Origin: Gammaproteobacteria bacterium
Lineage (GTDB): Bacteria > Pseudomonadota > Gammaproteobacteria > Steroidobacterales > UBA11654
NCBI GenBank assembly: GCA_029941465.1
Contig: JAPYQN010000009.1
Coordinates: 1 to 53,893, forward strand
Reading direction: 5' to 3'
DNA length: 53,893 nt
Part shown: in pieces, positions 1-53,893 of the stretch
Layout: every line of letters begins with the position of its first letter
Position numbering within the stretch: the stretch's first letter is position 1
The notes under the pieces: model-generated
The model's input: the letters and a program-made list of their open reading frames with translations, nothing else
What the model was told of the DNA's origin: nothing
Databases searched by the model: none
Translations under genes and position numbers: made by a program

Positions 1-295
1 CCATAGCACGCAACAGCGTGCCTCCCGGGGTGTAGTAGGTATCGATAATATGATCGATTAGCGGCATGGCGACCTCAGCCAAGCGATCCCAACCAGCCTC
101 CCGGTGAATTTCTCCTGCTGGCCATGTTTCATCACAAAATAACATTACAATTGACTCAGTATCTTGATGTACTTCATAGCTTTGTTGACGAATTAATTGT
201 TCTGTCCAAGCGCTCTCATCTTGTGAAAGGATACATTGACTCAATGCTTTTACATCAACTTCTCCTAAATAACGCTGTGGTTCACTAATGTTCAT
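1..295 (-). CDS. Partial gene, unrecognised soluble protein (N-terminal 98 residues)
   Basis: An open frame runs on the minus strand from an ATG at 293-295 off the left edge of the window, so only about 98 N-terminal residues are present. A GGAG ribosome binding site lies five to nine bases upstream of the ATG (minus-strand sense). The protein begins MNISEPQRYLGEV and later reads FCDETWPAGEIHREAGWDRL. There is no signal peptide or membrane segment. I do not recognise the family; a 2-oxoglutarate oxygenase or aspartyl hydroxylase-like fold is only a guess. Composition is odd: bases 1-120 are about 57% GC by hand count, while the beginning of the gene (121-295) is AT-rich like the rest of the window. 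Confidence 0.6.
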   Translation of the reverse strand, partial: MNISEPQRYLGEVDVKALSQCILSQDESAWTEQLIRQQSYEVHQDTESIVMLFCDETWPAGEIHREAGWDRLAEVAMPLIDHIIDTYYTPGGTLLRAM

Positions 296-314
296 TTATT
301 CTCCATCAAAACAT

Positions 315-331
315 TTATCTCTAATCTAATC
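315..331 (-). promoter_or_regulatory. Candidate regulatory element shared with 671-696
   Basis: The plus strand reads TTATCTCTAA directly joined to TCTAATC, about 20-36 bases upstream of the partial gene that starts at 295. The same two words recur at 671-696 upstream of the next minus-strand gene. They could be promoter parts or a binding site. No regulator is identified. Confidence 0.3.
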
Positions 332-380
332 CTATAACTTTCAAGTCTCAAGTCATAAGAACTTCTTAAAATGAATTAAA

Positions 381-406
381 AAAAGAGCCCTAAGTAGGGC
401 TCTTTT
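381..406. terminator. Bidirectional hairpin terminator
   Basis: A perfect ten-base stem (AAAAGAGCCC pairing with GGGCTCTTTT, loop TAAGTA) with A- and T-rich flanks. It follows the stop codon of the small membrane protein at 426-632 and should end that minus-strand transcript. The T-run on the plus side would let it also work in the other direction. Confidence 0.85.
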
Positions 407-425
407 AATTTATTTATATGGTTAA

Positions 426-632
426 TTAGTCTGAAACAGCAACTATTATTGCTAAAACTAATGCACCAACTGCTCCTGCATCTCCCAAAGAAGTTACAGT
501 AGCTATAAAGCTGTTAGAGATTGCTCCCACAAAAGGAACATCACCGAAAACAACCCCAGCAACAACACCTAAAGCGATTAAACCAATAGCAATACCAGTA
601 AAATCTGAGATGTATCTTTTAACTATGTTCAT
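426..632 (-). CDS. Small hydrophobic membrane protein, unknown function
   Basis: 68 residues, with a clear AGGAG ribosome binding site just upstream of the ATG. The sequence has two hydrophobic stretches (about residues 11-29 and 37-66) rich in Gly, Ala and Val, so probably two membrane helices; the N-terminus has a short basic segment (MNIVKRYISD). It is monocistronic, with a strong terminator downstream at 381-406. I do not recognise a family. The good ribosome binding site, terminator and low-complexity membrane composition support a real gene. Confidence 0.65.
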   Translation of the reverse strand: MNIVKRYISDFTGIAIGLIALGVVAGVVFGDVPFVGAISNSFIATVTSLGDAGAVGALVLAIIVAVSD

Positions 633-670
633 ATTGTTCTCCTAAAAAAATAACTTATTTATCAATATAC

Positions 671-696
671 TTATCTCTAAGCTATTCAATCTAATC
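671..696 (-). promoter_or_regulatory. Candidate regulatory element shared with 315-331
   Basis: The words TTATCTCTAA (671-680) and TCTAATC (690-696) recur here about 40-65 bases upstream of the small membrane protein gene, in the same order and orientation as at 315-331 but separated by nine extra bases. Sharing between two consecutive minus-strand genes suggests a common promoter or operator type. Confidence 0.3.
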
Positions 697-729
697 AAAC
701 ATTTAGCCAAGTGTCAAAAAGTTGAGTAA

Positions 730-1563
730 TTAATTTTTAATTGGAATAGAGCTTTCCCATTCGCTGATTACATCACGATTATCCTTTTTCCAAGGGTGAA
801 AATCTTTTCTTAAGAATTGTAACCAAGGGATAAAAGCCCTTCTTAAGATGCCAGGTTTGATGAATAAAAAGTTCACTGCGTCTACCCAAGTTCTAATTTT
901 CCATAGTTGACCATCTTGCTTAAGCATCAAAACAGTCGATCTTAAAACATCTTTCATAATAAAGTGTGTAGCAAATAGCAATGCTCTTCTTCTTATCTTT
1001 ATCGATCCACAAACAGCTGCATAGACATCAAAGGCAACTGCTTTATGCTCAGTTTCTTCTAGTGCATGCCAGTACCAGAGTTTAGCAACATGTTTACCTG
1101 AATTAGTGAAGTGATCTTTATTTCTTAAAAGATCATCTGCAAGGATTGCAGTTAAATGTTCAGCTGCAACTGTCCCTGCTAATCGCCTTTCTGGAGGGAG
1201 GGTAGTTTTAGCCCATTCATATCGTTTTACTTGGGGCTTATTCAAAAGCTCCATATCATAATCACGTAGTTTACAAACCAAATCATTGTATTTTTGATGT
1301 TCTTTTCGGTGAACAGATTCTTGTGCATAAAAAGAAGACATTTCATCGAGTAATTTTGGATCCTTTATTTCTTTTTGAAAATATTTCACAGATTCAATAA
1401 AGGATTTTTCCCCAAGCGGGAATAAGAGTGAGAATGCATTTTCAAAAGCTGTTTTGAATGCACTTCCGTCATACCAATCATGAGCTAGATCTTCTTCTAA
1501 TTCAAAATTAGGTTTTCTGATCTTTATACTGTGTTTTTCAGGGCTTTTACTCTGTTTCTCCAT
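730..1563 (-). CDS. PF10118-type predicted metal-dependent hydrolase
   Basis: 277 residues from the ATG at 1561-1563. The conserved helical motifs of the PF10118 family are visible: QESVHRKEHQKYN in the first half, AAEHLTAILA in the middle and HALEETEHKAVAFDVY near two-thirds. Together these give the E..H and E.EH ligand pattern expected of a ferritin-like di-metal site. The family is common in proteobacteria, is named a metal-dependent hydrolase, and has no firm substrate. There is no signal peptide. An upstream in-frame TTG (1581) could extend it by six residues, but a TATATT sequence falls inside that stretch and looks more like a -10 box, so I prefer the ATG. It stands alone and is divergent from the PDZ gene. 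Confidence 0.8.
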   Translation of the reverse strand: MEKQSKSPEKHSIKIRKPNFELEEDLAHDWYDGSAFKTAFENAFSLLFPLGEKSFIESVKYFQKEIKDPKLLDEMSSFYAQESVHRKEHQKYNDLVCKLRDYDMELLNKPQVKRYEWAKTTLPPERRLAGTVAAEHLTAILADDLLRNKDHFTNSGKHVAKLWYWHALEETEHKAVAFDVYAAVCGSIKIRRRALLFATHFIMKDVLRSTVLMLKQDGQLWKIRTWVDAVNFLFIKPGILRRAFIPWLQFLRKDFHPWKKDNRDVISEWESSIPIKN

Positions 1564-1655
1564 GCTACGAATATAACACAATGACTTCAGTCTATTTATG
1601 AAGAAATGATGTTTTATTTAATATTATGTATTAGTTGTTACAATATTATTTAAAG

Positions 1656-1680
1656 AGACTCTTTGAGTCTTTTTTTTTCT
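1656..1680 (+). terminator. Terminator-like hairpin in the leader of the PDZ gene
   Basis: AGACTC, loop TTT, GAGTCT, then a run of eight or more T residues. It is a textbook intrinsic terminator shape on the plus strand, but no plus-strand gene ends just before it. It sits 20 bases upstream of the PDZ protein start at 1701, so it may be an attenuator or end a very short RNA. Confidence 0.55.
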
Positions 1681-1700
1681 TAGTTAAAACGGAGATTTTT

Positions 1701-2444
1701 ATGAAACAAATGATGACAACGATAATTACTGGTGTTTTCTTGATGATTCCTTCTTTCAGTTTTTCTGCTGCTCACGAAAAGGATGATCATGGACATTATC
1801 ATGGAATTGAAGCTACTTCTAACGACTGGGTGACAGCATTTTATACTGGTAAAGCTGAGTCAATAAAAATGGTGGAAAATAATATGGCAGAAGATGGACA
1901 ATCTGTTCAGGGTCGATATGTGGGTTTTGGATTCACCTGGGATCCTCGGGAGAACGAAATGAGAGTCAGTCAAGTTACGCCAAATAGTCCAGCAGACGGA
2001 GCTCTCAAGGTCGGTGATTTATTTCTCGAAGTGAATGGCATTAAAGCGATTCCTGAAAACTTTCAAAGCCTTGGATTCAGGGGTAAACCAGGAGCAGAAA
2101 TTGCAGCCGTGATTGAAAGAAATGGTATGAAAAAAAATATCACCTTTAAAAGAGGTGTAGTTAATGGAAGACTTAGCAAATCTCAAGCTCTAGATAATAT
2201 GAATTCTGCTGAAGCTGATGAATGGCCTGCAAAAGAATTCAGGATTATTGAAGTTCTATCCAAAGGTAATACGGTTTATGTGCTATCCAATGCAAGCCAA
2301 ACTGATTACCAAGTTGATCTAGATTACAATGCATATACAGTTCATCGCTTGATGTTTAATGAGGGTGGAAAAGTGATTGAGATTGCTAATTTAAGTGAAG
2401 ATAGATTTGTTTTAGAGCAAACAGGATTTAAAATCACGAGATAA
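1701..2444 (+). CDS. Exported PDZ-domain protein with His-rich N-terminus
   Basis: 247 residues from the ATG at 1701, chosen because a GGAG ribosome binding site lies just upstream and the protein then starts with a signal peptide (MKQMMTTIITGVFLM to about SFSFSA). The mature end is histidine-rich (HEKDDHGHYHG), which could bind a metal. A PDZ-like segment follows at about residues 85-155 (VSQVTPNSPADGALKVGDLF, FRGKPGAEI). The C-terminal third resembles an NTF2/SnoaL-like sheet region, but weakly. It is likely periplasmic. The function is unknown; it has no protease domain, so it is not a DegP-type enzyme. Confidence 0.7.
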   Translation: MKQMMTTIITGVFLMIPSFSFSAAHEKDDHGHYHGIEATSNDWVTAFYTGKAESIKMVENNMAEDGQSVQGRYVGFGFTWDPRENEMRVSQVTPNSPADGALKVGDLFLEVNGIKAIPENFQSLGFRGKPGAEIAAVIERNGMKKNITFKRGVVNGRLSKSQALDNMNSAEADEWPAKEFRIIEVLSKGNTVYVLSNASQTDYQVDLDYNAYTVHRLMFNEGGKVIEIANLSEDRFVLEQTGFKITR

Positions 2445-2520
2445 TATTACTAGCGGAATAGTCAAAAAGTTATTATATTCAAATTATTATCATGGGTTAG
2501 GTTTTATTCAATAAAATATT

Positions 2521-3666
2521 ATGAAAGGGTTTTTACCAATAGATGAGCCTATGCAAGGCTATTCTTCAATTAATGAGAATTCATTAACTAAGCTTCAAGA
2601 ATTAGCTGCTAATCTTCCAAAATTACTCCTTACCGATAGGCTTGAAACAAATATTACAATGATGTCAGATGATGACCTTTGTGTTGATTCATTAATACAA
2701 AACGGTTCTTTGGAGGAAATTAAACTTTCGATGGTTCAACTGAGTTTCATTGCACATGCTTATATCCTTGGAGGATCTGAACCTAAAAGTAATTTACCTA
2801 GAGTGATTGCAAAGCCTTGGGTTAGTATTTCTAGGAAGCTTGAAAGACCCCCTGTATTGAGTTATGCAAGTTATTGTTTAGATAATTGGTATCTTATGAA
2901 TTCGGAAGAACCAATTAATCTCAATAATGTGGCTCTTATTAATAATTTCCTGGGTGGAATAGATGAGGATTGGTTTGTAACTATCCATGTTTGTATTGAG
3001 GATGCTGCTAGTGATGCAATGGAGGCCTCAAAACTGATTTCTCAATGCACAGAAGAGTCAGAGGAATCTTATATAGAAGAGCTATTAAACCGAATTTCTC
3101 AATCCATGCAAGCAGTGAATAATATATTTGAACGGATGCCAGAAAGATGTGACCCTTATGTTTATTACCACCGAGTTAGACCATTTATTTTTGGTTCAAA
3201 AGATAATCCAGATCTGGAGAACGGCATTGTTTATCAGGGGGAATTTGGAGATGTTCCACAGTTTTATAGGGGAGAAACAGGTGCCCAAAGCAGTATCATG
3301 CCTACTTTAGATGGAGCACTTGGGATTGAACACACAAAAGATAGCTTGAGACATTATCTAAATGAGATGAGGGATTATATGCCTAAAGAGCATAGGCAAT
3401 TTATTGAAGAAGTGGAAACCAACTCTATGACTAAGAAATTAGTTAGAAAATCTAGTCTTTTAATTAATTCTTATAACGATTGTTTGGAACAAATAAGAGC
3501 TTTCAGAGCATTGCATTTAAAATATGCTCGAATATATATACATAATCAATCTAAACAGAAAAATCCTTTTGGTGCAGGAGGTTCAACCATACATGGAACT
3601 GGTGGAACCCCCTTTATGTCATATCTCAAAAAGCACCGAGATGAAACTGAGCAACAAAAACAATAA
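2521..3666 (+). CDS. Indoleamine 2,3-dioxygenase family heme enzyme
   Basis: 381 residues, close to the usual length of the family. The reaction expected is oxidative opening of the indole ring of tryptophan (or a related indole) to N-formylkynurenine. Diagnostic segments are GFLP near the N-terminus, RPPVLSYASYCLDNW, RMPERCDPYVYYHRVRPF, GSKDNP, YRGETGAQSSIMPTLD, and GTGGTPFM near the C-terminus. His332 (FRALHLKY) aligns with the proximal heme ligand of the human enzyme. It is probably cytosolic with no signal peptide. The ribosome binding site is weak, so the start could be slightly later. No kynureninase or kynurenine formamidase lies beside it, so the pathway is not completed in this window. 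Confidence 0.9.
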   Translation: MKGFLPIDEPMQGYSSINENSLTKLQELAANLPKLLLTDRLETNITMMSDDDLCVDSLIQNGSLEEIKLSMVQLSFIAHAYILGGSEPKSNLPRVIAKPWVSISRKLERPPVLSYASYCLDNWYLMNSEEPINLNNVALINNFLGGIDEDWFVTIHVCIEDAASDAMEASKLISQCTEESEESYIEELLNRISQSMQAVNNIFERMPERCDPYVYYHRVRPFIFGSKDNPDLENGIVYQGEFGDVPQFYRGETGAQSSIMPTLDGALGIEHTKDSLRHYLNEMRDYMPKEHRQFIEEVETNSMTKKLVRKSSLLINSYNDCLEQIRAFRALHLKYARIYIHNQSKQKNPFGAGGSTIHGTGGTPFMSYLKKHRDETEQQKQ

Positions 3667-3682
3667 CTAAGCCTTTTGTCAT

Positions 3683-5596
3683 TTAAACTTTCTTATTTCT
3701 TTTTTCAGCAATTGATATTTCTGGATACCAATTTTGTGTAGTGGGTTTTTTAGCAAGATCAAGTTGCATAACTCTTAAATCGATAAGATAAGGTCGTCCT
3801 TCTCTGGTTTCCCTGTTTCCCTGTTTTAATGACTCAACCAGTTCTTCGGGAGTGTTTGCATGAGAAGCTTTGATATCAAAGCTATTAGCTAGACCAACAA
3901 AATCCACATTAGGGCTTCCTAAGTAACAGCTAATATCTTTCCAAAGATCTCTAGTTTCTTGTTTTCTAATTAAAGGAGAATTGAGATAAATCCTGTTTCT
4001 CTCTCCATCATAACTCAAGTTATTGAAGACAATTATATTGACAGGGATATCATATCTTGAAGCAGACCATAGGGACTCAATTTGTCCAAATAACATTGCA
4101 CCGTCACCAACTAAGCAAGTAACTTGACGGTTTGGTTCACCAATCTTAACTCCCAAAGAAGCTCCAATACCCCAACCTAATGCAAAGCCTGTTGTGCCAC
4201 CAATAAGTGATTTTCTATTTGGGCCTAAATCCATCCACTCAAAGGGAGTTCTAGTGTCTAATTCAGAAACTATGATAGCGTTTTTATCCAATTGTTTATC
4301 AATCTCATAAGCTGCTCTTTCCCATGAAATTGGACTTGAATTCCAGTGGTTTTTAGCATTTCTTTCTTTTCTGGCTTCATATTTGGCATTAATTTCATTT
4401 GTTTCTGCTAATCGTTTTTCACGAATTTTATTGAGTTTGTCTTCCGTCACAAGGGATTTAACTGCTTCTTCTATAGCAATAACCGTTTCTTTCATACCAG
4501 CAACAATTGCAATATCTGTAGGGTAGGTGTTAGCAATATCATCAAATTCTATTCTGGCATGGATAACTTTTGCTTTTCTTGGTACTGGTGCGGTAAAGAT
4601 TGTAGGATCTGGCATAGGAGCTCCAAGATTTAGAAAAACATCTGTTCCTGGAAGCCCCCTTGGAACACCCATGCCGTAAAAGCCAACAAAAGACTCATGT
4701 TTGAATGGAATGTCACCATACACACTATAGCCTTGAGTCATTTTTATACCTAAAAGGTCTGATAAATTAACAACATGTTCATTTGCATTAGCTCGAGTTA
4801 CTTCATGGCCCACACAGATCATAGGTGACTTTGATTCAATTAAAGCTTTTGCAGTGGCTTCGATTAACTCTGCTTTTGGCTGAAGATCCATGGGAATCTT
4901 AAATTTACTTTGAGGATAAATAGTTTGCTTAATGTTAGCTTTGTTTAACAACGTACCAGGAAATCTTAAATATACAGGCCCACCAGGTGGTGTTTCTGAG
5001 AGCTTAATTGTTCTCCTTAACATTTCGCTAATCTGTGAAGGGTTATCAACTTGCCAGCGCCACTTAGTAAACTGGGTCATAGTTTCCAGCCAATCATCCA
5101 TTTGTTGAAACCCATTTCTCCCAGCAAAGTTAGAACTGGAGCCATCTGATAAAACGGCAATTGATGATCGATCTTTCCAAGCATTGTATAAATTATTCAT
5201 GGCACTAGGTATGGCCACACCTGGAAGAAACAGTATTGAAGTTTTTCCTGTAACTAGCTCATAGCCGTGCGCCATTGATGTCGCTTGCGATTCTGCTATC
5301 GAAGCAATGTACTGCATGTCATTATTCAATGTTAGTGCATCAAAGAATGGACTCATGCCAGTGGCACTAGTACCGAAAATATATTCTACATTTGCAGCTC
5401 TTAGTGATTCAGCTAGAATATCTGCTCCATTACCCACAATGTTTTTCCCCTCTCTAGGAATTACATCGCGAGCTTCAGCAACAGAAGTTATTAATGAGTT
5501 TACAGCAACTTGACTGAAGCCTATTGCTAAAAGCTTCTTAGAAAAATCTCTGCGAGAAATATCATGATCAAAGAATCGTTTAAAAAGCTCTTTCAT
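3683..5596 (-). CDS. Tat-exported thiamine-diphosphate-dependent enzyme
   Basis: 637 residues of the acetolactate synthase/benzoylformate decarboxylase superfamily. The order is a PYR domain (about 50-215) with the activating Glu102 (AESQATSMAHGYE), a central domain (about 240-380) and a PP domain (about 430-620). The PP domain carries the thiamine-diphosphate/Mg motif GDGAML to FNNLSY. The N-terminus has a full twin-arginine signal: SRRDFSK (residues 14-20), a hydrophobic stretch, then AEA near 40-42 as a cleavage site. This family is normally cytosolic, so export of a folded holoenzyme is unusual. Its start overlaps the end of the GNAT-like gene by 17 bases, so the two are translationally linked. 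The substrate is unknown. A biosynthetic acetolactate synthase is unlikely because there is a Tat signal and no small subunit. Confidence 0.8.
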   Translation of the reverse strand: MKELFKRFFDHDISRRDFSKKLLAIGFSQVAVNSLITSVAEARDVIPREGKNIVGNGADILAESLRAANVEYIFGTSATGMSPFFDALTLNNDMQYIASIAESQATSMAHGYELVTGKTSILFLPGVAIPSAMNNLYNAWKDRSSIAVLSDGSSSNFAGRNGFQQMDDWLETMTQFTKWRWQVDNPSQISEMLRRTIKLSETPPGGPVYLRFPGTLLNKANIKQTIYPQSKFKIPMDLQPKAELIEATAKALIESKSPMICVGHEVTRANANEHVVNLSDLLGIKMTQGYSVYGDIPFKHESFVGFYGMGVPRGLPGTDVFLNLGAPMPDPTIFTAPVPRKAKVIHARIEFDDIANTYPTDIAIVAGMKETVIAIEEAVKSLVTEDKLNKIREKRLAETNEINAKYEARKERNAKNHWNSSPISWERAAYEIDKQLDKNAIIVSELDTRTPFEWMDLGPNRKSLIGGTTGFALGWGIGASLGVKIGEPNRQVTCLVGDGAMLFGQIESLWSASRYDIPVNIIVFNNLSYDGERNRIYLNSPLIRKQETRDLWKDISCYLGSPNVDFVGLANSFDIKASHANTPEELVESLKQGNRETREGRPYLIDLRVMQLDLAKKPTTQNWYPEISIAEKRNKKV

Positions 5597-6149
5597 TTAT
5601 TGTTTGTGGTAGTTTCTCCCAATCCTCCCAAGAGATTACTCTTCCAGGGAAAGCAGGATTCTTAAATGGCCAATCATCTTTCAACCATACCTTAACGGTC
5701 TCGAATAATCTAGAATCTAAACCAGTACTTAGTTCGCTCTCCCTGACCCACATGAATACTTCAGTATCATATCCATTCTTACTTGTAGGGTAAAAATAGA
5801 CGCAACCAATGACTTTCTTTTCATCTAATGTGACCATCGTGTATGCAAAAGATGTTTTTCTTTGAAATTCTTTTTGATGCCAAGCCAAATCAATTAGATT
5901 TTGCTGTAAAGTTAGTCCCTCTGGCCAATCACTATCCGGCCAAATTTGACTGACATGATCAGCACTAGTCATCACTGCTTCATAATCTATTTCCACATCA
6001 TCGATAGATAACATTCGCAATCTGTACTCATTAGTTACAACAGTCAATGGAACCTCAAAGTCATCTGGTACAAAGGGTACTTTCGACTGAGCTTTCACGG
6101 TAGGTGTAATCAAAAAAAATAAAAATATTGAGAGGTAAAATCTCTTCAT
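5580..6149 (-). CDS. Exported GNAT acetyltransferase-like protein
   Basis: 189 residues. A Sec signal peptide is clear at the N-terminus (MKRFYLSIFLFFLITPTVKA then QS). The mature part has a GNAT-like layout: RLRMLSIDDVEIDYEAV resembles the first strand and helix, and VIGCVYFYPTSKNGYDTEVFMWV resembles the central strands. I do not see the usual acetyl-CoA loop (Q/RxxGxG/A), so the activity is doubtful. It begins one base after the stop of the oxidoreductase gene (6150) and runs 17 bases into the thiamine-diphosphate enzyme gene, so the three form one operon. A GNAT-like protein outside the cytoplasm would lack acetyl-CoA, which suggests a changed function. Confidence 0.65.
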   Translation of the reverse strand: MKRFYLSIFLFFLITPTVKAQSKVPFVPDDFEVPLTVVTNEYRLRMLSIDDVEIDYEAVMTSADHVSQIWPDSDWPEGLTLQQNLIDLAWHQKEFQRKTSFAYTMVTLDEKKVIGCVYFYPTSKNGYDTEVFMWVRESELSTGLDSRLFETVKVWLKDDWPFKNPAFPGRVISWEDWEKLPQTINERAF

Positions 6150-7145
6150 TTATATCTTTAAAATTTGTTTACCTTTATTTTCACCGGTAAAAAGACGATT
6201 GAGTGTTTTGGGACAATTTTCAATTCCTTCTTGAATATCTTCTCGATGTTTAATTTTACCTTCCATCAACCATTTTGAAAGTTCTTGTATTGCTTCATCT
6301 ATCCTATCAAAATAATCTAATACTAAGAAACCTTCCATTTTTGCTCGATTAATAATCAAACTACTCAGGTTCCTAGGACCAACTGGTAAATCTTCACTAG
6401 CATAATTTGAAATTGAGCCACAAATGATAATTCTAGCCTTTTGGTTAATTTGATATAAGACCGCTTCAAGCAATGGACCACCAACATTGTCAAAATAGAT
6501 ATCAATACCCGCACTTGCAATTTTCCTCAATTCTTTAGTTGCTTCGGTGTTTTTATAATCAATCACATGATCAAGACCACAATCTTCAAGCCAACCACAT
6601 TTTTCCTCACCGCCAGCAATTCCAATGACATTACAGCCCTTAATTTTTGCAATCTGTGCAACCACTGAGCCAGTTGCTCCAGATGCTCCCGACACCACAA
6701 CAGTTTCGCCTTCTTTTGGCTCACCAATATCAAGCAACCCAAAGTAGGCAGTGACCCCAGTTAACCCTAGAACATTCAACATCGTGGGAATTGGGAGGAG
6801 TTCTGGTATGACTCTAAGCCCTTTTCCATCAGATATTAGGTGTGTTTGCCAACCTACAAATCCACTAACCAAGTCACCTTCCTTAAAATTTGGATTTTTG
6901 GATTGTATGACTCTGCCCATTCCACCTGATCGAATCACTTCATCAATTTGTATTGGTGGAAGATAACCTGGCACGTCTGTAAGCCACATTCTTTGAGTAG
7001 GATCCACCGACAGGTATTCTGTTTGTATCAATATATCGCCGTCATTTAATTCAGGCATAGCTTCTTCGATCAACTCGAAATTTGATGCTTCAACCAAACC
7101 TGTTGGCCTGGTTTTTAAAATCCACTTCTTATTTGTTAAACTCAT
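6150..7145 (-). CDS. NADP-dependent MDR oxidoreductase (2-alkenal/prostaglandin reductase type)
   Basis: 331 residues, the normal size of zinc-free medium-chain reductases of the leukotriene B4 dehydrogenase/CurA group. These reduce carbon-carbon double bonds of enones and 2-alkenals with NADPH. Visible features are a GroES-like N-terminal half with DPTQRMWL, the nucleotide-binding segment VVVSGASGATGSVVAQIA (about 150-167), and FDNVGGPLLEAVL. It lacks the zinc-binding cysteine cluster. A GGAG ribosome binding site precedes the ATG. It is the first gene of the tight operon with the GNAT-like and thiamine-diphosphate genes, which suggests a shared carbonyl substrate (inference). Confidence 0.88.
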   Translation of the reverse strand: MSLTNKKWILKTRPTGLVEASNFELIEEAMPELNDGDILIQTEYLSVDPTQRMWLTDVPGYLPPIQIDEVIRSGGMGRVIQSKNPNFKEGDLVSGFVGWQTHLISDGKGLRVIPELLPIPTMLNVLGLTGVTAYFGLLDIGEPKEGETVVVSGASGATGSVVAQIAKIKGCNVIGIAGGEEKCGWLEDCGLDHVIDYKNTEATKELRKIASAGIDIYFDNVGGPLLEAVLYQINQKARIIICGSISNYASEDLPVGPRNLSSLIINRAKMEGFLVLDYFDRIDEAIQELSKWLMEGKIKHREDIQEGIENCPKTLNRLFTGENKGKQILKI

Positions 7146-7188
7146 ACAATTCTCCAGATTTAAGTTTTAATATAATTATCAATACGAC

Positions 7189-7206
7189 ACTAGATATAAG
7201 TCTAGT
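7189..7206. promoter_or_regulatory. Inverted repeat upstream of the MDR oxidoreductase operon
   Basis: ACTAGA, spacer TATAAG, TCTAGT: perfect six-base arms, 44 bases upstream of the ATG at 7143-7145. Its position fits an operator for the three-gene operon, but it could equally be a weak transcription stop after the 38-residue ORF. Confidence 0.35.
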
Positions 7207-7261
7207 TTTCGAAAATTCAAGTATATCTTTTTACACATTATTTACTGCTCCTATTAATTTC

Positions 7262-7378
7262 TTATCTCGATAAAATTTCAGTAATATAATCTACTACATA
7301 GGGAGCAATGATACTCAAAAGAAAAAAAATAAACATCGTGACCATTACGGCTACCAATAGAATTAAAATTTTTTTCAT
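7262..7378 (-). CDS. Small single-pass membrane protein (38 residues)
   Basis: A minus-strand ORF from the ATG at 7376-7378 to the stop at 7262-7264. It encodes MKKILILLVAVMVTMF and continues hydrophobic through about residue 26, ending VVDYITEILSR. The shape is a basic N-terminus, one membrane helix and a short soluble tail. TTTAGG just upstream is a weak ribosome binding site. It starts 27 bases after the stop of the desaturase-like gene in the same direction, so it could be cotranscribed. It is too short for family assignment. A signal-anchor small protein is the likeliest reading, but chance cannot be excluded in AT-rich DNA. Confidence 0.45.
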   Translation of the reverse strand: MKKILILLVAVMVTMFIFFLLSIIAPYVVDYITEILSR

Positions 7379-7405
7379 AACCTAAATATAAAACTACTCT
7401 ATAAG

Positions 7406-8251
7406 TTAGCTAGACCTAGGACTCCATTCAGGCGAACCAAAGAAAGACATGAATTTATCACTAAGATTATTTGATTCTTTAAAATCATTAACAAATTGGA
7501 TCCAACTAAAAGCAGTTATTCTAAAGGGATTAAAGGTTTTAACATTATTAGTTAGGCCAAAAATAACTTCCTCTTTTTCTTCGGCATAAGTCCCGAAAAT
7601 ACGATCCCATACAATAAAAAGATTACCAAAATTTTTATTCAAATATTCTACGTTAACGCCATGATGAACTCGGTGTGCTGAGGGGGTAACCATGAACCAT
7701 TCTAGAGGCCCAAGCTTCCCTATAGTTTGTGTGTGTTGAATTACAGCCCACAGAGTTGATGCCGCTCCTACTACAAATGTGAGCAAAGGATCAAAACCTA
7801 TTAGTGGAAGAATAAAAAAGAAAGGTAACCTGAACAACGGGTTAAACCAAGCCTGTCTAAGAGACACAAGAAAGTTCATTTCTTCACTAGAATGGTGATT
7901 CATGTGAATACCCCAGAAGAAACGTACGCGATGTGAAGTTCGATGAAACCAATAATAAACAAAATCAATTACTATCAAGGTTAATATAATTTGTATCCAT
8001 AATGACCCAGAAGAGATATCAAAGAGCCTGAATTGATATAAAAATAAATAAAAGCCAAGTATGGAGGTTTTAGTAAGCAAATTAACTATGACATTACCCA
8101 CAATTAAACCAATTGTTCCCATAGAGTCACCGTGTTTGTAGTAACCCAGTTTTTTAGAAGAGGAGATAAGACCTTCAATAAGTATTAATGCAAAAACAAT
8201 CGGTGCACCGATTGCATAAACGGTGTATTCAGTCACGTTATTTTCAAACAT
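7406..8251 (-). CDS. Sterol desaturase/fatty acid hydroxylase family membrane di-iron enzyme
   Basis: 281 residues with several membrane helices. The histidine boxes of PF04116 are all visible: HRTSHRVRF, HMNHHSSEEMN and HRVHHG in the second half. These ligate the di-iron centre that uses O2 to hydroxylate or desaturate a lipid. The N-terminus has two hydrophobic segments (about 12-28 and 48-70). The start ATG has AGGA upstream and lies four bases after the stop of the secreted helical protein, so the two form an operon. The lipid substrate is unknown; carotenoid, sterol-like and ornithine-lipid hydroxylases all belong here. Confidence 0.88.
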   Translation of the reverse strand: MFENNVTEYTVYAIGAPIVFALILIEGLISSSKKLGYYKHGDSMGTIGLIVGNVIVNLLTKTSILGFYLFLYQFRLFDISSGSLWIQIILTLIVIDFVYYWFHRTSHRVRFFWGIHMNHHSSEEMNFLVSLRQAWFNPLFRLPFFFILPLIGFDPLLTFVVGAASTLWAVIQHTQTIGKLGPLEWFMVTPSAHRVHHGVNVEYLNKNFGNLFIVWDRIFGTYAEEKEEVIFGLTNNVKTFNPFRITAFSWIQFVNDFKESNNLSDKFMSFFGSPEWSPRSS

Positions 8252-8255
8252 TTTC

Positions 8256-8897
8256 CTAGTTCTTAGCGACAGTCGTTGGTCTCAGAGCTTTGATTGTTAC
8301 TTTGCCATTTTCATCTATATCAGAAATTGATAACTCTATACCAATTACTTCAGCAAATGCGTGATATCTTTTTTTAATCCAGATGTCATGAACTTCTTGT
8401 TCAGTTAAATCATGCTGCCCCATTCTTCTTGTATTCTCCAAGATTAAACCAAAAGGTGATTGCCAACTTCTTTGAGCATTGGTTTTTTCAATCCCAATAA
8501 ACAGTTGGTAAGCACAAGCAGTTCGATCAATCATCCCCACCATTGCTGTTTCTAATTCACCTGTTTTTAAATAATTTCGTCTGACTCTTTCTAAAAGAGG
8601 CCTAGTTGTTTCCACTTCATGTTCAATTAATGCATCAATTATATTGTTATCTTTAGCGAACTGAATTGTGGTCAGTATCATTTTGACTAAAGCATCATTG
8701 ATATCGTGTTGATAGGGTTTAGTCTCATTGAGCGACATTAACACCACTGACATTGCACGTCCCAATTGATCCTCCCTGCCTTCATACCCACTTGAAGCAC
8801 CAACGAATTTTTTACCTTCATTATGTGAATCAGCCTTTGCTATGTTCAAAGGCAATAAAAAACTAGTTATAATTAGACTGACTAATAGAATTCTCAT
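8256..8897 (-). CDS. Secreted helical protein, unknown function
   Basis: 213 residues from the ATG at 8895-8897, chosen because GGAGG lies eight bases upstream and the protein then begins with a signal peptide (MRILLVSLIITSFLLPLNIAKA). An upstream in-frame TTG overlaps that ribosome binding site, so it is not the start. The mature protein is mostly helical and charged, with conserved-looking WQSPFGLILENTRRMGQHD and an acidic C-terminal strand region. I do not recognise the family. It is encoded four bases before the desaturase-like gene, so it may be a periplasmic partner of that membrane enzyme (inference). Confidence 0.65.
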   Translation of the reverse strand: MRILLVSLIITSFLLPLNIAKADSHNEGKKFVGASSGYEGREDQLGRAMSVVLMSLNETKPYQHDINDALVKMILTTIQFAKDNNIIDALIEHEVETTRPLLERVRRNYLKTGELETAMVGMIDRTACAYQLFIGIEKTNAQRSWQSPFGLILENTRRMGQHDLTEQEVHDIWIKKRYHAFAEVIGIELSISDIDENGKVTIKALRPTTVAKN

Positions 8898-8996
8898 GCT
8901 GTATACCTCCAATAACTCATAAATTTTACTTTATTAGAATATCTTAAGTTACTCAAGTTTCTCTTGGTTTTTCCTCAAAGCCACATTTATTTGTCT

Positions 8997-9002
8997 TATA
9001 AT
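8997..9002 (+). promoter_or_regulatory. Candidate -10 box of the methyltransferase operon
   Basis: A consensus TATAAT lies 15 bases before the ATG at 9018. The -35 region is poor (TTCCTC-like). The short leader would explain the lack of a good ribosome binding site. Confidence 0.35.
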
Positions 9003-9017
9003 AAATTTAGTTAACAA

Positions 9018-10166
9018 ATGACCACTAAGCAGAAACATTCCATGCAACCCCAACCGAATCATGATGAATCGGTTAGGCAAGATTTTGTTACTGACCTAAG
9101 GGCTTTTCTGACTGACGAAATATTTACAAAGATTGCTCCATACTACGAAAAAAATGTTCAACCAGAATTTGTAAAAGAAAAAAATAGAAAACCTAAAGAT
9201 AAATCTGAAGTCCGAGATTTAATGCTTAAAGATAAGTCTTATCAAAGTTGGAGTTTGTTACAAAGGTTGAGTCAGCAGATGATGTTTACTTCAGTAATTG
9301 ACACCGTTGAAAGAACACTCAGTGATTTAATAGAACGTTTAAAACAGCACAATAGTTTGGGTACTCTTGAGTTAGATAATGAAGTTAAAATACCAAAATA
9401 TCTGACCGCATATGATATCCATCAGCAACCGGGCGGATACCACACAGAAAAGATTGAAGATGATATTGCTCCGGGTGTGGTCTATGACATTTCACTGCCA
9501 ATATACTCTAGAAATTCTATGGGTGATGAGAATGACTTGCTGTCACAGGCTATTATTGGGCATATACAGAAATATATTAAGCTGCCAAAACCAGAAAGAA
9601 TTCTTGATCTAGGTTGCGCAATTGGAAACTCAACATTACCGTTTGCTAAAATTTATCCAAATGCTGAAATACATGGAATCGATGTAGCATCACCTTGTTT
9701 AAGATATGCTCATGCTAGAGCTAATGCATTAGGAGTAACCGCACATTTTAGTCAACAAAATGCAGAACAAACAAACTTTGAAAATGAAACTTTTGACCTG
9801 ATTACTTCGTGTCTGTTGCTTCATGAAACCTCACATAGCGCTATACCAAAAATTATTAATGAGGCTTATAGGCTATTGAAGCCTGGTGGTTGGATGATGC
9901 ATTTAGATGTTTATCCATTCCATAAGCAAGTTATAGAGCCACTCTATGATTTTCTAAAAGACTGGGAAATTATTAATAACAATGAAAATTTTTCAGGTGC
10001 ATTAAGAAATATGAATCTTCAGCAAATATTTGAAGATGCTGGGTTCAATAAAGACACCATTGAATTCACATCCGCTGCAGCTGTTGCCCAATATACTAAG
10101 GGATACACAGGTGATTTTTATTTAAAATTACCTATATATTTAGCTCAGAAACTAAAAATAGCATGA
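9018..10166 (+). CDS. Class I SAM-dependent methyltransferase with extra N-terminal domain
   Basis: 382 residues. The C-terminal half has the Rossmann methyltransferase signature: ILDLGCAIGNST (motif I, about residues 195-206), an acidic residue in IHGIDVAS, DLITSCLLLHE (motif IV region) and LLKPGGWMMHLDV. The first 175 residues form a separate helical domain ending in YDIHQQPGGYHTE, which I do not recognise as a known substrate domain. The stop overlaps the next start by four bases (ATGA), the tightest kind of translational coupling. The substrate is unknown. Coupling to a coiled-coil protein and a nucleotide-type enzyme hints at a small-molecule or cofactor substrate, but that is inference. 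Confidence 0.85.
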   Translation: MTTKQKHSMQPQPNHDESVRQDFVTDLRAFLTDEIFTKIAPYYEKNVQPEFVKEKNRKPKDKSEVRDLMLKDKSYQSWSLLQRLSQQMMFTSVIDTVERTLSDLIERLKQHNSLGTLELDNEVKIPKYLTAYDIHQQPGGYHTEKIEDDIAPGVVYDISLPIYSRNSMGDENDLLSQAIIGHIQKYIKLPKPERILDLGCAIGNSTLPFAKIYPNAEIHGIDVASPCLRYAHARANALGVTAHFSQQNAEQTNFENETFDLITSCLLLHETSHSAIPKIINEAYRLLKPGGWMMHLDVYPFHKQVIEPLYDFLKDWEIINNNENFSGALRNMNLQQIFEDAGFNKDTIEFTSAAAVAQYTKGYTGDFYLKLPIYLAQKLKIA

Positions 10167-10456
10167 ACGCAAAAATAGAATTACCCCGTATTGCTAAGGG
10201 GAAAAAGCCTATCTACCTCGATGATCGTTCAATAGATAATCTGATGGCAATGATAATGACATTAACCCAAGAAATTTCTGTTTTAAGGGATCGATTGGAC
10301 ACAATAGAGCATCTTTTAGCAGAAAAAAAGACAATTAGTCTTGAAGACATAGACACTTTTGAACCAAGTGATGATTTAGTTGAACAAAGGAAAGAGAGAA
10401 GGCAATTGCTTCTTAAAAGGGTATTATTACCCATTGAAAAGGATCTTGAAAAGTAA
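10163..10456 (+). CDS. Small coiled-coil protein, unknown function
   Basis: 97 residues, charged, with no signal or membrane segment. Residues about 25-52 (LMAMIMTLTQEISVLRDRLDTIEHLL) have a heptad pattern typical of a coiled coil, and the C-terminus is basic and helical. It starts inside the stop of the methyltransferase gene (ATGA overlap) and its TAA shares its last base with the next ATG (10456). The double overlap suggests fixed stoichiometry with its neighbours, so it may be an adaptor or oligomerisation subunit (inference). I recognise no family. Confidence 0.75.
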   Translation: MNAKIELPRIAKGKKPIYLDDRSIDNLMAMIMTLTQEISVLRDRLDTIEHLLAEKKTISLEDIDTFEPSDDLVEQRKERRQLLLKRVLLPIEKDLEK

Positions 10457-11574
10457 TGAATGCAAATGATATTAGATCCATACACGACGGACCTTTCAAG
10501 TTAGTATTTGTTTCTAGTGGTGGTGGCAGCAGTGCAATCTCAGACTTATTAAAAGTCCCTGGAGCCAGCCAAACTATTCTTGAGTCTTATATTCCTTATT
10601 CAAGAGAGTCGATGGATGAATATCTTGGGGTGAAACCAAGTTATTATTGTGGATTGCAAACAACTATAAATATGGCTGTTACTGCTTTCTCAAGGTCAAA
10701 GAAATTAGCCCCTGGGGTAGATCCTTCCCATCTGCTAGGTGTAGCGGTGACGGCAACCTTGTCAACTACCTATGAAAAATTAGGCAGTCATCGTTTTTTT
10801 GTATGTGTCCATGGATTGAATGCTACCCATGTTATTTCATGCTATTTAACCAAAGGAAAACGCACCAGAGAGAATGAAGAGATGCTCGTCACAGAATGCT
10901 TGGAATCTTTAATTGGTATTGCGTGTGGACTTGGTAATGAGTTACCCAAATTAACACAACAAATTCATTATGAGGTTATTGCAGCAAAACCAGAATGGCA
11001 TGCATTAGAAAAAAAAGAAATTACAATACTCAATAGTGATTTAGAACCCAGTAAACTTATTTTTCCAGGGACCTTTAATCCATTGCATGAAGGTCATATA
11101 AAAATACAGGAAATTGCTGAGAAAAAGACCAGCATGCATGCAACATATGAAATATCAATTGGTAATGTTGAAAAGACATTCCTCAGTTATTTTGAGATAC
11201 AAAAAATATTAGATCAGTTTGGGTTAGACGATCGATGGGCATTAACTAATGCCCCCACCTTTGCTGATAAGGCCCGTATTTTTAATGATTCAACTTTTAT
11301 TCTAGGAATTGATACTTTGACTAGGATGTTTGATGAAAAATTTTATGGCAGTAAAAGTCAACTCCTTGAAAGTTTAGAGGAGTTCAATACCTATAATGCT
11401 AATTTTTTAGTTTTTGGTAGGCAAATAGAAGACACCTATAAAACTCTTGATCAGTGCTTAATACCTTCTAACATAATAGATCGTTTTGTAGGTATTTCAG
11501 AATCTGAATTTCGACTTGATATCAGTTCAAGAGAGATAAAAAAATATCAAGAAGAGGCCAAGATCACTGCTTAG
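10456..11574 (+). CDS. CinA-like domain fused to NMNAT-like nucleotidyltransferase
   Basis: 372 residues with two parts. Residues about 10-170 resemble the CinA C-terminal (nicotinamide-nucleotide amidohydrolase) fold: SSGGGSSAISDLLKVPGASQ, YSRESMDEYLGVKP and GVAVTATLST. Residues about 202-365 are a nucleotidylyltransferase: GTFNPLHEGH (205-214) is the nucleotide-binding HxGH motif and DISSREIKKY near the C-terminus matches the ISSxxIR motif of NadD/NMNAT enzymes. From memory, a plant protein family has the same two-part layout and the same NPLHEGH words. The expected chemistry is adenylylation or cytidylylation of a phosphorylated substrate. Whether it acts in NAD salvage or repair is inference. 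It is the last gene of the coupled trio. Confidence 0.75.
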   Translation: MNANDIRSIHDGPFKLVFVSSGGGSSAISDLLKVPGASQTILESYIPYSRESMDEYLGVKPSYYCGLQTTINMAVTAFSRSKKLAPGVDPSHLLGVAVTATLSTTYEKLGSHRFFVCVHGLNATHVISCYLTKGKRTRENEEMLVTECLESLIGIACGLGNELPKLTQQIHYEVIAAKPEWHALEKKEITILNSDLEPSKLIFPGTFNPLHEGHIKIQEIAEKKTSMHATYEISIGNVEKTFLSYFEIQKILDQFGLDDRWALTNAPTFADKARIFNDSTFILGIDTLTRMFDEKFYGSKSQLLESLEEFNTYNANFLVFGRQIEDTYKTLDQCLIPSNIIDRFVGISESEFRLDISSREIKKYQEEAKITA

Positions 11575-11636
11575 TTTGAATTGAGGTCTTCAGCAATTAC
11601 AAAATCTCGATCGTAAGAACCTTCAATAAAAACTTA

Positions 11637-12632
11637 ATGCTTTCTGATAGTATGGATTTCACTATGATTTCAAAACATCAAAAACCCGTAGGTTCTGGCT
11701 TCGGAGCTAAGAGTGAACCTGCAGAAGTAATGGCAGGTATAGATCTAAGTGGTAAAACCGCCGTGATAACCGGTGGTTATTCAGGTATTGGCACCGAAAC
11801 CAGTCGAGCTTTAGTAGATGCTGGGTGTGATGTTTACATTCCTGCTCGCCGAACCGATGTTGCTGCTAAAGAGCTGGAAGGTATTGTCTCAGAAAAAAAT
11901 ATTGTTGAGATGGATTTAGCCAATCCCAAGTCAGTACAAGCCTTTGTTGATGATTTCTCTGACCAAACAAACAAGCTTGATATTCTAATTAATAATGCAG
12001 GCGTTATGGCTTGCCCTGAAATGCGAACCCCAGAAGGCTGGGAGTTACAATTTGCAGTCAACCAAATAGGCCATTTTGTTCTAACTAAAGGGTTATTGCC
12101 TCTGATGCAGGCAGCTGAAGGTTCACGCTTGGTAACCCTGTCATCTACAGGACACAAAATATCAGGGATTCGTTGGGACGATATTCATTTTAAAGACTCT
12201 GAATACGAGAAGTGGGCCGCTTATGGACAATCTAAAACAGCCGCAAGCCTATTGGCGATCGAAGTGGATAAGCGTATGAAAGACAGTGGCATCAGAGCTT
12301 TTGGCGTACACCCTGGTGGTATCATAACCCCCTTACAAAGACATTTAAAACAAGAGGAAATGGTTGCTTTAGGTTGGATGGATAAAGAAGGGCAACCGAC
12401 TGAGCTCGTAGCTAAAATGTTCAAAACCGCTACGCAAGGAGCTTCTACCAGCCTGTGGGCTGCAACCAGTCCTCAGCTAGATGACATTGGTGGAGTCTAC
12501 TGTGAAAATTGTGAGGTGGCTGCACCTACGGATGACGGAGAAAATGCTCGTTTTATTGGAGTCAATGACTGGGCTGTCGATTCAGAGGAAGCCAGTCGTT
12601 TGTGGGATGAAACCGAGCTTATGCTCAGTTAA
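11637..12632 (+). CDS. Short-chain dehydrogenase/reductase (retinol dehydrogenase-like)
   Basis: 331 residues at most. The SDR motifs are intact: TGGYSGIG (cofactor), NNAG in ILINNAGVMACPE, the catalytic serine in TLSSTGHK, and YGQSK as the active-site Tyr and Lys. The C-terminal part (HPGGIITPLQRHL) is typical of the retinol-dehydrogenase-like group that oxidises or reduces varied alcohols and ketones. The start is uncertain: no good ribosome binding site precedes 11637, and ATGs at 11652 and 11664 are alternatives. GC content is about 48% in sampled lines against about 25-35% in the flanking genes, which suggests recent acquisition. Confidence 0.82.
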   Translation: MLSDSMDFTMISKHQKPVGSGFGAKSEPAEVMAGIDLSGKTAVITGGYSGIGTETSRALVDAGCDVYIPARRTDVAAKELEGIVSEKNIVEMDLANPKSVQAFVDDFSDQTNKLDILINNAGVMACPEMRTPEGWELQFAVNQIGHFVLTKGLLPLMQAAEGSRLVTLSSTGHKISGIRWDDIHFKDSEYEKWAAYGQSKTAASLLAIEVDKRMKDSGIRAFGVHPGGIITPLQRHLKQEEMVALGWMDKEGQPTELVAKMFKTATQGASTSLWAATSPQLDDIGGVYCENCEVAAPTDDGENARFIGVNDWAVDSEEASRLWDETELMLS

Positions 12633-12801
12633 CGCCTTTCACGATAACCGCGAGTCTTTCAGCTGCGTTTTACTGAACTTTATAGACGGCTTGATAATCT
12701 TCAGACTGTTAACAAGCTTTAGCATAATTTTTATAATCATCCATATCATGATAATTACAACGGACGATAAAATAAGCTGACATGATTAAAATCAGAGTAA
12801 G

Positions 12802-13284
12802 CTATTTTAAAAGAGCATCTATTTCTTTCTCAATATCTTCTGGTTTAGTGTTAGGAGCAAATCTTGAAACGACAGCACCATTTTGATCAACAAGAAACTT
12901 AGTAAAATTCCATTTAATTTTTTTGGATCCTAATAGACCTGGTTTTTTTTCACAAAGATATTGATATAAAGGATCAGCTGATGGGCCATTAACATCAATT
13001 TTTCCAAAGACAGGAAAATCAATTTGGAAATTTGTTGAACAGAATTCTTGAATCTCTTCATTTGTACCAGGCTCTTGTTTACCAAACTGATTGCAAGGAA
13101 AACCCAGAACAGAGAAATCTTTGTCTCTATATTTGAGGTGTAGATTATTTAAACCTTCATATTGAGGGGTAAATCCACACTTACTGGCGGTATTAACAAT
13201 TAAAAGAACTTTGTTTACGTACTCACCCAATGAAACAGTTTCACTCTGGGCATTTTTACAATAAAATTCATAGATACTATTCAT
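12802..13284 (-). CDS. Glutathione peroxidase family thiol peroxidase
   Basis: 160 residues from the ATG at 13282-13284, preceded by GGAG; this is the standard length. It reduces hydroperoxides using glutathione or, more often in bacteria, thioredoxin. The catalytic Cys36 is in ASKCGFTPQY, with the partner Gln in GFPCNQFGKQE and the Trp in WNFTKF. The second cysteine in EFCSTNF is at the place of the resolving cysteine in thioredoxin-dependent members. It has no signal peptide, so it is cytosolic. A longer frame to 13323 exists but lacks a ribosome binding site. It is divergent from the AMP nucleosidase gene across a 239-base intergenic region. Confidence 0.93.
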   Translation of the reverse strand: MNSIYEFYCKNAQSETVSLGEYVNKVLLIVNTASKCGFTPQYEGLNNLHLKYRDKDFSVLGFPCNQFGKQEPGTNEEIQEFCSTNFQIDFPVFGKIDVNGPSADPLYQYLCEKKPGLLGSKKIKWNFTKFLVDQNGAVVSRFAPNTKPEDIEKEIDALLK

Positions 13285-13382
13285 TATTTTCTTTCTCCAA
13301 AGACTTGATAGTAAGCACATCATCGATTAAAGGCAAATTAAGCACAACAAAAGAAATAAACTTATTGAGACAGTAGAATTTT

Positions 13383-13400
13383 AATATTGGTATCAATATT
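13383..13400. promoter_or_regulatory. Inverted repeat in the gpx/amn divergent promoter region
   Basis: AATATTG, spacer GTAT, CAATATT: perfect seven-base arms, centred 107 bases upstream of the peroxidase start and about 130 upstream of the AMP nucleosidase start. A divergent intergenic position suggests an operator. The remaining bases of 13285-13523 hold only a 16-codon ORF that I do not consider a gene. Confidence 0.4.
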
Positions 13401-13523
13401 ATTGATTTATTAACTGACGGGAATATCTTAATGCTGTCTTTAACATCTCCAGATGGTGCAATAATGCAATGCTTTGAATAATAAGTTCTTGATAAGTTAG
13501 CTTTAAACTGCGAGGCTTGTCAT

Positions 13524-14303
13524 ATGAGCACAAAAGAACGCCTATCAATCACTAAGGATTGGCTCCCCAGGTATACTGGCATGGAGATTGACAAGTTTGG
13601 TGATTACATTCTACTTACAAACTTTAGTGATTATGTCATGCGATTTTCTGAAATGTTTGATGTTGAGATCAAAGGTTTAAGCAGACCAATGCAGGCAGCT
13701 ACTAATTCTGATGGATTAAGCATTGTCAATTTTGGTATTGGTTCCCCAAATGCAGCCATCATTATGGATTTATTGACAGCAAGAAACCCAAAGGGGGTTT
13801 TATTTTTAGGTAAATGCGGCGGCTTAAAAGCCTCATCGGAGATTGGTAATCTTATCTTACCAATTGCTGCCATCAGAGGAGAAGGAACCAGCAATGATTA
13901 TTACCCACCTGAAATTCCAGCTCTTCCGTCCTTTAAATTACATAAATTTGTTTCAGAGAAAGTCCTAGAGAAGGACTTGGAATATAGAACAGGGGTTATT
14001 TACACCACCAACAGAAGAGTTTGGGAACATGATGAAAATTTTAAAAACAGACTTAAAGAGACCACAGCCATAGCCATTGATATGGAGACAGCTACTATAT
14101 TTATAGTGGGACACTACAATCAAATTGCCAGAGGAGCTCTATTATTAGTCTCTGATAAACCGGTAACGCCAGATGGTATAAAAACTGGCCAATCAGATAA
14201 AAAAGTTACTGAAGAGTGGGTTCAAATACATTTAGATATCGGTATTAGTGCTATGACTGAAATAGGAAAAAGCGGAGAGAAAATAAAACATTTTAGATAT
14301 TAA
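13524..14303 (+). CDS. amn: AMP nucleosidase, short form
   Basis: 259 residues, matching the short AMP nucleosidase that lacks the N-terminal regulatory domain of the E. coli enzyme. It hydrolyses AMP to adenine and ribose 5-phosphate. Recognisable parts are ERLSITKDWLPRYTG near the N-terminus, NFGIGSPNAAI and FLGKCGGLK (phosphorylase-fold ribose and phosphate region), and AIDMETATIF, the Met-Glu of the nucleoside site. GAGG lies about ten bases upstream of the ATG. A hairpin terminator follows at 14318. The protein is cytosolic and monocistronic. Confidence 0.88.
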   Translation: MSTKERLSITKDWLPRYTGMEIDKFGDYILLTNFSDYVMRFSEMFDVEIKGLSRPMQAATNSDGLSIVNFGIGSPNAAIIMDLLTARNPKGVLFLGKCGGLKASSEIGNLILPIAAIRGEGTSNDYYPPEIPALPSFKLHKFVSEKVLEKDLEYRTGVIYTTNRRVWEHDENFKNRLKETTAIAIDMETATIFIVGHYNQIARGALLLVSDKPVTPDGIKTGQSDKKVTEEWVQIHLDIGISAMTEIGKSGEKIKHFRY

Positions 14304-14317
14304 TGCCGTGTTTCTGC

Positions 14318-14346
14318 ATCACATTTAATGTGATATTCTTTTTTTA
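14318..14346 (+). terminator. Intrinsic terminator after AMP nucleosidase
   Basis: ATCACAT, loop TTA, ATGTGAT, then ATTC and a run of seven T residues, 15 bases after the stop codon of the AMP nucleosidase gene. Confidence 0.75.
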
Positions 14347-14388
14347 GTCTTGTCTTAAAATCGTTTTATAAGGGGGTGGAACAAAGAG

Positions 14389-14814
14389 ATGACATCGAGT
14401 CAATTAACACCTTTTCATTTAGCAATACCAGTCGATGATCTAGAGGAAGCTAAACAGTTTTATCATGGTCTTCTCGGAGCAGACATAGGACGATCAGATG
14501 CCACTTGGATAGATTTTAATTTTTTTGGTCATCAATTAGTTTGCCATTTAAGTCAATCTAAGACGACTGAGGTCACTAACCCAGTTGATAACCACGATGT
14601 GCCTGTCCCTCATTTTGGATTAGTTTTAGAATGGGATGCCTTCTATCAGTTAACCAAAGAGTTGGAAAATAAAAAAATCAGATTTATTATTGAACCAACA
14701 ATCAGATTTAAAGGTCAAATTGGAGAGCAAGCAACTGCATTTTTATATGATCCCTCAGGAAATGCTATTGAATTTAAATCTTTCAAAGATATGAAAGATT
14801 TATTTAGAAACTAA
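14389..14814 (+). CDS. VOC family (glyoxalase-like) protein
   Basis: 141 residues, two beta-alpha-beta-beta-beta modules of the vicinal oxygen chelate fold. PFHLAIPVDDLEEAKQFYHGLLG opens the first module, and PHFGLVLEWDAF opens the second. LYDPSGNAIEFKSF carries the usual late metal-ligand Glu, and His residues at the opening of each module could be ligands. A strong AAGGGGGTGG sequence lies just upstream of the ATG. Family members include lyases, dioxygenases and resistance proteins, so the reaction cannot be stated. Confidence 0.85.
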   Translation: MTSSQLTPFHLAIPVDDLEEAKQFYHGLLGADIGRSDATWIDFNFFGHQLVCHLSQSKTTEVTNPVDNHDVPVPHFGLVLEWDAFYQLTKELENKKIRFIIEPTIRFKGQIGEQATAFLYDPSGNAIEFKSFKDMKDLFRN

Positions 14815-14870
14815 GTATCTTGCAGTAGCTCACAGATAACTTGATAATAAAGAAATTACAGGAGTAATTT

Positions 14871-15158
14871 ATGGACATTTTATCCTATATGTTTAGTGAA
14901 GGAACATGGTTTGGAATCATTGATAACGGTATCCTTCTTTTTATTACCATTTTCGGCGTAAGCATTGAGAGAAAGTTAGGTGGTAAAGGAATATATGGAG
15001 CTTTATTTGGAGCTTTAATTGGTAACGCATTAAGTGATCTTGCTGCAGCTATTTTGGACCCTGCAACTAGAGATATAGCTGGAGGTATTTTTGCAGGTTG
15101 TGCCTACGTTGTGATCATAGCTTATGTATATGTGAAAGTTGCTAAGCCAAATTTCTAA
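14871..15158 (+). CDS. Small integral membrane protein, unknown function
   Basis: 95 residues with an AGGAG ribosome binding site six bases before the ATG. Three hydrophobic segments are visible (about residues 14-31, 41-58 and 69-90), with a short charged turn ERKLGGKG between the first two. Glycine and alanine are frequent in the second helix (GALFGALIGNALSDLAAA). I do not recognise a family. It begins a same-strand run that leads through the SnoaL-like protein to the symporter pair, with gaps of 10 and 7 bases, so it may be part of that operon. Confidence 0.7.
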   Translation: MDILSYMFSEGTWFGIIDNGILLFITIFGVSIERKLGGKGIYGALFGALIGNALSDLAAAILDPATRDIAGGIFAGCAYVVIIAYVYVKVAKPNF

Positions 15159-15168
15159 TTGCTAAACA

Positions 15169-15537
15169 ATGAATTCAGCAATTGAAAATTGGCACCTTTG
15201 TATTGAAAAGAATATAGTCGATTCTTCATTTATGGATGAAGCCATAGAGTTTTACTCTCCCTTTGTCTACAAACCTATTCAAGGCGTTGAAGACGTTATG
15301 AAATATCTCACTGCAGCTAGCGTCACTATTAATAATGAGCATTTCAATTATACCGATGAAATAATAGGGGAGAGAACTGCGTTTTTATTATTTGAGACTA
15401 AGCTTGGAGATATTTTTATAAATGGTGTGGACTATATTGTGTGGAATGAGCAAGAAAAACTGACTGAACTTAGAGTACTAATTCGTCCATTTAAGGCCTT
15501 AACTCTTGTCGCTGAAACCATGGCGAAGCATTTATAA
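15169..15537 (+). CDS. SnoaL/NTF2-like protein
   Basis: 122 residues with the cone-shaped NTF2 layout: an N-terminal helix (AIENWHLCIEKNIVD), the segment FYSPFVYKPIQGVEDVMKYL and a C-terminal sheet (INGVDYIVWNEQEKLTELRVLIRP). Such proteins are small-molecule isomerases, cyclases or binding proteins, and many have no known activity. The acid residue in the last strands (ELRV) is common in the group. It starts ten bases after the small membrane protein and stops seven bases before the DUF4212 subunit gene, so it is cotranscribed. Confidence 0.75.
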   Translation: MNSAIENWHLCIEKNIVDSSFMDEAIEFYSPFVYKPIQGVEDVMKYLTAASVTINNEHFNYTDEIIGERTAFLLFETKLGDIFINGVDYIVWNEQEKLTELRVLIRPFKALTLVAETMAKHL

Positions 15538-15544
15538 GGATCTA

Positions 15545-15817
15545 ATGGATAAATTTGCAGAGAATAGACATCAATACTGGCGTTCCAATCTTAAGCTGGT
15601 TTTCTCTTTATTATTGATATGGTTTTCTGTTTCTTTTGGTTGCGGTATCTTGTTTGCTGATTATCTGGATCAATTCACATTCTTTGGCTTTAAATTAGGG
15701 TTTTGGTTTGCCCAACAAGGCAGCATCTATATTTTTGTTTTTTTAATTTTCATTTATATCAATCGTATGAAAAAACTTGATGAAAAATTAAAAAGCATAA
15801 CCAATAAAGATGAGTAG
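15545..15817 (+). CDS. DUF4212 small subunit of a sodium/solute symporter
   Basis: 90 residues from the ATG at 15545, chosen because AAGGA lies just upstream; the open frame extends further back but overlaps the SnoaL-like gene. Two membrane helices (about 14-34 and 50-68) and HQYWRSNLKLVFSLL and FWFAQQGSIYIFVFLIF are characteristic of the DUF4212 family. In many bacteria this small protein is encoded directly before a VC_2705-type sodium:solute symporter, as here (gap of three bases). It is presumed to be a subunit needed for that carrier. Confidence 0.9.
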   Translation: MDKFAENRHQYWRSNLKLVFSLLLIWFSVSFGCGILFADYLDQFTFFGFKLGFWFAQQGSIYIFVFLIFIYINRMKKLDEKLKSITNKDE

Positions 15818-15820
15818 CTA

Positions 15821-17569
15821 ATGTCAGTTCAGAGTCTTACCTACTTGTTTGTCGGAATAACTTTTACTCTTTATATTATTATTGCCATTCGATCTAGAGC
15901 TGGCTCAACAAGTGAGTTTTATATAGCTGGCAAAGGAGTGCACCCTATAGCCAATGGTATGGCAACAGCAGCAGATTGGATGTCGGCTGCATCGTTTATC
16001 TCTATGGCTGGTTTAATTTCTTTTTTAGGAAGAGACGGTTCTGTATATCTTATGGGTTGGACCGGTGGTTATGTATTACTGGCATTATTGTTAGCACCGT
16101 ATCTTAGGAAATTTGGTCAATACACAGTGCCTGATTTTATTGGCACTCGATACTATTCATCACTTGCAAGAATTGTCGCAGTAATTTGTTTGATCATAGT
16201 TTCTTTTACCTATGTTGCAGGTCAAATGCGAGGGGTTGGAATTGTATTTTCTAGATTTCTTGAAGTGGATATTAATACCGGCGTTATTATTGGGATGGCA
16301 ATCGTCTTTTTTTATGCCGTTCTAGGAGGTATGAAGGGCATTACATACACTCAAGTTGCTCAGTATTGTGTCCTCATATTTGCTTATTTAGTTCCGGCTG
16401 TTTTTATTTCAATATTAATTACTGGAAATCCAATCCCTCAAATGGGGTTTGGTGATCAGTTAATTAATGAACCCACTTATTTACTCACTAAGTTAGATCA
16501 AGTCATGATGGATTTAGGTTTTAGAGCTTATACATCGGGTGTTAAGGAAACAATAGATGTTTTTTGTATCACCGCAGCTCTAATGTTAGGAACAGCTGGA
16601 TTGCCTCATGTCATCGTTAGATTTTTTACAGTGCCAGATGTGGCTGCTGCTAGGAAGTCTGCTGGTTATGCATTGGTGTTCATAGCTATACTTTATACCA
16701 CTGCACCAGCAGTGGCTTCTTTTGCCAGGATTAATCTATTTGAATCAACTCACAATATTACTTACACAACCGCTCCTGAATGGTTCAAAAATTGGGAAAG
16801 AATTGGACTGATTGCTTGGAAGGACAAAAATCAAGATGGAAAGATACAGCATGCAGCTGGAAATGCATTTAAGCCTATAAAACCTATTTTTTCTGATCAG
16901 ATTGGCGATTTTGGTCAACGAGAAATAAGTAATGAAGTTAATTTAAATAATAATAATGAGGTCTATATAGATAGGGATATCATTGTCTTGGCAAGCCCTG
17001 AGATAGCTAACCTACCTCCTTGGATAATTGCTTTGGTCGCCGCAGGTGCTTTGGCTGCAGCGTTATCAACTGCTGCAGGCTTGCTATTAGTTATTTCATC
17101 AGCAGTGTCTCATGATTTAATTAAAAAAACGTTTGCCAAAAATATTTCAGAAAAAAAAGAATTGGCTCTTGCAAGAAGCTCTGTTTTAGTTGCTGTTGTT
17201 ATTGCTGGTCTATTTGGCATATATCCACCAGCATTTGTGGCTCAAGTAGTCGCTTTTGCATTTGGTTTAGCTGCAGCAACACTATTCCCTGCGATTCTTA
17301 TGGGTATTTTCTCAAAATCCATGAATAAGGAGGGCGCTATTGCAGGAATGCTTACTGGGCTCATTTTTACTTTTAGTTATATTTTATTTTTTAAATTTCT
17401 TAATCCTCAGCTTAATTCCAGTGAATATTGGTTGTGGGGTATTTCTCCTGAAGGCATAGGATTTGTTGGTATGTTATTAAATTTATTAGTCAGTAATCTC
17501 CTACGCTTAATAACACCAAAAACACCTATTCATGTTAAGGAAATGGTTGATAATATTAGGCAACCTTAA
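15821..17569 (+). CDS. Sodium:solute symporter, VC_2705 subfamily
   Basis: 582 residues with about 13 membrane helices of the SSS fold. The N-terminus has FYIAGKGVHPIANGMATAADWMSAASFISMAG, the usual sodium-site region. GTAGLPHVIVRFFTVPD and LAAALSTAAGLLLVISSAVSHDL are further subfamily landmarks. A soluble insert at about residues 310-390 contains DKNQDGKIQ, an EF-hand-like calcium loop. The paired DUF4212 gene supports import of acetate or other short monocarboxylates, as in ActP/MctC-type systems, but the substrate is not proven by sequence. Confidence 0.9.
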   Translation: MSVQSLTYLFVGITFTLYIIIAIRSRAGSTSEFYIAGKGVHPIANGMATAADWMSAASFISMAGLISFLGRDGSVYLMGWTGGYVLLALLLAPYLRKFGQYTVPDFIGTRYYSSLARIVAVICLIIVSFTYVAGQMRGVGIVFSRFLEVDINTGVIIGMAIVFFYAVLGGMKGITYTQVAQYCVLIFAYLVPAVFISILITGNPIPQMGFGDQLINEPTYLLTKLDQVMMDLGFRAYTSGVKETIDVFCITAALMLGTAGLPHVIVRFFTVPDVAAARKSAGYALVFIAILYTTAPAVASFARINLFESTHNITYTTAPEWFKNWERIGLIAWKDKNQDGKIQHAAGNAFKPIKPIFSDQIGDFGQREISNEVNLNNNNEVYIDRDIIVLASPEIANLPPWIIALVAAGALAAALSTAAGLLLVISSAVSHDLIKKTFAKNISEKKELALARSSVLVAVVIAGLFGIYPPAFVAQVVAFAFGLAAATLFPAILMGIFSKSMNKEGAIAGMLTGLIFTFSYILFFKFLNPQLNSSEYWLWGISPEGIGFVGMLLNLLVSNLLRLITPKTPIHVKEMVDNIRQP

Positions 17570-17578
17570 GGAGTAAAG

Positions 17579-18355
17579 ATGATCGGTTCTGTAATTTTTA
17601 TTAATTGGTTGTGTTTAAGTTTGCTATGGTCTTTCAGCTTGAAAATAAAGGATGCAAGCATTATTGATATCTATTGGGGTTTTGGTTTTTGTGTCATTGC
17701 TTGGAGTTGTTTATTGTTTACGTATTTGGGTGGAGATCTAATTTCAACCAGCCAATGGATTATGTCTGCTTTGATAAGTATTTGGGGGCTCAGACTGACT
17801 GTCTATCTTGCCCAACGTAACATTGGCAAGGGCGAAGATTATCGTTATGTCAAGATGAGAAATGCATCAAAGAAGGATTGGCGATTTGTCAGTTATTTTA
17901 GAGTCTTTATGTTTCAAGGTCTGCTTCAAGTCATCATATCTACCCCTATTTTTCTTATTTTTTCTAAAGGAGATCAGATTGAATCCAGTACCCTGACAGC
18001 TATCTCAATCATTGTTTTTTCTTTAGGATTGTTTATAGAAACACTATCGGACCAGCAGATGAAACAATTTAGATCAGACCCTGCTAGTACAAATAAAATT
18101 ATGAATCATGGGTTATGGAAGTTTTCAAGACACCCAAATTACTTTGGTGATTTTCTACAATGGCTAGCAGTTTTTATCCTCTCATTAAACACCGGCACAC
18201 TCTGGGGGATTCTAGCTCCATGTATGATGTTATTCATTTTTCTTAAACTGACCATTCGGATTTTAGAAAATGCTCAAATTAAGAAACGCCCTGAATATTC
18301 AGACTATATTGATTCCACCAATATGTTTTTTCCTTCTTTTAGGGAAAATAAATAA
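17579..18355 (+). CDS. DUF1295 membrane protein (steroid 5-alpha-reductase fold)
   Basis: 258 residues with six or seven membrane helices. GLWKFSRHPNYFGDF near residue 180 and DIYWGFGF near the N-terminus are diagnostic of DUF1295, which is related to 3-oxo-5-alpha-steroid reductases and isoprenylcysteine methyltransferases. AAGGAG precedes the ATG by six bases. It starts nine bases after the symporter stop and ends six bases before the convergent LOG gene. The expected role is NADPH-linked reduction or modification of a lipid, but no substrate is known. Confidence 0.88.
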   Translation: MIGSVIFINWLCLSLLWSFSLKIKDASIIDIYWGFGFCVIAWSCLLFTYLGGDLISTSQWIMSALISIWGLRLTVYLAQRNIGKGEDYRYVKMRNASKKDWRFVSYFRVFMFQGLLQVIISTPIFLIFSKGDQIESSTLTAISIIVFSLGLFIETLSDQQMKQFRSDPASTNKIMNHGLWKFSRHPNYFGDFLQWLAVFILSLNTGTLWGILAPCMMLFIFLKLTIRILENAQIKKRPEYSDYIDSTNMFFPSFRENK

Positions 18356-18361
18356 ACAGAC

Positions 18362-18973
18362 TTATTCTTTCAGTCGTTTAAACCAATCAGATTTATCTTT
18401 AGGGACGAAATATTTTATTTCTTCAATTGCTTCTTCGACAGAGCTAACGAAAAGAAGTTCATTGGATGTGGATTTAGGCAGAAAGCCTTCAGCGACTGCA
18501 TGCCCAACAAAATCTTTAAGAGTCGAATAATAGTTTTCAATATTTAATAGGATAATTGGTTTAGATTGCAACCCAAGTTGGTTCCAAGTGAGCGATTCAA
18601 AAAATTCTTCCCACGTGCCAACACCACCAGGTAAACAAATTATCGCATCTGATTTTTCAGCCATTAATTTCTTTCTTTCATGCATGGTGTCGACAATCAC
18701 CATTTCACTTAACCCCGGATGTCCTACTTCAATATCATTTAATTGTTCGGTGATAATTCCAATAATATAACCATCATGTTCAATAGCACTGTCTGCTAGA
18801 ACACCCATTAATCCATTGCTTCCACCACCAAAGACAATATTGTAATCATTGATAACAATTTCTTTAGCTAAAAGTTGGGCAGATTGTTGATATATATCTC
18901 TGTTGCCAAAACTTGACCCAGCGAAAACACAGACGTTTTTAATGTTATTAGATGGGTTTTTTTGATTACTCAT
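18362..18973 (-). CDS. LOG family nucleotide 5'-monophosphate phosphoribohydrolase
   Basis: 203 residues. The family motif PGGVGTWEEF is present (about residue 115), together with FGGGSNGLMGVLADSA and VCVFAGSSFGNRD at the N-terminus. LOG enzymes release the base from cytokinin-type or ordinary nucleoside monophosphates; in bacteria the physiological substrate is often unclear. The start overlaps the end of the DASS transporter gene by four bases (ATGA), so translation is coupled. It has no signal peptide, so it is cytosolic. Confidence 0.9.
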   Translation of the reverse strand: MSNQKNPSNNIKNVCVFAGSSFGNRDIYQQSAQLLAKEIVINDYNIVFGGGSNGLMGVLADSAIEHDGYIIGIITEQLNDIEVGHPGLSEMVIVDTMHERKKLMAEKSDAIICLPGGVGTWEEFFESLTWNQLGLQSKPIILLNIENYYSTLKDFVGHAVAEGFLPKSTSNELLFVSSVEEAIEEIKYFVPKDKSDWFKRLKE

Positions 18974-20415
18974 ATAAGAAATTTTGGCACCAGGTAAATA
19001 CCTGCTAAGGAAACAATAACGATAGCTATTAAGTTAATGACAATACCAGCCTTCATCATTTGTGGGACCTTAATTAATTCAGATCCAAAAACAATTGCGT
19101 TTGGTGGAGTTGCCACTGGGAGCATAAAAGCACAGCTTGCTGCAATTGCAATCGACGCTGTTAATAGCATTGGGTCAAAACCAAATTGTGTGGCAATGAT
19201 GGCTACAATGGGCAGAAACGTAGCTGTAGTGGCTAAGTTTGAAGTAAGTTCAGTCAAAAATACAATCAAGGTTGTAAACATAAATACCAGCAAAATTAGA
19301 CTTAAGCCGACAGGCATTAAATTGCCTATCCAAGCTGCAAGCCCGGTGCTTTGTGCTGCAGCCGCTAGTGATAACCCTCCACCAAATAATAAGAGTACAC
19401 CCCATGGAACTCCTCTCTCAGCATCTTTCCAGTCTAAAAGACTGTCTTTATTATCGTTCCCGCTCGGGGTTAAAAAGAGGGCCAGACCGCACAACATGGC
19501 GATGCCAGGGTCAGTCAACCCTTCTAGTCCAGGAATATTATTTATAGGACCTCTGAATACCCAAAGAAGGGCAGTTATGAGAAAAATAACAAGCACTCTC
19601 ATTTCAGAAGATTTAATTTTACCAAGACTATTTCTCATAGTGATGATGGTTTGTTGAGTCTCAGCCGATGTTTCAAAATTGACTGGGAATGTTAATTTTG
19701 TCAACGTTATCCATGCTAGAGGCAGGAGCGTCAAACTGACTGGAATGCCTACTTTCATCCAATCCAGAAATGAAATAGACACAGCGTATTGTTCTTCCAT
19801 AAAACCGTTTAGAGTCATATTAGGCGCTGTTCCGATAAGTGTTGCTATTCCTCCAATATTAGCTGCATAAGCAATACCTAGAAGAAGGGATACTTGAAAA
19901 TTAATTTTATCTATTTCACTGAGTTCAGACATGGATTCTTTAACCACAGCAATAATGGCTAAGCCAATAGGTAAAAGCATGATTGTGGTTGACGTATTCA
20001 TTATCCACATACTGAGCAAACAAGAACTGAGCATAAAGCCACCTATAATAGACTTGCCTCTGGTGCCTGTGTATTTTAAAACGTTTAATGCCATACGTTT
20101 ATGAAGATTACATTTTTGAATAGCTATAGAGAGAAAAAACCCTCCCAAGAAAAGAAAAATATTTTTATTGGCGTACGGTGCTGCAGTTGATTCAATATTT
20201 GCAACACCGAGTATAGGGAAAAAAACCAAAGGTATTAAGGCTGTAACTGCTATGGGAACAGCTTCTGTGGCCCACCAAATACCCATCCAGACAAAGATTG
20301 CTGCTGCTCTTTTAGCCTCTATGGGAAGTGATTCACTGGCTGGTATGACAAGAATAATCAGGGCAGCAACCAACCCTAAAATAAGTCCATATTTTGATTT
20401 TTTGTTTTCTGACAT
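18970..20415 (-). CDS. DASS (SLC13) family sodium:dicarboxylate/sulfate symporter
   Basis: 481 residues with about 11 membrane helices. Landmarks are WATEAVPIAVTALIPL, SMWIMNTSTTIMLLPIGLAI (first Ser-Asn-Thr signature), and TSNLATTATFLPIVA with AFMLPVATPPNAIVFGS (second Ser-Asn-Thr signature). It imports di- or tricarboxylates, or sulfate or taurine-like anions, with sodium. The C4-dicarboxylate type is likeliest by overall pattern. It is encoded with LOG in a minus-strand unit; the LysR gene next to it, 34 bases upstream in the same direction, is the likely regulator. Confidence 0.9.
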   Translation of the reverse strand: MSENKKSKYGLILGLVAALIILVIPASESLPIEAKRAAAIFVWMGIWWATEAVPIAVTALIPLVFFPILGVANIESTAAPYANKNIFLFLGGFFLSIAIQKCNLHKRMALNVLKYTGTRGKSIIGGFMLSSCLLSMWIMNTSTTIMLLPIGLAIIAVVKESMSELSEIDKINFQVSLLLGIAYAANIGGIATLIGTAPNMTLNGFMEEQYAVSISFLDWMKVGIPVSLTLLPLAWITLTKLTFPVNFETSAETQQTIITMRNSLGKIKSSEMRVLVIFLITALLWVFRGPINNIPGLEGLTDPGIAMLCGLALFLTPSGNDNKDSLLDWKDAERGVPWGVLLLFGGGLSLAAAAQSTGLAAWIGNLMPVGLSLILLVFMFTTLIVFLTELTSNLATTATFLPIVAIIATQFGFDPMLLTASIAIAASCAFMLPVATPPNAIVFGSELIKVPQMMKAGIVINLIAIVIVSLAGIYLVPKFLI

Positions 20416-20449
20416 GACGCCTAAGTAGTGAAAATCTGGTCATAGAATA

Positions 20450-21310
20450 CTACAGCTCATAATGGAAATCTGATAAGAATTCGATGAATTTTTTTGTCGA
20501 TATAGAAAAAGCCACATTCTTTAAAAACATCAAATTTATATTGAATTCTAATTTTGGTAAAAGCTCAGTAATTTGTGAATTTGGCAAGTGGCTGGTTCTT
20601 GCAGTGTGTTCATCTAAAATGGTATAACCAAAGCCATTATTGACCAATGATGCGGCCATTTGATAGTTGTCCGAACTGATGGTAGATTCTAGATGAAGTT
20701 TATTTTTCAAGATGTACTTATCTAGTTTCTTACCCAGTGGACTCTTAAAACTCAATTTAATAAATGGGAGTGATTTATATGTTTTGTCCTGATTATTTTT
20801 TGGTTCTAGGATCACAAAATTTCCCTTGGCTAAATTTATTATCCCGATTTCTTCATCTTCACTTTGATCTTGAGCTACAGCCACATCAAGCAAGGTGTCA
20901 GAAATATTCTTTCTAATATCGGCGTAGTGATTGCTTGAAATTTCAAAGTTTACATTAGGGTTCATCAGTTTAAATTGAGCAATGGCTTTAGGGAAAAAGT
21001 CTATCCCCAATGAGGGCGTACAAGCCACTCTCAGTCTGTCTACGGGAATTTCTGCTAAACCCTCTGAAATCTCATTGATATCAGTGAGCACATCTTCCAT
21101 GATCGCAGTGTGTCTATAAAGAATATCGGCTTCAGGTGTTGATATTAATCTACGTTTTATTCTTTCAAAAAGGGGAAAACCAATCTGTTGTTCTGCGTGA
21201 GCAAGAACTTTACTGACAGAGGGCTGAGATACATTAAGCAATTTTGCAGCAGCTGTTACGGAGCCTGTCTTGTAAACGTTATTAAAAACTTCTATATGTC
21301 TAAGTCTCAT
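20450..21310 (-). CDS. LysR-family transcriptional regulator
   Basis: 286 residues. The N-terminal winged helix-turn-helix is clear (MRLRHIEVFNNVYKTGSVTA, AAKLLNVSQPSVSKVLAHAE, FERIKRRLISTPE), followed by a periplasmic-binding-protein-like effector domain (about 90-286). It lies between the DASS transporter gene (same strand) and the TonB receptor gene (divergent). By the usual habit of the family it probably controls one or both, responding to a transported solute. AGAG lies immediately before the ATG. Confidence 0.93.
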   Translation of the reverse strand: MRLRHIEVFNNVYKTGSVTAAAKLLNVSQPSVSKVLAHAEQQIGFPLFERIKRRLISTPEADILYRHTAIMEDVLTDINEISEGLAEIPVDRLRVACTPSLGIDFFPKAIAQFKLMNPNVNFEISSNHYADIRKNISDTLLDVAVAQDQSEDEEIGIINLAKGNFVILEPKNNQDKTYKSLPFIKLSFKSPLGKKLDKYILKNKLHLESTISSDNYQMAASLVNNGFGYTILDEHTARTSHLPNSQITELLPKLEFNINLMFLKNVAFSISTKKFIEFLSDFHYEL

Positions 21311-21423
21311 CTCTAACTCACTATATTAATACTGTTTATTTATATCATATCATAGACTAAAGTTATGAATACACAATAAAGTGGAATGATTGATCACTTA
21401 GAAATTATGGTGTTTTATGTTAA

Positions 21424-21435
21424 GTTCAACTGAAC
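21424..21435. promoter_or_regulatory. Short inverted repeat upstream of the TonB receptor
   Basis: GTTCA, AC, TGAAC: perfect five-base arms, about 30-40 bases before the receptor ATG at 21465 in the LysR/receptor divergent region. It could be an operator but is short enough to be chance. Confidence 0.25.
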
Positions 21436-21464
21436 ATTTATTATTAATATGGGGAATATATAAA

Positions 21465-24400
21465 ATGTCATTTTTAAGATTATCTATTATGTCTTTACTC
21501 TTATGTGTGGGTAATGTCTACGCACAAGAAGACACAGCAAGTAAATCATCCAGTGAAGTTGAAGAAATTACAGTCACAGGATCGCAAATTAAAGGCGCAA
21601 AAATTACCGGCTCACTGCCAGTTTCAGTCATAGAATTCGAAGACATTGAAGCTTTGGGTATTGATTCAGGTGAAGAGTTATTAGAAAACATAGCTGAAAA
21701 CGGAATGAATCTGTTTAATGAGGCTGAGAATGCTTCAGGTGGTGTTAACGCAGCTAGGGGTGATATGGGTGCTTATAACTTGAGAAACATGGGTACTGGT
21801 AACACCTTAACTCTTCTTAACGGTAGAAGATTAGTCAATTCTCCTGGTTATCAAACTGAACTTATTGGTGGTGACTACGTTCCTGCCATTTCAGTTAATT
21901 CAAATTTAGTTCCAGTGTGGGGTATTGAGAGAATGGAAATTCTACGTGATGGTGCCTCAGCCATTTATGGTGCGGATGCTGTCGCTGGTGTTGTTAACTA
22001 TGCGATGCAAAAAGATTTCGAAGGGTTTACCTTTAGAACTAAGTACGGTTGGTACGATCATTTTGATGCAGAAGATAAAACCTTTACTGCGAAATTTGGT
22101 AAAAACTTTAATAACGGCGCCACTAATGTAAGTGTGTTTATGGACTATTATGATAGAGAGCCTATTAGGGCACAAGAAGATGCCAGATGGGGAAATTCAG
22201 ATCATAGACAATGGACCACATGCGACCTTCCTGATGGCGTGGAAGCCTCAGGTCGTTGCTTAGATGCAGGAAACCCATGGGCAGGTTCTACTAGCTTTAG
22301 AAACACCAGTGCTAATAACTACTATGGTCAGTTTGATATGGTTACTTCCAGTGAACACGGCAGTAGCGACCCATACAACCACGTGTTCACCGATTCGAAT
22401 GGTGAATTTGAAGTATTCCCTTTAGGGGATACTCGTTGCAGTAACCGATCCAGTCAAGGCGGAGAAGTGTTTGATACCGGTTATGGTACGTGTATAGCTG
22501 CAGACGGTAATGGCACAGAACGATATAATCTTTGGGGATTTACTGATGCTAGATCAGATTTACAAAGAACTAACATCTTTGTCTATATTAATCATGATTT
22601 AGGTAATGGTATAGAATCATTTACTGAACTAGGTTATTACACCTCTGAATATCTTTTAGCTCGGCATCCTTCGGCTCCTTTCTCATCAGTGAAACATAGA
22701 GTCGGGCCCGATAATTATTATCTCAATCAAATGACATTAGCAGACGGGACCGCACTGTTTGCTGGAAAACAACTTTACGTGGACAACTACCGATTTGCTG
22801 AGCGATTGAGAATGGTTGATGTGGAAAAAGAGACCATTCGTGTGTTGCAAGGTTTTAGAGGCAGTCTCGACGAGTGGGATTGGGAAGGAGCATTTGTTTA
22901 CTCAAAAGCCACTTCGGATGATGTCACTCATGACAGAATTTCTAATAGTCTTCTAAAAGAAGCACTTTGGGATTCAACACCTGCTGCTTATAATCCATTT
23001 AGTGCAGGGGTCGATAGCAACATTGAGAGACTTCTTATTGATATTTACAGAAAAGGTGAGAGTTCATTGACTATGTTTGATTTTAAGGTAGCCAACAATG
23101 AAATCATGGAATTACCAGCAGGACCGCTTGGGTTAATGTTTGGGATGGAGTTTAGACATGAAAAAGTTAGTGATGATCGAGACCCAAGACTTGATGGAAC
23201 CATAGACTACTTTGATTATGAGAATGATCATTACCCTGAAGTAAGTGATGCTGTTAACTCAAGTCCGACAGGTGATGTTAGTGGTTCTCGTGATGTAACA
23301 TCGCTATTTGCTGAGGCTCAAATACCAATAGCAGCAAATGTTAATGCTCAATTAGCTTTAAGGTATGAAGATCTTTCAGACGTGGAACGTACATTGGTTG
23401 GTAAGGTTGCCATTGGCTGGGATATAAATGACGTTGTTCTTTTCAGAGCGTCTGCTTCCACAGCCTTTAGAGCTCCAAATATCATTCAGATTAATGAAAA
23501 AATTGTTGTAAGAAGCGGTACTAGAAACGATTATGCAATGTATCGATTAGAGCAACTCACTGGACAAGATCAGGACGATATGAATTCAAGACTATCTATG
23601 CAAAGGCAAGCAACAGGGTCTTCTAATTTAGTCTCTGAAGAATCTGATAATACGTCTGTAGGATTTGTAATAACCCCAACTGGAGGTCTAGAAGGGTTAA
23701 CCATCACAGCTGATTATTGGACAATAGAAAAAGAGAATACTATTGGCTTATTTGGTAGAGATAATCATACCGTTGAAGACATGTCGGTTCGCTTTGCCAA
23801 TGGAACCAATGGTTGTGCTACCTTTATGGGTAACCCAGCAGTAGTCAGAAGTGCTCCAGATGAAGATCAAATAGCAGCTGCAGCAGCTGTAGGCGTGTGT
23901 CCATTTGGTAATGTTAAGCATGTTGAAGATAACTATTTGAACCTAGCTACCAGAACGATTGAGGGTTTTGATGTTGGTATTTACTACAACGTTGACACTA
24001 ACTTTGGAGATATTGGTATTCGATACGTTGGCAGCTTTATTGATAAGTTTGAGCAAACACCAGGTGGTGAATTTGCAGCTCTTAAAGCCAAACAGGACGC
24101 AGGCGAAATACCTGCTGACATCCCTCTTGCTGGATTTGGTGATCTATTGTTAATGGATGGTAATTATGATGAGAAACATTCATTAAGAGTTTCCTGGAGA
24201 AAAGGACCAGTTGGCGCCTCACTCACAGCTTTGAGAAAAGGTGAGTTTTATCAAAACAGCCTGACTCGACCAGACGGGACGAGGTTTATCATTGATGCAA
24301 TGACAACAATGGATTTAAGTCTAGACTATCGTTTTGATATCTCAGATTATGATGCCAAGGTAAGGCTAGCAGTTAAAAATATAGCTGATGAAAGAGCACC

Positions 24401-24488
24401 ACTTGCAGATCGTTATTACGGTTACTTTGCAGATGCTCACCAAGATTTAGGCAGAAACTTTTATCTTGATTTTAGAGTCTCTTTCTAG
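21465..24488 (+). CDS. TonB-dependent outer membrane receptor
   Basis: 1007 residues from the ATG at 21465, chosen because GGGGA lies about ten bases upstream and a signal peptide follows (MSFLRLSIMSLLLCVGNVYAQ). Next come EEITVTGSQIKGA (TonB-box and plug start), the plug (about 45-180, with VWGIERMEILRDGASAIYGADAVAGVVNY) and a 22-strand barrel ending in FYLDFRVSF with a C-terminal Phe. It transports a large or scarce substrate across the outer membrane. The divergent LysR gene and the following gamma-glutamyltransferase suggest a peptide or organic nutrient rather than iron, but the substrate is not shown. It is followed by a strong terminator. Confidence 0.95.
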   Translation: MSFLRLSIMSLLLCVGNVYAQEDTASKSSSEVEEITVTGSQIKGAKITGSLPVSVIEFEDIEALGIDSGEELLENIAENGMNLFNEAENASGGVNAARGDMGAYNLRNMGTGNTLTLLNGRRLVNSPGYQTELIGGDYVPAISVNSNLVPVWGIERMEILRDGASAIYGADAVAGVVNYAMQKDFEGFTFRTKYGWYDHFDAEDKTFTAKFGKNFNNGATNVSVFMDYYDREPIRAQEDARWGNSDHRQWTTCDLPDGVEASGRCLDAGNPWAGSTSFRNTSANNYYGQFDMVTSSEHGSSDPYNHVFTDSNGEFEVFPLGDTRCSNRSSQGGEVFDTGYGTCIAADGNGTERYNLWGFTDARSDLQRTNIFVYINHDLGNGIESFTELGYYTSEYLLARHPSAPFSSVKHRVGPDNYYLNQMTLADGTALFAGKQLYVDNYRFAERLRMVDVEKETIRVLQGFRGSLDEWDWEGAFVYSKATSDDVTHDRISNSLLKEALWDSTPAAYNPFSAGVDSNIERLLIDIYRKGESSLTMFDFKVANNEIMELPAGPLGLMFGMEFRHEKVSDDRDPRLDGTIDYFDYENDHYPEVSDAVNSSPTGDVSGSRDVTSLFAEAQIPIAANVNAQLALRYEDLSDVERTLVGKVAIGWDINDVVLFRASASTAFRAPNIIQINEKIVVRSGTRNDYAMYRLEQLTGQDQDDMNSRLSMQRQATGSSNLVSEESDNTSVGFVITPTGGLEGLTITADYWTIEKENTIGLFGRDNHTVEDMSVRFANGTNGCATFMGNPAVVRSAPDEDQIAAAAAVGVCPFGNVKHVEDNYLNLATRTIEGFDVGIYYNVDTNFGDIGIRYVGSFIDKFEQTPGGEFAALKAKQDAGEIPADIPLAGFGDLLLMDGNYDEKHSLRVSWRKGPVGASLTALRKGEFYQNSLTRPDGTRFIIDAMTTMDLSLDYRFDISDYDAKVRLAVKNIADERAPLADRYYGYFADAHQDLGRNFYLDFRVSF

Positions 24489-24504
24489 AGCTTTAAACCC
24501 CAAT

Positions 24505-24532
24505 AAAAAAGGGAACTTCGGTTCCCTTTTTT
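24505..24532 (+). terminator. Strong intrinsic terminator after the TonB receptor
   Basis: AAAAAAGGGAAC, TTCG tetraloop, GTTCCCTTTTTT: a perfect 12-base stem with a stable UUCG loop and a T-run, 16 bases after the receptor stop codon. It separates the receptor transcript from the gamma-glutamyltransferase gene. Confidence 0.95.
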
Positions 24533-24586
24533 ATATCTAATAGAGCTTTGTGCAGTTAGAATTAGTTAATAAGGTTTTAGTTAATT

Positions 24587-26305
24587 ATGATTATTAGATT
24601 TCTATCAGTATTTTTTATCTCTTTCAATGTTTGGGGCCAAAACTCCTATATTGATTATCAATCCCCCTATCATTCAACCATTAACAATAGCGGCATGGTG
24701 GTTTCGCAGAACATTGATTCTTCAAAGATTGGAATTGAGATTTTAAATAAAGGCGGTAACGCCATTGATGCTGCTGTCGCTGTTGGGTTTTCTCTGGCTG
24801 TGACTTTGCCTAGAGCAGGTAATTTGGGTGGGGGTGGATTCATGGTGTTTTATCTGAAAGAGAGGGATGAAATTTTTGCAATTGATTACAGAGGTCAAGC
24901 TTCCAGAAACATCAACCTTAAGGATATATTTAATGTCGATTTGCCCAAGAACTATGAACAAGCAGATCGAGATATTGTTAGGTTCGGGTATAAAGCTTCT
25001 ACAGTTCCTGGGACAGTCTCAGGCTTAATTGAGGCCCATAAGAATTTCGGAAAGTTACCATTATCTGAAATCTTAATTCCCGTGATTAGACAAGCTACAA
25101 AAGGGATTATTGTGTCCTATGATCTAGAGCAAGCAATTAAAAGTTCGCCTCAGTTATACCAAGACCCAGAATCAAGAAGAATATACTTTAGAAATGGTAA
25201 CCCTATTAGCGAAGGGTCCTTAATGAAAAGACCTGATTTAGCAAGGACCCTAGAGGTACTGTCTGCTAAAGGTGCACAAGCTTTTTACCAGGGGGAAATT
25301 GCAGAAAAGTTTATTCTTGCAATGGGGTTAAATAAGGGGTTTATCACATCAGATGATCTACAAAATTACAAATCAAGATTCACAACACCCATTGGCATCA
25401 ATTACAGAGGCAATAAGATATACACTCATGGTCCGCCATCAGGAGGCGGTATTACGTTATTAAGTGCTTTAAAAATATTAGAAAATTTTAATCTCAAAAA
25501 ATACAAAAGCAATTCGGCAACCACATATCACTTGTTAGCTGAAGCTCTAAGAAGAGGGCACAACAATAGGTCACATCATGTTGGGGACCCCAGTTTTTAT
25601 GACACTCCAATCGATGAATTCCTTTCTACAAAAAGAACCAAAGAACTCGCGAGAAGCATAAATTTTAAAAAGGCTTCGTTAGCTTCTCAAATAAAACCAT
25701 TGAGTGTTAAGCAGGAGTCAAAGGACACAACTCATTTTTCTATTATTGATAACCAGGGTAATGCAGTGTCAAATACTTATACTTTAGGGTATTCATTTGG
25801 TTCAGGAGTTACGATTCCAGGGACGGGTATCCTCATGAATAATCAAATGAATAATTTTGCCTATAGGTATGGAGATAAATCCATCCAAGGCAGGGTTGCT
25901 AGTCCAGGCAATAGATTTCAACCTGGAAAAAGACCAATGAGCACCATGGCCCCAACAATTATCTTTAATCAAAATGATCAACTGACATTAATTACAGGTT
26001 CGCCAGGTGGTTCTTTTATCCCTGCCGCTATTCTAAGAGTTATTACTGGGATTATTGATTTTAATCTTAATATTGGTGAGGCCACAATGTTGCCTAGATT
26101 ACATAAGGATTGGCCTTATGCTGGTTTGGATCATGAGTCAACTGTTAGCTCAGATATTTTAAAGACTTTGACTAAATTAGGTCATCGCACTGAATTATCA
26201 AAAACCATGGGAAGCACGCAAAGCATTCATATTAATAATGGTCTAAATCATGGTTACGCTGATTTGAGAAGGCCAAACTCAGGGGTTGCTATTCAAACAG
26301 ATTAG
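24587..26305 (+). CDS. ggt: Gamma-glutamyltransferase (periplasmic)
   Basis: 572 residues with a Sec signal peptide (MIIRFLSVFFISFNVWGQ). The large-subunit region has GGNAIDAAVAVGFSLAVTLP and NLGGGGFMVFY. The small subunit is expected to start at Thr381 (KDTTHFSIIDNQGNAVSNTY), where the proenzyme cleaves itself and exposes the nucleophile. GSPGGSFIPAAI is the usual conserved segment near the C-terminus. It hydrolyses gamma-glutamyl bonds of glutathione and related peptides, releasing glutamate. It is followed after 35 bases by a glutamate/dicarboxylate symporter gene that could import that glutamate. Confidence 0.93.
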   Translation: MIIRFLSVFFISFNVWGQNSYIDYQSPYHSTINNSGMVVSQNIDSSKIGIEILNKGGNAIDAAVAVGFSLAVTLPRAGNLGGGGFMVFYLKERDEIFAIDYRGQASRNINLKDIFNVDLPKNYEQADRDIVRFGYKASTVPGTVSGLIEAHKNFGKLPLSEILIPVIRQATKGIIVSYDLEQAIKSSPQLYQDPESRRIYFRNGNPISEGSLMKRPDLARTLEVLSAKGAQAFYQGEIAEKFILAMGLNKGFITSDDLQNYKSRFTTPIGINYRGNKIYTHGPPSGGGITLLSALKILENFNLKKYKSNSATTYHLLAEALRRGHNNRSHHVGDPSFYDTPIDEFLSTKRTKELARSINFKKASLASQIKPLSVKQESKDTTHFSIIDNQGNAVSNTYTLGYSFGSGVTIPGTGILMNNQMNNFAYRYGDKSIQGRVASPGNRFQPGKRPMSTMAPTIIFNQNDQLTLITGSPGGSFIPAAILRVITGIIDFNLNIGEATMLPRLHKDWPYAGLDHESTVSSDILKTLTKLGHRTELSKTMGSTQSIHINNGLNHGYADLRRPNSGVAIQTD

Positions 26306-26340
26306 TCATCTGTAATTAAATTTAATGTAAAATATTATTT

Positions 26341-27645
26341 ATGGAACTAAAAATCATTTACTGGGCTGTATTACTTGTAACCTTTTTAGGTATTTATCTA
26401 CTGGGTTCACGAACCGATTTCAAACTTTGGGTCAGAGTAATGGTCGCTTTGCTTCTGGGTGCCATTATTGGACTTATCTTTGGCGATCTTGCTCAATCTT
26501 CAAAATGGATTGGCGATCTGTTTGTTCGATTTATTAGAATGCTAATTGTGCCTCTTATTTTTACCTCTCTAGTTGCTGGAGTGGTTTCTATGGGCGATCC
26601 AAAACGGCTTGGTTCGATTGGAATTAAAACCATTACTTTGTATTTATTGACCACATTGTTTGCCATTATTATTGGTTTGACGCTTGGAACTATTTTTAAT
26701 CCTGGGGCAGGAATTGATTTGAGCGGTGTAATTCCTTTTGAAACTGCTAGTTCATCTATGAGTGTCTCAGATAGATTATTTGGGATTGTGCCTACTAACC
26801 CAATATCATCATTAGCGGATGGTGAAGTATTGCCAATTATATTCTTCTCTATTCTTTTAGGTATCGGCATTATATTGGGCGGTGAAAAGACTAAAACTTT
26901 AGGAGATGTATTTTCTTCAGCAGCTGAGGCTGTTCTCAAAATCGCACATTTAGTAATGCAATTAGCTCCCTACGGTGTTCTGTCTCTAATTGCTTGGGTT
27001 TCAGGTACTATGGGCCTTGCAGCTTTACAGAATCTTTTTGTTTTAACCGTTATCCTTTACGCAGGCTGCCTGTTTCATATGATATTTGTATACGGAGGAT
27101 TAATTCGTCTAGTTGCTGGATTACCCTTAGGTAAGTTCTTCAAAGGTATTATTGATGCACAAGCAGTGGCTTATTCAACTTCATCAAGTTCAGCAACTCT
27201 TCCAGTAACACTACAATGTGTTCAAGAAAACTTAGGAGTCAATAAAACCGTTGCTTCTTCTGTTCTGCCTCTTGGTGCTACCATTAATATGGACGGTACG
27301 GCACTCTATTTAGGAATAGTGGCTTTATTTTCAGCACAAATATTTGGTGTTGAATTATCTTTTGCTGATTATTTTCTCATTGCAATGACGGCAACACTAA
27401 CTTCTATTGGGACAGCGGGCATCCCATCGGCTTCTTTGTTTCTTCTAGCTACGGTTCTTTCAGTCATAGGGATAACAGATGCACAGACTGCCCTTATTGT
27501 CGGATTCGTTTTACCATTTGATCGAATCTTAGACATGGCTAGAACTGTTGTTAATATTACTGGAGATGCAACGGTTTCAGTCTTAGTTGCTAAATCAGAG
27601 GGTGAAATAGATGAAACAAAGTTTCGCAATGAATCTGTCATCTAA
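26341..27645 (+). CDS. DAACS family dicarboxylate/glutamate:cation symporter
   Basis: 434 residues with eight membrane helices and two re-entrant loops of the GltPh fold. Signatures are FIRMLIVPLIFTSLVAGVVS, STSSSSATLPVTLQC (loop 1), NMDGTALYLGI (sodium-site NMDGT), GTAGIPSASL (loop 2) and DRILDMARTVVNITGDA. It imports glutamate, aspartate or C4-dicarboxylates with Na+ or H+. The Asp/Arg pair near the C-terminus is DMAR rather than DRAR or DRCR, which is a small departure. It directly follows the gamma-glutamyltransferase gene. Confidence 0.93.
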   Translation: MELKIIYWAVLLVTFLGIYLLGSRTDFKLWVRVMVALLLGAIIGLIFGDLAQSSKWIGDLFVRFIRMLIVPLIFTSLVAGVVSMGDPKRLGSIGIKTITLYLLTTLFAIIIGLTLGTIFNPGAGIDLSGVIPFETASSSMSVSDRLFGIVPTNPISSLADGEVLPIIFFSILLGIGIILGGEKTKTLGDVFSSAAEAVLKIAHLVMQLAPYGVLSLIAWVSGTMGLAALQNLFVLTVILYAGCLFHMIFVYGGLIRLVAGLPLGKFFKGIIDAQAVAYSTSSSSATLPVTLQCVQENLGVNKTVASSVLPLGATINMDGTALYLGIVALFSAQIFGVELSFADYFLIAMTATLTSIGTAGIPSASLFLLATVLSVIGITDAQTALIVGFVLPFDRILDMARTVVNITGDATVSVLVAKSEGEIDETKFRNESVI

Positions 27646-27660
27646 TGAGATACTTTGGCC

Positions 27661-29100
27661 ATGAGAAGAACTAAAATTATTGCTACATATGGCCCTTCAC
27701 TAGAAGATCCTAAGATACTCACTAGAGTGTTAGAAACGGTTGATGTCATCCGCATTAATTTAGCACACGGCAGTTGGGATGAGGGCAGTGATCAGAATAA
27801 CGAGAAAACAATAAAACTGATCCAAAAAGCTGCTGAAAAAATTAAAAAACCTATAGCAATTCTAGTTGATTTGAAGGGAAATAAAATTCGCATAGGTGAT
27901 GTTAAAGACCATGTTTTGAATCTAGAAAAATCATCGATTCTCACTATTTGTTTTACAACTGAAAAAGTTGCTAAAAAAGAAAATGAGATTGTTATCAATG
28001 CTGAGCACTGTTTCAAGACAATTTCGCTAGAAGATACGATTCTAATGGATGACGGTCTCATCAAGCTTCGAGTCGATAAAATTTCTGAAGCTGAGAAAAC
28101 CCTGCAATGTGAAGTTATTGATGGAGGATTACTAAGAAGTAATAAAGGCTTTGAAGTTGAGGGTAAGATAATCAATCAAACAGGTCTCGGTGATGATGAC
28201 AAGAATGATATTAGGAGACTTGCTAAATTAGGAGTGGACTGGATTGCTTTATCATTTGTAAATGAAGCAAGTGATATTAATCAAGCCAGAGAAGTACTAT
28301 CAGAGTCAGCTAGCTCTATAAATCTTATTGCAAAAATCGAACGAATGGATGCTCTTAAGCAACTCTATTGGATTATCAAAGCGAGCGATGGAATCATGGT
28401 TGCCAGAGGTGATTTGGCTCTCCAATCAGGCCCTGGCGAGTTAACAGGTTTACAAAAAAATATTATTAAACAAACTGTTAAGGGCAAGAAAGTTGTTATC
28501 ACCGCAACTCAAATGATGGAATCTATGATTTCAAACCCAAGCCCAACACGAGCTGAAATGACCGATGTATCCAATGCTGTCTTGGATGGAACGGATGCAG
28601 TTATGTTATCTGCTGAAACTGCTATAGGTGATTATCCAGTTGAAACTGTTCAGGCAATGGATGAAGTGTGCAAAGGCGCAGAAACTTATCATCAAACGAT
28701 TTCAGGAAAAGACGAATTTGAATATTCAGAACTGCAATATGTAGATCATGCTATTGCCCTAAGTTCTATGAGTATTGCAAGAAATATGGATATTAAGGCC
28801 ATCGTGACACTTACAGAATCAGGTTCAACTGCCCTAATGCTGTCAAGAGTAAGGTCTGAGATACCTATTTATGCATTCACACGTAATATCGATACACAAA
28901 GACGCGTTGCTCTCTACCGCGGTGTTATCTCCTATCCTTATCTATTTAATGTAGACAACATGAAGGATGTAATCAAAGAGATTAGAAAAGAGCTTCTTAG
29001 TTCAAATCTAGCCAATGCTGGGGATTTTATTATCATCACTTCAGGTTTACCATTAAAAGTGTCTGGTGGAACAAACTCTCTACGAATCATTAAAATCTAA
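27661..29100 (+). CDS. pyk: Pyruvate kinase
   Basis: 479 residues from the ATG at 27661; an in-frame TTG six bases earlier is an alternative start. It converts phosphoenolpyruvate and ADP to pyruvate and ATP. Seen in order are RRTKIIATYGPS, RINLAHGS, LVDLKGNKIRIG (variant of the TKGPEIR segment), a B domain (about 70-165), LIAKIER with the catalytic Lys, VARGDLAL, ATQMMESMISNPSPTRAEMTD (substrate and metal region) and a C-terminal allosteric domain (about 350-479). It starts 15 bases after the symporter stop and ends 71 bases before the HMG-CoA synthase gene. Confidence 0.93.
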   Translation: MRRTKIIATYGPSLEDPKILTRVLETVDVIRINLAHGSWDEGSDQNNEKTIKLIQKAAEKIKKPIAILVDLKGNKIRIGDVKDHVLNLEKSSILTICFTTEKVAKKENEIVINAEHCFKTISLEDTILMDDGLIKLRVDKISEAEKTLQCEVIDGGLLRSNKGFEVEGKIINQTGLGDDDKNDIRRLAKLGVDWIALSFVNEASDINQAREVLSESASSINLIAKIERMDALKQLYWIIKASDGIMVARGDLALQSGPGELTGLQKNIIKQTVKGKKVVITATQMMESMISNPSPTRAEMTDVSNAVLDGTDAVMLSAETAIGDYPVETVQAMDEVCKGAETYHQTISGKDEFEYSELQYVDHAIALSSMSIARNMDIKAIVTLTESGSTALMLSRVRSEIPIYAFTRNIDTQRRVALYRGVISYPYLFNVDNMKDVIKEIRKELLSSNLANAGDFIIITSGLPLKVSGGTNSLRIIKI

Positions 29101-29171
29101 TTTATAATAAATTTCTTTTACAAGGTTTTATTTAGTAATACAATCTCATTTTCTATACATCAAGCTTAATT

Positions 29172-30641
29172 ATGAATTATCAAAAAGTCGGTATAAGCGC
29201 TCTTTCAACTTATGTTCCCCCTTATCGTGTGGACCTAGAAAAGTGGTCTGATTGGACACATCAATCATGGGAAAAAATTAAGCAAGTTGTGGGAACGGGC
29301 TTTAGAATGTTAGGCCCAAATCAAACCATCTACACCATGGCTGCAAATGCGGTTCTTGATTTAATATTATCGAATAAGGTTAACCCCTCTGAAATTGGTT
29401 TTCTAGCTCTAGGGACTGAATCAAGCACTGATAACTCAGCTGGCTCGATCATTATTAAAGGCATGTTAGATAAAGAGTTAAAAAATAGATCTATGCAACC
29501 AATTTCCAAGAACTGTGAAGTTCCTGAATTCAAGCAAGCTTGTCTCTCAGGTATATATGCTGTGAAGAATGCAGTTCGTTTTATAAAAACTGATGCACCG
29601 TCATTAAAAGCTATTGTTGTGTGTTCCGATATTGCTCTATATCAGTTGGGAGCCAGTGGTGAACCAACGCAAGGTGCAGGAGCTGTTGCTGTTCTTATTG
29701 AGTCAAATCCAAAAATAGCTGAGGTAAAGACTGTAGAATCTGGCTCGGCTTCTGATTATCGCCATTTAGATTTTAGAAAACCCATCCACTACAGAGCAAA
29801 ACAAGCCAATGGACATTCTGATTTTGATCTTGATCTGCCTATTTTTAACGGTACATACTCATCTTCCTGCTATATTGATGGCACCATTAATGCTCTAGAT
29901 AATATGGCATCAAAAAACTCCGAACATTTATCAGACCATTTGAGGCAAGTTACCGCAGTGTTTATGCATCGTCCGTTTCATAGAATGCCAATGACAGCAT
30001 TTTCTATTGCCTATTTATATGCTTTAGGAAAAGGCGGGGTTAATGATCATGAGGAATTAGAAGAATACACTAATATTGCAGATGTTAGTTTCAACGATAT
30101 TCTGACTGAATTTAACAATAAACCTAATGTTAGTGATTTTCCTGATAATGATATTAATCGTAATCCTTTCCCCATCGCTAGTAAGGTAATGAAGGCTTTA
30201 CATAATGACTCTGCTTTTCAGAAAAAGGTTCTAACTAAGCTTAGTTTTGGTCAAGATCTTACAATGGAAATGGGTAATATTTATTCAGGATCAGTTTTTG
30301 GTTGGCTTTCAGCAGGCCTAGAAGAGGCAAGCAAAAAAGGATTGGATTGGTCAAATAAAGAAGCTCTTATTATTGGCTATGGAAGTGGAGATGCTGCGGA
30401 AGTTATCCCAATTATTTTTGCTGAAGGCTGGGAGCAAGCAGTCCAAATATCTCCTTTCTCATTGGCGTTTGAATCATCTATTGATTTATCACATGAGCAA
30501 TACATCAAACTCCGTTCAGAGAAAACAACTAATGGTATTGACTATCATTTAAACAATCAATTTGTGGTCAACAAGGTTGGGACAGAAGAAAGAGATGATT
30601 TTCAGGATGCGGGCATAGAGTATTACGAATACTTAAATTAA
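29172..30641 (+). CDS. Hydroxymethylglutaryl-CoA synthase family enzyme
   Basis: 489 residues. It condenses acetyl-CoA with acetoacetyl-CoA to HMG-CoA. The catalytic triad of the family is visible: Glu83 in LALGTESSTD, Cys124 in FKQACLSGIYA, and His in FMHRPFHRM (about residue 275). The N-terminal ISALSTYVPPYRVD and GTGFRML are usual for the family. No HMG-CoA reductase or lyase, acyl carrier protein or polyketide gene is nearby, so whether it feeds the mevalonate pathway or another use is open. The end of the gene lies in a perfect palindrome shared with the convergent peptidase. Confidence 0.88.
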   Translation: MNYQKVGISALSTYVPPYRVDLEKWSDWTHQSWEKIKQVVGTGFRMLGPNQTIYTMAANAVLDLILSNKVNPSEIGFLALGTESSTDNSAGSIIIKGMLDKELKNRSMQPISKNCEVPEFKQACLSGIYAVKNAVRFIKTDAPSLKAIVVCSDIALYQLGASGEPTQGAGAVAVLIESNPKIAEVKTVESGSASDYRHLDFRKPIHYRAKQANGHSDFDLDLPIFNGTYSSSCYIDGTINALDNMASKNSEHLSDHLRQVTAVFMHRPFHRMPMTAFSIAYLYALGKGGVNDHEELEEYTNIADVSFNDILTEFNNKPNVSDFPDNDINRNPFPIASKVMKALHNDSAFQKKVLTKLSFGQDLTMEMGNIYSGSVFGWLSAGLEEASKKGLDWSNKEALIIGYGSGDAAEVIPIIFAEGWEQAVQISPFSLAFESSIDLSHEQYIKLRSEKTTNGIDYHLNNQFVVNKVGTEERDDFQDAGIEYYEYLN

Positions 30642-30651
30642 TTTAAGTATT
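30628..30651. terminator. 24-base palindrome at overlapping convergent gene ends
   Basis: AATACTTAAATT joined to its exact reverse complement AATTTAAGTATT, followed by more T residues. It contains the stop codons of both the HMG-CoA synthase gene (plus) and the S9 peptidase gene (minus), which overlap by four bases. Both proteins therefore end in Tyr-Leu-Asn. It could act as a bidirectional transcription stop, although with only A/T stem bases it would be weak. Confidence 0.5.
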
Positions 30652-32665
30652 TTTTATACCAAGCCAGATACCGTTCCAGAACATCTTTATTGTAGCTTGG
30701 AGTTGAGAACGAATGATGCTCGCCAGGGTAAACAACCAGTTCTGTTGGAATATTTAAATGCTTTAGAGCTTGATACATTTGTTCTGAACCAATTAAGGGG
30801 ACGTTATAGTCTTTTTCTCCTACCAAGAAAAGTGTTGGTGTGACTATCTTATTTGCATTTAAAAAGGGGTGGGAAACTCTTAGCCACGTCTCAGTATTAT
30901 CCCAAGGAGTGCCCATTTCAGTAATGTATTCTCTTATGTATTGATCATCACCAAAACCACTGAGTATATTTGCAATACCAGCTCCTGAGGTAGCTGCTTT
31001 GAAACGCTGATCTTTAGCAATGACATAATCTGTCAGCATGCCACCATAACTCCACCCACCTAAGCCCAATCTATTCTCATCTATGTAACCGAGTGAAATC
31101 GCATAATCAGCTAATTGACTAATATCATCAGCATCTACATTACCCCAATCAGCAAAGATCACTTTTTGAAAATCTAAGCCTCTACCTGAGCTACCTCTGG
31201 GGTTGGTTACCATAACCACATAGCCATTAGCCGCAAACAACTGCCAATCATATCTAAAGTGAAGTCCATATTGTGAGACAGGACCACCGTGCATCCTTAT
31301 GATTAAGGGGTATTTTTTTGATGGATCAAAATTAGCAGGCTTGATCATCATTCCAAATAATTCTTCACCATCAGTAGCTGTGAAAGAAATAGTTTCTGTT
31401 TCTAAGATTTTTCTTGATGATAAGAGTTCAGAATTATGATGAGATTGTTGACTGAGATTACCATCATCATAGAAAAAAACTTCATCCGGTGAATAAGTGC
31501 TAGAGAGGATTAAACCTATTTTTCCATTTCTAACCACATAGTTTTTTTCCCATCCAGAAATATAATAATTAGGTGGTGTAATTCTTGAGATCTTTTGATC
31601 CTTTAGCGAATACTTTGCCAATTGACTTTTCATATTGTCCTCTATGACAAAATATATATTTTGTCCATCATCGGACCATTGTGGTGAGGTTGTATTGCGG
31701 TCTAACTCTTTTGTTAGTATAGAGTTTGTTTTTGTCTCCAAGTCTATGACAGCTAACTCTGTCAGTGCATACCATACAAGCGCAGGGTCACCACCATAAA
31801 GGTAAGCAATTTTCTTACCATCAGGGCTCCATTGAGGTTTGGAGGATGCTGAATCTGCTCCAGGGGCGGTAGTTAACTGAATAGGGTCTTCAATTGAATC
31901 AAGCTCAAGAACATAAATATCATAATTATCAGTTCGATCCATGTCACCAGTTTTTGTTACATAGGCAATTTTTTTATTATCTGGGGACCATGATGGGAGA
32001 ATCTCATTAGAGCTTCCTTTAGTTAGTTGTTTTGTGGTTCTGCTTTTAATATCCAATAGGTAGAGATGTTGTCTTTCATCGCCTAAAAAATTATTTCTAT
32101 CTTGTTTAAAATGATATCGATCTATGACAATTGGTTCTGGGGTTTTGATGCTATTTTTGTTTGTTTTTTTATCACTGGTTTTAAATTCAGCAACCAAGAT
32201 CATTTTCTTCCCATCTGGGGACCATTCAAAATCATTGATATTTGCTTTGAGTCTTGTGATTTGTCTTTTTACTAAATTTTTAGTATTGATTGTCCATATT
32301 TGTTGATAATCTGAATACTTACCTCTTCCTGGTGCTAAATATCCTAGTAATATGTCATCCGGAGAAAATCTAGTTTTTCCAACCCAGTGATTACCTTTGA
32401 GAAGAATTTTTTCTTTATTATTATTTAAATCTAGTAACCAGATATCGTTACGGTAGTGGTCTTTTTTTTTATCCACAGATGAAACAGAATAAACCATTAG
32501 ATTGGCTGAGTGAGAAACATCAATTGAGCTTATGTCTTTGAGTTGATTTAGATCGTTAAGCGTTATTTTCTCTTTAGGCAATTCAGAGGATTGGCTTGCA
32601 TCGATAGAAGCCAGAGAAAGAAAAATACTTAAGAACAATGTAGAGAATTTTATATATTTATTCAT
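30638..32665 (-). CDS. Secreted S9 family peptidase (acylaminoacyl/dipeptidyl type)
   Basis: 675 residues from the ATG at 32663-32665, chosen because AAGG lies just upstream and a signal peptide follows (MNKYIKFSTLFLSIFLSLA). A beta-propeller of WSPDGKK-type repeats covers about residues 40-400. The alpha/beta hydrolase domain has MHGGPVSQYG (oxyanion region), GGWSYGG (nucleophile Ser), GEKDYNVP (Asp) and YPGEHHSF (His). It cleaves short peptides, probably in the periplasm. It begins four bases after the BCCT transporter stop, so the two are coexpressed and could work in peptide or amino-acid uptake. Confidence 0.92.
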   Translation of the reverse strand: MNKYIKFSTLFLSIFLSLASIDASQSSELPKEKITLNDLNQLKDISSIDVSHSANLMVYSVSSVDKKKDHYRNDIWLLDLNNNKEKILLKGNHWVGKTRFSPDDILLGYLAPGRGKYSDYQQIWTINTKNLVKRQITRLKANINDFEWSPDGKKMILVAEFKTSDKKTNKNSIKTPEPIVIDRYHFKQDRNNFLGDERQHLYLLDIKSRTTKQLTKGSSNEILPSWSPDNKKIAYVTKTGDMDRTDNYDIYVLELDSIEDPIQLTTAPGADSASSKPQWSPDGKKIAYLYGGDPALVWYALTELAVIDLETKTNSILTKELDRNTTSPQWSDDGQNIYFVIEDNMKSQLAKYSLKDQKISRITPPNYYISGWEKNYVVRNGKIGLILSSTYSPDEVFFYDDGNLSQQSHHNSELLSSRKILETETISFTATDGEELFGMMIKPANFDPSKKYPLIIRMHGGPVSQYGLHFRYDWQLFAANGYVVMVTNPRGSSGRGLDFQKVIFADWGNVDADDISQLADYAISLGYIDENRLGLGGWSYGGMLTDYVIAKDQRFKAATSGAGIANILSGFGDDQYIREYITEMGTPWDNTETWLRVSHPFLNANKIVTPTLFLVGEKDYNVPLIGSEQMYQALKHLNIPTELVVYPGEHHSFSTPSYNKDVLERYLAWYKKYLN

Positions 32666-32669
32666 AACC

Positions 32670-34181
32670 TTAATGATAATGATTTCTAAGAGTTTTAACC
32701 ATTGAAAACACAAAGATAGGGCTTAAAATCAAAATAGGGGGTGACATTAATAAAATCAAATCCATCGCTGTTCGATTACTGCCAATAATAAATAAGCACG
32801 CAGGAATAATAGCTAAAACAAAGGCCCAGAATAAACGGCTTGATCGAGTAGGCTCTGAATAATTGATTCCTGTTTTTCTAATATGAGATGCGAGGATGTA
32901 GGAGACAGAATCATATGAGGTTGCAATAAAAATAACGACAATTAAACAATAAGTGAAAAGAAAAACCTTACCAAAAGGTAAAGATAAAATAACTTTTGTA
33001 GCAGCGACTTGATGCCCCTCATTTGCTAGAATGCTTGAGACTTCCATTTGACCTGATAGCTCAAGATTTATGGCGTAATTACCCATAATCGCAAAGAATA
33101 GAGTACAACCCAAACTACCTAAAATTAACATACCAAGAATAACTTCTCTTAACGTTCTGCCTTTTGAAACTCTGGCAACAAATAATCCCACTTGAGGCCC
33201 AAGTGCTAGCCACCATGCCCAGTAAAAAATTGACCAGTCATCAGCAAATTTTGATTTTTCGATAATACCTAAGGTATTCATACCAGCAAAGTTAATAGCC
33301 AATTCTTTAAATGCACTATAGGTTAATATGAGTATTTCTTTTGTTGGTCCTAGAATTAAAATAAACATTAAAAATATCAATGCCAGAATGACATTAATAT
33401 TACTGATTAATCGGATGCCGTTATATATACCTTTATAGACGCTGTAACCAAAGAGCATGGTGCATAAAGCTAACATGCTTAAATCAAGCATCAGATTATG
33501 CTCCAGATTAAATAACTCAGAAACTCCAGCTCCTATAACAGGGACATACATACCTAAGGTTCCACCACTGGCTCCAATGAGCACTAAGACAAAAATAAAA
33601 TCAACTAAACGTCCAATAACAGAATGTTCTACTAAGCTATTTGAATGAGATCTTAAACCCGAGCTAAGCCTAAGAGACCCAAGTTTATAATGATAGTAAG
33701 GAACTGCTATGGTTATTGTGGGAATCAAATACAAAGCCCAACCACTTAAACCCCAGTGAAACATTCCATAGGCTGAAGCCAGATGATAGGCTCTCTCAGA
33801 ATAAGCTTCGATTCCAAAAAGAGATTGATTGACGTAATAAGCCCACTCAACCACACCCCAATAAAGTATTCCTCCTCCTATACCTGAGCAAAACAACATC
33901 GATGACCAGCTCAAGTTAGTGTATTCAGGGGTTGAATCTTCCCCTCCAAGTCGATAACCACCATATTTGGTCATGCATAGAGATATCATAAAGATTACTG
34001 TTAATAAGGTGAAGACCATATAAGTAGACCCAAAAACATTTACAATATTTTGGTAAGTCTCACGAATAAAAGTTTCTGTTTCGGCAGGAAATAACACCAT
34101 GGGAATGGTAATTACTGCAATGGCCAGTAACACACTAAATACTGTGAATTTATCTGTTGAGTTATTGTTCAATTTGTTCAA
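32670..34181 (-). CDS. BCCT family transporter, atypical signature region
   Basis: About 504 residues with 12 membrane helices. The start is uncertain: no ATG exists near the first helix. Candidate starts are TTG at 34179-34181, TTG at 34170-34172 or an earlier TTG at 34250; I use 34181 because it overlaps the stop of the 46-residue ORF and suits coupling. BCCT landmarks are FCSGIGGGILYWGVVEWAYY and FYWAWWLALGPQVGLFVARVSKGRTLRE. The usual WWISWAPFVG-type box is here WWLALGPQVG, so substrate binding may differ from betaine or carnitine carriers. The segment GASGGTLGMYVP replaces the usual loop in helix 5. Confidence 0.85.
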   Translation of the reverse strand: MNKLNNNSTDKFTVFSVLLAIAVITIPMVLFPAETETFIRETYQNIVNVFGSTYMVFTLLTVIFMISLCMTKYGGYRLGGEDSTPEYTNLSWSSMLFCSGIGGGILYWGVVEWAYYVNQSLFGIEAYSERAYHLASAYGMFHWGLSGWALYLIPTITIAVPYYHYKLGSLRLSSGLRSHSNSLVEHSVIGRLVDFIFVLVLIGASGGTLGMYVPVIGAGVSELFNLEHNLMLDLSMLALCTMLFGYSVYKGIYNGIRLISNINVILALIFLMFILILGPTKEILILTYSAFKELAINFAGMNTLGIIEKSKFADDWSIFYWAWWLALGPQVGLFVARVSKGRTLREVILGMLILGSLGCTLFFAIMGNYAINLELSGQMEVSSILANEGHQVAATKVILSLPFGKVFLFTYCLIVVIFIATSYDSVSYILASHIRKTGINYSEPTRSSRLFWAFVLAIIPACLFIIGSNRTAMDLILLMSPPILILSPIFVFSMVKTLRNHYH

Positions 34182-34302
34182 TGGGTAAGGGCTCTGGTGG
34201 CGATTCCTGTTTCGCCATGTCACTAACCATGAAGAACTCAAACATGACAATAAAAATGAAAATTAAGAAAAACACAACTAGGGTAATAATGGTTTCTTTC
34301 AT
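34162..34302 (-). CDS. 46-residue single-pass membrane protein overlapping the BCCT gene
   Basis: A minus-strand ORF from the ATG at 34300-34302 to the stop at 34162-34164. It encodes MKETIITLVVFFLIFIFIVM followed by FEFFMVSDMA and a Pro/Glu-rich soluble tail (PPEPLPIEQIEQ): one membrane helix with a short cytosolic or periplasmic tail. The last 20 or so bases overlap the likely TTG start of the transporter in another frame. Tiny one-helix subunits next to transporters are known, for example MetS beside MetP in the NSS family, so an accessory role is a reasonable inference. No strong ribosome binding site is visible. Confidence 0.55.
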   Translation of the reverse strand: MKETIITLVVFFLIFIFIVMFEFFMVSDMAKQESPPEPLPIEQIEQ

Positions 34303-34408
34303 AGGCAATTTCTAAACAAACAAGTCTGGATTTTTCATTAAATAAATCGGGTTTTTAATTATGTGTGTATTATATTACTTAAATTACTGAGGTATAGGTA
34401 GATTTCAA

Positions 34409-35212
34409 ATGAAACCTGAAGATATAGATAGGACAGATGGAAAATTACCCCAAAAAGAATTGGGTTCATTGAATCCTATTCCTGCTAAGTCCATGCAAGA
34501 GCAGAGACGATTACAAATAGAACGCTTGGCTGCTGGTTTTAGGTTGTTTGCTTTGTATGGTTTTGATGAAGGGTTAGCGGGACACATCACGCTTAGAGAC
34601 CCAGAATTTAAAGACCATTTTTGGGTTAATCCTTTGGGCATGAATTTTAAACATATTTCAGTTTCTGACCTACTATTAGTCAAAGAAGACGGGACCATTA
34701 TTCAAGGTGATCGACCCATTAATCCAGCCGCTTTTTATATACATTCATCCATTCATAAGGCAAGACCTGATATTAATTCAGCAGCTCATGCTCATTCCAT
34801 ATACGGCAGAACTTTTTCCACATTAGGCAAATTACTGGATCCAATTACACAAGATGCATCCATGTTTTTTGAGGAACAGTCTATTTATTCAGATTACGGT
34901 GGTGTGGCTTTTGATAAAAACGAGGGAGAGGGGATCGCTAATGCTTTAGGCGATAAAAAAACAGTTATTCTTCAAAATCACGGGCTCTTGACCACAGGAA
35001 CAAATGTGGATGTTGCGATTTGGTTGTTTATTTCTATGGACAAATGTTGTCAGAGTCAATTAATTGCTGAAGCTGCAGGTAAACCAACTATTATTCCAGA
35101 CAAAACAGCGCGTCATGCCAAAGCCCAAGCTGGGAGTGAAATGATTTTATGGGCAAGTTTCCAGCCGTTATATGATTTAATATATAAAATAAACCCAGAT
35201 TTCTTAGATTAA
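34409..35212 (+). CDS. Class II aldolase/adducin family protein
   Basis: 267 residues of PF00596. Metal-binding His residues are in AAHAHSIYGRTF (HxH) and QNHGLLTTG. The position that carries the catalytic Glu in fuculose-phosphate aldolase reads PAAFYIH here, so an aldolase reaction is doubtful; many members with this change are of unknown or decarboxylase-like function. GAGG and AGG sequences lie upstream of the ATG. The stop is two bases before the aldehyde dehydrogenase start, so both belong to one operon with the ferredoxin gene. Confidence 0.88.
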   Translation: MKPEDIDRTDGKLPQKELGSLNPIPAKSMQEQRRLQIERLAAGFRLFALYGFDEGLAGHITLRDPEFKDHFWVNPLGMNFKHISVSDLLLVKEDGTIIQGDRPINPAAFYIHSSIHKARPDINSAAHAHSIYGRTFSTLGKLLDPITQDASMFFEEQSIYSDYGGVAFDKNEGEGIANALGDKKTVILQNHGLLTTGTNVDVAIWLFISMDKCCQSQLIAEAAGKPTIIPDKTARHAKAQAGSEMILWASFQPLYDLIYKINPDFLD

Positions 35213-35214
35213 AA

Positions 35215-36624
35215 ATGATGCAACAAACACTTAAATCACAACAGCTAAAATCTATTTCAGAACCAATCCCTGATCTTAGGGTTCGCCTTAATCGCCTCGA
35301 TCGTTTATTGGATATGATGCTTGAGTATCAGGAGCAGATCCCAATAGCTTTAGCAGAAGATTTTGGACATCGCTGCCATAAGGTTTCAAGATTTTCAGAT
35401 GTTGCTGCGGTATTTGATTCCATTCACTATATAAAAAAGAATCTAAAAAAATGGATGAAACCAGAATCAAGACATGCAACGCCACCCTTTAACTTGGTTG
35501 GAGCTAAAGCTTATATCCAATACCAACCTGTTGGGGTTGTAGGCATTATAAGCCCATGGAACTACCCCTTTAATCTTACCTATGGCCCTTTAGCAATCAT
35601 TCTTGCAGCCGGCAATAGAGCTATGATTAAACCCTCCGAGTTTACTCCTAGATCATCAGCTCTTATGAAAACAATGATTACAAAATATTTCGATACTGAT
35701 GAGGTCGCTGTTTTTCCAGGGAGTGCTGATATTGGCCAGGAGTTTTCTGCACTGCATTTTGATCATCTTTTATTTACGGGTTCAACAGCAGTAGCAAAGA
35801 AAGTTATGGCAGCAGCAGCTCGTAATTTAGTACCTGTGACCTTAGAACTGGGCGGTAAGTCTCCTGTTATTGTTAGTGACTCAGCAGATTTAACAGTGGT
35901 TGCTGATCGATTATGGTATGGCAAATTAATGAATGCTGGCCAAACCTGTATAGCTCCTGATTATCTTTTTATTGAGGAAAAATCTTTAGAGGATTGGATT
36001 CAAATTTCGAAGACCTCAATTGCATCTATGTACCCATCATTCTTTAGTAATAATGATTATACTTCTATTGTGAATGAGGGTCATTTTAACAGGTTAAACA
36101 GATACCTTGATGATGCTAAAGACAAAGGCGCAAGAGTCATTGAATTTAATCCTTCAAATGAAAATACAACTGAACGTGTGCATCATAAAATGTTGCCATC
36201 AATTATATTGGGGGCAACTGATGAGATGTTGGTCATGCAAGAAGAGATATTTGGGCCAATACTACCCATTAAAACTTATAAACATTTGGATGAAGCCATT
36301 GATTATATTAATAATCATGATCGACCACTTGGTTTGTACTATTTTGGGAAGAATAAAGCAGAGGAAAATCATGTGCTCAACAACACCGTTTCTGGCGGGG
36401 TTGCTGTTAATGATGTGATTTTTCAGTTTGTGCAGGAGGATCTTCCTTTCGGGGGTATTGGCCCTAGTGGTATGGGCCGATATCATGGGATTGAAGGTTT
36501 TAAGACTTTTTCTAATCCAAGGGGTGTCTATAAGCAAACCCCACTGGAAGTGGCATTAAAGATTGTTAGACCACCTTACGGTAAATTATTTGATCAAGTA
36601 CTCTCGACTCGTATTAAAAAATAA
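35215..36624 (+). CDS. Aldehyde dehydrogenase, coniferyl-aldehyde type
   Basis: 469 residues. It oxidises aldehydes to acids with NAD(P)+. Seen are ISPWNYPFNLTYGPLAIILAAGN (cofactor region), LFTGSTAVAKKVM, ELGGKSP with the general base Glu, and NAGQTCIAPDY with the catalytic Cys. FGHRCHKVSRFSDV near the N-terminus and the GQTCIAPDY variant match the coniferyl-aldehyde/long-chain group. It is coupled to the class II aldolase-like gene and abuts the ferredoxin gene. It may process the aldehyde made by the nearby PQQ dehydrogenase (inference). Confidence 0.92.
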   Translation: MMQQTLKSQQLKSISEPIPDLRVRLNRLDRLLDMMLEYQEQIPIALAEDFGHRCHKVSRFSDVAAVFDSIHYIKKNLKKWMKPESRHATPPFNLVGAKAYIQYQPVGVVGIISPWNYPFNLTYGPLAIILAAGNRAMIKPSEFTPRSSALMKTMITKYFDTDEVAVFPGSADIGQEFSALHFDHLLFTGSTAVAKKVMAAAARNLVPVTLELGGKSPVIVSDSADLTVVADRLWYGKLMNAGQTCIAPDYLFIEEKSLEDWIQISKTSIASMYPSFFSNNDYTSIVNEGHFNRLNRYLDDAKDKGARVIEFNPSNENTTERVHHKMLPSIILGATDEMLVMQEEIFGPILPIKTYKHLDEAIDYINNHDRPLGLYYFGKNKAEENHVLNNTVSGGVAVNDVIFQFVQEDLPFGGIGPSGMGRYHGIEGFKTFSNPRGVYKQTPLEVALKIVRPPYGKLFDQVLSTRIKK

Positions 36625-36990
36625 ATGACCAAAGAAATTGACAGGTTCTTGCAAGCCAAGTTGCATGATTTGGGATTCGATGTGATTGAGAAGCATATAT
36701 TTCTCTGTGCAGATCAAACCGAAGCCAATTGTGCACCCAGAAAAAAAACAATTCTTTCATGGGAATTTCTTAAACAACGACTCAATGAACTTAATTTAGA
36801 TGGAAGAGGAGGGGTTTATCGGTCCAAAGTCAATTGCCTTCGTGTCTGCTCTCAAGGTCCGATAGCTGTTGTTTACCCAGATGGGGTTTGGTATAAAAAA
36901 TGTACACCAGAAGTCTTAGAAAAAATAATTCAAGAACACATCATTGGTGGCAATGTTGTTAATGAGTTTGTTATTTCAAAGCAGAATTAA
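36625..36990 (+). CDS. Thioredoxin-fold [2Fe-2S] ferredoxin (COG3411 type)
   Basis: 121 residues. Four cysteines are in the pattern of thioredoxin-like ferredoxins: Cys28 and Cys36 ([11 protein letters not shown]), Cys71 and Cys75 ([11 protein letters not shown]). [20 protein letters not shown] at the C-terminal side is typical. It is an electron carrier in the cytosol; partners are unknown. It starts directly after the aldehyde dehydrogenase stop. Its 3' end overlaps the convergent PQQ dehydrogenase gene by 20 bases, so both C-termini are coded on opposite strands of one short segment. Confidence 0.85.
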
Positions 36991-39073
36991 GAGTCTCTAG
37001 AAAATAGGTTTCATTAGCCCTTTGAATTAAATAGGCATGGATGTCTTCAGCATTCTGTTCATTAAGTCGACGTGCAAATCCAACCATACCCTTTTCGATG
37101 TAGAGTCCTCCTAGAGTTATGGCTTCGAATTTTTCATGGGTTTCTTTGGTCATGTAACGTAGATCAGAAATAACTCCTCCTCCCATCGCGCCTGCTCCAT
37201 GACACACGTGACACTCTAAATGATATAGAACTTCTCCTCTGGCAATACTAGCTTGATCTTCATTTGGTGGAGGCGGTTTAGGCATATTAATGTTAGCGGG
37301 CCTTTGAGGCAATTGAATGTCTCCATCCAATGAAAATGTCACAATTCGAGCATTGATAGGACCACCAGAGTATTTTGGCGGTAGACCAGCCTGAAGTGCA
37401 AAGACCCCTCCATAACCTGCAACCACTGTTACATATTGTTTTCCATTAATACTGTAAGTAATAGGCGCTGCAACAATACCTGTTTGTAAATTTTTACTCC
37501 ATTTCTGTTCACCTGTTGAAGCATCGTAAGCAACTAATTCACCATCAGATGTTCCTTGAAAAACAAGGTTTCCTGAAGTTGATAAAATCCCTCCGTTCCA
37601 AGGGAGAGTTAAATATTGTTTCCATACTTCTTTTTGCTCCACAGGATCCCAGGCACTTAAGCGACCCCTAACACTTCTTACGAGTAACGACAATTGAAGT
37701 AGATTTTTTGGAGGAGTAATGACTGTAAAGTCTACGGCAGTGTTCCAACCTTTTTTGTCATAATTATAATTTTCATCTTTTTTAAACGGCATATAAAGCT
37801 CTTGTGCAGGAATATAAACCAGACCAGTATCTGGATTAAAGGACATTGGCATCCAGTTATGTCCTCCTAATGCTCCAGGAAAAAGCAATACAGCATTTTT
37901 TTCATAATTACCGAGATTAGTTTTAATGGGTCGACCGGTTTCCTTGTCGATACCACTTGCCCAAGTAACTTTGACGTAATTCTCTGCAGAAAGGAGTTCT
38001 CCATTGGTTCGGTCAAGCACATAAAAGAACCCATTTTTTGGTGCCTGCATCAATACTTTTCTGATCTTCCCATCAATTTCAAGATCAGCAAGAATAATAT
38101 GTTGTGTGGCTGTATAGTCCCAATTATCACCTGGAGTGGTTTGGTAGTGCCATACATAATCACCAGTGTCTGGCTTTAAGGCAACAATGGAAGACAGAAA
38201 TAAATTATCACCACCTCCGGGACTTCTAACTTTATAATTCCACGGAGATCCATTGCCTGTCCCTATATAAAGTATGTCGAGATCTGGATCATAGGCCATA
38301 GAATCCCATACCGTGCCACCTCCACCAAATTTCCACCACTCAGAACCTTTCCATGTCTCTGCGGCCATTTCCATAGCAGCATTTTCAAAACCATTTTCAG
38401 GATTGCCCGGGACAGTAAAGAACCTCCAGAGCATATTGCCATTATTCACATCATAAGCACTGACATAACCACGAACACCAAATTCTGCTCCGCCATTACC
38501 TATAATTACTTTACCTTTAATGACTCTGGGTGCTCCTGTAATACTATAGGCTTCAAAGCTATCAACCGTCATGGTCTCCCACACCACACTGCCATCTTTA
38601 GCATCAAGAGCAATTAATCTTCCATCAAGGGTTCCAACAAACACTTTTCCTTGCCAGGCTGCTACACCTCGATTGACCGCATCACAGCATAAATAATAAG
38701 CTTTTTCTCTGGGGACCTTGGGATCATATTTCCATAATAATTCTCCAGTTACCGCGTTATTGGCATAAACAACACTCCAAGCACCAGTGGTAAACATGAT
38801 TCCATCAATGACTAAAGGTGTGGCTTCATGTCCACGACTGCTGTCTAAATCATAAAACCACTCAATATTGAGATTTTTTATGTTGTCTGAGTTAATTTGA
38901 TTAAGTGAACTATATCGTTGTTCACTATAAGTTCTGCCATGTGTTAACCATTCGTTGCTATTCTTATTTGCTTCTATAATTTGATCAGTGTTGACGTCAA
39001 ATTCTAATGCTAGAGTTTGACTGATCAAGAAAAAACATGAACATGCAATAAGGTTTTTTAGAAGAAGATTCAC
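36971..39073 (-). CDS. PQQ-dependent alcohol dehydrogenase with C-terminal cytochrome c
   Basis: 700 residues with a signal peptide ([22 protein letters not shown]). It is an eight-bladed quinoprotein with the vicinal disulfide Cys129-Cys130 ([11 protein letters not shown]). The active-site Asp is in GDNWDYT; the residue two after it is Thr, where lanthanide enzymes have Asp, so calcium is expected. A c-type heme site CHVCH lies at 621-625, with KGMVGF as a possible Met ligand. It is a periplasmic quinohemoprotein that oxidises alcohols and passes electrons to the respiratory chain. No PQQ synthesis genes are in the window. Confidence 0.93.
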
Positions 39074-39202
39074 AGTTATATTCTATAACATTGTGTAAAG
39101 ACAATTTGATTAAGTATTTATTTTTATCTGTGTTTGACTTTTAAGGTGTTTTATATTCATCTATGTATTCAAAACTAAATAAAACGTGAGGGGATAGAGA
39201 TA

Positions 39203-40615
39203 ATGAGGAATCCAATACAACATTTTTGTTACTCGATTTGTTTGCTTAATCTATTGTTCATCTCAATGAATTTGCAGGCTATTAGCGAATCTGAAATGCT
39301 CAATCAAGCCTATCAATCGACTTATAGTCCAGACCCCAGTCCTAAAACAATAATAAAGAATGGGACAGTGCTGACTGGTACTGGGTTACTTATTGAGAGG
39401 GCATCTGTACTCATTGAGAATAATAAAATTATAGCTGTGGGTGTGGGTATAGACGACGATGAGGCTCAAGTGATTGATGCTGAGGGTAAATGGATTACTC
39501 CTGGTATTATTGATATTCATTCTCATATGGGTGTTTACCCGGCTCCAGGTCTTCGTTCCCTTTCGGATGGGAATGAAGCGACTAGCCCCGTTACACCTCA
39601 TGTATGGGCTGAGCATTCTGTATGGACACATGACCCTCAATACACCCTAGCCCTTAAGGGCGGCATAACCACATTCCATGTTCTACCAGGTTCTGCAAAT
39701 TTAATTGGTGGAAGAGGGGTGACACTAAAAAATATCCGAAGCGTTACTGTACAAGGTATGAAGTTTCCGGGTGCTCCCTACACCTTAAAAATGGCTTGCG
39801 GTGAAAATCCAAAGAGAGTGTATGGGAACCGAGATTCTGAACCCTCAACAAAAATGGGTAATGTAGCAGGTTATAGAAAAGCCTGGATAGAAGCTCAATC
39901 CTATCTGAATCGATTAGAAGAATACGAGTCTAAGTCAGAAGAAGCAAAGGAATTAGGCTATGCACCGTCTAGAGATCTTGAGCTAGAGACACTAGTTGGT
40001 GTGCTTAAAGGTGAAATCCTTATTCAGAATCATTGTTATAGGGGTGAGGAGATGGCAATAATGTTAGATATTGCTAAAGAGTTTGATTATAAGGTTACAA
40101 CATTTCATCATGCTATCGAGGCTTATAAAGTTGCCGATTTGCTTGCAGAACAAGGAGTTTGTGCTGCAATGTGGGCTGATTGGTGGGGATTTAAACACGA
40201 AGCCTTTGATATGGTTTGGGAGAATGTGGCCATGGTTGATCAAGCCTTAAACGGAAAAGGATGTGCAATTGTGCATTCGGATTCTGCAGTAGGCACTCAG
40301 CATCTGAACCAAGAGGCTGCAAAAGCGCTTTCAGCGGGTAATCGATCAGGGTTAGACATCAATAAGGCCAGAGCCATACAATGGATTACTTTGAATCCTG
40401 CAAAAGCGTTAGGCATTGCTGATCAAGTGGGTAGTCTTGAGGCTGGTAAAATGGGAGATGTAGTTATTTGGAGCGGCGACCCTTTTAGCATCTATTCTAA
40501 AGCTGAAAAAGTGTTTATTGATGGCCACTTAAAATACGACAATGGCTCAATTGATGCTTTTACAAGAACTGACTTTGATCTAGGAATTATAACTCCTGAA
40601 GGAGATCGACTATGA
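39203..40615 (+). CDS. Exported amidohydrolase
   Basis: 470 residues with an N-terminal signal region (ICLLNLLFISMNLQA). It belongs to the metallo-dependent amidohydrolase superfamily, in the imidazolonepropionase-like branch: WITPGIIDIHSHMG (HxH, His106 and His108), ILIQNHCYRGEEM, TTFHHAIEAYKVAD and CAIVHSDSAVG (final Asp). All expected metal ligands are present, so it is probably active, perhaps on a cyclic amide or dipeptide. Its stop overlaps the start of the second amidohydrolase by four bases (ATGA), so the two proteins are coupled. Confidence 0.85.
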   Translation: MRNPIQHFCYSICLLNLLFISMNLQAISESEMLNQAYQSTYSPDPSPKTIIKNGTVLTGTGLLIERASVLIENNKIIAVGVGIDDDEAQVIDAEGKWITPGIIDIHSHMGVYPAPGLRSLSDGNEATSPVTPHVWAEHSVWTHDPQYTLALKGGITTFHVLPGSANLIGGRGVTLKNIRSVTVQGMKFPGAPYTLKMACGENPKRVYGNRDSEPSTKMGNVAGYRKAWIEAQSYLNRLEEYESKSEEAKELGYAPSRDLELETLVGVLKGEILIQNHCYRGEEMAIMLDIAKEFDYKVTTFHHAIEAYKVADLLAEQGVCAAMWADWWGFKHEAFDMVWENVAMVDQALNGKGCAIVHSDSAVGTQHLNQEAAKALSAGNRSGLDINKARAIQWITLNPAKALGIADQVGSLEAGKMGDVVIWSGDPFSIYSKAEKVFIDGHLKYDNGSIDAFTRTDFDLGIITPEGDRL

Positions 40616-41856
40616 AATATTTTAACTCTATATTCATACTTACTTGTTTATTTTTTATTTCTGCACAAGCCGAGAATGATTCTAGAATCTTGATACAAAA
40701 TGCCACTGTAATTACCGCCACAGAACAAGGCACTTTGCTAAAGACTGATGTTTTAATTGAACAAGGTATAATAACTAAAGTTGGCCAAAATATTGAGACC
40801 ACTAATGCTTTTATTATCGATGCGAGTAATAAAATTATAACTCCAGGCCTAATTGCACCTCACTCAACCTTAGGACTTATTGAATTAGATTCAGAATCAG
40901 AAACAAGAGATGATTCTACAGATCATTATTCTGCTGGATTTAGTATTGTTGATGCCTTCAATCCGTCATCTGTTTTAATTCCTTATAATCGCTCTGGTGG
41001 CATTACTTCTGCCATAGTGGCGCCTTCCTCTGGTGCTGGAATTTATTCAGGAATGGCATCTGTTTTTAAGACCGATGGATTATTAAAGATAGAACCAGTG
41101 GCTAAAGATGTAGCTATGATTATAGAATTTGGTGGCAGCAAAGATTCTAGAGCAGCCAATATGCTGATGCTTAAAGATTCTTTTGATTTAGCACGACGTT
41201 TTACTACATCGAAATCTTCAATCTTAAGGGGCGGATATTTTGATTTCGGTGATTATACCGTCAGGGATTTAGTAGCAATTCAAAGATTACTAAAAGGTGA
41301 GATTCCACTCATTATTAGAGCAAATCGAGCATCTGACTTATTAAAAATGATTAATTTTGCTAAAGAGCATCGTATCAATATTATTTTTCTTGGAGCTAAA
41401 GAAGCTTGGCGAATAGCAGATACACTGGCTACAGAATCGATACCAGTGATCATTGATCCAATGGATAATATACCAAGTTCTTTTGATTCTATTGGTGCTA
41501 GATTAGATAATTCAGCCATACTCCATAGAGCAGGGGTAAAGATTTTAATCACCTCTCAAAATACTCATAACTCTTATCTAAGTCGTCAAGGTGCTGGCAA
41601 TGCTGTGGCCCATGGTTTATCAAAAGATGAAGCCATAAAAGCTTTAACAATAAATATTGCTGAGACTTTTGGATTACAAGATGAGATTGGCTCGATAGAG
41701 GTTGGCAAACACGCTGATATAGTCGTATGGGACAACGACCCATTAGAAGTATCCAGCTTTGCCGAAGAAGTGCTTATTGATGGTAATAGTATTAGTCTCA
41801 TGACACGGTCTAAGCGACTCAGAGATCGATACTTGAATAAACTGGGATTGAATTAA
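40612..41856 (+). CDS. Amidohydrolase-like protein lacking metal ligands
   Basis: 414 residues with a signal peptide (MKYFNSIFILTCLFFISAQA). The fold is the same as in the preceding gene: an N-terminal strand domain (RILIQNATVIT), GGITSAIVAPSSG and the C-terminal IGSIEVGKHADIVVWDNDP. But the metal ligands are gone: HxH is APHSTLG (one His), the next His positions read RANRASD and FLGAKEAWRIAD, and the final Asp is replaced in TSQNTHN. It is probably catalytically inactive and may be the partner subunit of the first enzyme. The stop is one base before the convergent Wzi-like gene's stop. Confidence 0.8.
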   Translation: MKYFNSIFILTCLFFISAQAENDSRILIQNATVITATEQGTLLKTDVLIEQGIITKVGQNIETTNAFIIDASNKIITPGLIAPHSTLGLIELDSESETRDDSTDHYSAGFSIVDAFNPSSVLIPYNRSGGITSAIVAPSSGAGIYSGMASVFKTDGLLKIEPVAKDVAMIIEFGGSKDSRAANMLMLKDSFDLARRFTTSKSSILRGGYFDFGDYTVRDLVAIQRLLKGEIPLIIRANRASDLLKMINFAKEHRINIIFLGAKEAWRIADTLATESIPVIIDPMDNIPSSFDSIGARLDNSAILHRAGVKILITSQNTHNSYLSRQGAGNAVAHGLSKDEAIKALTINIAETFGLQDEIGSIEVGKHADIVVWDNDPLEVSSFAEEVLIDGNSISLMTRSKRLRDRYLNKLGLN

Positions 41857-41857
41857 T

Positions 41858-43630
41858 CTAATTTCGTTGCGAAATAGTTGAATCCATAAGTCCGAGGTAA
41901 TCGGATAACGTTTTGCCGTCATCGGATAATGAATTAAGTTCACTTAAGATATTTTCAACTGATTGGATGTTGGTTGAGACTTTAGCCATAATACTTGTGT
42001 CACCTCTTTGGGTGGTGACTTCATCAAATATCTCAATGATTTCAAAAAGTTCAAAGTTACCTAGATCTCTATAAGGAGTTGAATCATTATCAACAAGTTC
42101 CTCAGTGATTAATCTATCTTCATCACTGACTTCAATTAATTCAATATATTCTGAGAAATCCATAGTCTTCTCTTGTGTAAAGTCCATGTCATTATTCCAG
42201 GCAACGTATATTCTTGGTTCATTTTCAGAAGTGCTATCGACTTTGTCCTTATATATATCGTATCCCACCCCAACATCAAAACTTCCCAGTGGAATGTCAA
42301 ACCAATAGAGATCAAATTCATAACCTAAATCAGCATTAAAAAAATTAGTTCGATGTTCTGTCAGTTGATAGGAGTTTATTGATCCTCTATTTAATTGACC
42401 AAGAGAAAGTCTTGATTTCAGTAATTGTGAATTTTCACCAACCAATATCCCGCCTAAACTTAGAACAATTGAGTCGCCATCGCTGGTGTGACCAATATTT
42501 AAGCCGTCATAACGATAACCATCTGTGTATAGCTCATTGCGATAAGCACAGCCGTATTTTGCACTGTCATGTTTATAGAACTGACAAGATGTTGAAGAAG
42601 CTTCGACAAAAAATCTGTAACTCTCTAATTGTTGACTTGAATCAACTAACCCCCATGTTTCCATGCCAAATAAACCCATTGTGTCATTAAAGGGCTCTCC
42701 CATTAACTGGCCATAGACAGCGAAGGGAATGTCATTAATTTTATACGAGGATCTAAAATCAAAACCAAAAGCATTGTATCCTGCATCATTTTTATCAATG
42801 AGCATATCGGTGAAGGTTGAAAATCCACAAGATTTATTTTCACCGCAGAATAGAGATGTTCTGGAAAAACCTAATTCTAGAGATGCTGTAGGTCTAAAAC
42901 CAAAACGCAAACCAAAAAACTTTGGATCAGGGATTGATCTATCATTATCTAGTTCCCCAATCATCACTGAGAGATCCCATGGTCCAATCCATTTTAGCAA
43001 AACTGATTCGAATGGATCCGAGAAATTCCTCTCAATTGATAGACCTCTTATTGGTCTCGCATTTGTAGATAGAACTAAGCTACTGTCCCAACCTGGTCCC
43101 CACCAATTTTTCTTAGAGCCAAGTGTTAGCGAGTAATTTCCTCTAGCGATTGCCAGGTAGGATTCATCCATTAGAGTGTCGCCAGGAACTTTTTCTACCT
43201 TAATATTAAGGGCTAAATTCTTTGATAAATAGGATGATTTTGCACCAACCAATTTAGTACCTGTAACCCCATCATTAAACCAAGTCATTTGATTTGGATG
43301 CTTAGCAACCTTAATTTCTGTCTCGCCTGATAAACCACCCATCTCAGCTTCAATTAAAGCCTCTTTAATACGCTGAAATGAAATAATCTCAATCAGACTC
43401 ATTTCACTTTCATTTTTTGTGAGGTTATATGCAATATCTCCCCAGGCCAAAGGCCATGTGGAGATTGGTATATTTAGGGCTCCAGCATCAACAAGAATCT
43501 GTATATCATGCCTAAATAATAGGTCATCAGGAGATGCCCATGGGCTTGCATCAACCACCTTTGAGTTGATAAGTAGTATTAAACAAGCACTAAGGCTAAG
43601 TATTAATTGTCCGAAAAACCTAGTTTTCAT
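41858..43630 (-). CDS. Wzi-like capsule assembly beta-barrel protein with C-terminal extension
   Basis: 590 residues with a signal peptide (MKTRFFGQLILSLSACLILL). PWASPDDLLFRHDIQILVDAG opens the conserved Wzi region, and KNWWGPGWDSSLVLSTNARP and LLKWIGPWDLSVMIGELDNDR are the barrel landmarks. Wzi proteins attach surface polysaccharide at the outer membrane. From about residue 475 the protein has some 115 extra residues, acidic and helical, ending in a stretch with coiled-coil character. No capsule synthesis genes surround it, so the role may be different in this organism. Confidence 0.8.
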   Translation of the reverse strand: MKTRFFGQLILSLSACLILLINSKVVDASPWASPDDLLFRHDIQILVDAGALNIPISTWPLAWGDIAYNLTKNESEMSLIEIISFQRIKEALIEAEMGGLSGETEIKVAKHPNQMTWFNDGVTGTKLVGAKSSYLSKNLALNIKVEKVPGDTLMDESYLAIARGNYSLTLGSKKNWWGPGWDSSLVLSTNARPIRGLSIERNFSDPFESVLLKWIGPWDLSVMIGELDNDRSIPDPKFFGLRFGFRPTASLELGFSRTSLFCGENKSCGFSTFTDMLIDKNDAGYNAFGFDFRSSYKINDIPFAVYGQLMGEPFNDTMGLFGMETWGLVDSSQQLESYRFFVEASSTSCQFYKHDSAKYGCAYRNELYTDGYRYDGLNIGHTSDGDSIVLSLGGILVGENSQLLKSRLSLGQLNRGSINSYQLTEHRTNFFNADLGYEFDLYWFDIPLGSFDVGVGYDIYKDKVDSTSENEPRIYVAWNNDMDFTQEKTMDFSEYIELIEVSDEDRLITEELVDNDSTPYRDLGNFELFEIIEIFDEVTTQRGDTSIMAKVSTNIQSVENILSELNSLSDDGKTLSDYLGLMDSTISQRN

Positions 43631-43728
43631 AAGATCGTATTCTACTACCCGTATTACAAATTTACTAAAGAATTACTGATTTTGAATAAGATCAAATATA
43701 GAATACCCTTCAGAAATAAGATTAAACG

Positions 43729-45588
43729 ATGAAATTAAAACTAATAACCTCTGTTTTTTTAGCTCTATGGCTGTCGTCATGCAGTGTGCCAAAAAGTGAT
43801 TTAAAACCTGATGATAGTTCTGTAAGGAACACACAAAACGGTCAAGTTATTGGTGGGTTTAATGACAAAACCCATCAATGGCTGGGAATACAATACGGAG
43901 CTATTCCTAACAGTGAATTCCGATGGAAAAAAGCAAAAGCTCCTGATAATTGGGAAGGCATTAAAGAGTCACTTAATTTTGGAGCTAGTTGTGCTCAAAG
44001 AGGTTCATTAATTAATACAACAAAACGAAGAGAATGGGGTGATATGGTTGGTTCAGAGGATTGTCTTTATTTAAATATATGGGCACCCCAAATGAATCCA
44101 GAAGAGCTTAGCGATTCATCTCCACTTCCAGTGATGGTTTGGATTCATGGAGGCAGTAATGTTTCAGGAAATGCAGATCTTTATGACCCTTCTGAATTAG
44201 CTTATCAACATAATTTGATCGTGGTGACTATAAACTATCGTCTCGGTCCTTTTGGCTGGTTTAGCCATCCTAGCATTAAAGAATTGTCAGTTGATGCAAT
44301 GAATGCTTCTGGTAATTACGGAAATATTGACACTATTCAATCCCTAGAATGGGTTCAGTCTAATATTGTAAATTTTGGTGGTGACCCTAGTAATATCACT
44401 ATTTTTGGTGAATCAGCAGGAGGTTATAATGTCGCAGCATTATTGTCTTCACCCATAGCAGAGGGTTTATTTCATAAAGCCATTATTCAAAGTGGGGGTG
44501 TAAAACCAGGTGATATCACTCATTCAGAATCTTATCTAAAAGACAATCTTCCATGGAAAAACTACACCTCAAGAGAATTGGTTAATCAGCTATTAATTGA
44601 AAGAGATTATGCACAAACAAGAGAGGAAGCATTGAGTCTTCAGAGTGATATGAATGATGAGACTATTAATGATCTCCTAAGATCATCATCAACAAAGGAG
44701 ATCTATAAATCTTTTCAAGAGGCCAAAATCAATACCAATGAAATGTTGAGACCTTTTCCTGATGGAACTGTGCTTGATCAAAATGGGATTCTAAGCTCTC
44801 TTAAAAATGGGTTATCTTCAAATATCCCTATTATTTTTGGGACAAATCGAGATGAAAACAAGTTGTTCCTTATTGAGAATCCTAGATTAGTGCGTTCGTT
44901 TTTAGGATTACCTAGGATTAGAAACCTTGAGAGATGGAATTCTGTGGTTAGCCATCGTTCAAATACATGGAAGTTGCTTGCTGTTGATAGGCCAGCTAGG
45001 GAACTCAGTCTAATGGGGAGAAATAATGTGTATGCGTATCGCTTTGACTGGGATGATGAACCTAGGAAATTTGGGGTTAATCTTTCTGATCTTTTAGGCG
45101 CAACTCATGCTTTTGAAATTCCCTTTGTTATGGGTAACTTTAAAGAGGACACCATAACCAAATACATACTTAGTCGAAAAAACATGGAAGAAGTAAAAGA
45201 ATTATCAAATGCCATGATGAGTTATTGGGCTGAGTTTGCTTACACAGGGGCTCCTGGAAAAGGACGGAAAGGAAATCAAATAGAGTGGAGATCTTGGGAT
45301 GAAATATCTCCTGAGAACCCTAAATATATTATATTTGATAGCAAAACAGATCGCGGTATTCGTATGACATCAAATGCTATTACCATGGAATCACTTTTTG
45401 CAAACATTGAAAAGGATGACAATATTGATTTTAAGATGAAATGTGAAATGGTTGATACGGCAATAAAATATGATGATGTTAAAAATGAAAGTTGGCTTTA
45501 TCAATTTGCAAACGGTCTTTGTTCAGATTTGGATCCTGATTTAGAATGGCGACATTTTTGGTATGATGAATTGGATAAACCCTATTAA
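43729..45588 (+). CDS. Type B carboxylesterase, lipoprotein
   Basis: 619 residues. The lipobox LSSC (about residues 15-18) follows a short hydrophobic signal, so the enzyme is probably lipid-anchored in the periplasm or outer membrane. The PF00135 fold shows VMVWIHGGSNVSGNADLYDP (oxyanion), VVTINYRLGPFGWFS, TIFGESAGGYN with the nucleophile Ser, and GTNRDENKLF with the acid residue. GATHAFEIPFVMGNF is the His region. It hydrolyses carboxylic esters; the natural substrate is unknown. It is followed by the EVE protein gene after a ten-base gap. Confidence 0.9.
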   Translation: MKLKLITSVFLALWLSSCSVPKSDLKPDDSSVRNTQNGQVIGGFNDKTHQWLGIQYGAIPNSEFRWKKAKAPDNWEGIKESLNFGASCAQRGSLINTTKRREWGDMVGSEDCLYLNIWAPQMNPEELSDSSPLPVMVWIHGGSNVSGNADLYDPSELAYQHNLIVVTINYRLGPFGWFSHPSIKELSVDAMNASGNYGNIDTIQSLEWVQSNIVNFGGDPSNITIFGESAGGYNVAALLSSPIAEGLFHKAIIQSGGVKPGDITHSESYLKDNLPWKNYTSRELVNQLLIERDYAQTREEALSLQSDMNDETINDLLRSSSTKEIYKSFQEAKINTNEMLRPFPDGTVLDQNGILSSLKNGLSSNIPIIFGTNRDENKLFLIENPRLVRSFLGLPRIRNLERWNSVVSHRSNTWKLLAVDRPARELSLMGRNNVYAYRFDWDDEPRKFGVNLSDLLGATHAFEIPFVMGNFKEDTITKYILSRKNMEEVKELSNAMMSYWAEFAYTGAPGKGRKGNQIEWRSWDEISPENPKYIIFDSKTDRGIRMTSNAITMESLFANIEKDDNIDFKMKCEMVDTAIKYDDVKNESWLYQFANGLCSDLDPDLEWRHFWYDELDKPY

Positions 45589-45598
45589 GGAACAATGG

Positions 45599-46051
45599 AT
45601 GCAATATTGGTTAATGAAATCAGAACCAGAAACCTACAGTATTGACGATCTGGAAGATTTTGCTACTGATCACTGGGATGGAATACGTAATTATCAGGTG
45701 AGAAATTTTTTTAGGGATCAAATGCAAATAGGTGATCAGGCCTTTTTTTATCATTCAAATTGTAAAGAACCCGGCATTGTTGGTTTAATGGAAATAGCCA
45801 GTAAAGCTTACCCTGACCACACCGCATTTGATAAGAAAGAGAAGTACTTTGACCCTAAAAGCAATCCTGATGATCCCAGATGGTTAATGATCGATGTTAA
45901 ATACAATAGACATTTGAAAAGGAAAGTTACACTAAGAGAACTCCGTCAAGTGGAATCATTACAAACGATGAAGTTATTGCAACGAGGTAATAGGTTGTCT
46001 GTTATCCCTTTGAGCAAAGAAGAATGGGATCATATATTGGAGATGGAATAG
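45599..46051 (+). CDS. EVE domain protein (thymocyte nuclear protein 1-like)
   Basis: 150 residues from the ATG at 45599, chosen because AAGGA lies six bases before it and MQYWLMKSEPETYSIDDL is the classic start of this family. Other signatures are WDGIRNYQVRNFFRDQM, FYHSNCKEPGIVGLMEI, and DPRWLMIDV. EVE domains are PUA-like folds that bind modified bases in nucleic acids; many bacterial copies have no proven function. The next gene begins one base after the stop. Confidence 0.92.
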   Translation: MQYWLMKSEPETYSIDDLEDFATDHWDGIRNYQVRNFFRDQMQIGDQAFFYHSNCKEPGIVGLMEIASKAYPDHTAFDKKEKYFDPKSNPDDPRWLMIDVKYNRHLKRKVTLRELRQVESLQTMKLLQRGNRLSVIPLSKEEWDHILEME

Positions 46052-46483
46052 ATGAGTTTAATTATGACTAAAAAGAATACTAAAGTTGTCAGTCTTATTG
46101 CTGTACTTATCTTTTCAATAAATCTTTTCGCTGATGAGGAGTCTTCTAAACGAGTTATTATTTTGCAACCGGGGAATGGGGAAGAGGTTCATCAAACTTT
46201 TGAAGTTTTCTTTGGAATTGAAGGAATGACTTTGGCCCCAGCTGGCACCTATACGACTGCAACAGGACATCATCATTTAATTATTGACGCTGATTTACCT
46301 AATCTTTCCTTACCCATACCCAGTAGTTCAAATTATCTGCATTTTGGTAAAGGTCAAGATCGGGCCCAATTAACTCTGAGCCCTGGTAAACACACGCTTC
46401 AACTGATTCTAGGTGATGGAAATCATATTCCTCATAAGCAACCATTGATATCTAAAACAATAGAAATTATTGTTAGACCCTAA
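46052..46483 (+). CDS. DUF4399 family exported protein
   Basis: 143 residues with a signal peptide (SLIAVLIFSINLFA). The mature domain has PGNGEEVHQTFEVFFGIEGM, ATGHHHLIIDADLP and GKHTLQLILGDGNH, which are the family landmarks. The His cluster (GHHHLIID) and later HIPHKQP could bind metal. The function is unknown. GGAG nine bases before the ATG supports this start; an ATG four codons later is possible. It overlaps the convergent alpha/beta-fold gene by four bases. Confidence 0.85.
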   Translation: MSLIMTKKNTKVVSLIAVLIFSINLFADEESSKRVIILQPGNGEEVHQTFEVFFGIEGMTLAPAGTYTTATGHHHLIIDADLPNLSLPIPSSSNYLHFGKGQDRAQLTLSPGKHTLQLILGDGNHIPHKQPLISKTIEIIVRP

Positions 46484-47283
46484 TTATTTTCTTCAACTTC
46501 TTTAATAAAATCTCTGATAAGACAGGCTGTTGCTTCGGTTTGAAGTTCAGGTGAGGCAATTCTAGATTCTTTTAAAATGGCTGTTCTAATTAATGGAAAG
46601 TCTTTTTTAATGAGTTCTAATTGATCAATAAAAAAATCATCAATTGCTGACATCACGAGAATGGGGCACTTAATCTTAGATAAGACTTTCATGAAATCTT
46701 GTTTCCAAATTGCAGTGAACGCTTGATTTCTTCCCACTTTAGACCTCAATGCCCCTCTTAATTCTAAATCAACAAGATCAGGGTCAAATGTTGGAAATAA
46801 AGTTTTAATTAGATTAAATGTCTCAATAAGATATTTTCCTTCTTCATCAGCTTCTACTGCTGCTGTAAAATTATTTTGGAAAATCTCTCTTTCCTCAAAC
46901 GTCAAATAGGCTGCACCATTAAGGCAAAGCGAAAGAACTTGTTGTTCCAATTTCAGAGCAATTTCAGAGGCAATATGAGTGCCTGTATGATGTGCATAAA
47001 TATGGAATTGGTCTAACCCGGTCTTTTCAATTGCCGCAATGAACCAATCTCGATAGTCTTCCAGGCTTGGCATACCACCAGGGTTGAATGATTCACCAAA
47101 CCCAGGTGTATCAAAAGCAAAGAGAGGTCTATCATTCTTCATTTCGAGCATCAAACGTTCAAACATTATTGAACTCGACGGGGTCCTGTGAAAAAACAAT
47201 AACGGCAGCCCATCTCCTTCTGTATATCTATAATGAATTTGGCCTGAGTTGATGTTTACATAGGACTTTTTAATTTTAGACAT
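46480..47283 (-). CDS. Alpha/beta-hydrolase fold protein lacking Ser and His of the triad
   Basis: 267 residues with the normal fold order: HYRYTEGDGLPLLFFHRTPSSS, FAFDTPGFGES, and a nucleophile elbow reading YAHHTGTHIA. At the place of the GxSxG nucleophile the residue is His, not Ser. The Asp region reads MSAIDDFF, but the late His is not seen (ESRIASPELQTE). The usual hydrolase reaction therefore seems unlikely, unless another residue substitutes. It is cytosolic with no signal peptide. Similar HHTG-type members exist in other proteobacteria and are annotated simply as alpha/beta hydrolases. Confidence 0.8.
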   Translation of the reverse strand: MSKIKKSYVNINSGQIHYRYTEGDGLPLLFFHRTPSSSIMFERLMLEMKNDRPLFAFDTPGFGESFNPGGMPSLEDYRDWFIAAIEKTGLDQFHIYAHHTGTHIASEIALKLEQQVLSLCLNGAAYLTFEEREIFQNNFTAAVEADEEGKYLIETFNLIKTLFPTFDPDLVDLELRGALRSKVGRNQAFTAIWKQDFMKVLSKIKCPILVMSAIDDFFIDQLELIKKDFPLIRTAILKESRIASPELQTEATACLIRDFIKEVEENN

Positions 47284-47365
47284 TTTCTCAACCTAGAATG
47301 CTACATATATAAATAATTCCCCTTAGATTAATTCAAAGCTTATTAAATTGATATAATGCAAACCT

Positions 47366-47929
47366 ATGAATAGACTGATTATAGGAATTTCTGGTGCCAG
47401 TGGGATCATTTATGGTGTTCGTCTTTTGCAAATGCTAAAAGGGATTAATGAAATTGAAACCCATTTAGTTGTAACAAAAGGAGGTAAGTTAAATATCTCT
47501 CTGGAGAGTGAACTTGATCTTAAGGAGATCAAGTCTATGGCTGATGTTGTGCATAACGATCGTAATTTAGGCGCGAGTATTGCTAGTGGTTCATTTGAGA
47601 CCAGCGGAATGATTATAGCCCCTTGTTCAATGAAGACTCTTTCGGGAATTGTAAATTCATACGCAACCAATCTAATAGTCAGAGCTGCTGATGTGACCCT
47701 TAAGGAGAAAAGACAGTTAATCATAGTGCCTAGGGAAACCCCGCTTCATCTTGGCCACACAGAGTTATTATATAGAGCCTCATTGATGGGAGCTCACATT
47801 GTTCCTCCTAATCCGGCATTTTATAACCATCCAAAAACTATTGATGATATTGTCGATCATACTGTTGGGCGTATCCTGGACCTAGTTGGTGTTCATAATG
47901 ATGTGGTTAAACGGTGGCAAGGTGTTTAA
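47366..47929 (+). CDS. ubiX: Flavin prenyltransferase UbiX
   Basis: 187 residues, standard length. It attaches a dimethylallyl group to FMN to make prenylated FMN, the cofactor of UbiD-type decarboxylases. Recognisable are GISGASGIIYGVRLLQ, IAPCSMKTLSGIVNSYATNLI, RAADVTLKEKR, RETPLHLGHTELLY and PPNPAFYNHPKTIDDIVDH. The FMN and prenyl-phosphate residues look intact. The next gene starts six bases after the stop, and a UbiD homologue lies 1.5 kb away, so prenylated FMN could be used locally or for ubiquinone synthesis. Confidence 0.95.
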   Translation: MNRLIIGISGASGIIYGVRLLQMLKGINEIETHLVVTKGGKLNISLESELDLKEIKSMADVVHNDRNLGASIASGSFETSGMIIAPCSMKTLSGIVNSYATNLIVRAADVTLKEKRQLIIVPRETPLHLGHTELLYRASLMGAHIVPPNPAFYNHPKTIDDIVDHTVGRILDLVGVHNDVVKRWQGV

Positions 47930-47935
47930 ACGCCA

Positions 47936-48451
47936 ATGGTTAATGAGTCCATTGCAGAGCTAACAGAGCGTTTAAAATTGTTCTTAAATGAACACAACAC
48001 TCTTACAATTGCCACCAGAAATGCCCAATCAATTTGGGCGGCTACTGTGTTTTATATAGCTGATGCTGAGATGAATCTTTATTTCTTATCGTCAGAGAGA
48101 ACAAGGCATATTCAAGATATTAAAAGTCATAATGAAGTTGCAGTCACCATTTATCAAGATGTGAGCGATTGGCAATCAATCCAAGGAGTTCAAGCTAAAG
48201 GCCATGTAAGTCATGTAGAAGAAGATGATAAATCCAATATCTTGAATCAGTACACCTCTAAATATATTTTTCTAAAGGAGTTATTGAAAAATCCAAAAAA
48301 TGAACAAGAAGAAAGGATTGCACAACAATTCAAAACCATCAGTCTTTTTAAATTGAACCCCTTTTACTATCGAATAATAGATAACTCAATTGAATTTGGT
48401 TATAAACAAGAAATCACTCTGGCAGAAGGTTCTTGGACTAAAAAAAGTTAG
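47936..48451 (+). CDS. FMN-binding split-barrel protein (pyridoxamine phosphate oxidase-like)
   Basis: 171 residues of the split-barrel flavin-binding superfamily: TIATRNAQSIWAATVFYIAD, LYFLSSERTRHIQDIKSHNEVAVTIYQD and IQGVQAKGHVSHV. The Ser/Arg/Thr segment in SSERTRHI is the usual FMN phosphate contact. It is not PdxH itself because the length and C-terminal catalytic motifs differ. It lies six bases after ubiX, so the flavin-related function is coherent with the operon. The substrate is unknown. Confidence 0.85.
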   Translation: MVNESIAELTERLKLFLNEHNTLTIATRNAQSIWAATVFYIADAEMNLYFLSSERTRHIQDIKSHNEVAVTIYQDVSDWQSIQGVQAKGHVSHVEEDDKSNILNQYTSKYIFLKELLKNPKNEQEERIAQQFKTISLFKLNPFYYRIIDNSIEFGYKQEITLAEGSWTKKS

Positions 48452-49236
48452 TCTTCTGAGCTCGAGTATTTGGGTAGAGACCCTAAATGAGCTCCACTGT
48501 CCACTATTAGAACTTCACCTGTTATGAGTTTAGCACCCTCAAGAAACCAAACTAAGGTTTCAGCAACATCTTCTGGAGTAGCAACTTGTCTTAAGGGTAA
48601 TTCTTTTTCAGCTTGTTCAATTAGTGCAGAATAGGCCTCATCACTCATACCTTCTTTAAGCCATCTTGTTTTAATAGGGCCTGGGGCTACAGTGTTAATT
48701 CTAATTTCAGGGCCCAAGACATGAGCTAACGATTTGGTCATCACATTTAATGCAGCTTTAGAAGTGACATAGGCGATTGATGAACCAACACCGTTAATAC
48801 CAGCTAACGAGGAATCATTCACAATGGCACCCCCACCTTGTTTTTTCATATATGGGACAACAGCTTTGATCATCTGATAGGGCCCAACAACATTAACTGA
48901 ATAAATGTCTAAGAAATCTTTACTAGATAAACCTTCAAGATTCTCAAACGGGTTAAACTTTGTTTTACCTGCATTATTGACAAGGTAATCAATTTTTCCC
49001 CATTTTTTAATTGCTGCTTCAACCATCGACTGACAATCATCATCATTGGAAACATCAGCTTGGAAAACTAAGGATTCAACATTGTGTTGTTCAACTAATT
49101 GAGCCGTCGCCATAGCCTCTTCTTTTGATCTAGTGTAATTAATGACAACATTGCAACCTTTCTGTGCCAACATCACTGCTGTAGCTGCCCCTACACCTGT
49201 GGCAGAGCCTGTAACTATTGCAACTTTATCCTTCAT
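48448..49236 (-). CDS. Short-chain dehydrogenase/reductase (FabG-like)
   Basis: 262 residues, classical SDR. VTGSATGVGAATAVMLA is the cofactor loop, followed by LVNNAGKTKF, the catalytic Ser in DSSLAGING and Tyr-x-x-x-Lys in YVTSKAALN. PGPIKTRW and GEVLIVDSGAHLG at the C-terminus are typical of 3-ketoacyl reductases. It could be a carbonyl or alcohol oxidoreductase of fatty-acid or other metabolism. It is convergent with the flavin protein gene (four-base overlap) and divergent from the UbiD-like gene. Confidence 0.92.
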   Translation of the reverse strand: MKDKVAIVTGSATGVGAATAVMLAQKGCNVVINYTRSKEEAMATAQLVEQHNVESLVFQADVSNDDDCQSMVEAAIKKWGKIDYLVNNAGKTKFNPFENLEGLSSKDFLDIYSVNVVGPYQMIKAVVPYMKKQGGGAIVNDSSLAGINGVGSSIAYVTSKAALNVMTKSLAHVLGPEIRINTVAPGPIKTRWLKEGMSDEAYSALIEQAEKELPLRQVATPEDVAETLVWFLEGAKLITGEVLIVDSGAHLGSLPKYSSSED

Positions 49237-49346
49237 ATAATCTCTAGGTGTTAGTTGCTTGTTATTGTATCGGTTAAACTATATTAATTCTTTGATTTAA
49301 TTTGCATCAGCTAAAATGCACAATGTTCAAAATGTTAAATCTAGAA

Positions 49347-49352
49347 TATAAT
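49347..49352 (+). promoter_or_regulatory. Candidate -10 box for the UbiD-like gene
   Basis: A consensus TATAAT is located 34 bases before the proposed GTG start at 49381. The -35 region (TGTTCA at 49324-49329) is 17 bases upstream but poorly matched. Confidence 0.35.
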
Positions 49353-49380
49353 TTTAATGATATTTACAGGAGATAAAGAA

Positions 49381-50877
49381 GTGGACTTTAATGACATGAG
49401 AGGGTATTTGAAATTACTCAAAGATAAGGGCCTATTATTTGATTTAGATATTGAGCTTAATGTAGCAAGAGAGACCACTGAGCTTCAGGCTTTAATGCGG
49501 CATCTGCATAATGATGATGGACCGGCTTTAATGTTAAATAATCTTGAAGGTTATAACACCAAAGATATTCCAGTATTATTTAATCCCTATGGCACTAGGC
49601 AGAGAACTGCAATGATCTTGGGTAAAGAAGATCCACTAGAAGCCAAGTTAAAGCATGCAGAAGTCTTAACTGATCAATCAAGCTGGATAAAACCCAAAGC
49701 TATTGATCCTGCCAAAGCTCCTTGCAAAGAGAACAAGATAGAAAAAAATGATATCAATATAGCTAAGCAACTTCCTCATGTTTGGTTTGGCAAAGAAGGT
49801 CCATCCTATATCACTAATGCTGTTGTGATTACAAAAGATCCTGAAACAGGTATCCCAAATACAGGCTGCTATCGTTTGACCCAACTTTGGAACGCAACAC
49901 ACCCAAATGGTGAGGTGTATTCAGATGAAGAACAGAGGAAATGCCTATCTGTTTTTGCTTTCTGGAATCCTCCTGGAAATCATATTGGTCTGCATTGGGC
50001 TAAAGCACAGGAAATGAAAAAACCATTGGAGATAGCTATTGCCTGTGTGGTTGATCCTGTCATACAAATTGCTGGAGCCACCAGCATACCCTTTGGTTTA
50101 GATGAAATGGATTTTGCAGGTGGCTTAAGAGGTGAAGCTGTAGAGGTTGTTAATTGCGAAACATTAGATCTGCAAGTTCCTGCAAGTTCTGAGTTAGTTA
50201 TAGAGGGAAGATTCTTGCCCAACAGGGACGTGACTATTGGGCCACACTCTAATCCAATCGGCTACTATGATGATACTCAAGTGTTTCCACTAATTGAGGT
50301 TGATTGTATAACACATCGAAGTGAACCCATTTGGTATGCAACCATGGAGATGATGCCACCTTTTGACCATAACTACATGGCTTGTTTACCGATTGAAGGT
50401 GAATTACTTAGTGATTTGCAATCAAAAATACCAGAAGTCAAAGATGTAGTGGTCACACCTAATTTGAGTTATTTTGTGCAACTTTCAGTTGATGGTGCTC
50501 AAAAACCACATCCTGAATTTGGCAAATATGTCTTGAATGCAGTTTGGGGAGCCAGTGGGAGATGGGGTCGAACTGCTAAAGTCGTGGTAGTTGTTGGACC
50601 AGACGTGAATCCATATGATTTAAACGAGGTTGAATGGGCTATTCTTACTCGTGTTCAACCAAAATCAGACACGATAATTAATCAGTCTGGACAAGCGTTT
50701 TTAATGGATCCATCAGCAAATAAAGATTCTAGCCATGGCATCGCACTTCAATCTGAACAAATTGGAATCGATGCAACGATTAAGGTTTTTGAAAGATTTG
50801 ATTCCTACCCTGAGTATAGTAATTCAGACCCTGAAGATGTTGCTGCAATTGCAAAAAAATTGAAGGGATTATTTTAA
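49381..50877 (+). CDS. UbiD family decarboxylase homologue with altered active site
   Basis: 498 residues from the GTG at 49381, chosen because AGGAG (49368-49372) lies eight bases upstream; an in-frame ATG at 49357 would put that ribosome binding site inside the gene. UbiD landmarks are TGCYRLTQLWNA (conserved Arg), HWAKAQEMKKPLEIAIACVVDPV, and GGLRGEAVEVVNCETLDLQVPAS. The active-site segment that reads EGPxGE or EGPxGD in typical members reads IGPHSNPIGYY here (Ile codon 50236-50238, Asn codon 50251-50253). Both acidic catalytic positions are changed, so a normal prenyl-FMN decarboxylation is uncertain. Confidence 0.85.
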   Translation: MDFNDMRGYLKLLKDKGLLFDLDIELNVARETTELQALMRHLHNDDGPALMLNNLEGYNTKDIPVLFNPYGTRQRTAMILGKEDPLEAKLKHAEVLTDQSSWIKPKAIDPAKAPCKENKIEKNDINIAKQLPHVWFGKEGPSYITNAVVITKDPETGIPNTGCYRLTQLWNATHPNGEVYSDEEQRKCLSVFAFWNPPGNHIGLHWAKAQEMKKPLEIAIACVVDPVIQIAGATSIPFGLDEMDFAGGLRGEAVEVVNCETLDLQVPASSELVIEGRFLPNRDVTIGPHSNPIGYYDDTQVFPLIEVDCITHRSEPIWYATMEMMPPFDHNYMACLPIEGELLSDLQSKIPEVKDVVVTPNLSYFVQLSVDGAQKPHPEFGKYVLNAVWGASGRWGRTAKVVVVVGPDVNPYDLNEVEWAILTRVQPKSDTIINQSGQAFLMDPSANKDSSHGIALQSEQIGIDATIKVFERFDSYPEYSNSDPEDVAAIAKKLKGLF

Positions 50878-51011
50878 TCCAGTCAAGAACATATAATGGA
50901 GTAAAAAAAATTCCAAAGAAAATATACTTCTAGATATGGAAATAAATTTTATTATTGATTGGGTCGCTTCTAACATTTTACAATTAGTAAAAGTGTCTTT
51001 GGTAATAAATA

Positions 51012-51041
51012 AAAAAAGGCCCACATAAACATGTGAGCCTT
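51012..51041 (-). terminator. Intrinsic terminator after the PuuD-like gene
   Basis: On the minus strand, AAGGCTCACAT, loop GTTT, ATGTGGGCCTT, then seven T residues; one G-T pair in an 11-base stem. It lies 21 bases after the stop of the membrane protein gene at 51063. The gap 50878-51062 holds nothing else that I can identify. Confidence 0.88.
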
Positions 51042-51062
51042 ATTAATTAATTGAAAGATTTT

Positions 51063-51686
51063 TTACATAAAGAAACCCATGTGTCCAGCTCCTACCATAC
51101 ACATAAGCATAGGGATAGAGAGCATGGTATTGGTTCTTGAGGCCAAAAAAGCAATTCTTGCTCCTTTTGCTTTTTCTTCTGCAGTAGCTTCAACAATGCC
51201 CAAAACTTTTTTCTGATTAGGCCAAATAAGAATCCAGACATTGAAAAGCATAATCGTGCCCATCCAAGCACCAATGCCTATAATCATGTTGTATTCTGGA
51301 TTAATAGACTCTCCAACTAACCCTAACTCAAAAGCAGATTTTATGCCGTCCATTCCACCATTAGCATAAAGTATAGTGGCACCTGATAACCAAGTTAGAA
51401 GCGCAGCCCATCTGAACCAAAGTAATGCTCTAGGAGCAACATATTTTGTTATCGCTGCTGGCCCAGGACCACCTTCATCAGCTTTCGCCTCTCCGATAGA
51501 GGGAACCTGAACAAAATTAAAATAGTAAAGCAAACCAATCCACGTAACTCCTGCAGCTACGTGCACCCATGTGGAAATTGAGACCGTTGCACCTACGCCA
51601 GTAGATACATTTATTGAAAGAACTATAATTATAGAAATTACCAGCCCACTTATGATTGTTCCAGCAATCTTATCTAATGGATTCAT
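51063..51686 (-). CDS. PuuD-type membrane protein (urate hydroxylase N-terminal domain), no cytochrome
   Basis: 207 residues with about five membrane helices. WVHVAAGVTWIGLLYYFNFVQVP is the conserved helix of PF06181 (urate oxidase N-terminal domain of PuuD). LLWFRWAALLTWLSGATIL and GIGAWMGTIMLFNVWILIWPNQKKV follow, again family-like. Known PuuD proteins have a C-terminal cytochrome c domain, which is missing here, so urate oxidation is not assured. The protein is a stand-alone gene with a terminator; no other purine catabolism genes are near, though AMP nucleosidase occurs elsewhere in the window. Confidence 0.75.
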   Translation of the reverse strand: MNPLDKIAGTIISGLVISIIIVLSINVSTGVGATVSISTWVHVAAGVTWIGLLYYFNFVQVPSIGEAKADEGGPGPAAITKYVAPRALLWFRWAALLTWLSGATILYANGGMDGIKSAFELGLVGESINPEYNMIIGIGAWMGTIMLFNVWILIWPNQKKVLGIVEATAEEKAKGARIAFLASRTNTMLSIPMLMCMVGAGHMGFFM

Positions 51687-51792
51687 ATCTTCACCTCGTT
51701 TAATTTGATTTATAAAAAATATATTAATTTTTAATTATAGTCAAATACACCTCTCTAATTAAAATACACAATATTTTTTTATCCAGAGAATT

Positions 51793-51816
51793 TATAATAA
51801 ACTTTATTCAAAGTTT
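51793..51816 (+). promoter_or_regulatory. -10 box and inverted repeat upstream of grxD
   Basis: TATAAT (51793-51798) is directly followed by AAACTTT, ATTC, AAAGTTT (51799-51816), a perfect seven-base inverted repeat covering the likely transcription start, before the AGGAG ribosome binding site. It may be an operator or a 5' RNA hairpin. Confidence 0.45.
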
Positions 51817-51831
51817 ATATAGGAGTTTGTA

Positions 51832-52152
51832 ATGGATATGAAAGATCGTATTAAGAGTCAATTGGGTGAGTTTCCTATTTTACTTTATATGAAAGGAACG
51901 CCAGATTTTCCACAGTGTGGCTTTTCAGCAAAAGTTTGTGGAATCCTTAAAGCCTCTAACAAACGCTTTGCATTTGTTAATATCCTTGAGGATCATGAGA
52001 TCCGAGAGGGGCTGAAGACTTACTCAAATTGGCCTACCTTTCCTCAACTTTATGTGAATGGAGAACTGGTTGGAGGATCTGACATTGTTGAGCAAATGTT
52101 TAATAACGGCGAATTAGATAACGTATTGGATAGTGTGAAATACCCTGAATAA
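51832..52152 (+). CDS. grxD: Monothiol glutaredoxin GrxD (Grx4)
   Basis: 106 residues, standard length. The CGFS active site (FPQCGFSAKV, Cys29), LYMKGTPDFP and WPTFPQLYVNGELVGGSDIV are diagnostic of monothiol glutaredoxins that hold or transfer [2Fe-2S] clusters, often with BolA partners. An AGGAG sequence precedes the ATG. It starts a plus-strand run: the PDH E2 reading frame begins 23 bases after its stop, so lipoate enzyme and iron-sulfur carrier genes may be cotranscribed (lipoate synthase needs iron-sulfur clusters; inference). Confidence 0.95.
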   Translation: MDMKDRIKSQLGEFPILLYMKGTPDFPQCGFSAKVCGILKASNKRFAFVNILEDHEIREGLKTYSNWPTFPQLYVNGELVGGSDIVEQMFNNGELDNVLDSVKYPE

Positions 52153-52175
52153 GCATTTTCTTAGGAGAGCTTTTA

Positions 52176-53893
<1,718 letters not shown>

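Follow-up and report, generated by a model that had tools for sequence, protein, structure and literature searches.

The window analysed here, a stretch of 53,893 nucleotides, is contig C9 of a 1.39 Mb genome that is about 92% complete. It contains three consecutive genes on the forward strand, termed MT, CC and FU, of which the first two overlap by four bases (ATGA) and the last two by one base (TAATG). The open reading frames, both overlaps and the motifs GTFNPLHEGH and ISSRE were all found as claimed in the initial annotation of this DNA. The genes and their features are:

9018..10166, + strand: MT, 382 aa, class I SAM-dependent methyltransferase with a helical N-terminal domain
9060..9347, + strand: helical hairpin of MT, residues 15-110, with helices at 15-55 and 73-110 in the AlphaFold2 model
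9585..9917, + strand: SAM-binding methyltransferase domain of MT, about residues 190-300, assigned by Pfam and Foldseek
10163..10456, + strand: CC, 97 aa, probably mostly helical as judged by eye; the neighbour of MT homologues in other Gammaproteobacteria
10456..11574, + strand: FU, 372 aa, CinA/PncC-like domain fused to an NMNAT/NadD-like nucleotidyltransferase
10456..10950, + strand: CinA/PncC-like domain of FU, about residues 1-165; Ser38 and Tyr48 kept, PncC-site Glu, Thr and Lys replaced
11053..11574, + strand: nucleotidyltransferase domain of FU, about residues 200-372
11068..11097, + strand: GTFNPLHEGH, the HxGH nucleotide-binding motif in the sequence, residues 205-214
11521..11541, + strand: ISSREIK, an ISSTxIR-type motif, residues 356-362, with a final Lys for the usual Arg

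That FU joins a CinA-like domain to a nucleotidyltransferase had been proposed from the sequence, and the proposal was borne out: the C-terminal half passes the Pfam CTP_transf_like model (25.9 bits, cut-off 21), some relatives of FU pass the Pfam CinA model, and the predicted folds agree. The match to the CinA profile held for these relatives (27.7, 26.6 and 23.8 bits) and for the fold, but not for the window protein itself, which scored 19.5 bits against PF02464, below the cut-off of 23.5. The structural model of FU is confident (pLDDT 90.6, pTM 0.87). Foldseek matched its N-terminal half to the CinA structures 2a9s, 6l19 and 4ct8 with a probability of 1.00 (TM up to 0.73 by target, for 2a9s and 6l19), and the best match of its C-terminal half was NadD 5deo (E 1.1e-2, probability 0.99, TM 0.55 by target). 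Profile comparison gave an E value of 2.2e-5 for the N-terminal half with CinA and of 8e-6 for the C-terminal half with NadD, the latter match being confined to the HxGH segment.

Like bacterial NadD and eukaryotic NMNAT, FU has HxGH and ISSTxIR-type motifs as well as the fold of 5deo in its C-terminal half, but it scores only 17.9 bits against the curated NadD model TIGR00482 (cut-off 112.45) and is fused to a CinA-like domain. His211 and His214 are invariant across 39 sequences, and conservation from SAR86 through Chloroflexota extends over the HxGH, GxDT, FGR and ISSxxIR-type positions; the ISSTxIR motif is present near the C-terminus, its last Arg being Lys in the window's genus. Yeast Pof1 (YCL047C) is an NMN adenylyltransferase for which the motifs T/HxxH and SxxxxR were named, in a paper that makes no mention of CinA (PMC13191266). 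Both motifs are found in FU, where the second carries Lys in members of the window's genus, and the likeness to Pof1 is one of motifs only. The plant nucleotidylyl transferase family (At3g27610 / At2g01220) presumably has the same two-domain layout as FU; the literature searched contained nothing functional on these plant proteins.

The usual genes of NAD synthesis were sought in genomes of the window's family and of SAR86. No NadD (TIGR00482) was found over the cut-off in seven genomes of the window's family and eight of SAR86 (G088 and seven genomes reached via their loci), two complete chromosomes among them. For NadE there were only fragments at 20-35 bits, compared with 99 and 252 bits for the controls; these fragments formally pass the low Pfam cut-off, they fall in open reading frames of GuaA and MnmA size, and discounting them is our judgement. 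NadC gave short pieces of 26 bits or less, some of which formally pass the cut-off (controls, 185-195 bits), and neither PncB nor NadV was found in 14 genomes. An inventory of the nucleotidyltransferase superfamily in SAR86A returned three proteins, one CoaD-sized, one RibF-sized and FU, and the lack of any candidate NMNAT independent of FU in this search counts for FU as the NMN adenylyltransferase. A secondary match of 255 aa was considered as a hidden NadD and rejected, since by sequence it reads as a glycerol-3-phosphate cytidylyltransferase-like domain joined to a cupin-like one; such fusions of about 255 aa occur in the window's genus and in some SAR86 (L116:4093-4848 on G000 contig C5, L117:4250-5026).

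With neither NadE nor NadC, NAD must derive from an amidated nucleotide, so that an NMN adenylyltransferase is required. Because the usual NAD genes were sought and not found, FU is probably the NAD-making enzyme of the window bacterium, which like SAR86 is marine, and of SAR86. From the fold, the motifs and the pathway gaps we infer its substrate and activity: FU would be an NMN adenylyltransferase, probably with no second enzyme of this kind in either SAR86 or the window's family, a reading to which we give a probability of roughly 0.6. The C-terminal domain would join NMN and ATP, by means of the HxGH and ISSTxIR motifs, to form NAD+ and pyrophosphate, and probably no other enzyme of these two groups would carry out the step. 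The connection of the fusion with NAD metabolism, suggested when the DNA was first annotated, is thus favoured by the NadD-like fold, the motifs and the missing pathway genes.

In a gammaproteobacterial sample, 25 other genomes had neither a NadD match nor FU, and NadD loss alone therefore does not imply FU; since the sample has only two FU carriers and is a weak statistic, what carries the argument is pathway logic together with the complete genomes. NadD was present in all five of the other FU carriers tested. These other carriers keep NadD, NadE and NadC, so that FU there is not simply a replacement for NadD.

A rival reading is that FU is a nucleotidyltransferase for some other cofactor, a sugar or a lipid head group, with NAD coming from an unrecognised enzyme or from import of NAD+. 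The weak sequence likeness to NadD outside the HxGH segment, the five genomes in which FU stands alongside NadD, the search for an NMN source, which found none, and the lack of a conserved co-oriented neighbour pointing to NAD all speak for such a substrate. Against it, NadD is the best fold match of the C-terminal half, the fold of the CinA-like half has a characterised activity on NMN (PMC3855486), and the superfamily search gave no other NMNAT candidate; we regard another substrate as unlikely.

The NMN source was sought in the window's family and SAR86 through PnuC and nicotinamide riboside (NR) kinase, and none was found by either search. PnuC was rejected as an NR importer because a TPP riboswitch is present at four of the six scanned loci that combine a TonB receptor, PnuC and a kinase, and because the kinase resembles the thiamine kinase ThiK. 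The PnuC-like protein of the window genome and SAR86 is most likely a thiamine transporter. The riboswitch at L142:1871-1970 (G000 contig C20), seen also at L143, L146 and L147, precedes the operon of TonB receptor, PnuC-like protein and ThiK-like kinase, and this thiamine uptake operon of the window's genome and some SAR86 is labelled as NR transport by family models. No NR kinase of NadR type was found in the NadD-less genomes, and weak NR-kinase matches, each about 210 aa long, probably represent thymidylate kinases. Among the K189A genomes, G341 has a PnuC gene adjoining a NadR-C-like NR kinase (L138:538-1661) together with NadD, NadE and a PncC-like gene, and a complete NR salvage route beside FU is plausible there.

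A genome scan for FU gave 76 loci, belonging to the window's clade and, for the remainder, almost entirely to SAR86; the other carriers are Chloroflexota/SAR202 (L080, L082), Pirellulales of Planctomycetota (L079) and K189A-type Pseudomonadales (L083, L087, L088). In the FU tree the window's clade is adjacent to SAR86, with deep branches that are long and uncertain. No co-oriented neighbour of FU is conserved in SAR86, and operon context therefore gives no hint to function. Relatives were also observed in huge uncultured phages. LR745208.1 encodes a full-length FU relative of 25% identity (L161:8932-10083), beside which no NAD gene was recognised by eye, and LR756511.1 encodes the nucleotidyltransferase half alone (L162:8929-9501), flanked by thymidylate synthase-like and DHFR-like genes. 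No FU relatives were found in the viral_contigs scan, on plasmids or in PHROGs.

MT matches Pfam Methyltransf_25 (4.5e-22, residues 195-291), and none of the listed NCBIfam models scores above its cut-off. The N-terminal extension pointed out in the initial annotation shows a helical hairpin in the AlphaFold2 model (pLDDT 85.6), in which two helices of about 40 residues precede the methyltransferase domain. MT is like class I SAM-dependent small-molecule methyltransferases in its SAM-binding domain and differs from them in the added helical N-terminal domain and the adjacent CC partner. Homologues of MT at E<=1e-60 were found in six of 274 sampled gammaproteobacterial genomes, the window genome being one of the six. 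Seven of eight distant MT genes have a CC homologue next to them, on the upstream side in some and the downstream side in others; in two cases the similarity to CC is weak (E about 1e-5 to 1e-9). FU was absent from the distant MT-CC loci fetched from other Gammaproteobacteria. The genes around these loci encode CoA-transferase III, FMN/FAD oxidoreductases, SDR, MmgE/PrpD and transporters, with TonB receptors recognised by eye, and such neighbours suggest that MT and CC act in small-molecule catabolism or modification. MT would then be a small-molecule methyltransferase and CC its small helical partner, which may pack on the helical domain of MT.

Conservation of the trio, which the initial annotation had made a test of its proposal, held in most genomes of the window's genus and failed beyond it. 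MT, CC and FU are contiguous in the window and in G009, G002, G003 (on two contigs), G004, G005 and G008; the four-base overlap of MT and CC is seen again in most congeners, and in several the one-base overlap of CC and FU is replaced by a three-base gap. In G001 and G007, of the same genus, two genes on the opposite strand are inserted between CC and FU; the insert (L003:393-1446 in G007, likewise in G001) consists of a small gene and a gene that is sulfotransferase-like by sequence. G010, of the family's other genus, has FU without adjacent MT or CC, and co-occurrence of the three genes was not seen beyond one genus. FU without MT and CC is the arrangement in the family's second genus, in all SAR86 and in the few Chloroflexota, Planctomycetota and K189A genomes. 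The genes flanking the trio are equally syntenic across the window's genus, and contiguity within the genus is therefore weak evidence for joint function.

The trio is two independent modules that adjoin in one genus, MT with CC, and FU. The earlier proposal that all three genes form one pathway, whose substrate would be a nucleotide or NAD precursor in damaged or modified form, draws on the overlap of the genes in most genomes of the genus. We consider it very improbable, given that MT-CC recurs without FU and FU without MT-CC, that other genes come between the modules in G001 and G007, that MT and CC are not linked to FU in G010, and that the flanking genes are just as syntenic.

There remains the N-terminal half of FU, which has the fold of the PncC/CinA NMN deamidases (PF02464; PMC3855486) but is joined to a nucleotidyltransferase rather than to a COG1058/MocF domain. 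The active site of OiPncC comprises E281, S282, T284, S299, Y309 and K314 (PMC3855486). With the correspondence of residues set by motif and not by structural superposition, FU keeps Ser21, Ser38 and Tyr48; the places of Glu, Thr and Lys are taken by Ser20, Gly23 and Met53, so that three residues of the PncC set are replaced; the PncC sequence ESxTGG reads SSGGGS in FU, and the Lys position is Met, or Leu in other FU proteins. Ser38 and Tyr48 are invariant in the FU alignment. YdeJ and YfaY, two inactive proteins of E. coli, are reported to have mutations at one or more PncC active-site positions (PMC3855486). An active deamidase in this half, with FU converting NMN to NaMN and then to NaAD, would suit two domain types that fit consecutive steps and the invariant Ser38 and Tyr48, but it is hardly credible with the catalytic Glu, Thr and Lys replaced and no NadE found in the window's family and SAR86 to amidate NaAD. 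As key catalytic residues are lost, we infer that the domain is non-catalytic and probably binds NMN or acts as a scaffold.

A broader scenario, which we offer as tentative, is that the de novo, Preiss-Handler and deamidation routes to NAD have disappeared from both SAR86 and the window's family, and that an imported NMN-type precursor is converted to NAD+ by the fused enzyme, its dead deamidase domain sensing or holding NMN. SAR86, which ranks with the most abundant bacteria of the surface ocean, was only recently cultured, in a medium that contained niacin (PMC11582366); neither 'nicotin' nor 'NAD' was found by word search in that paper. In the literature searched, which excluded the SAR86 genome paper PMC3358033, nothing was found on how SAR86 makes NAD, and a prior description is possible. 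If NAD in SAR86 comes only via FU from NMN, by direct adenylylation, the pathway would have no use for niacin, and SAR86 would be obliged to obtain an NMN-type precursor by exchange. Were the precursor indeed imported, exchange of NAD precursors in the ocean would sustain a group that is among the most numerous of marine bacteria.

An AMP nucleosidase gene (NF005500, 381 bits) lies near FU in the window (13524-14303, + strand), and also near FU in G010 and G001.
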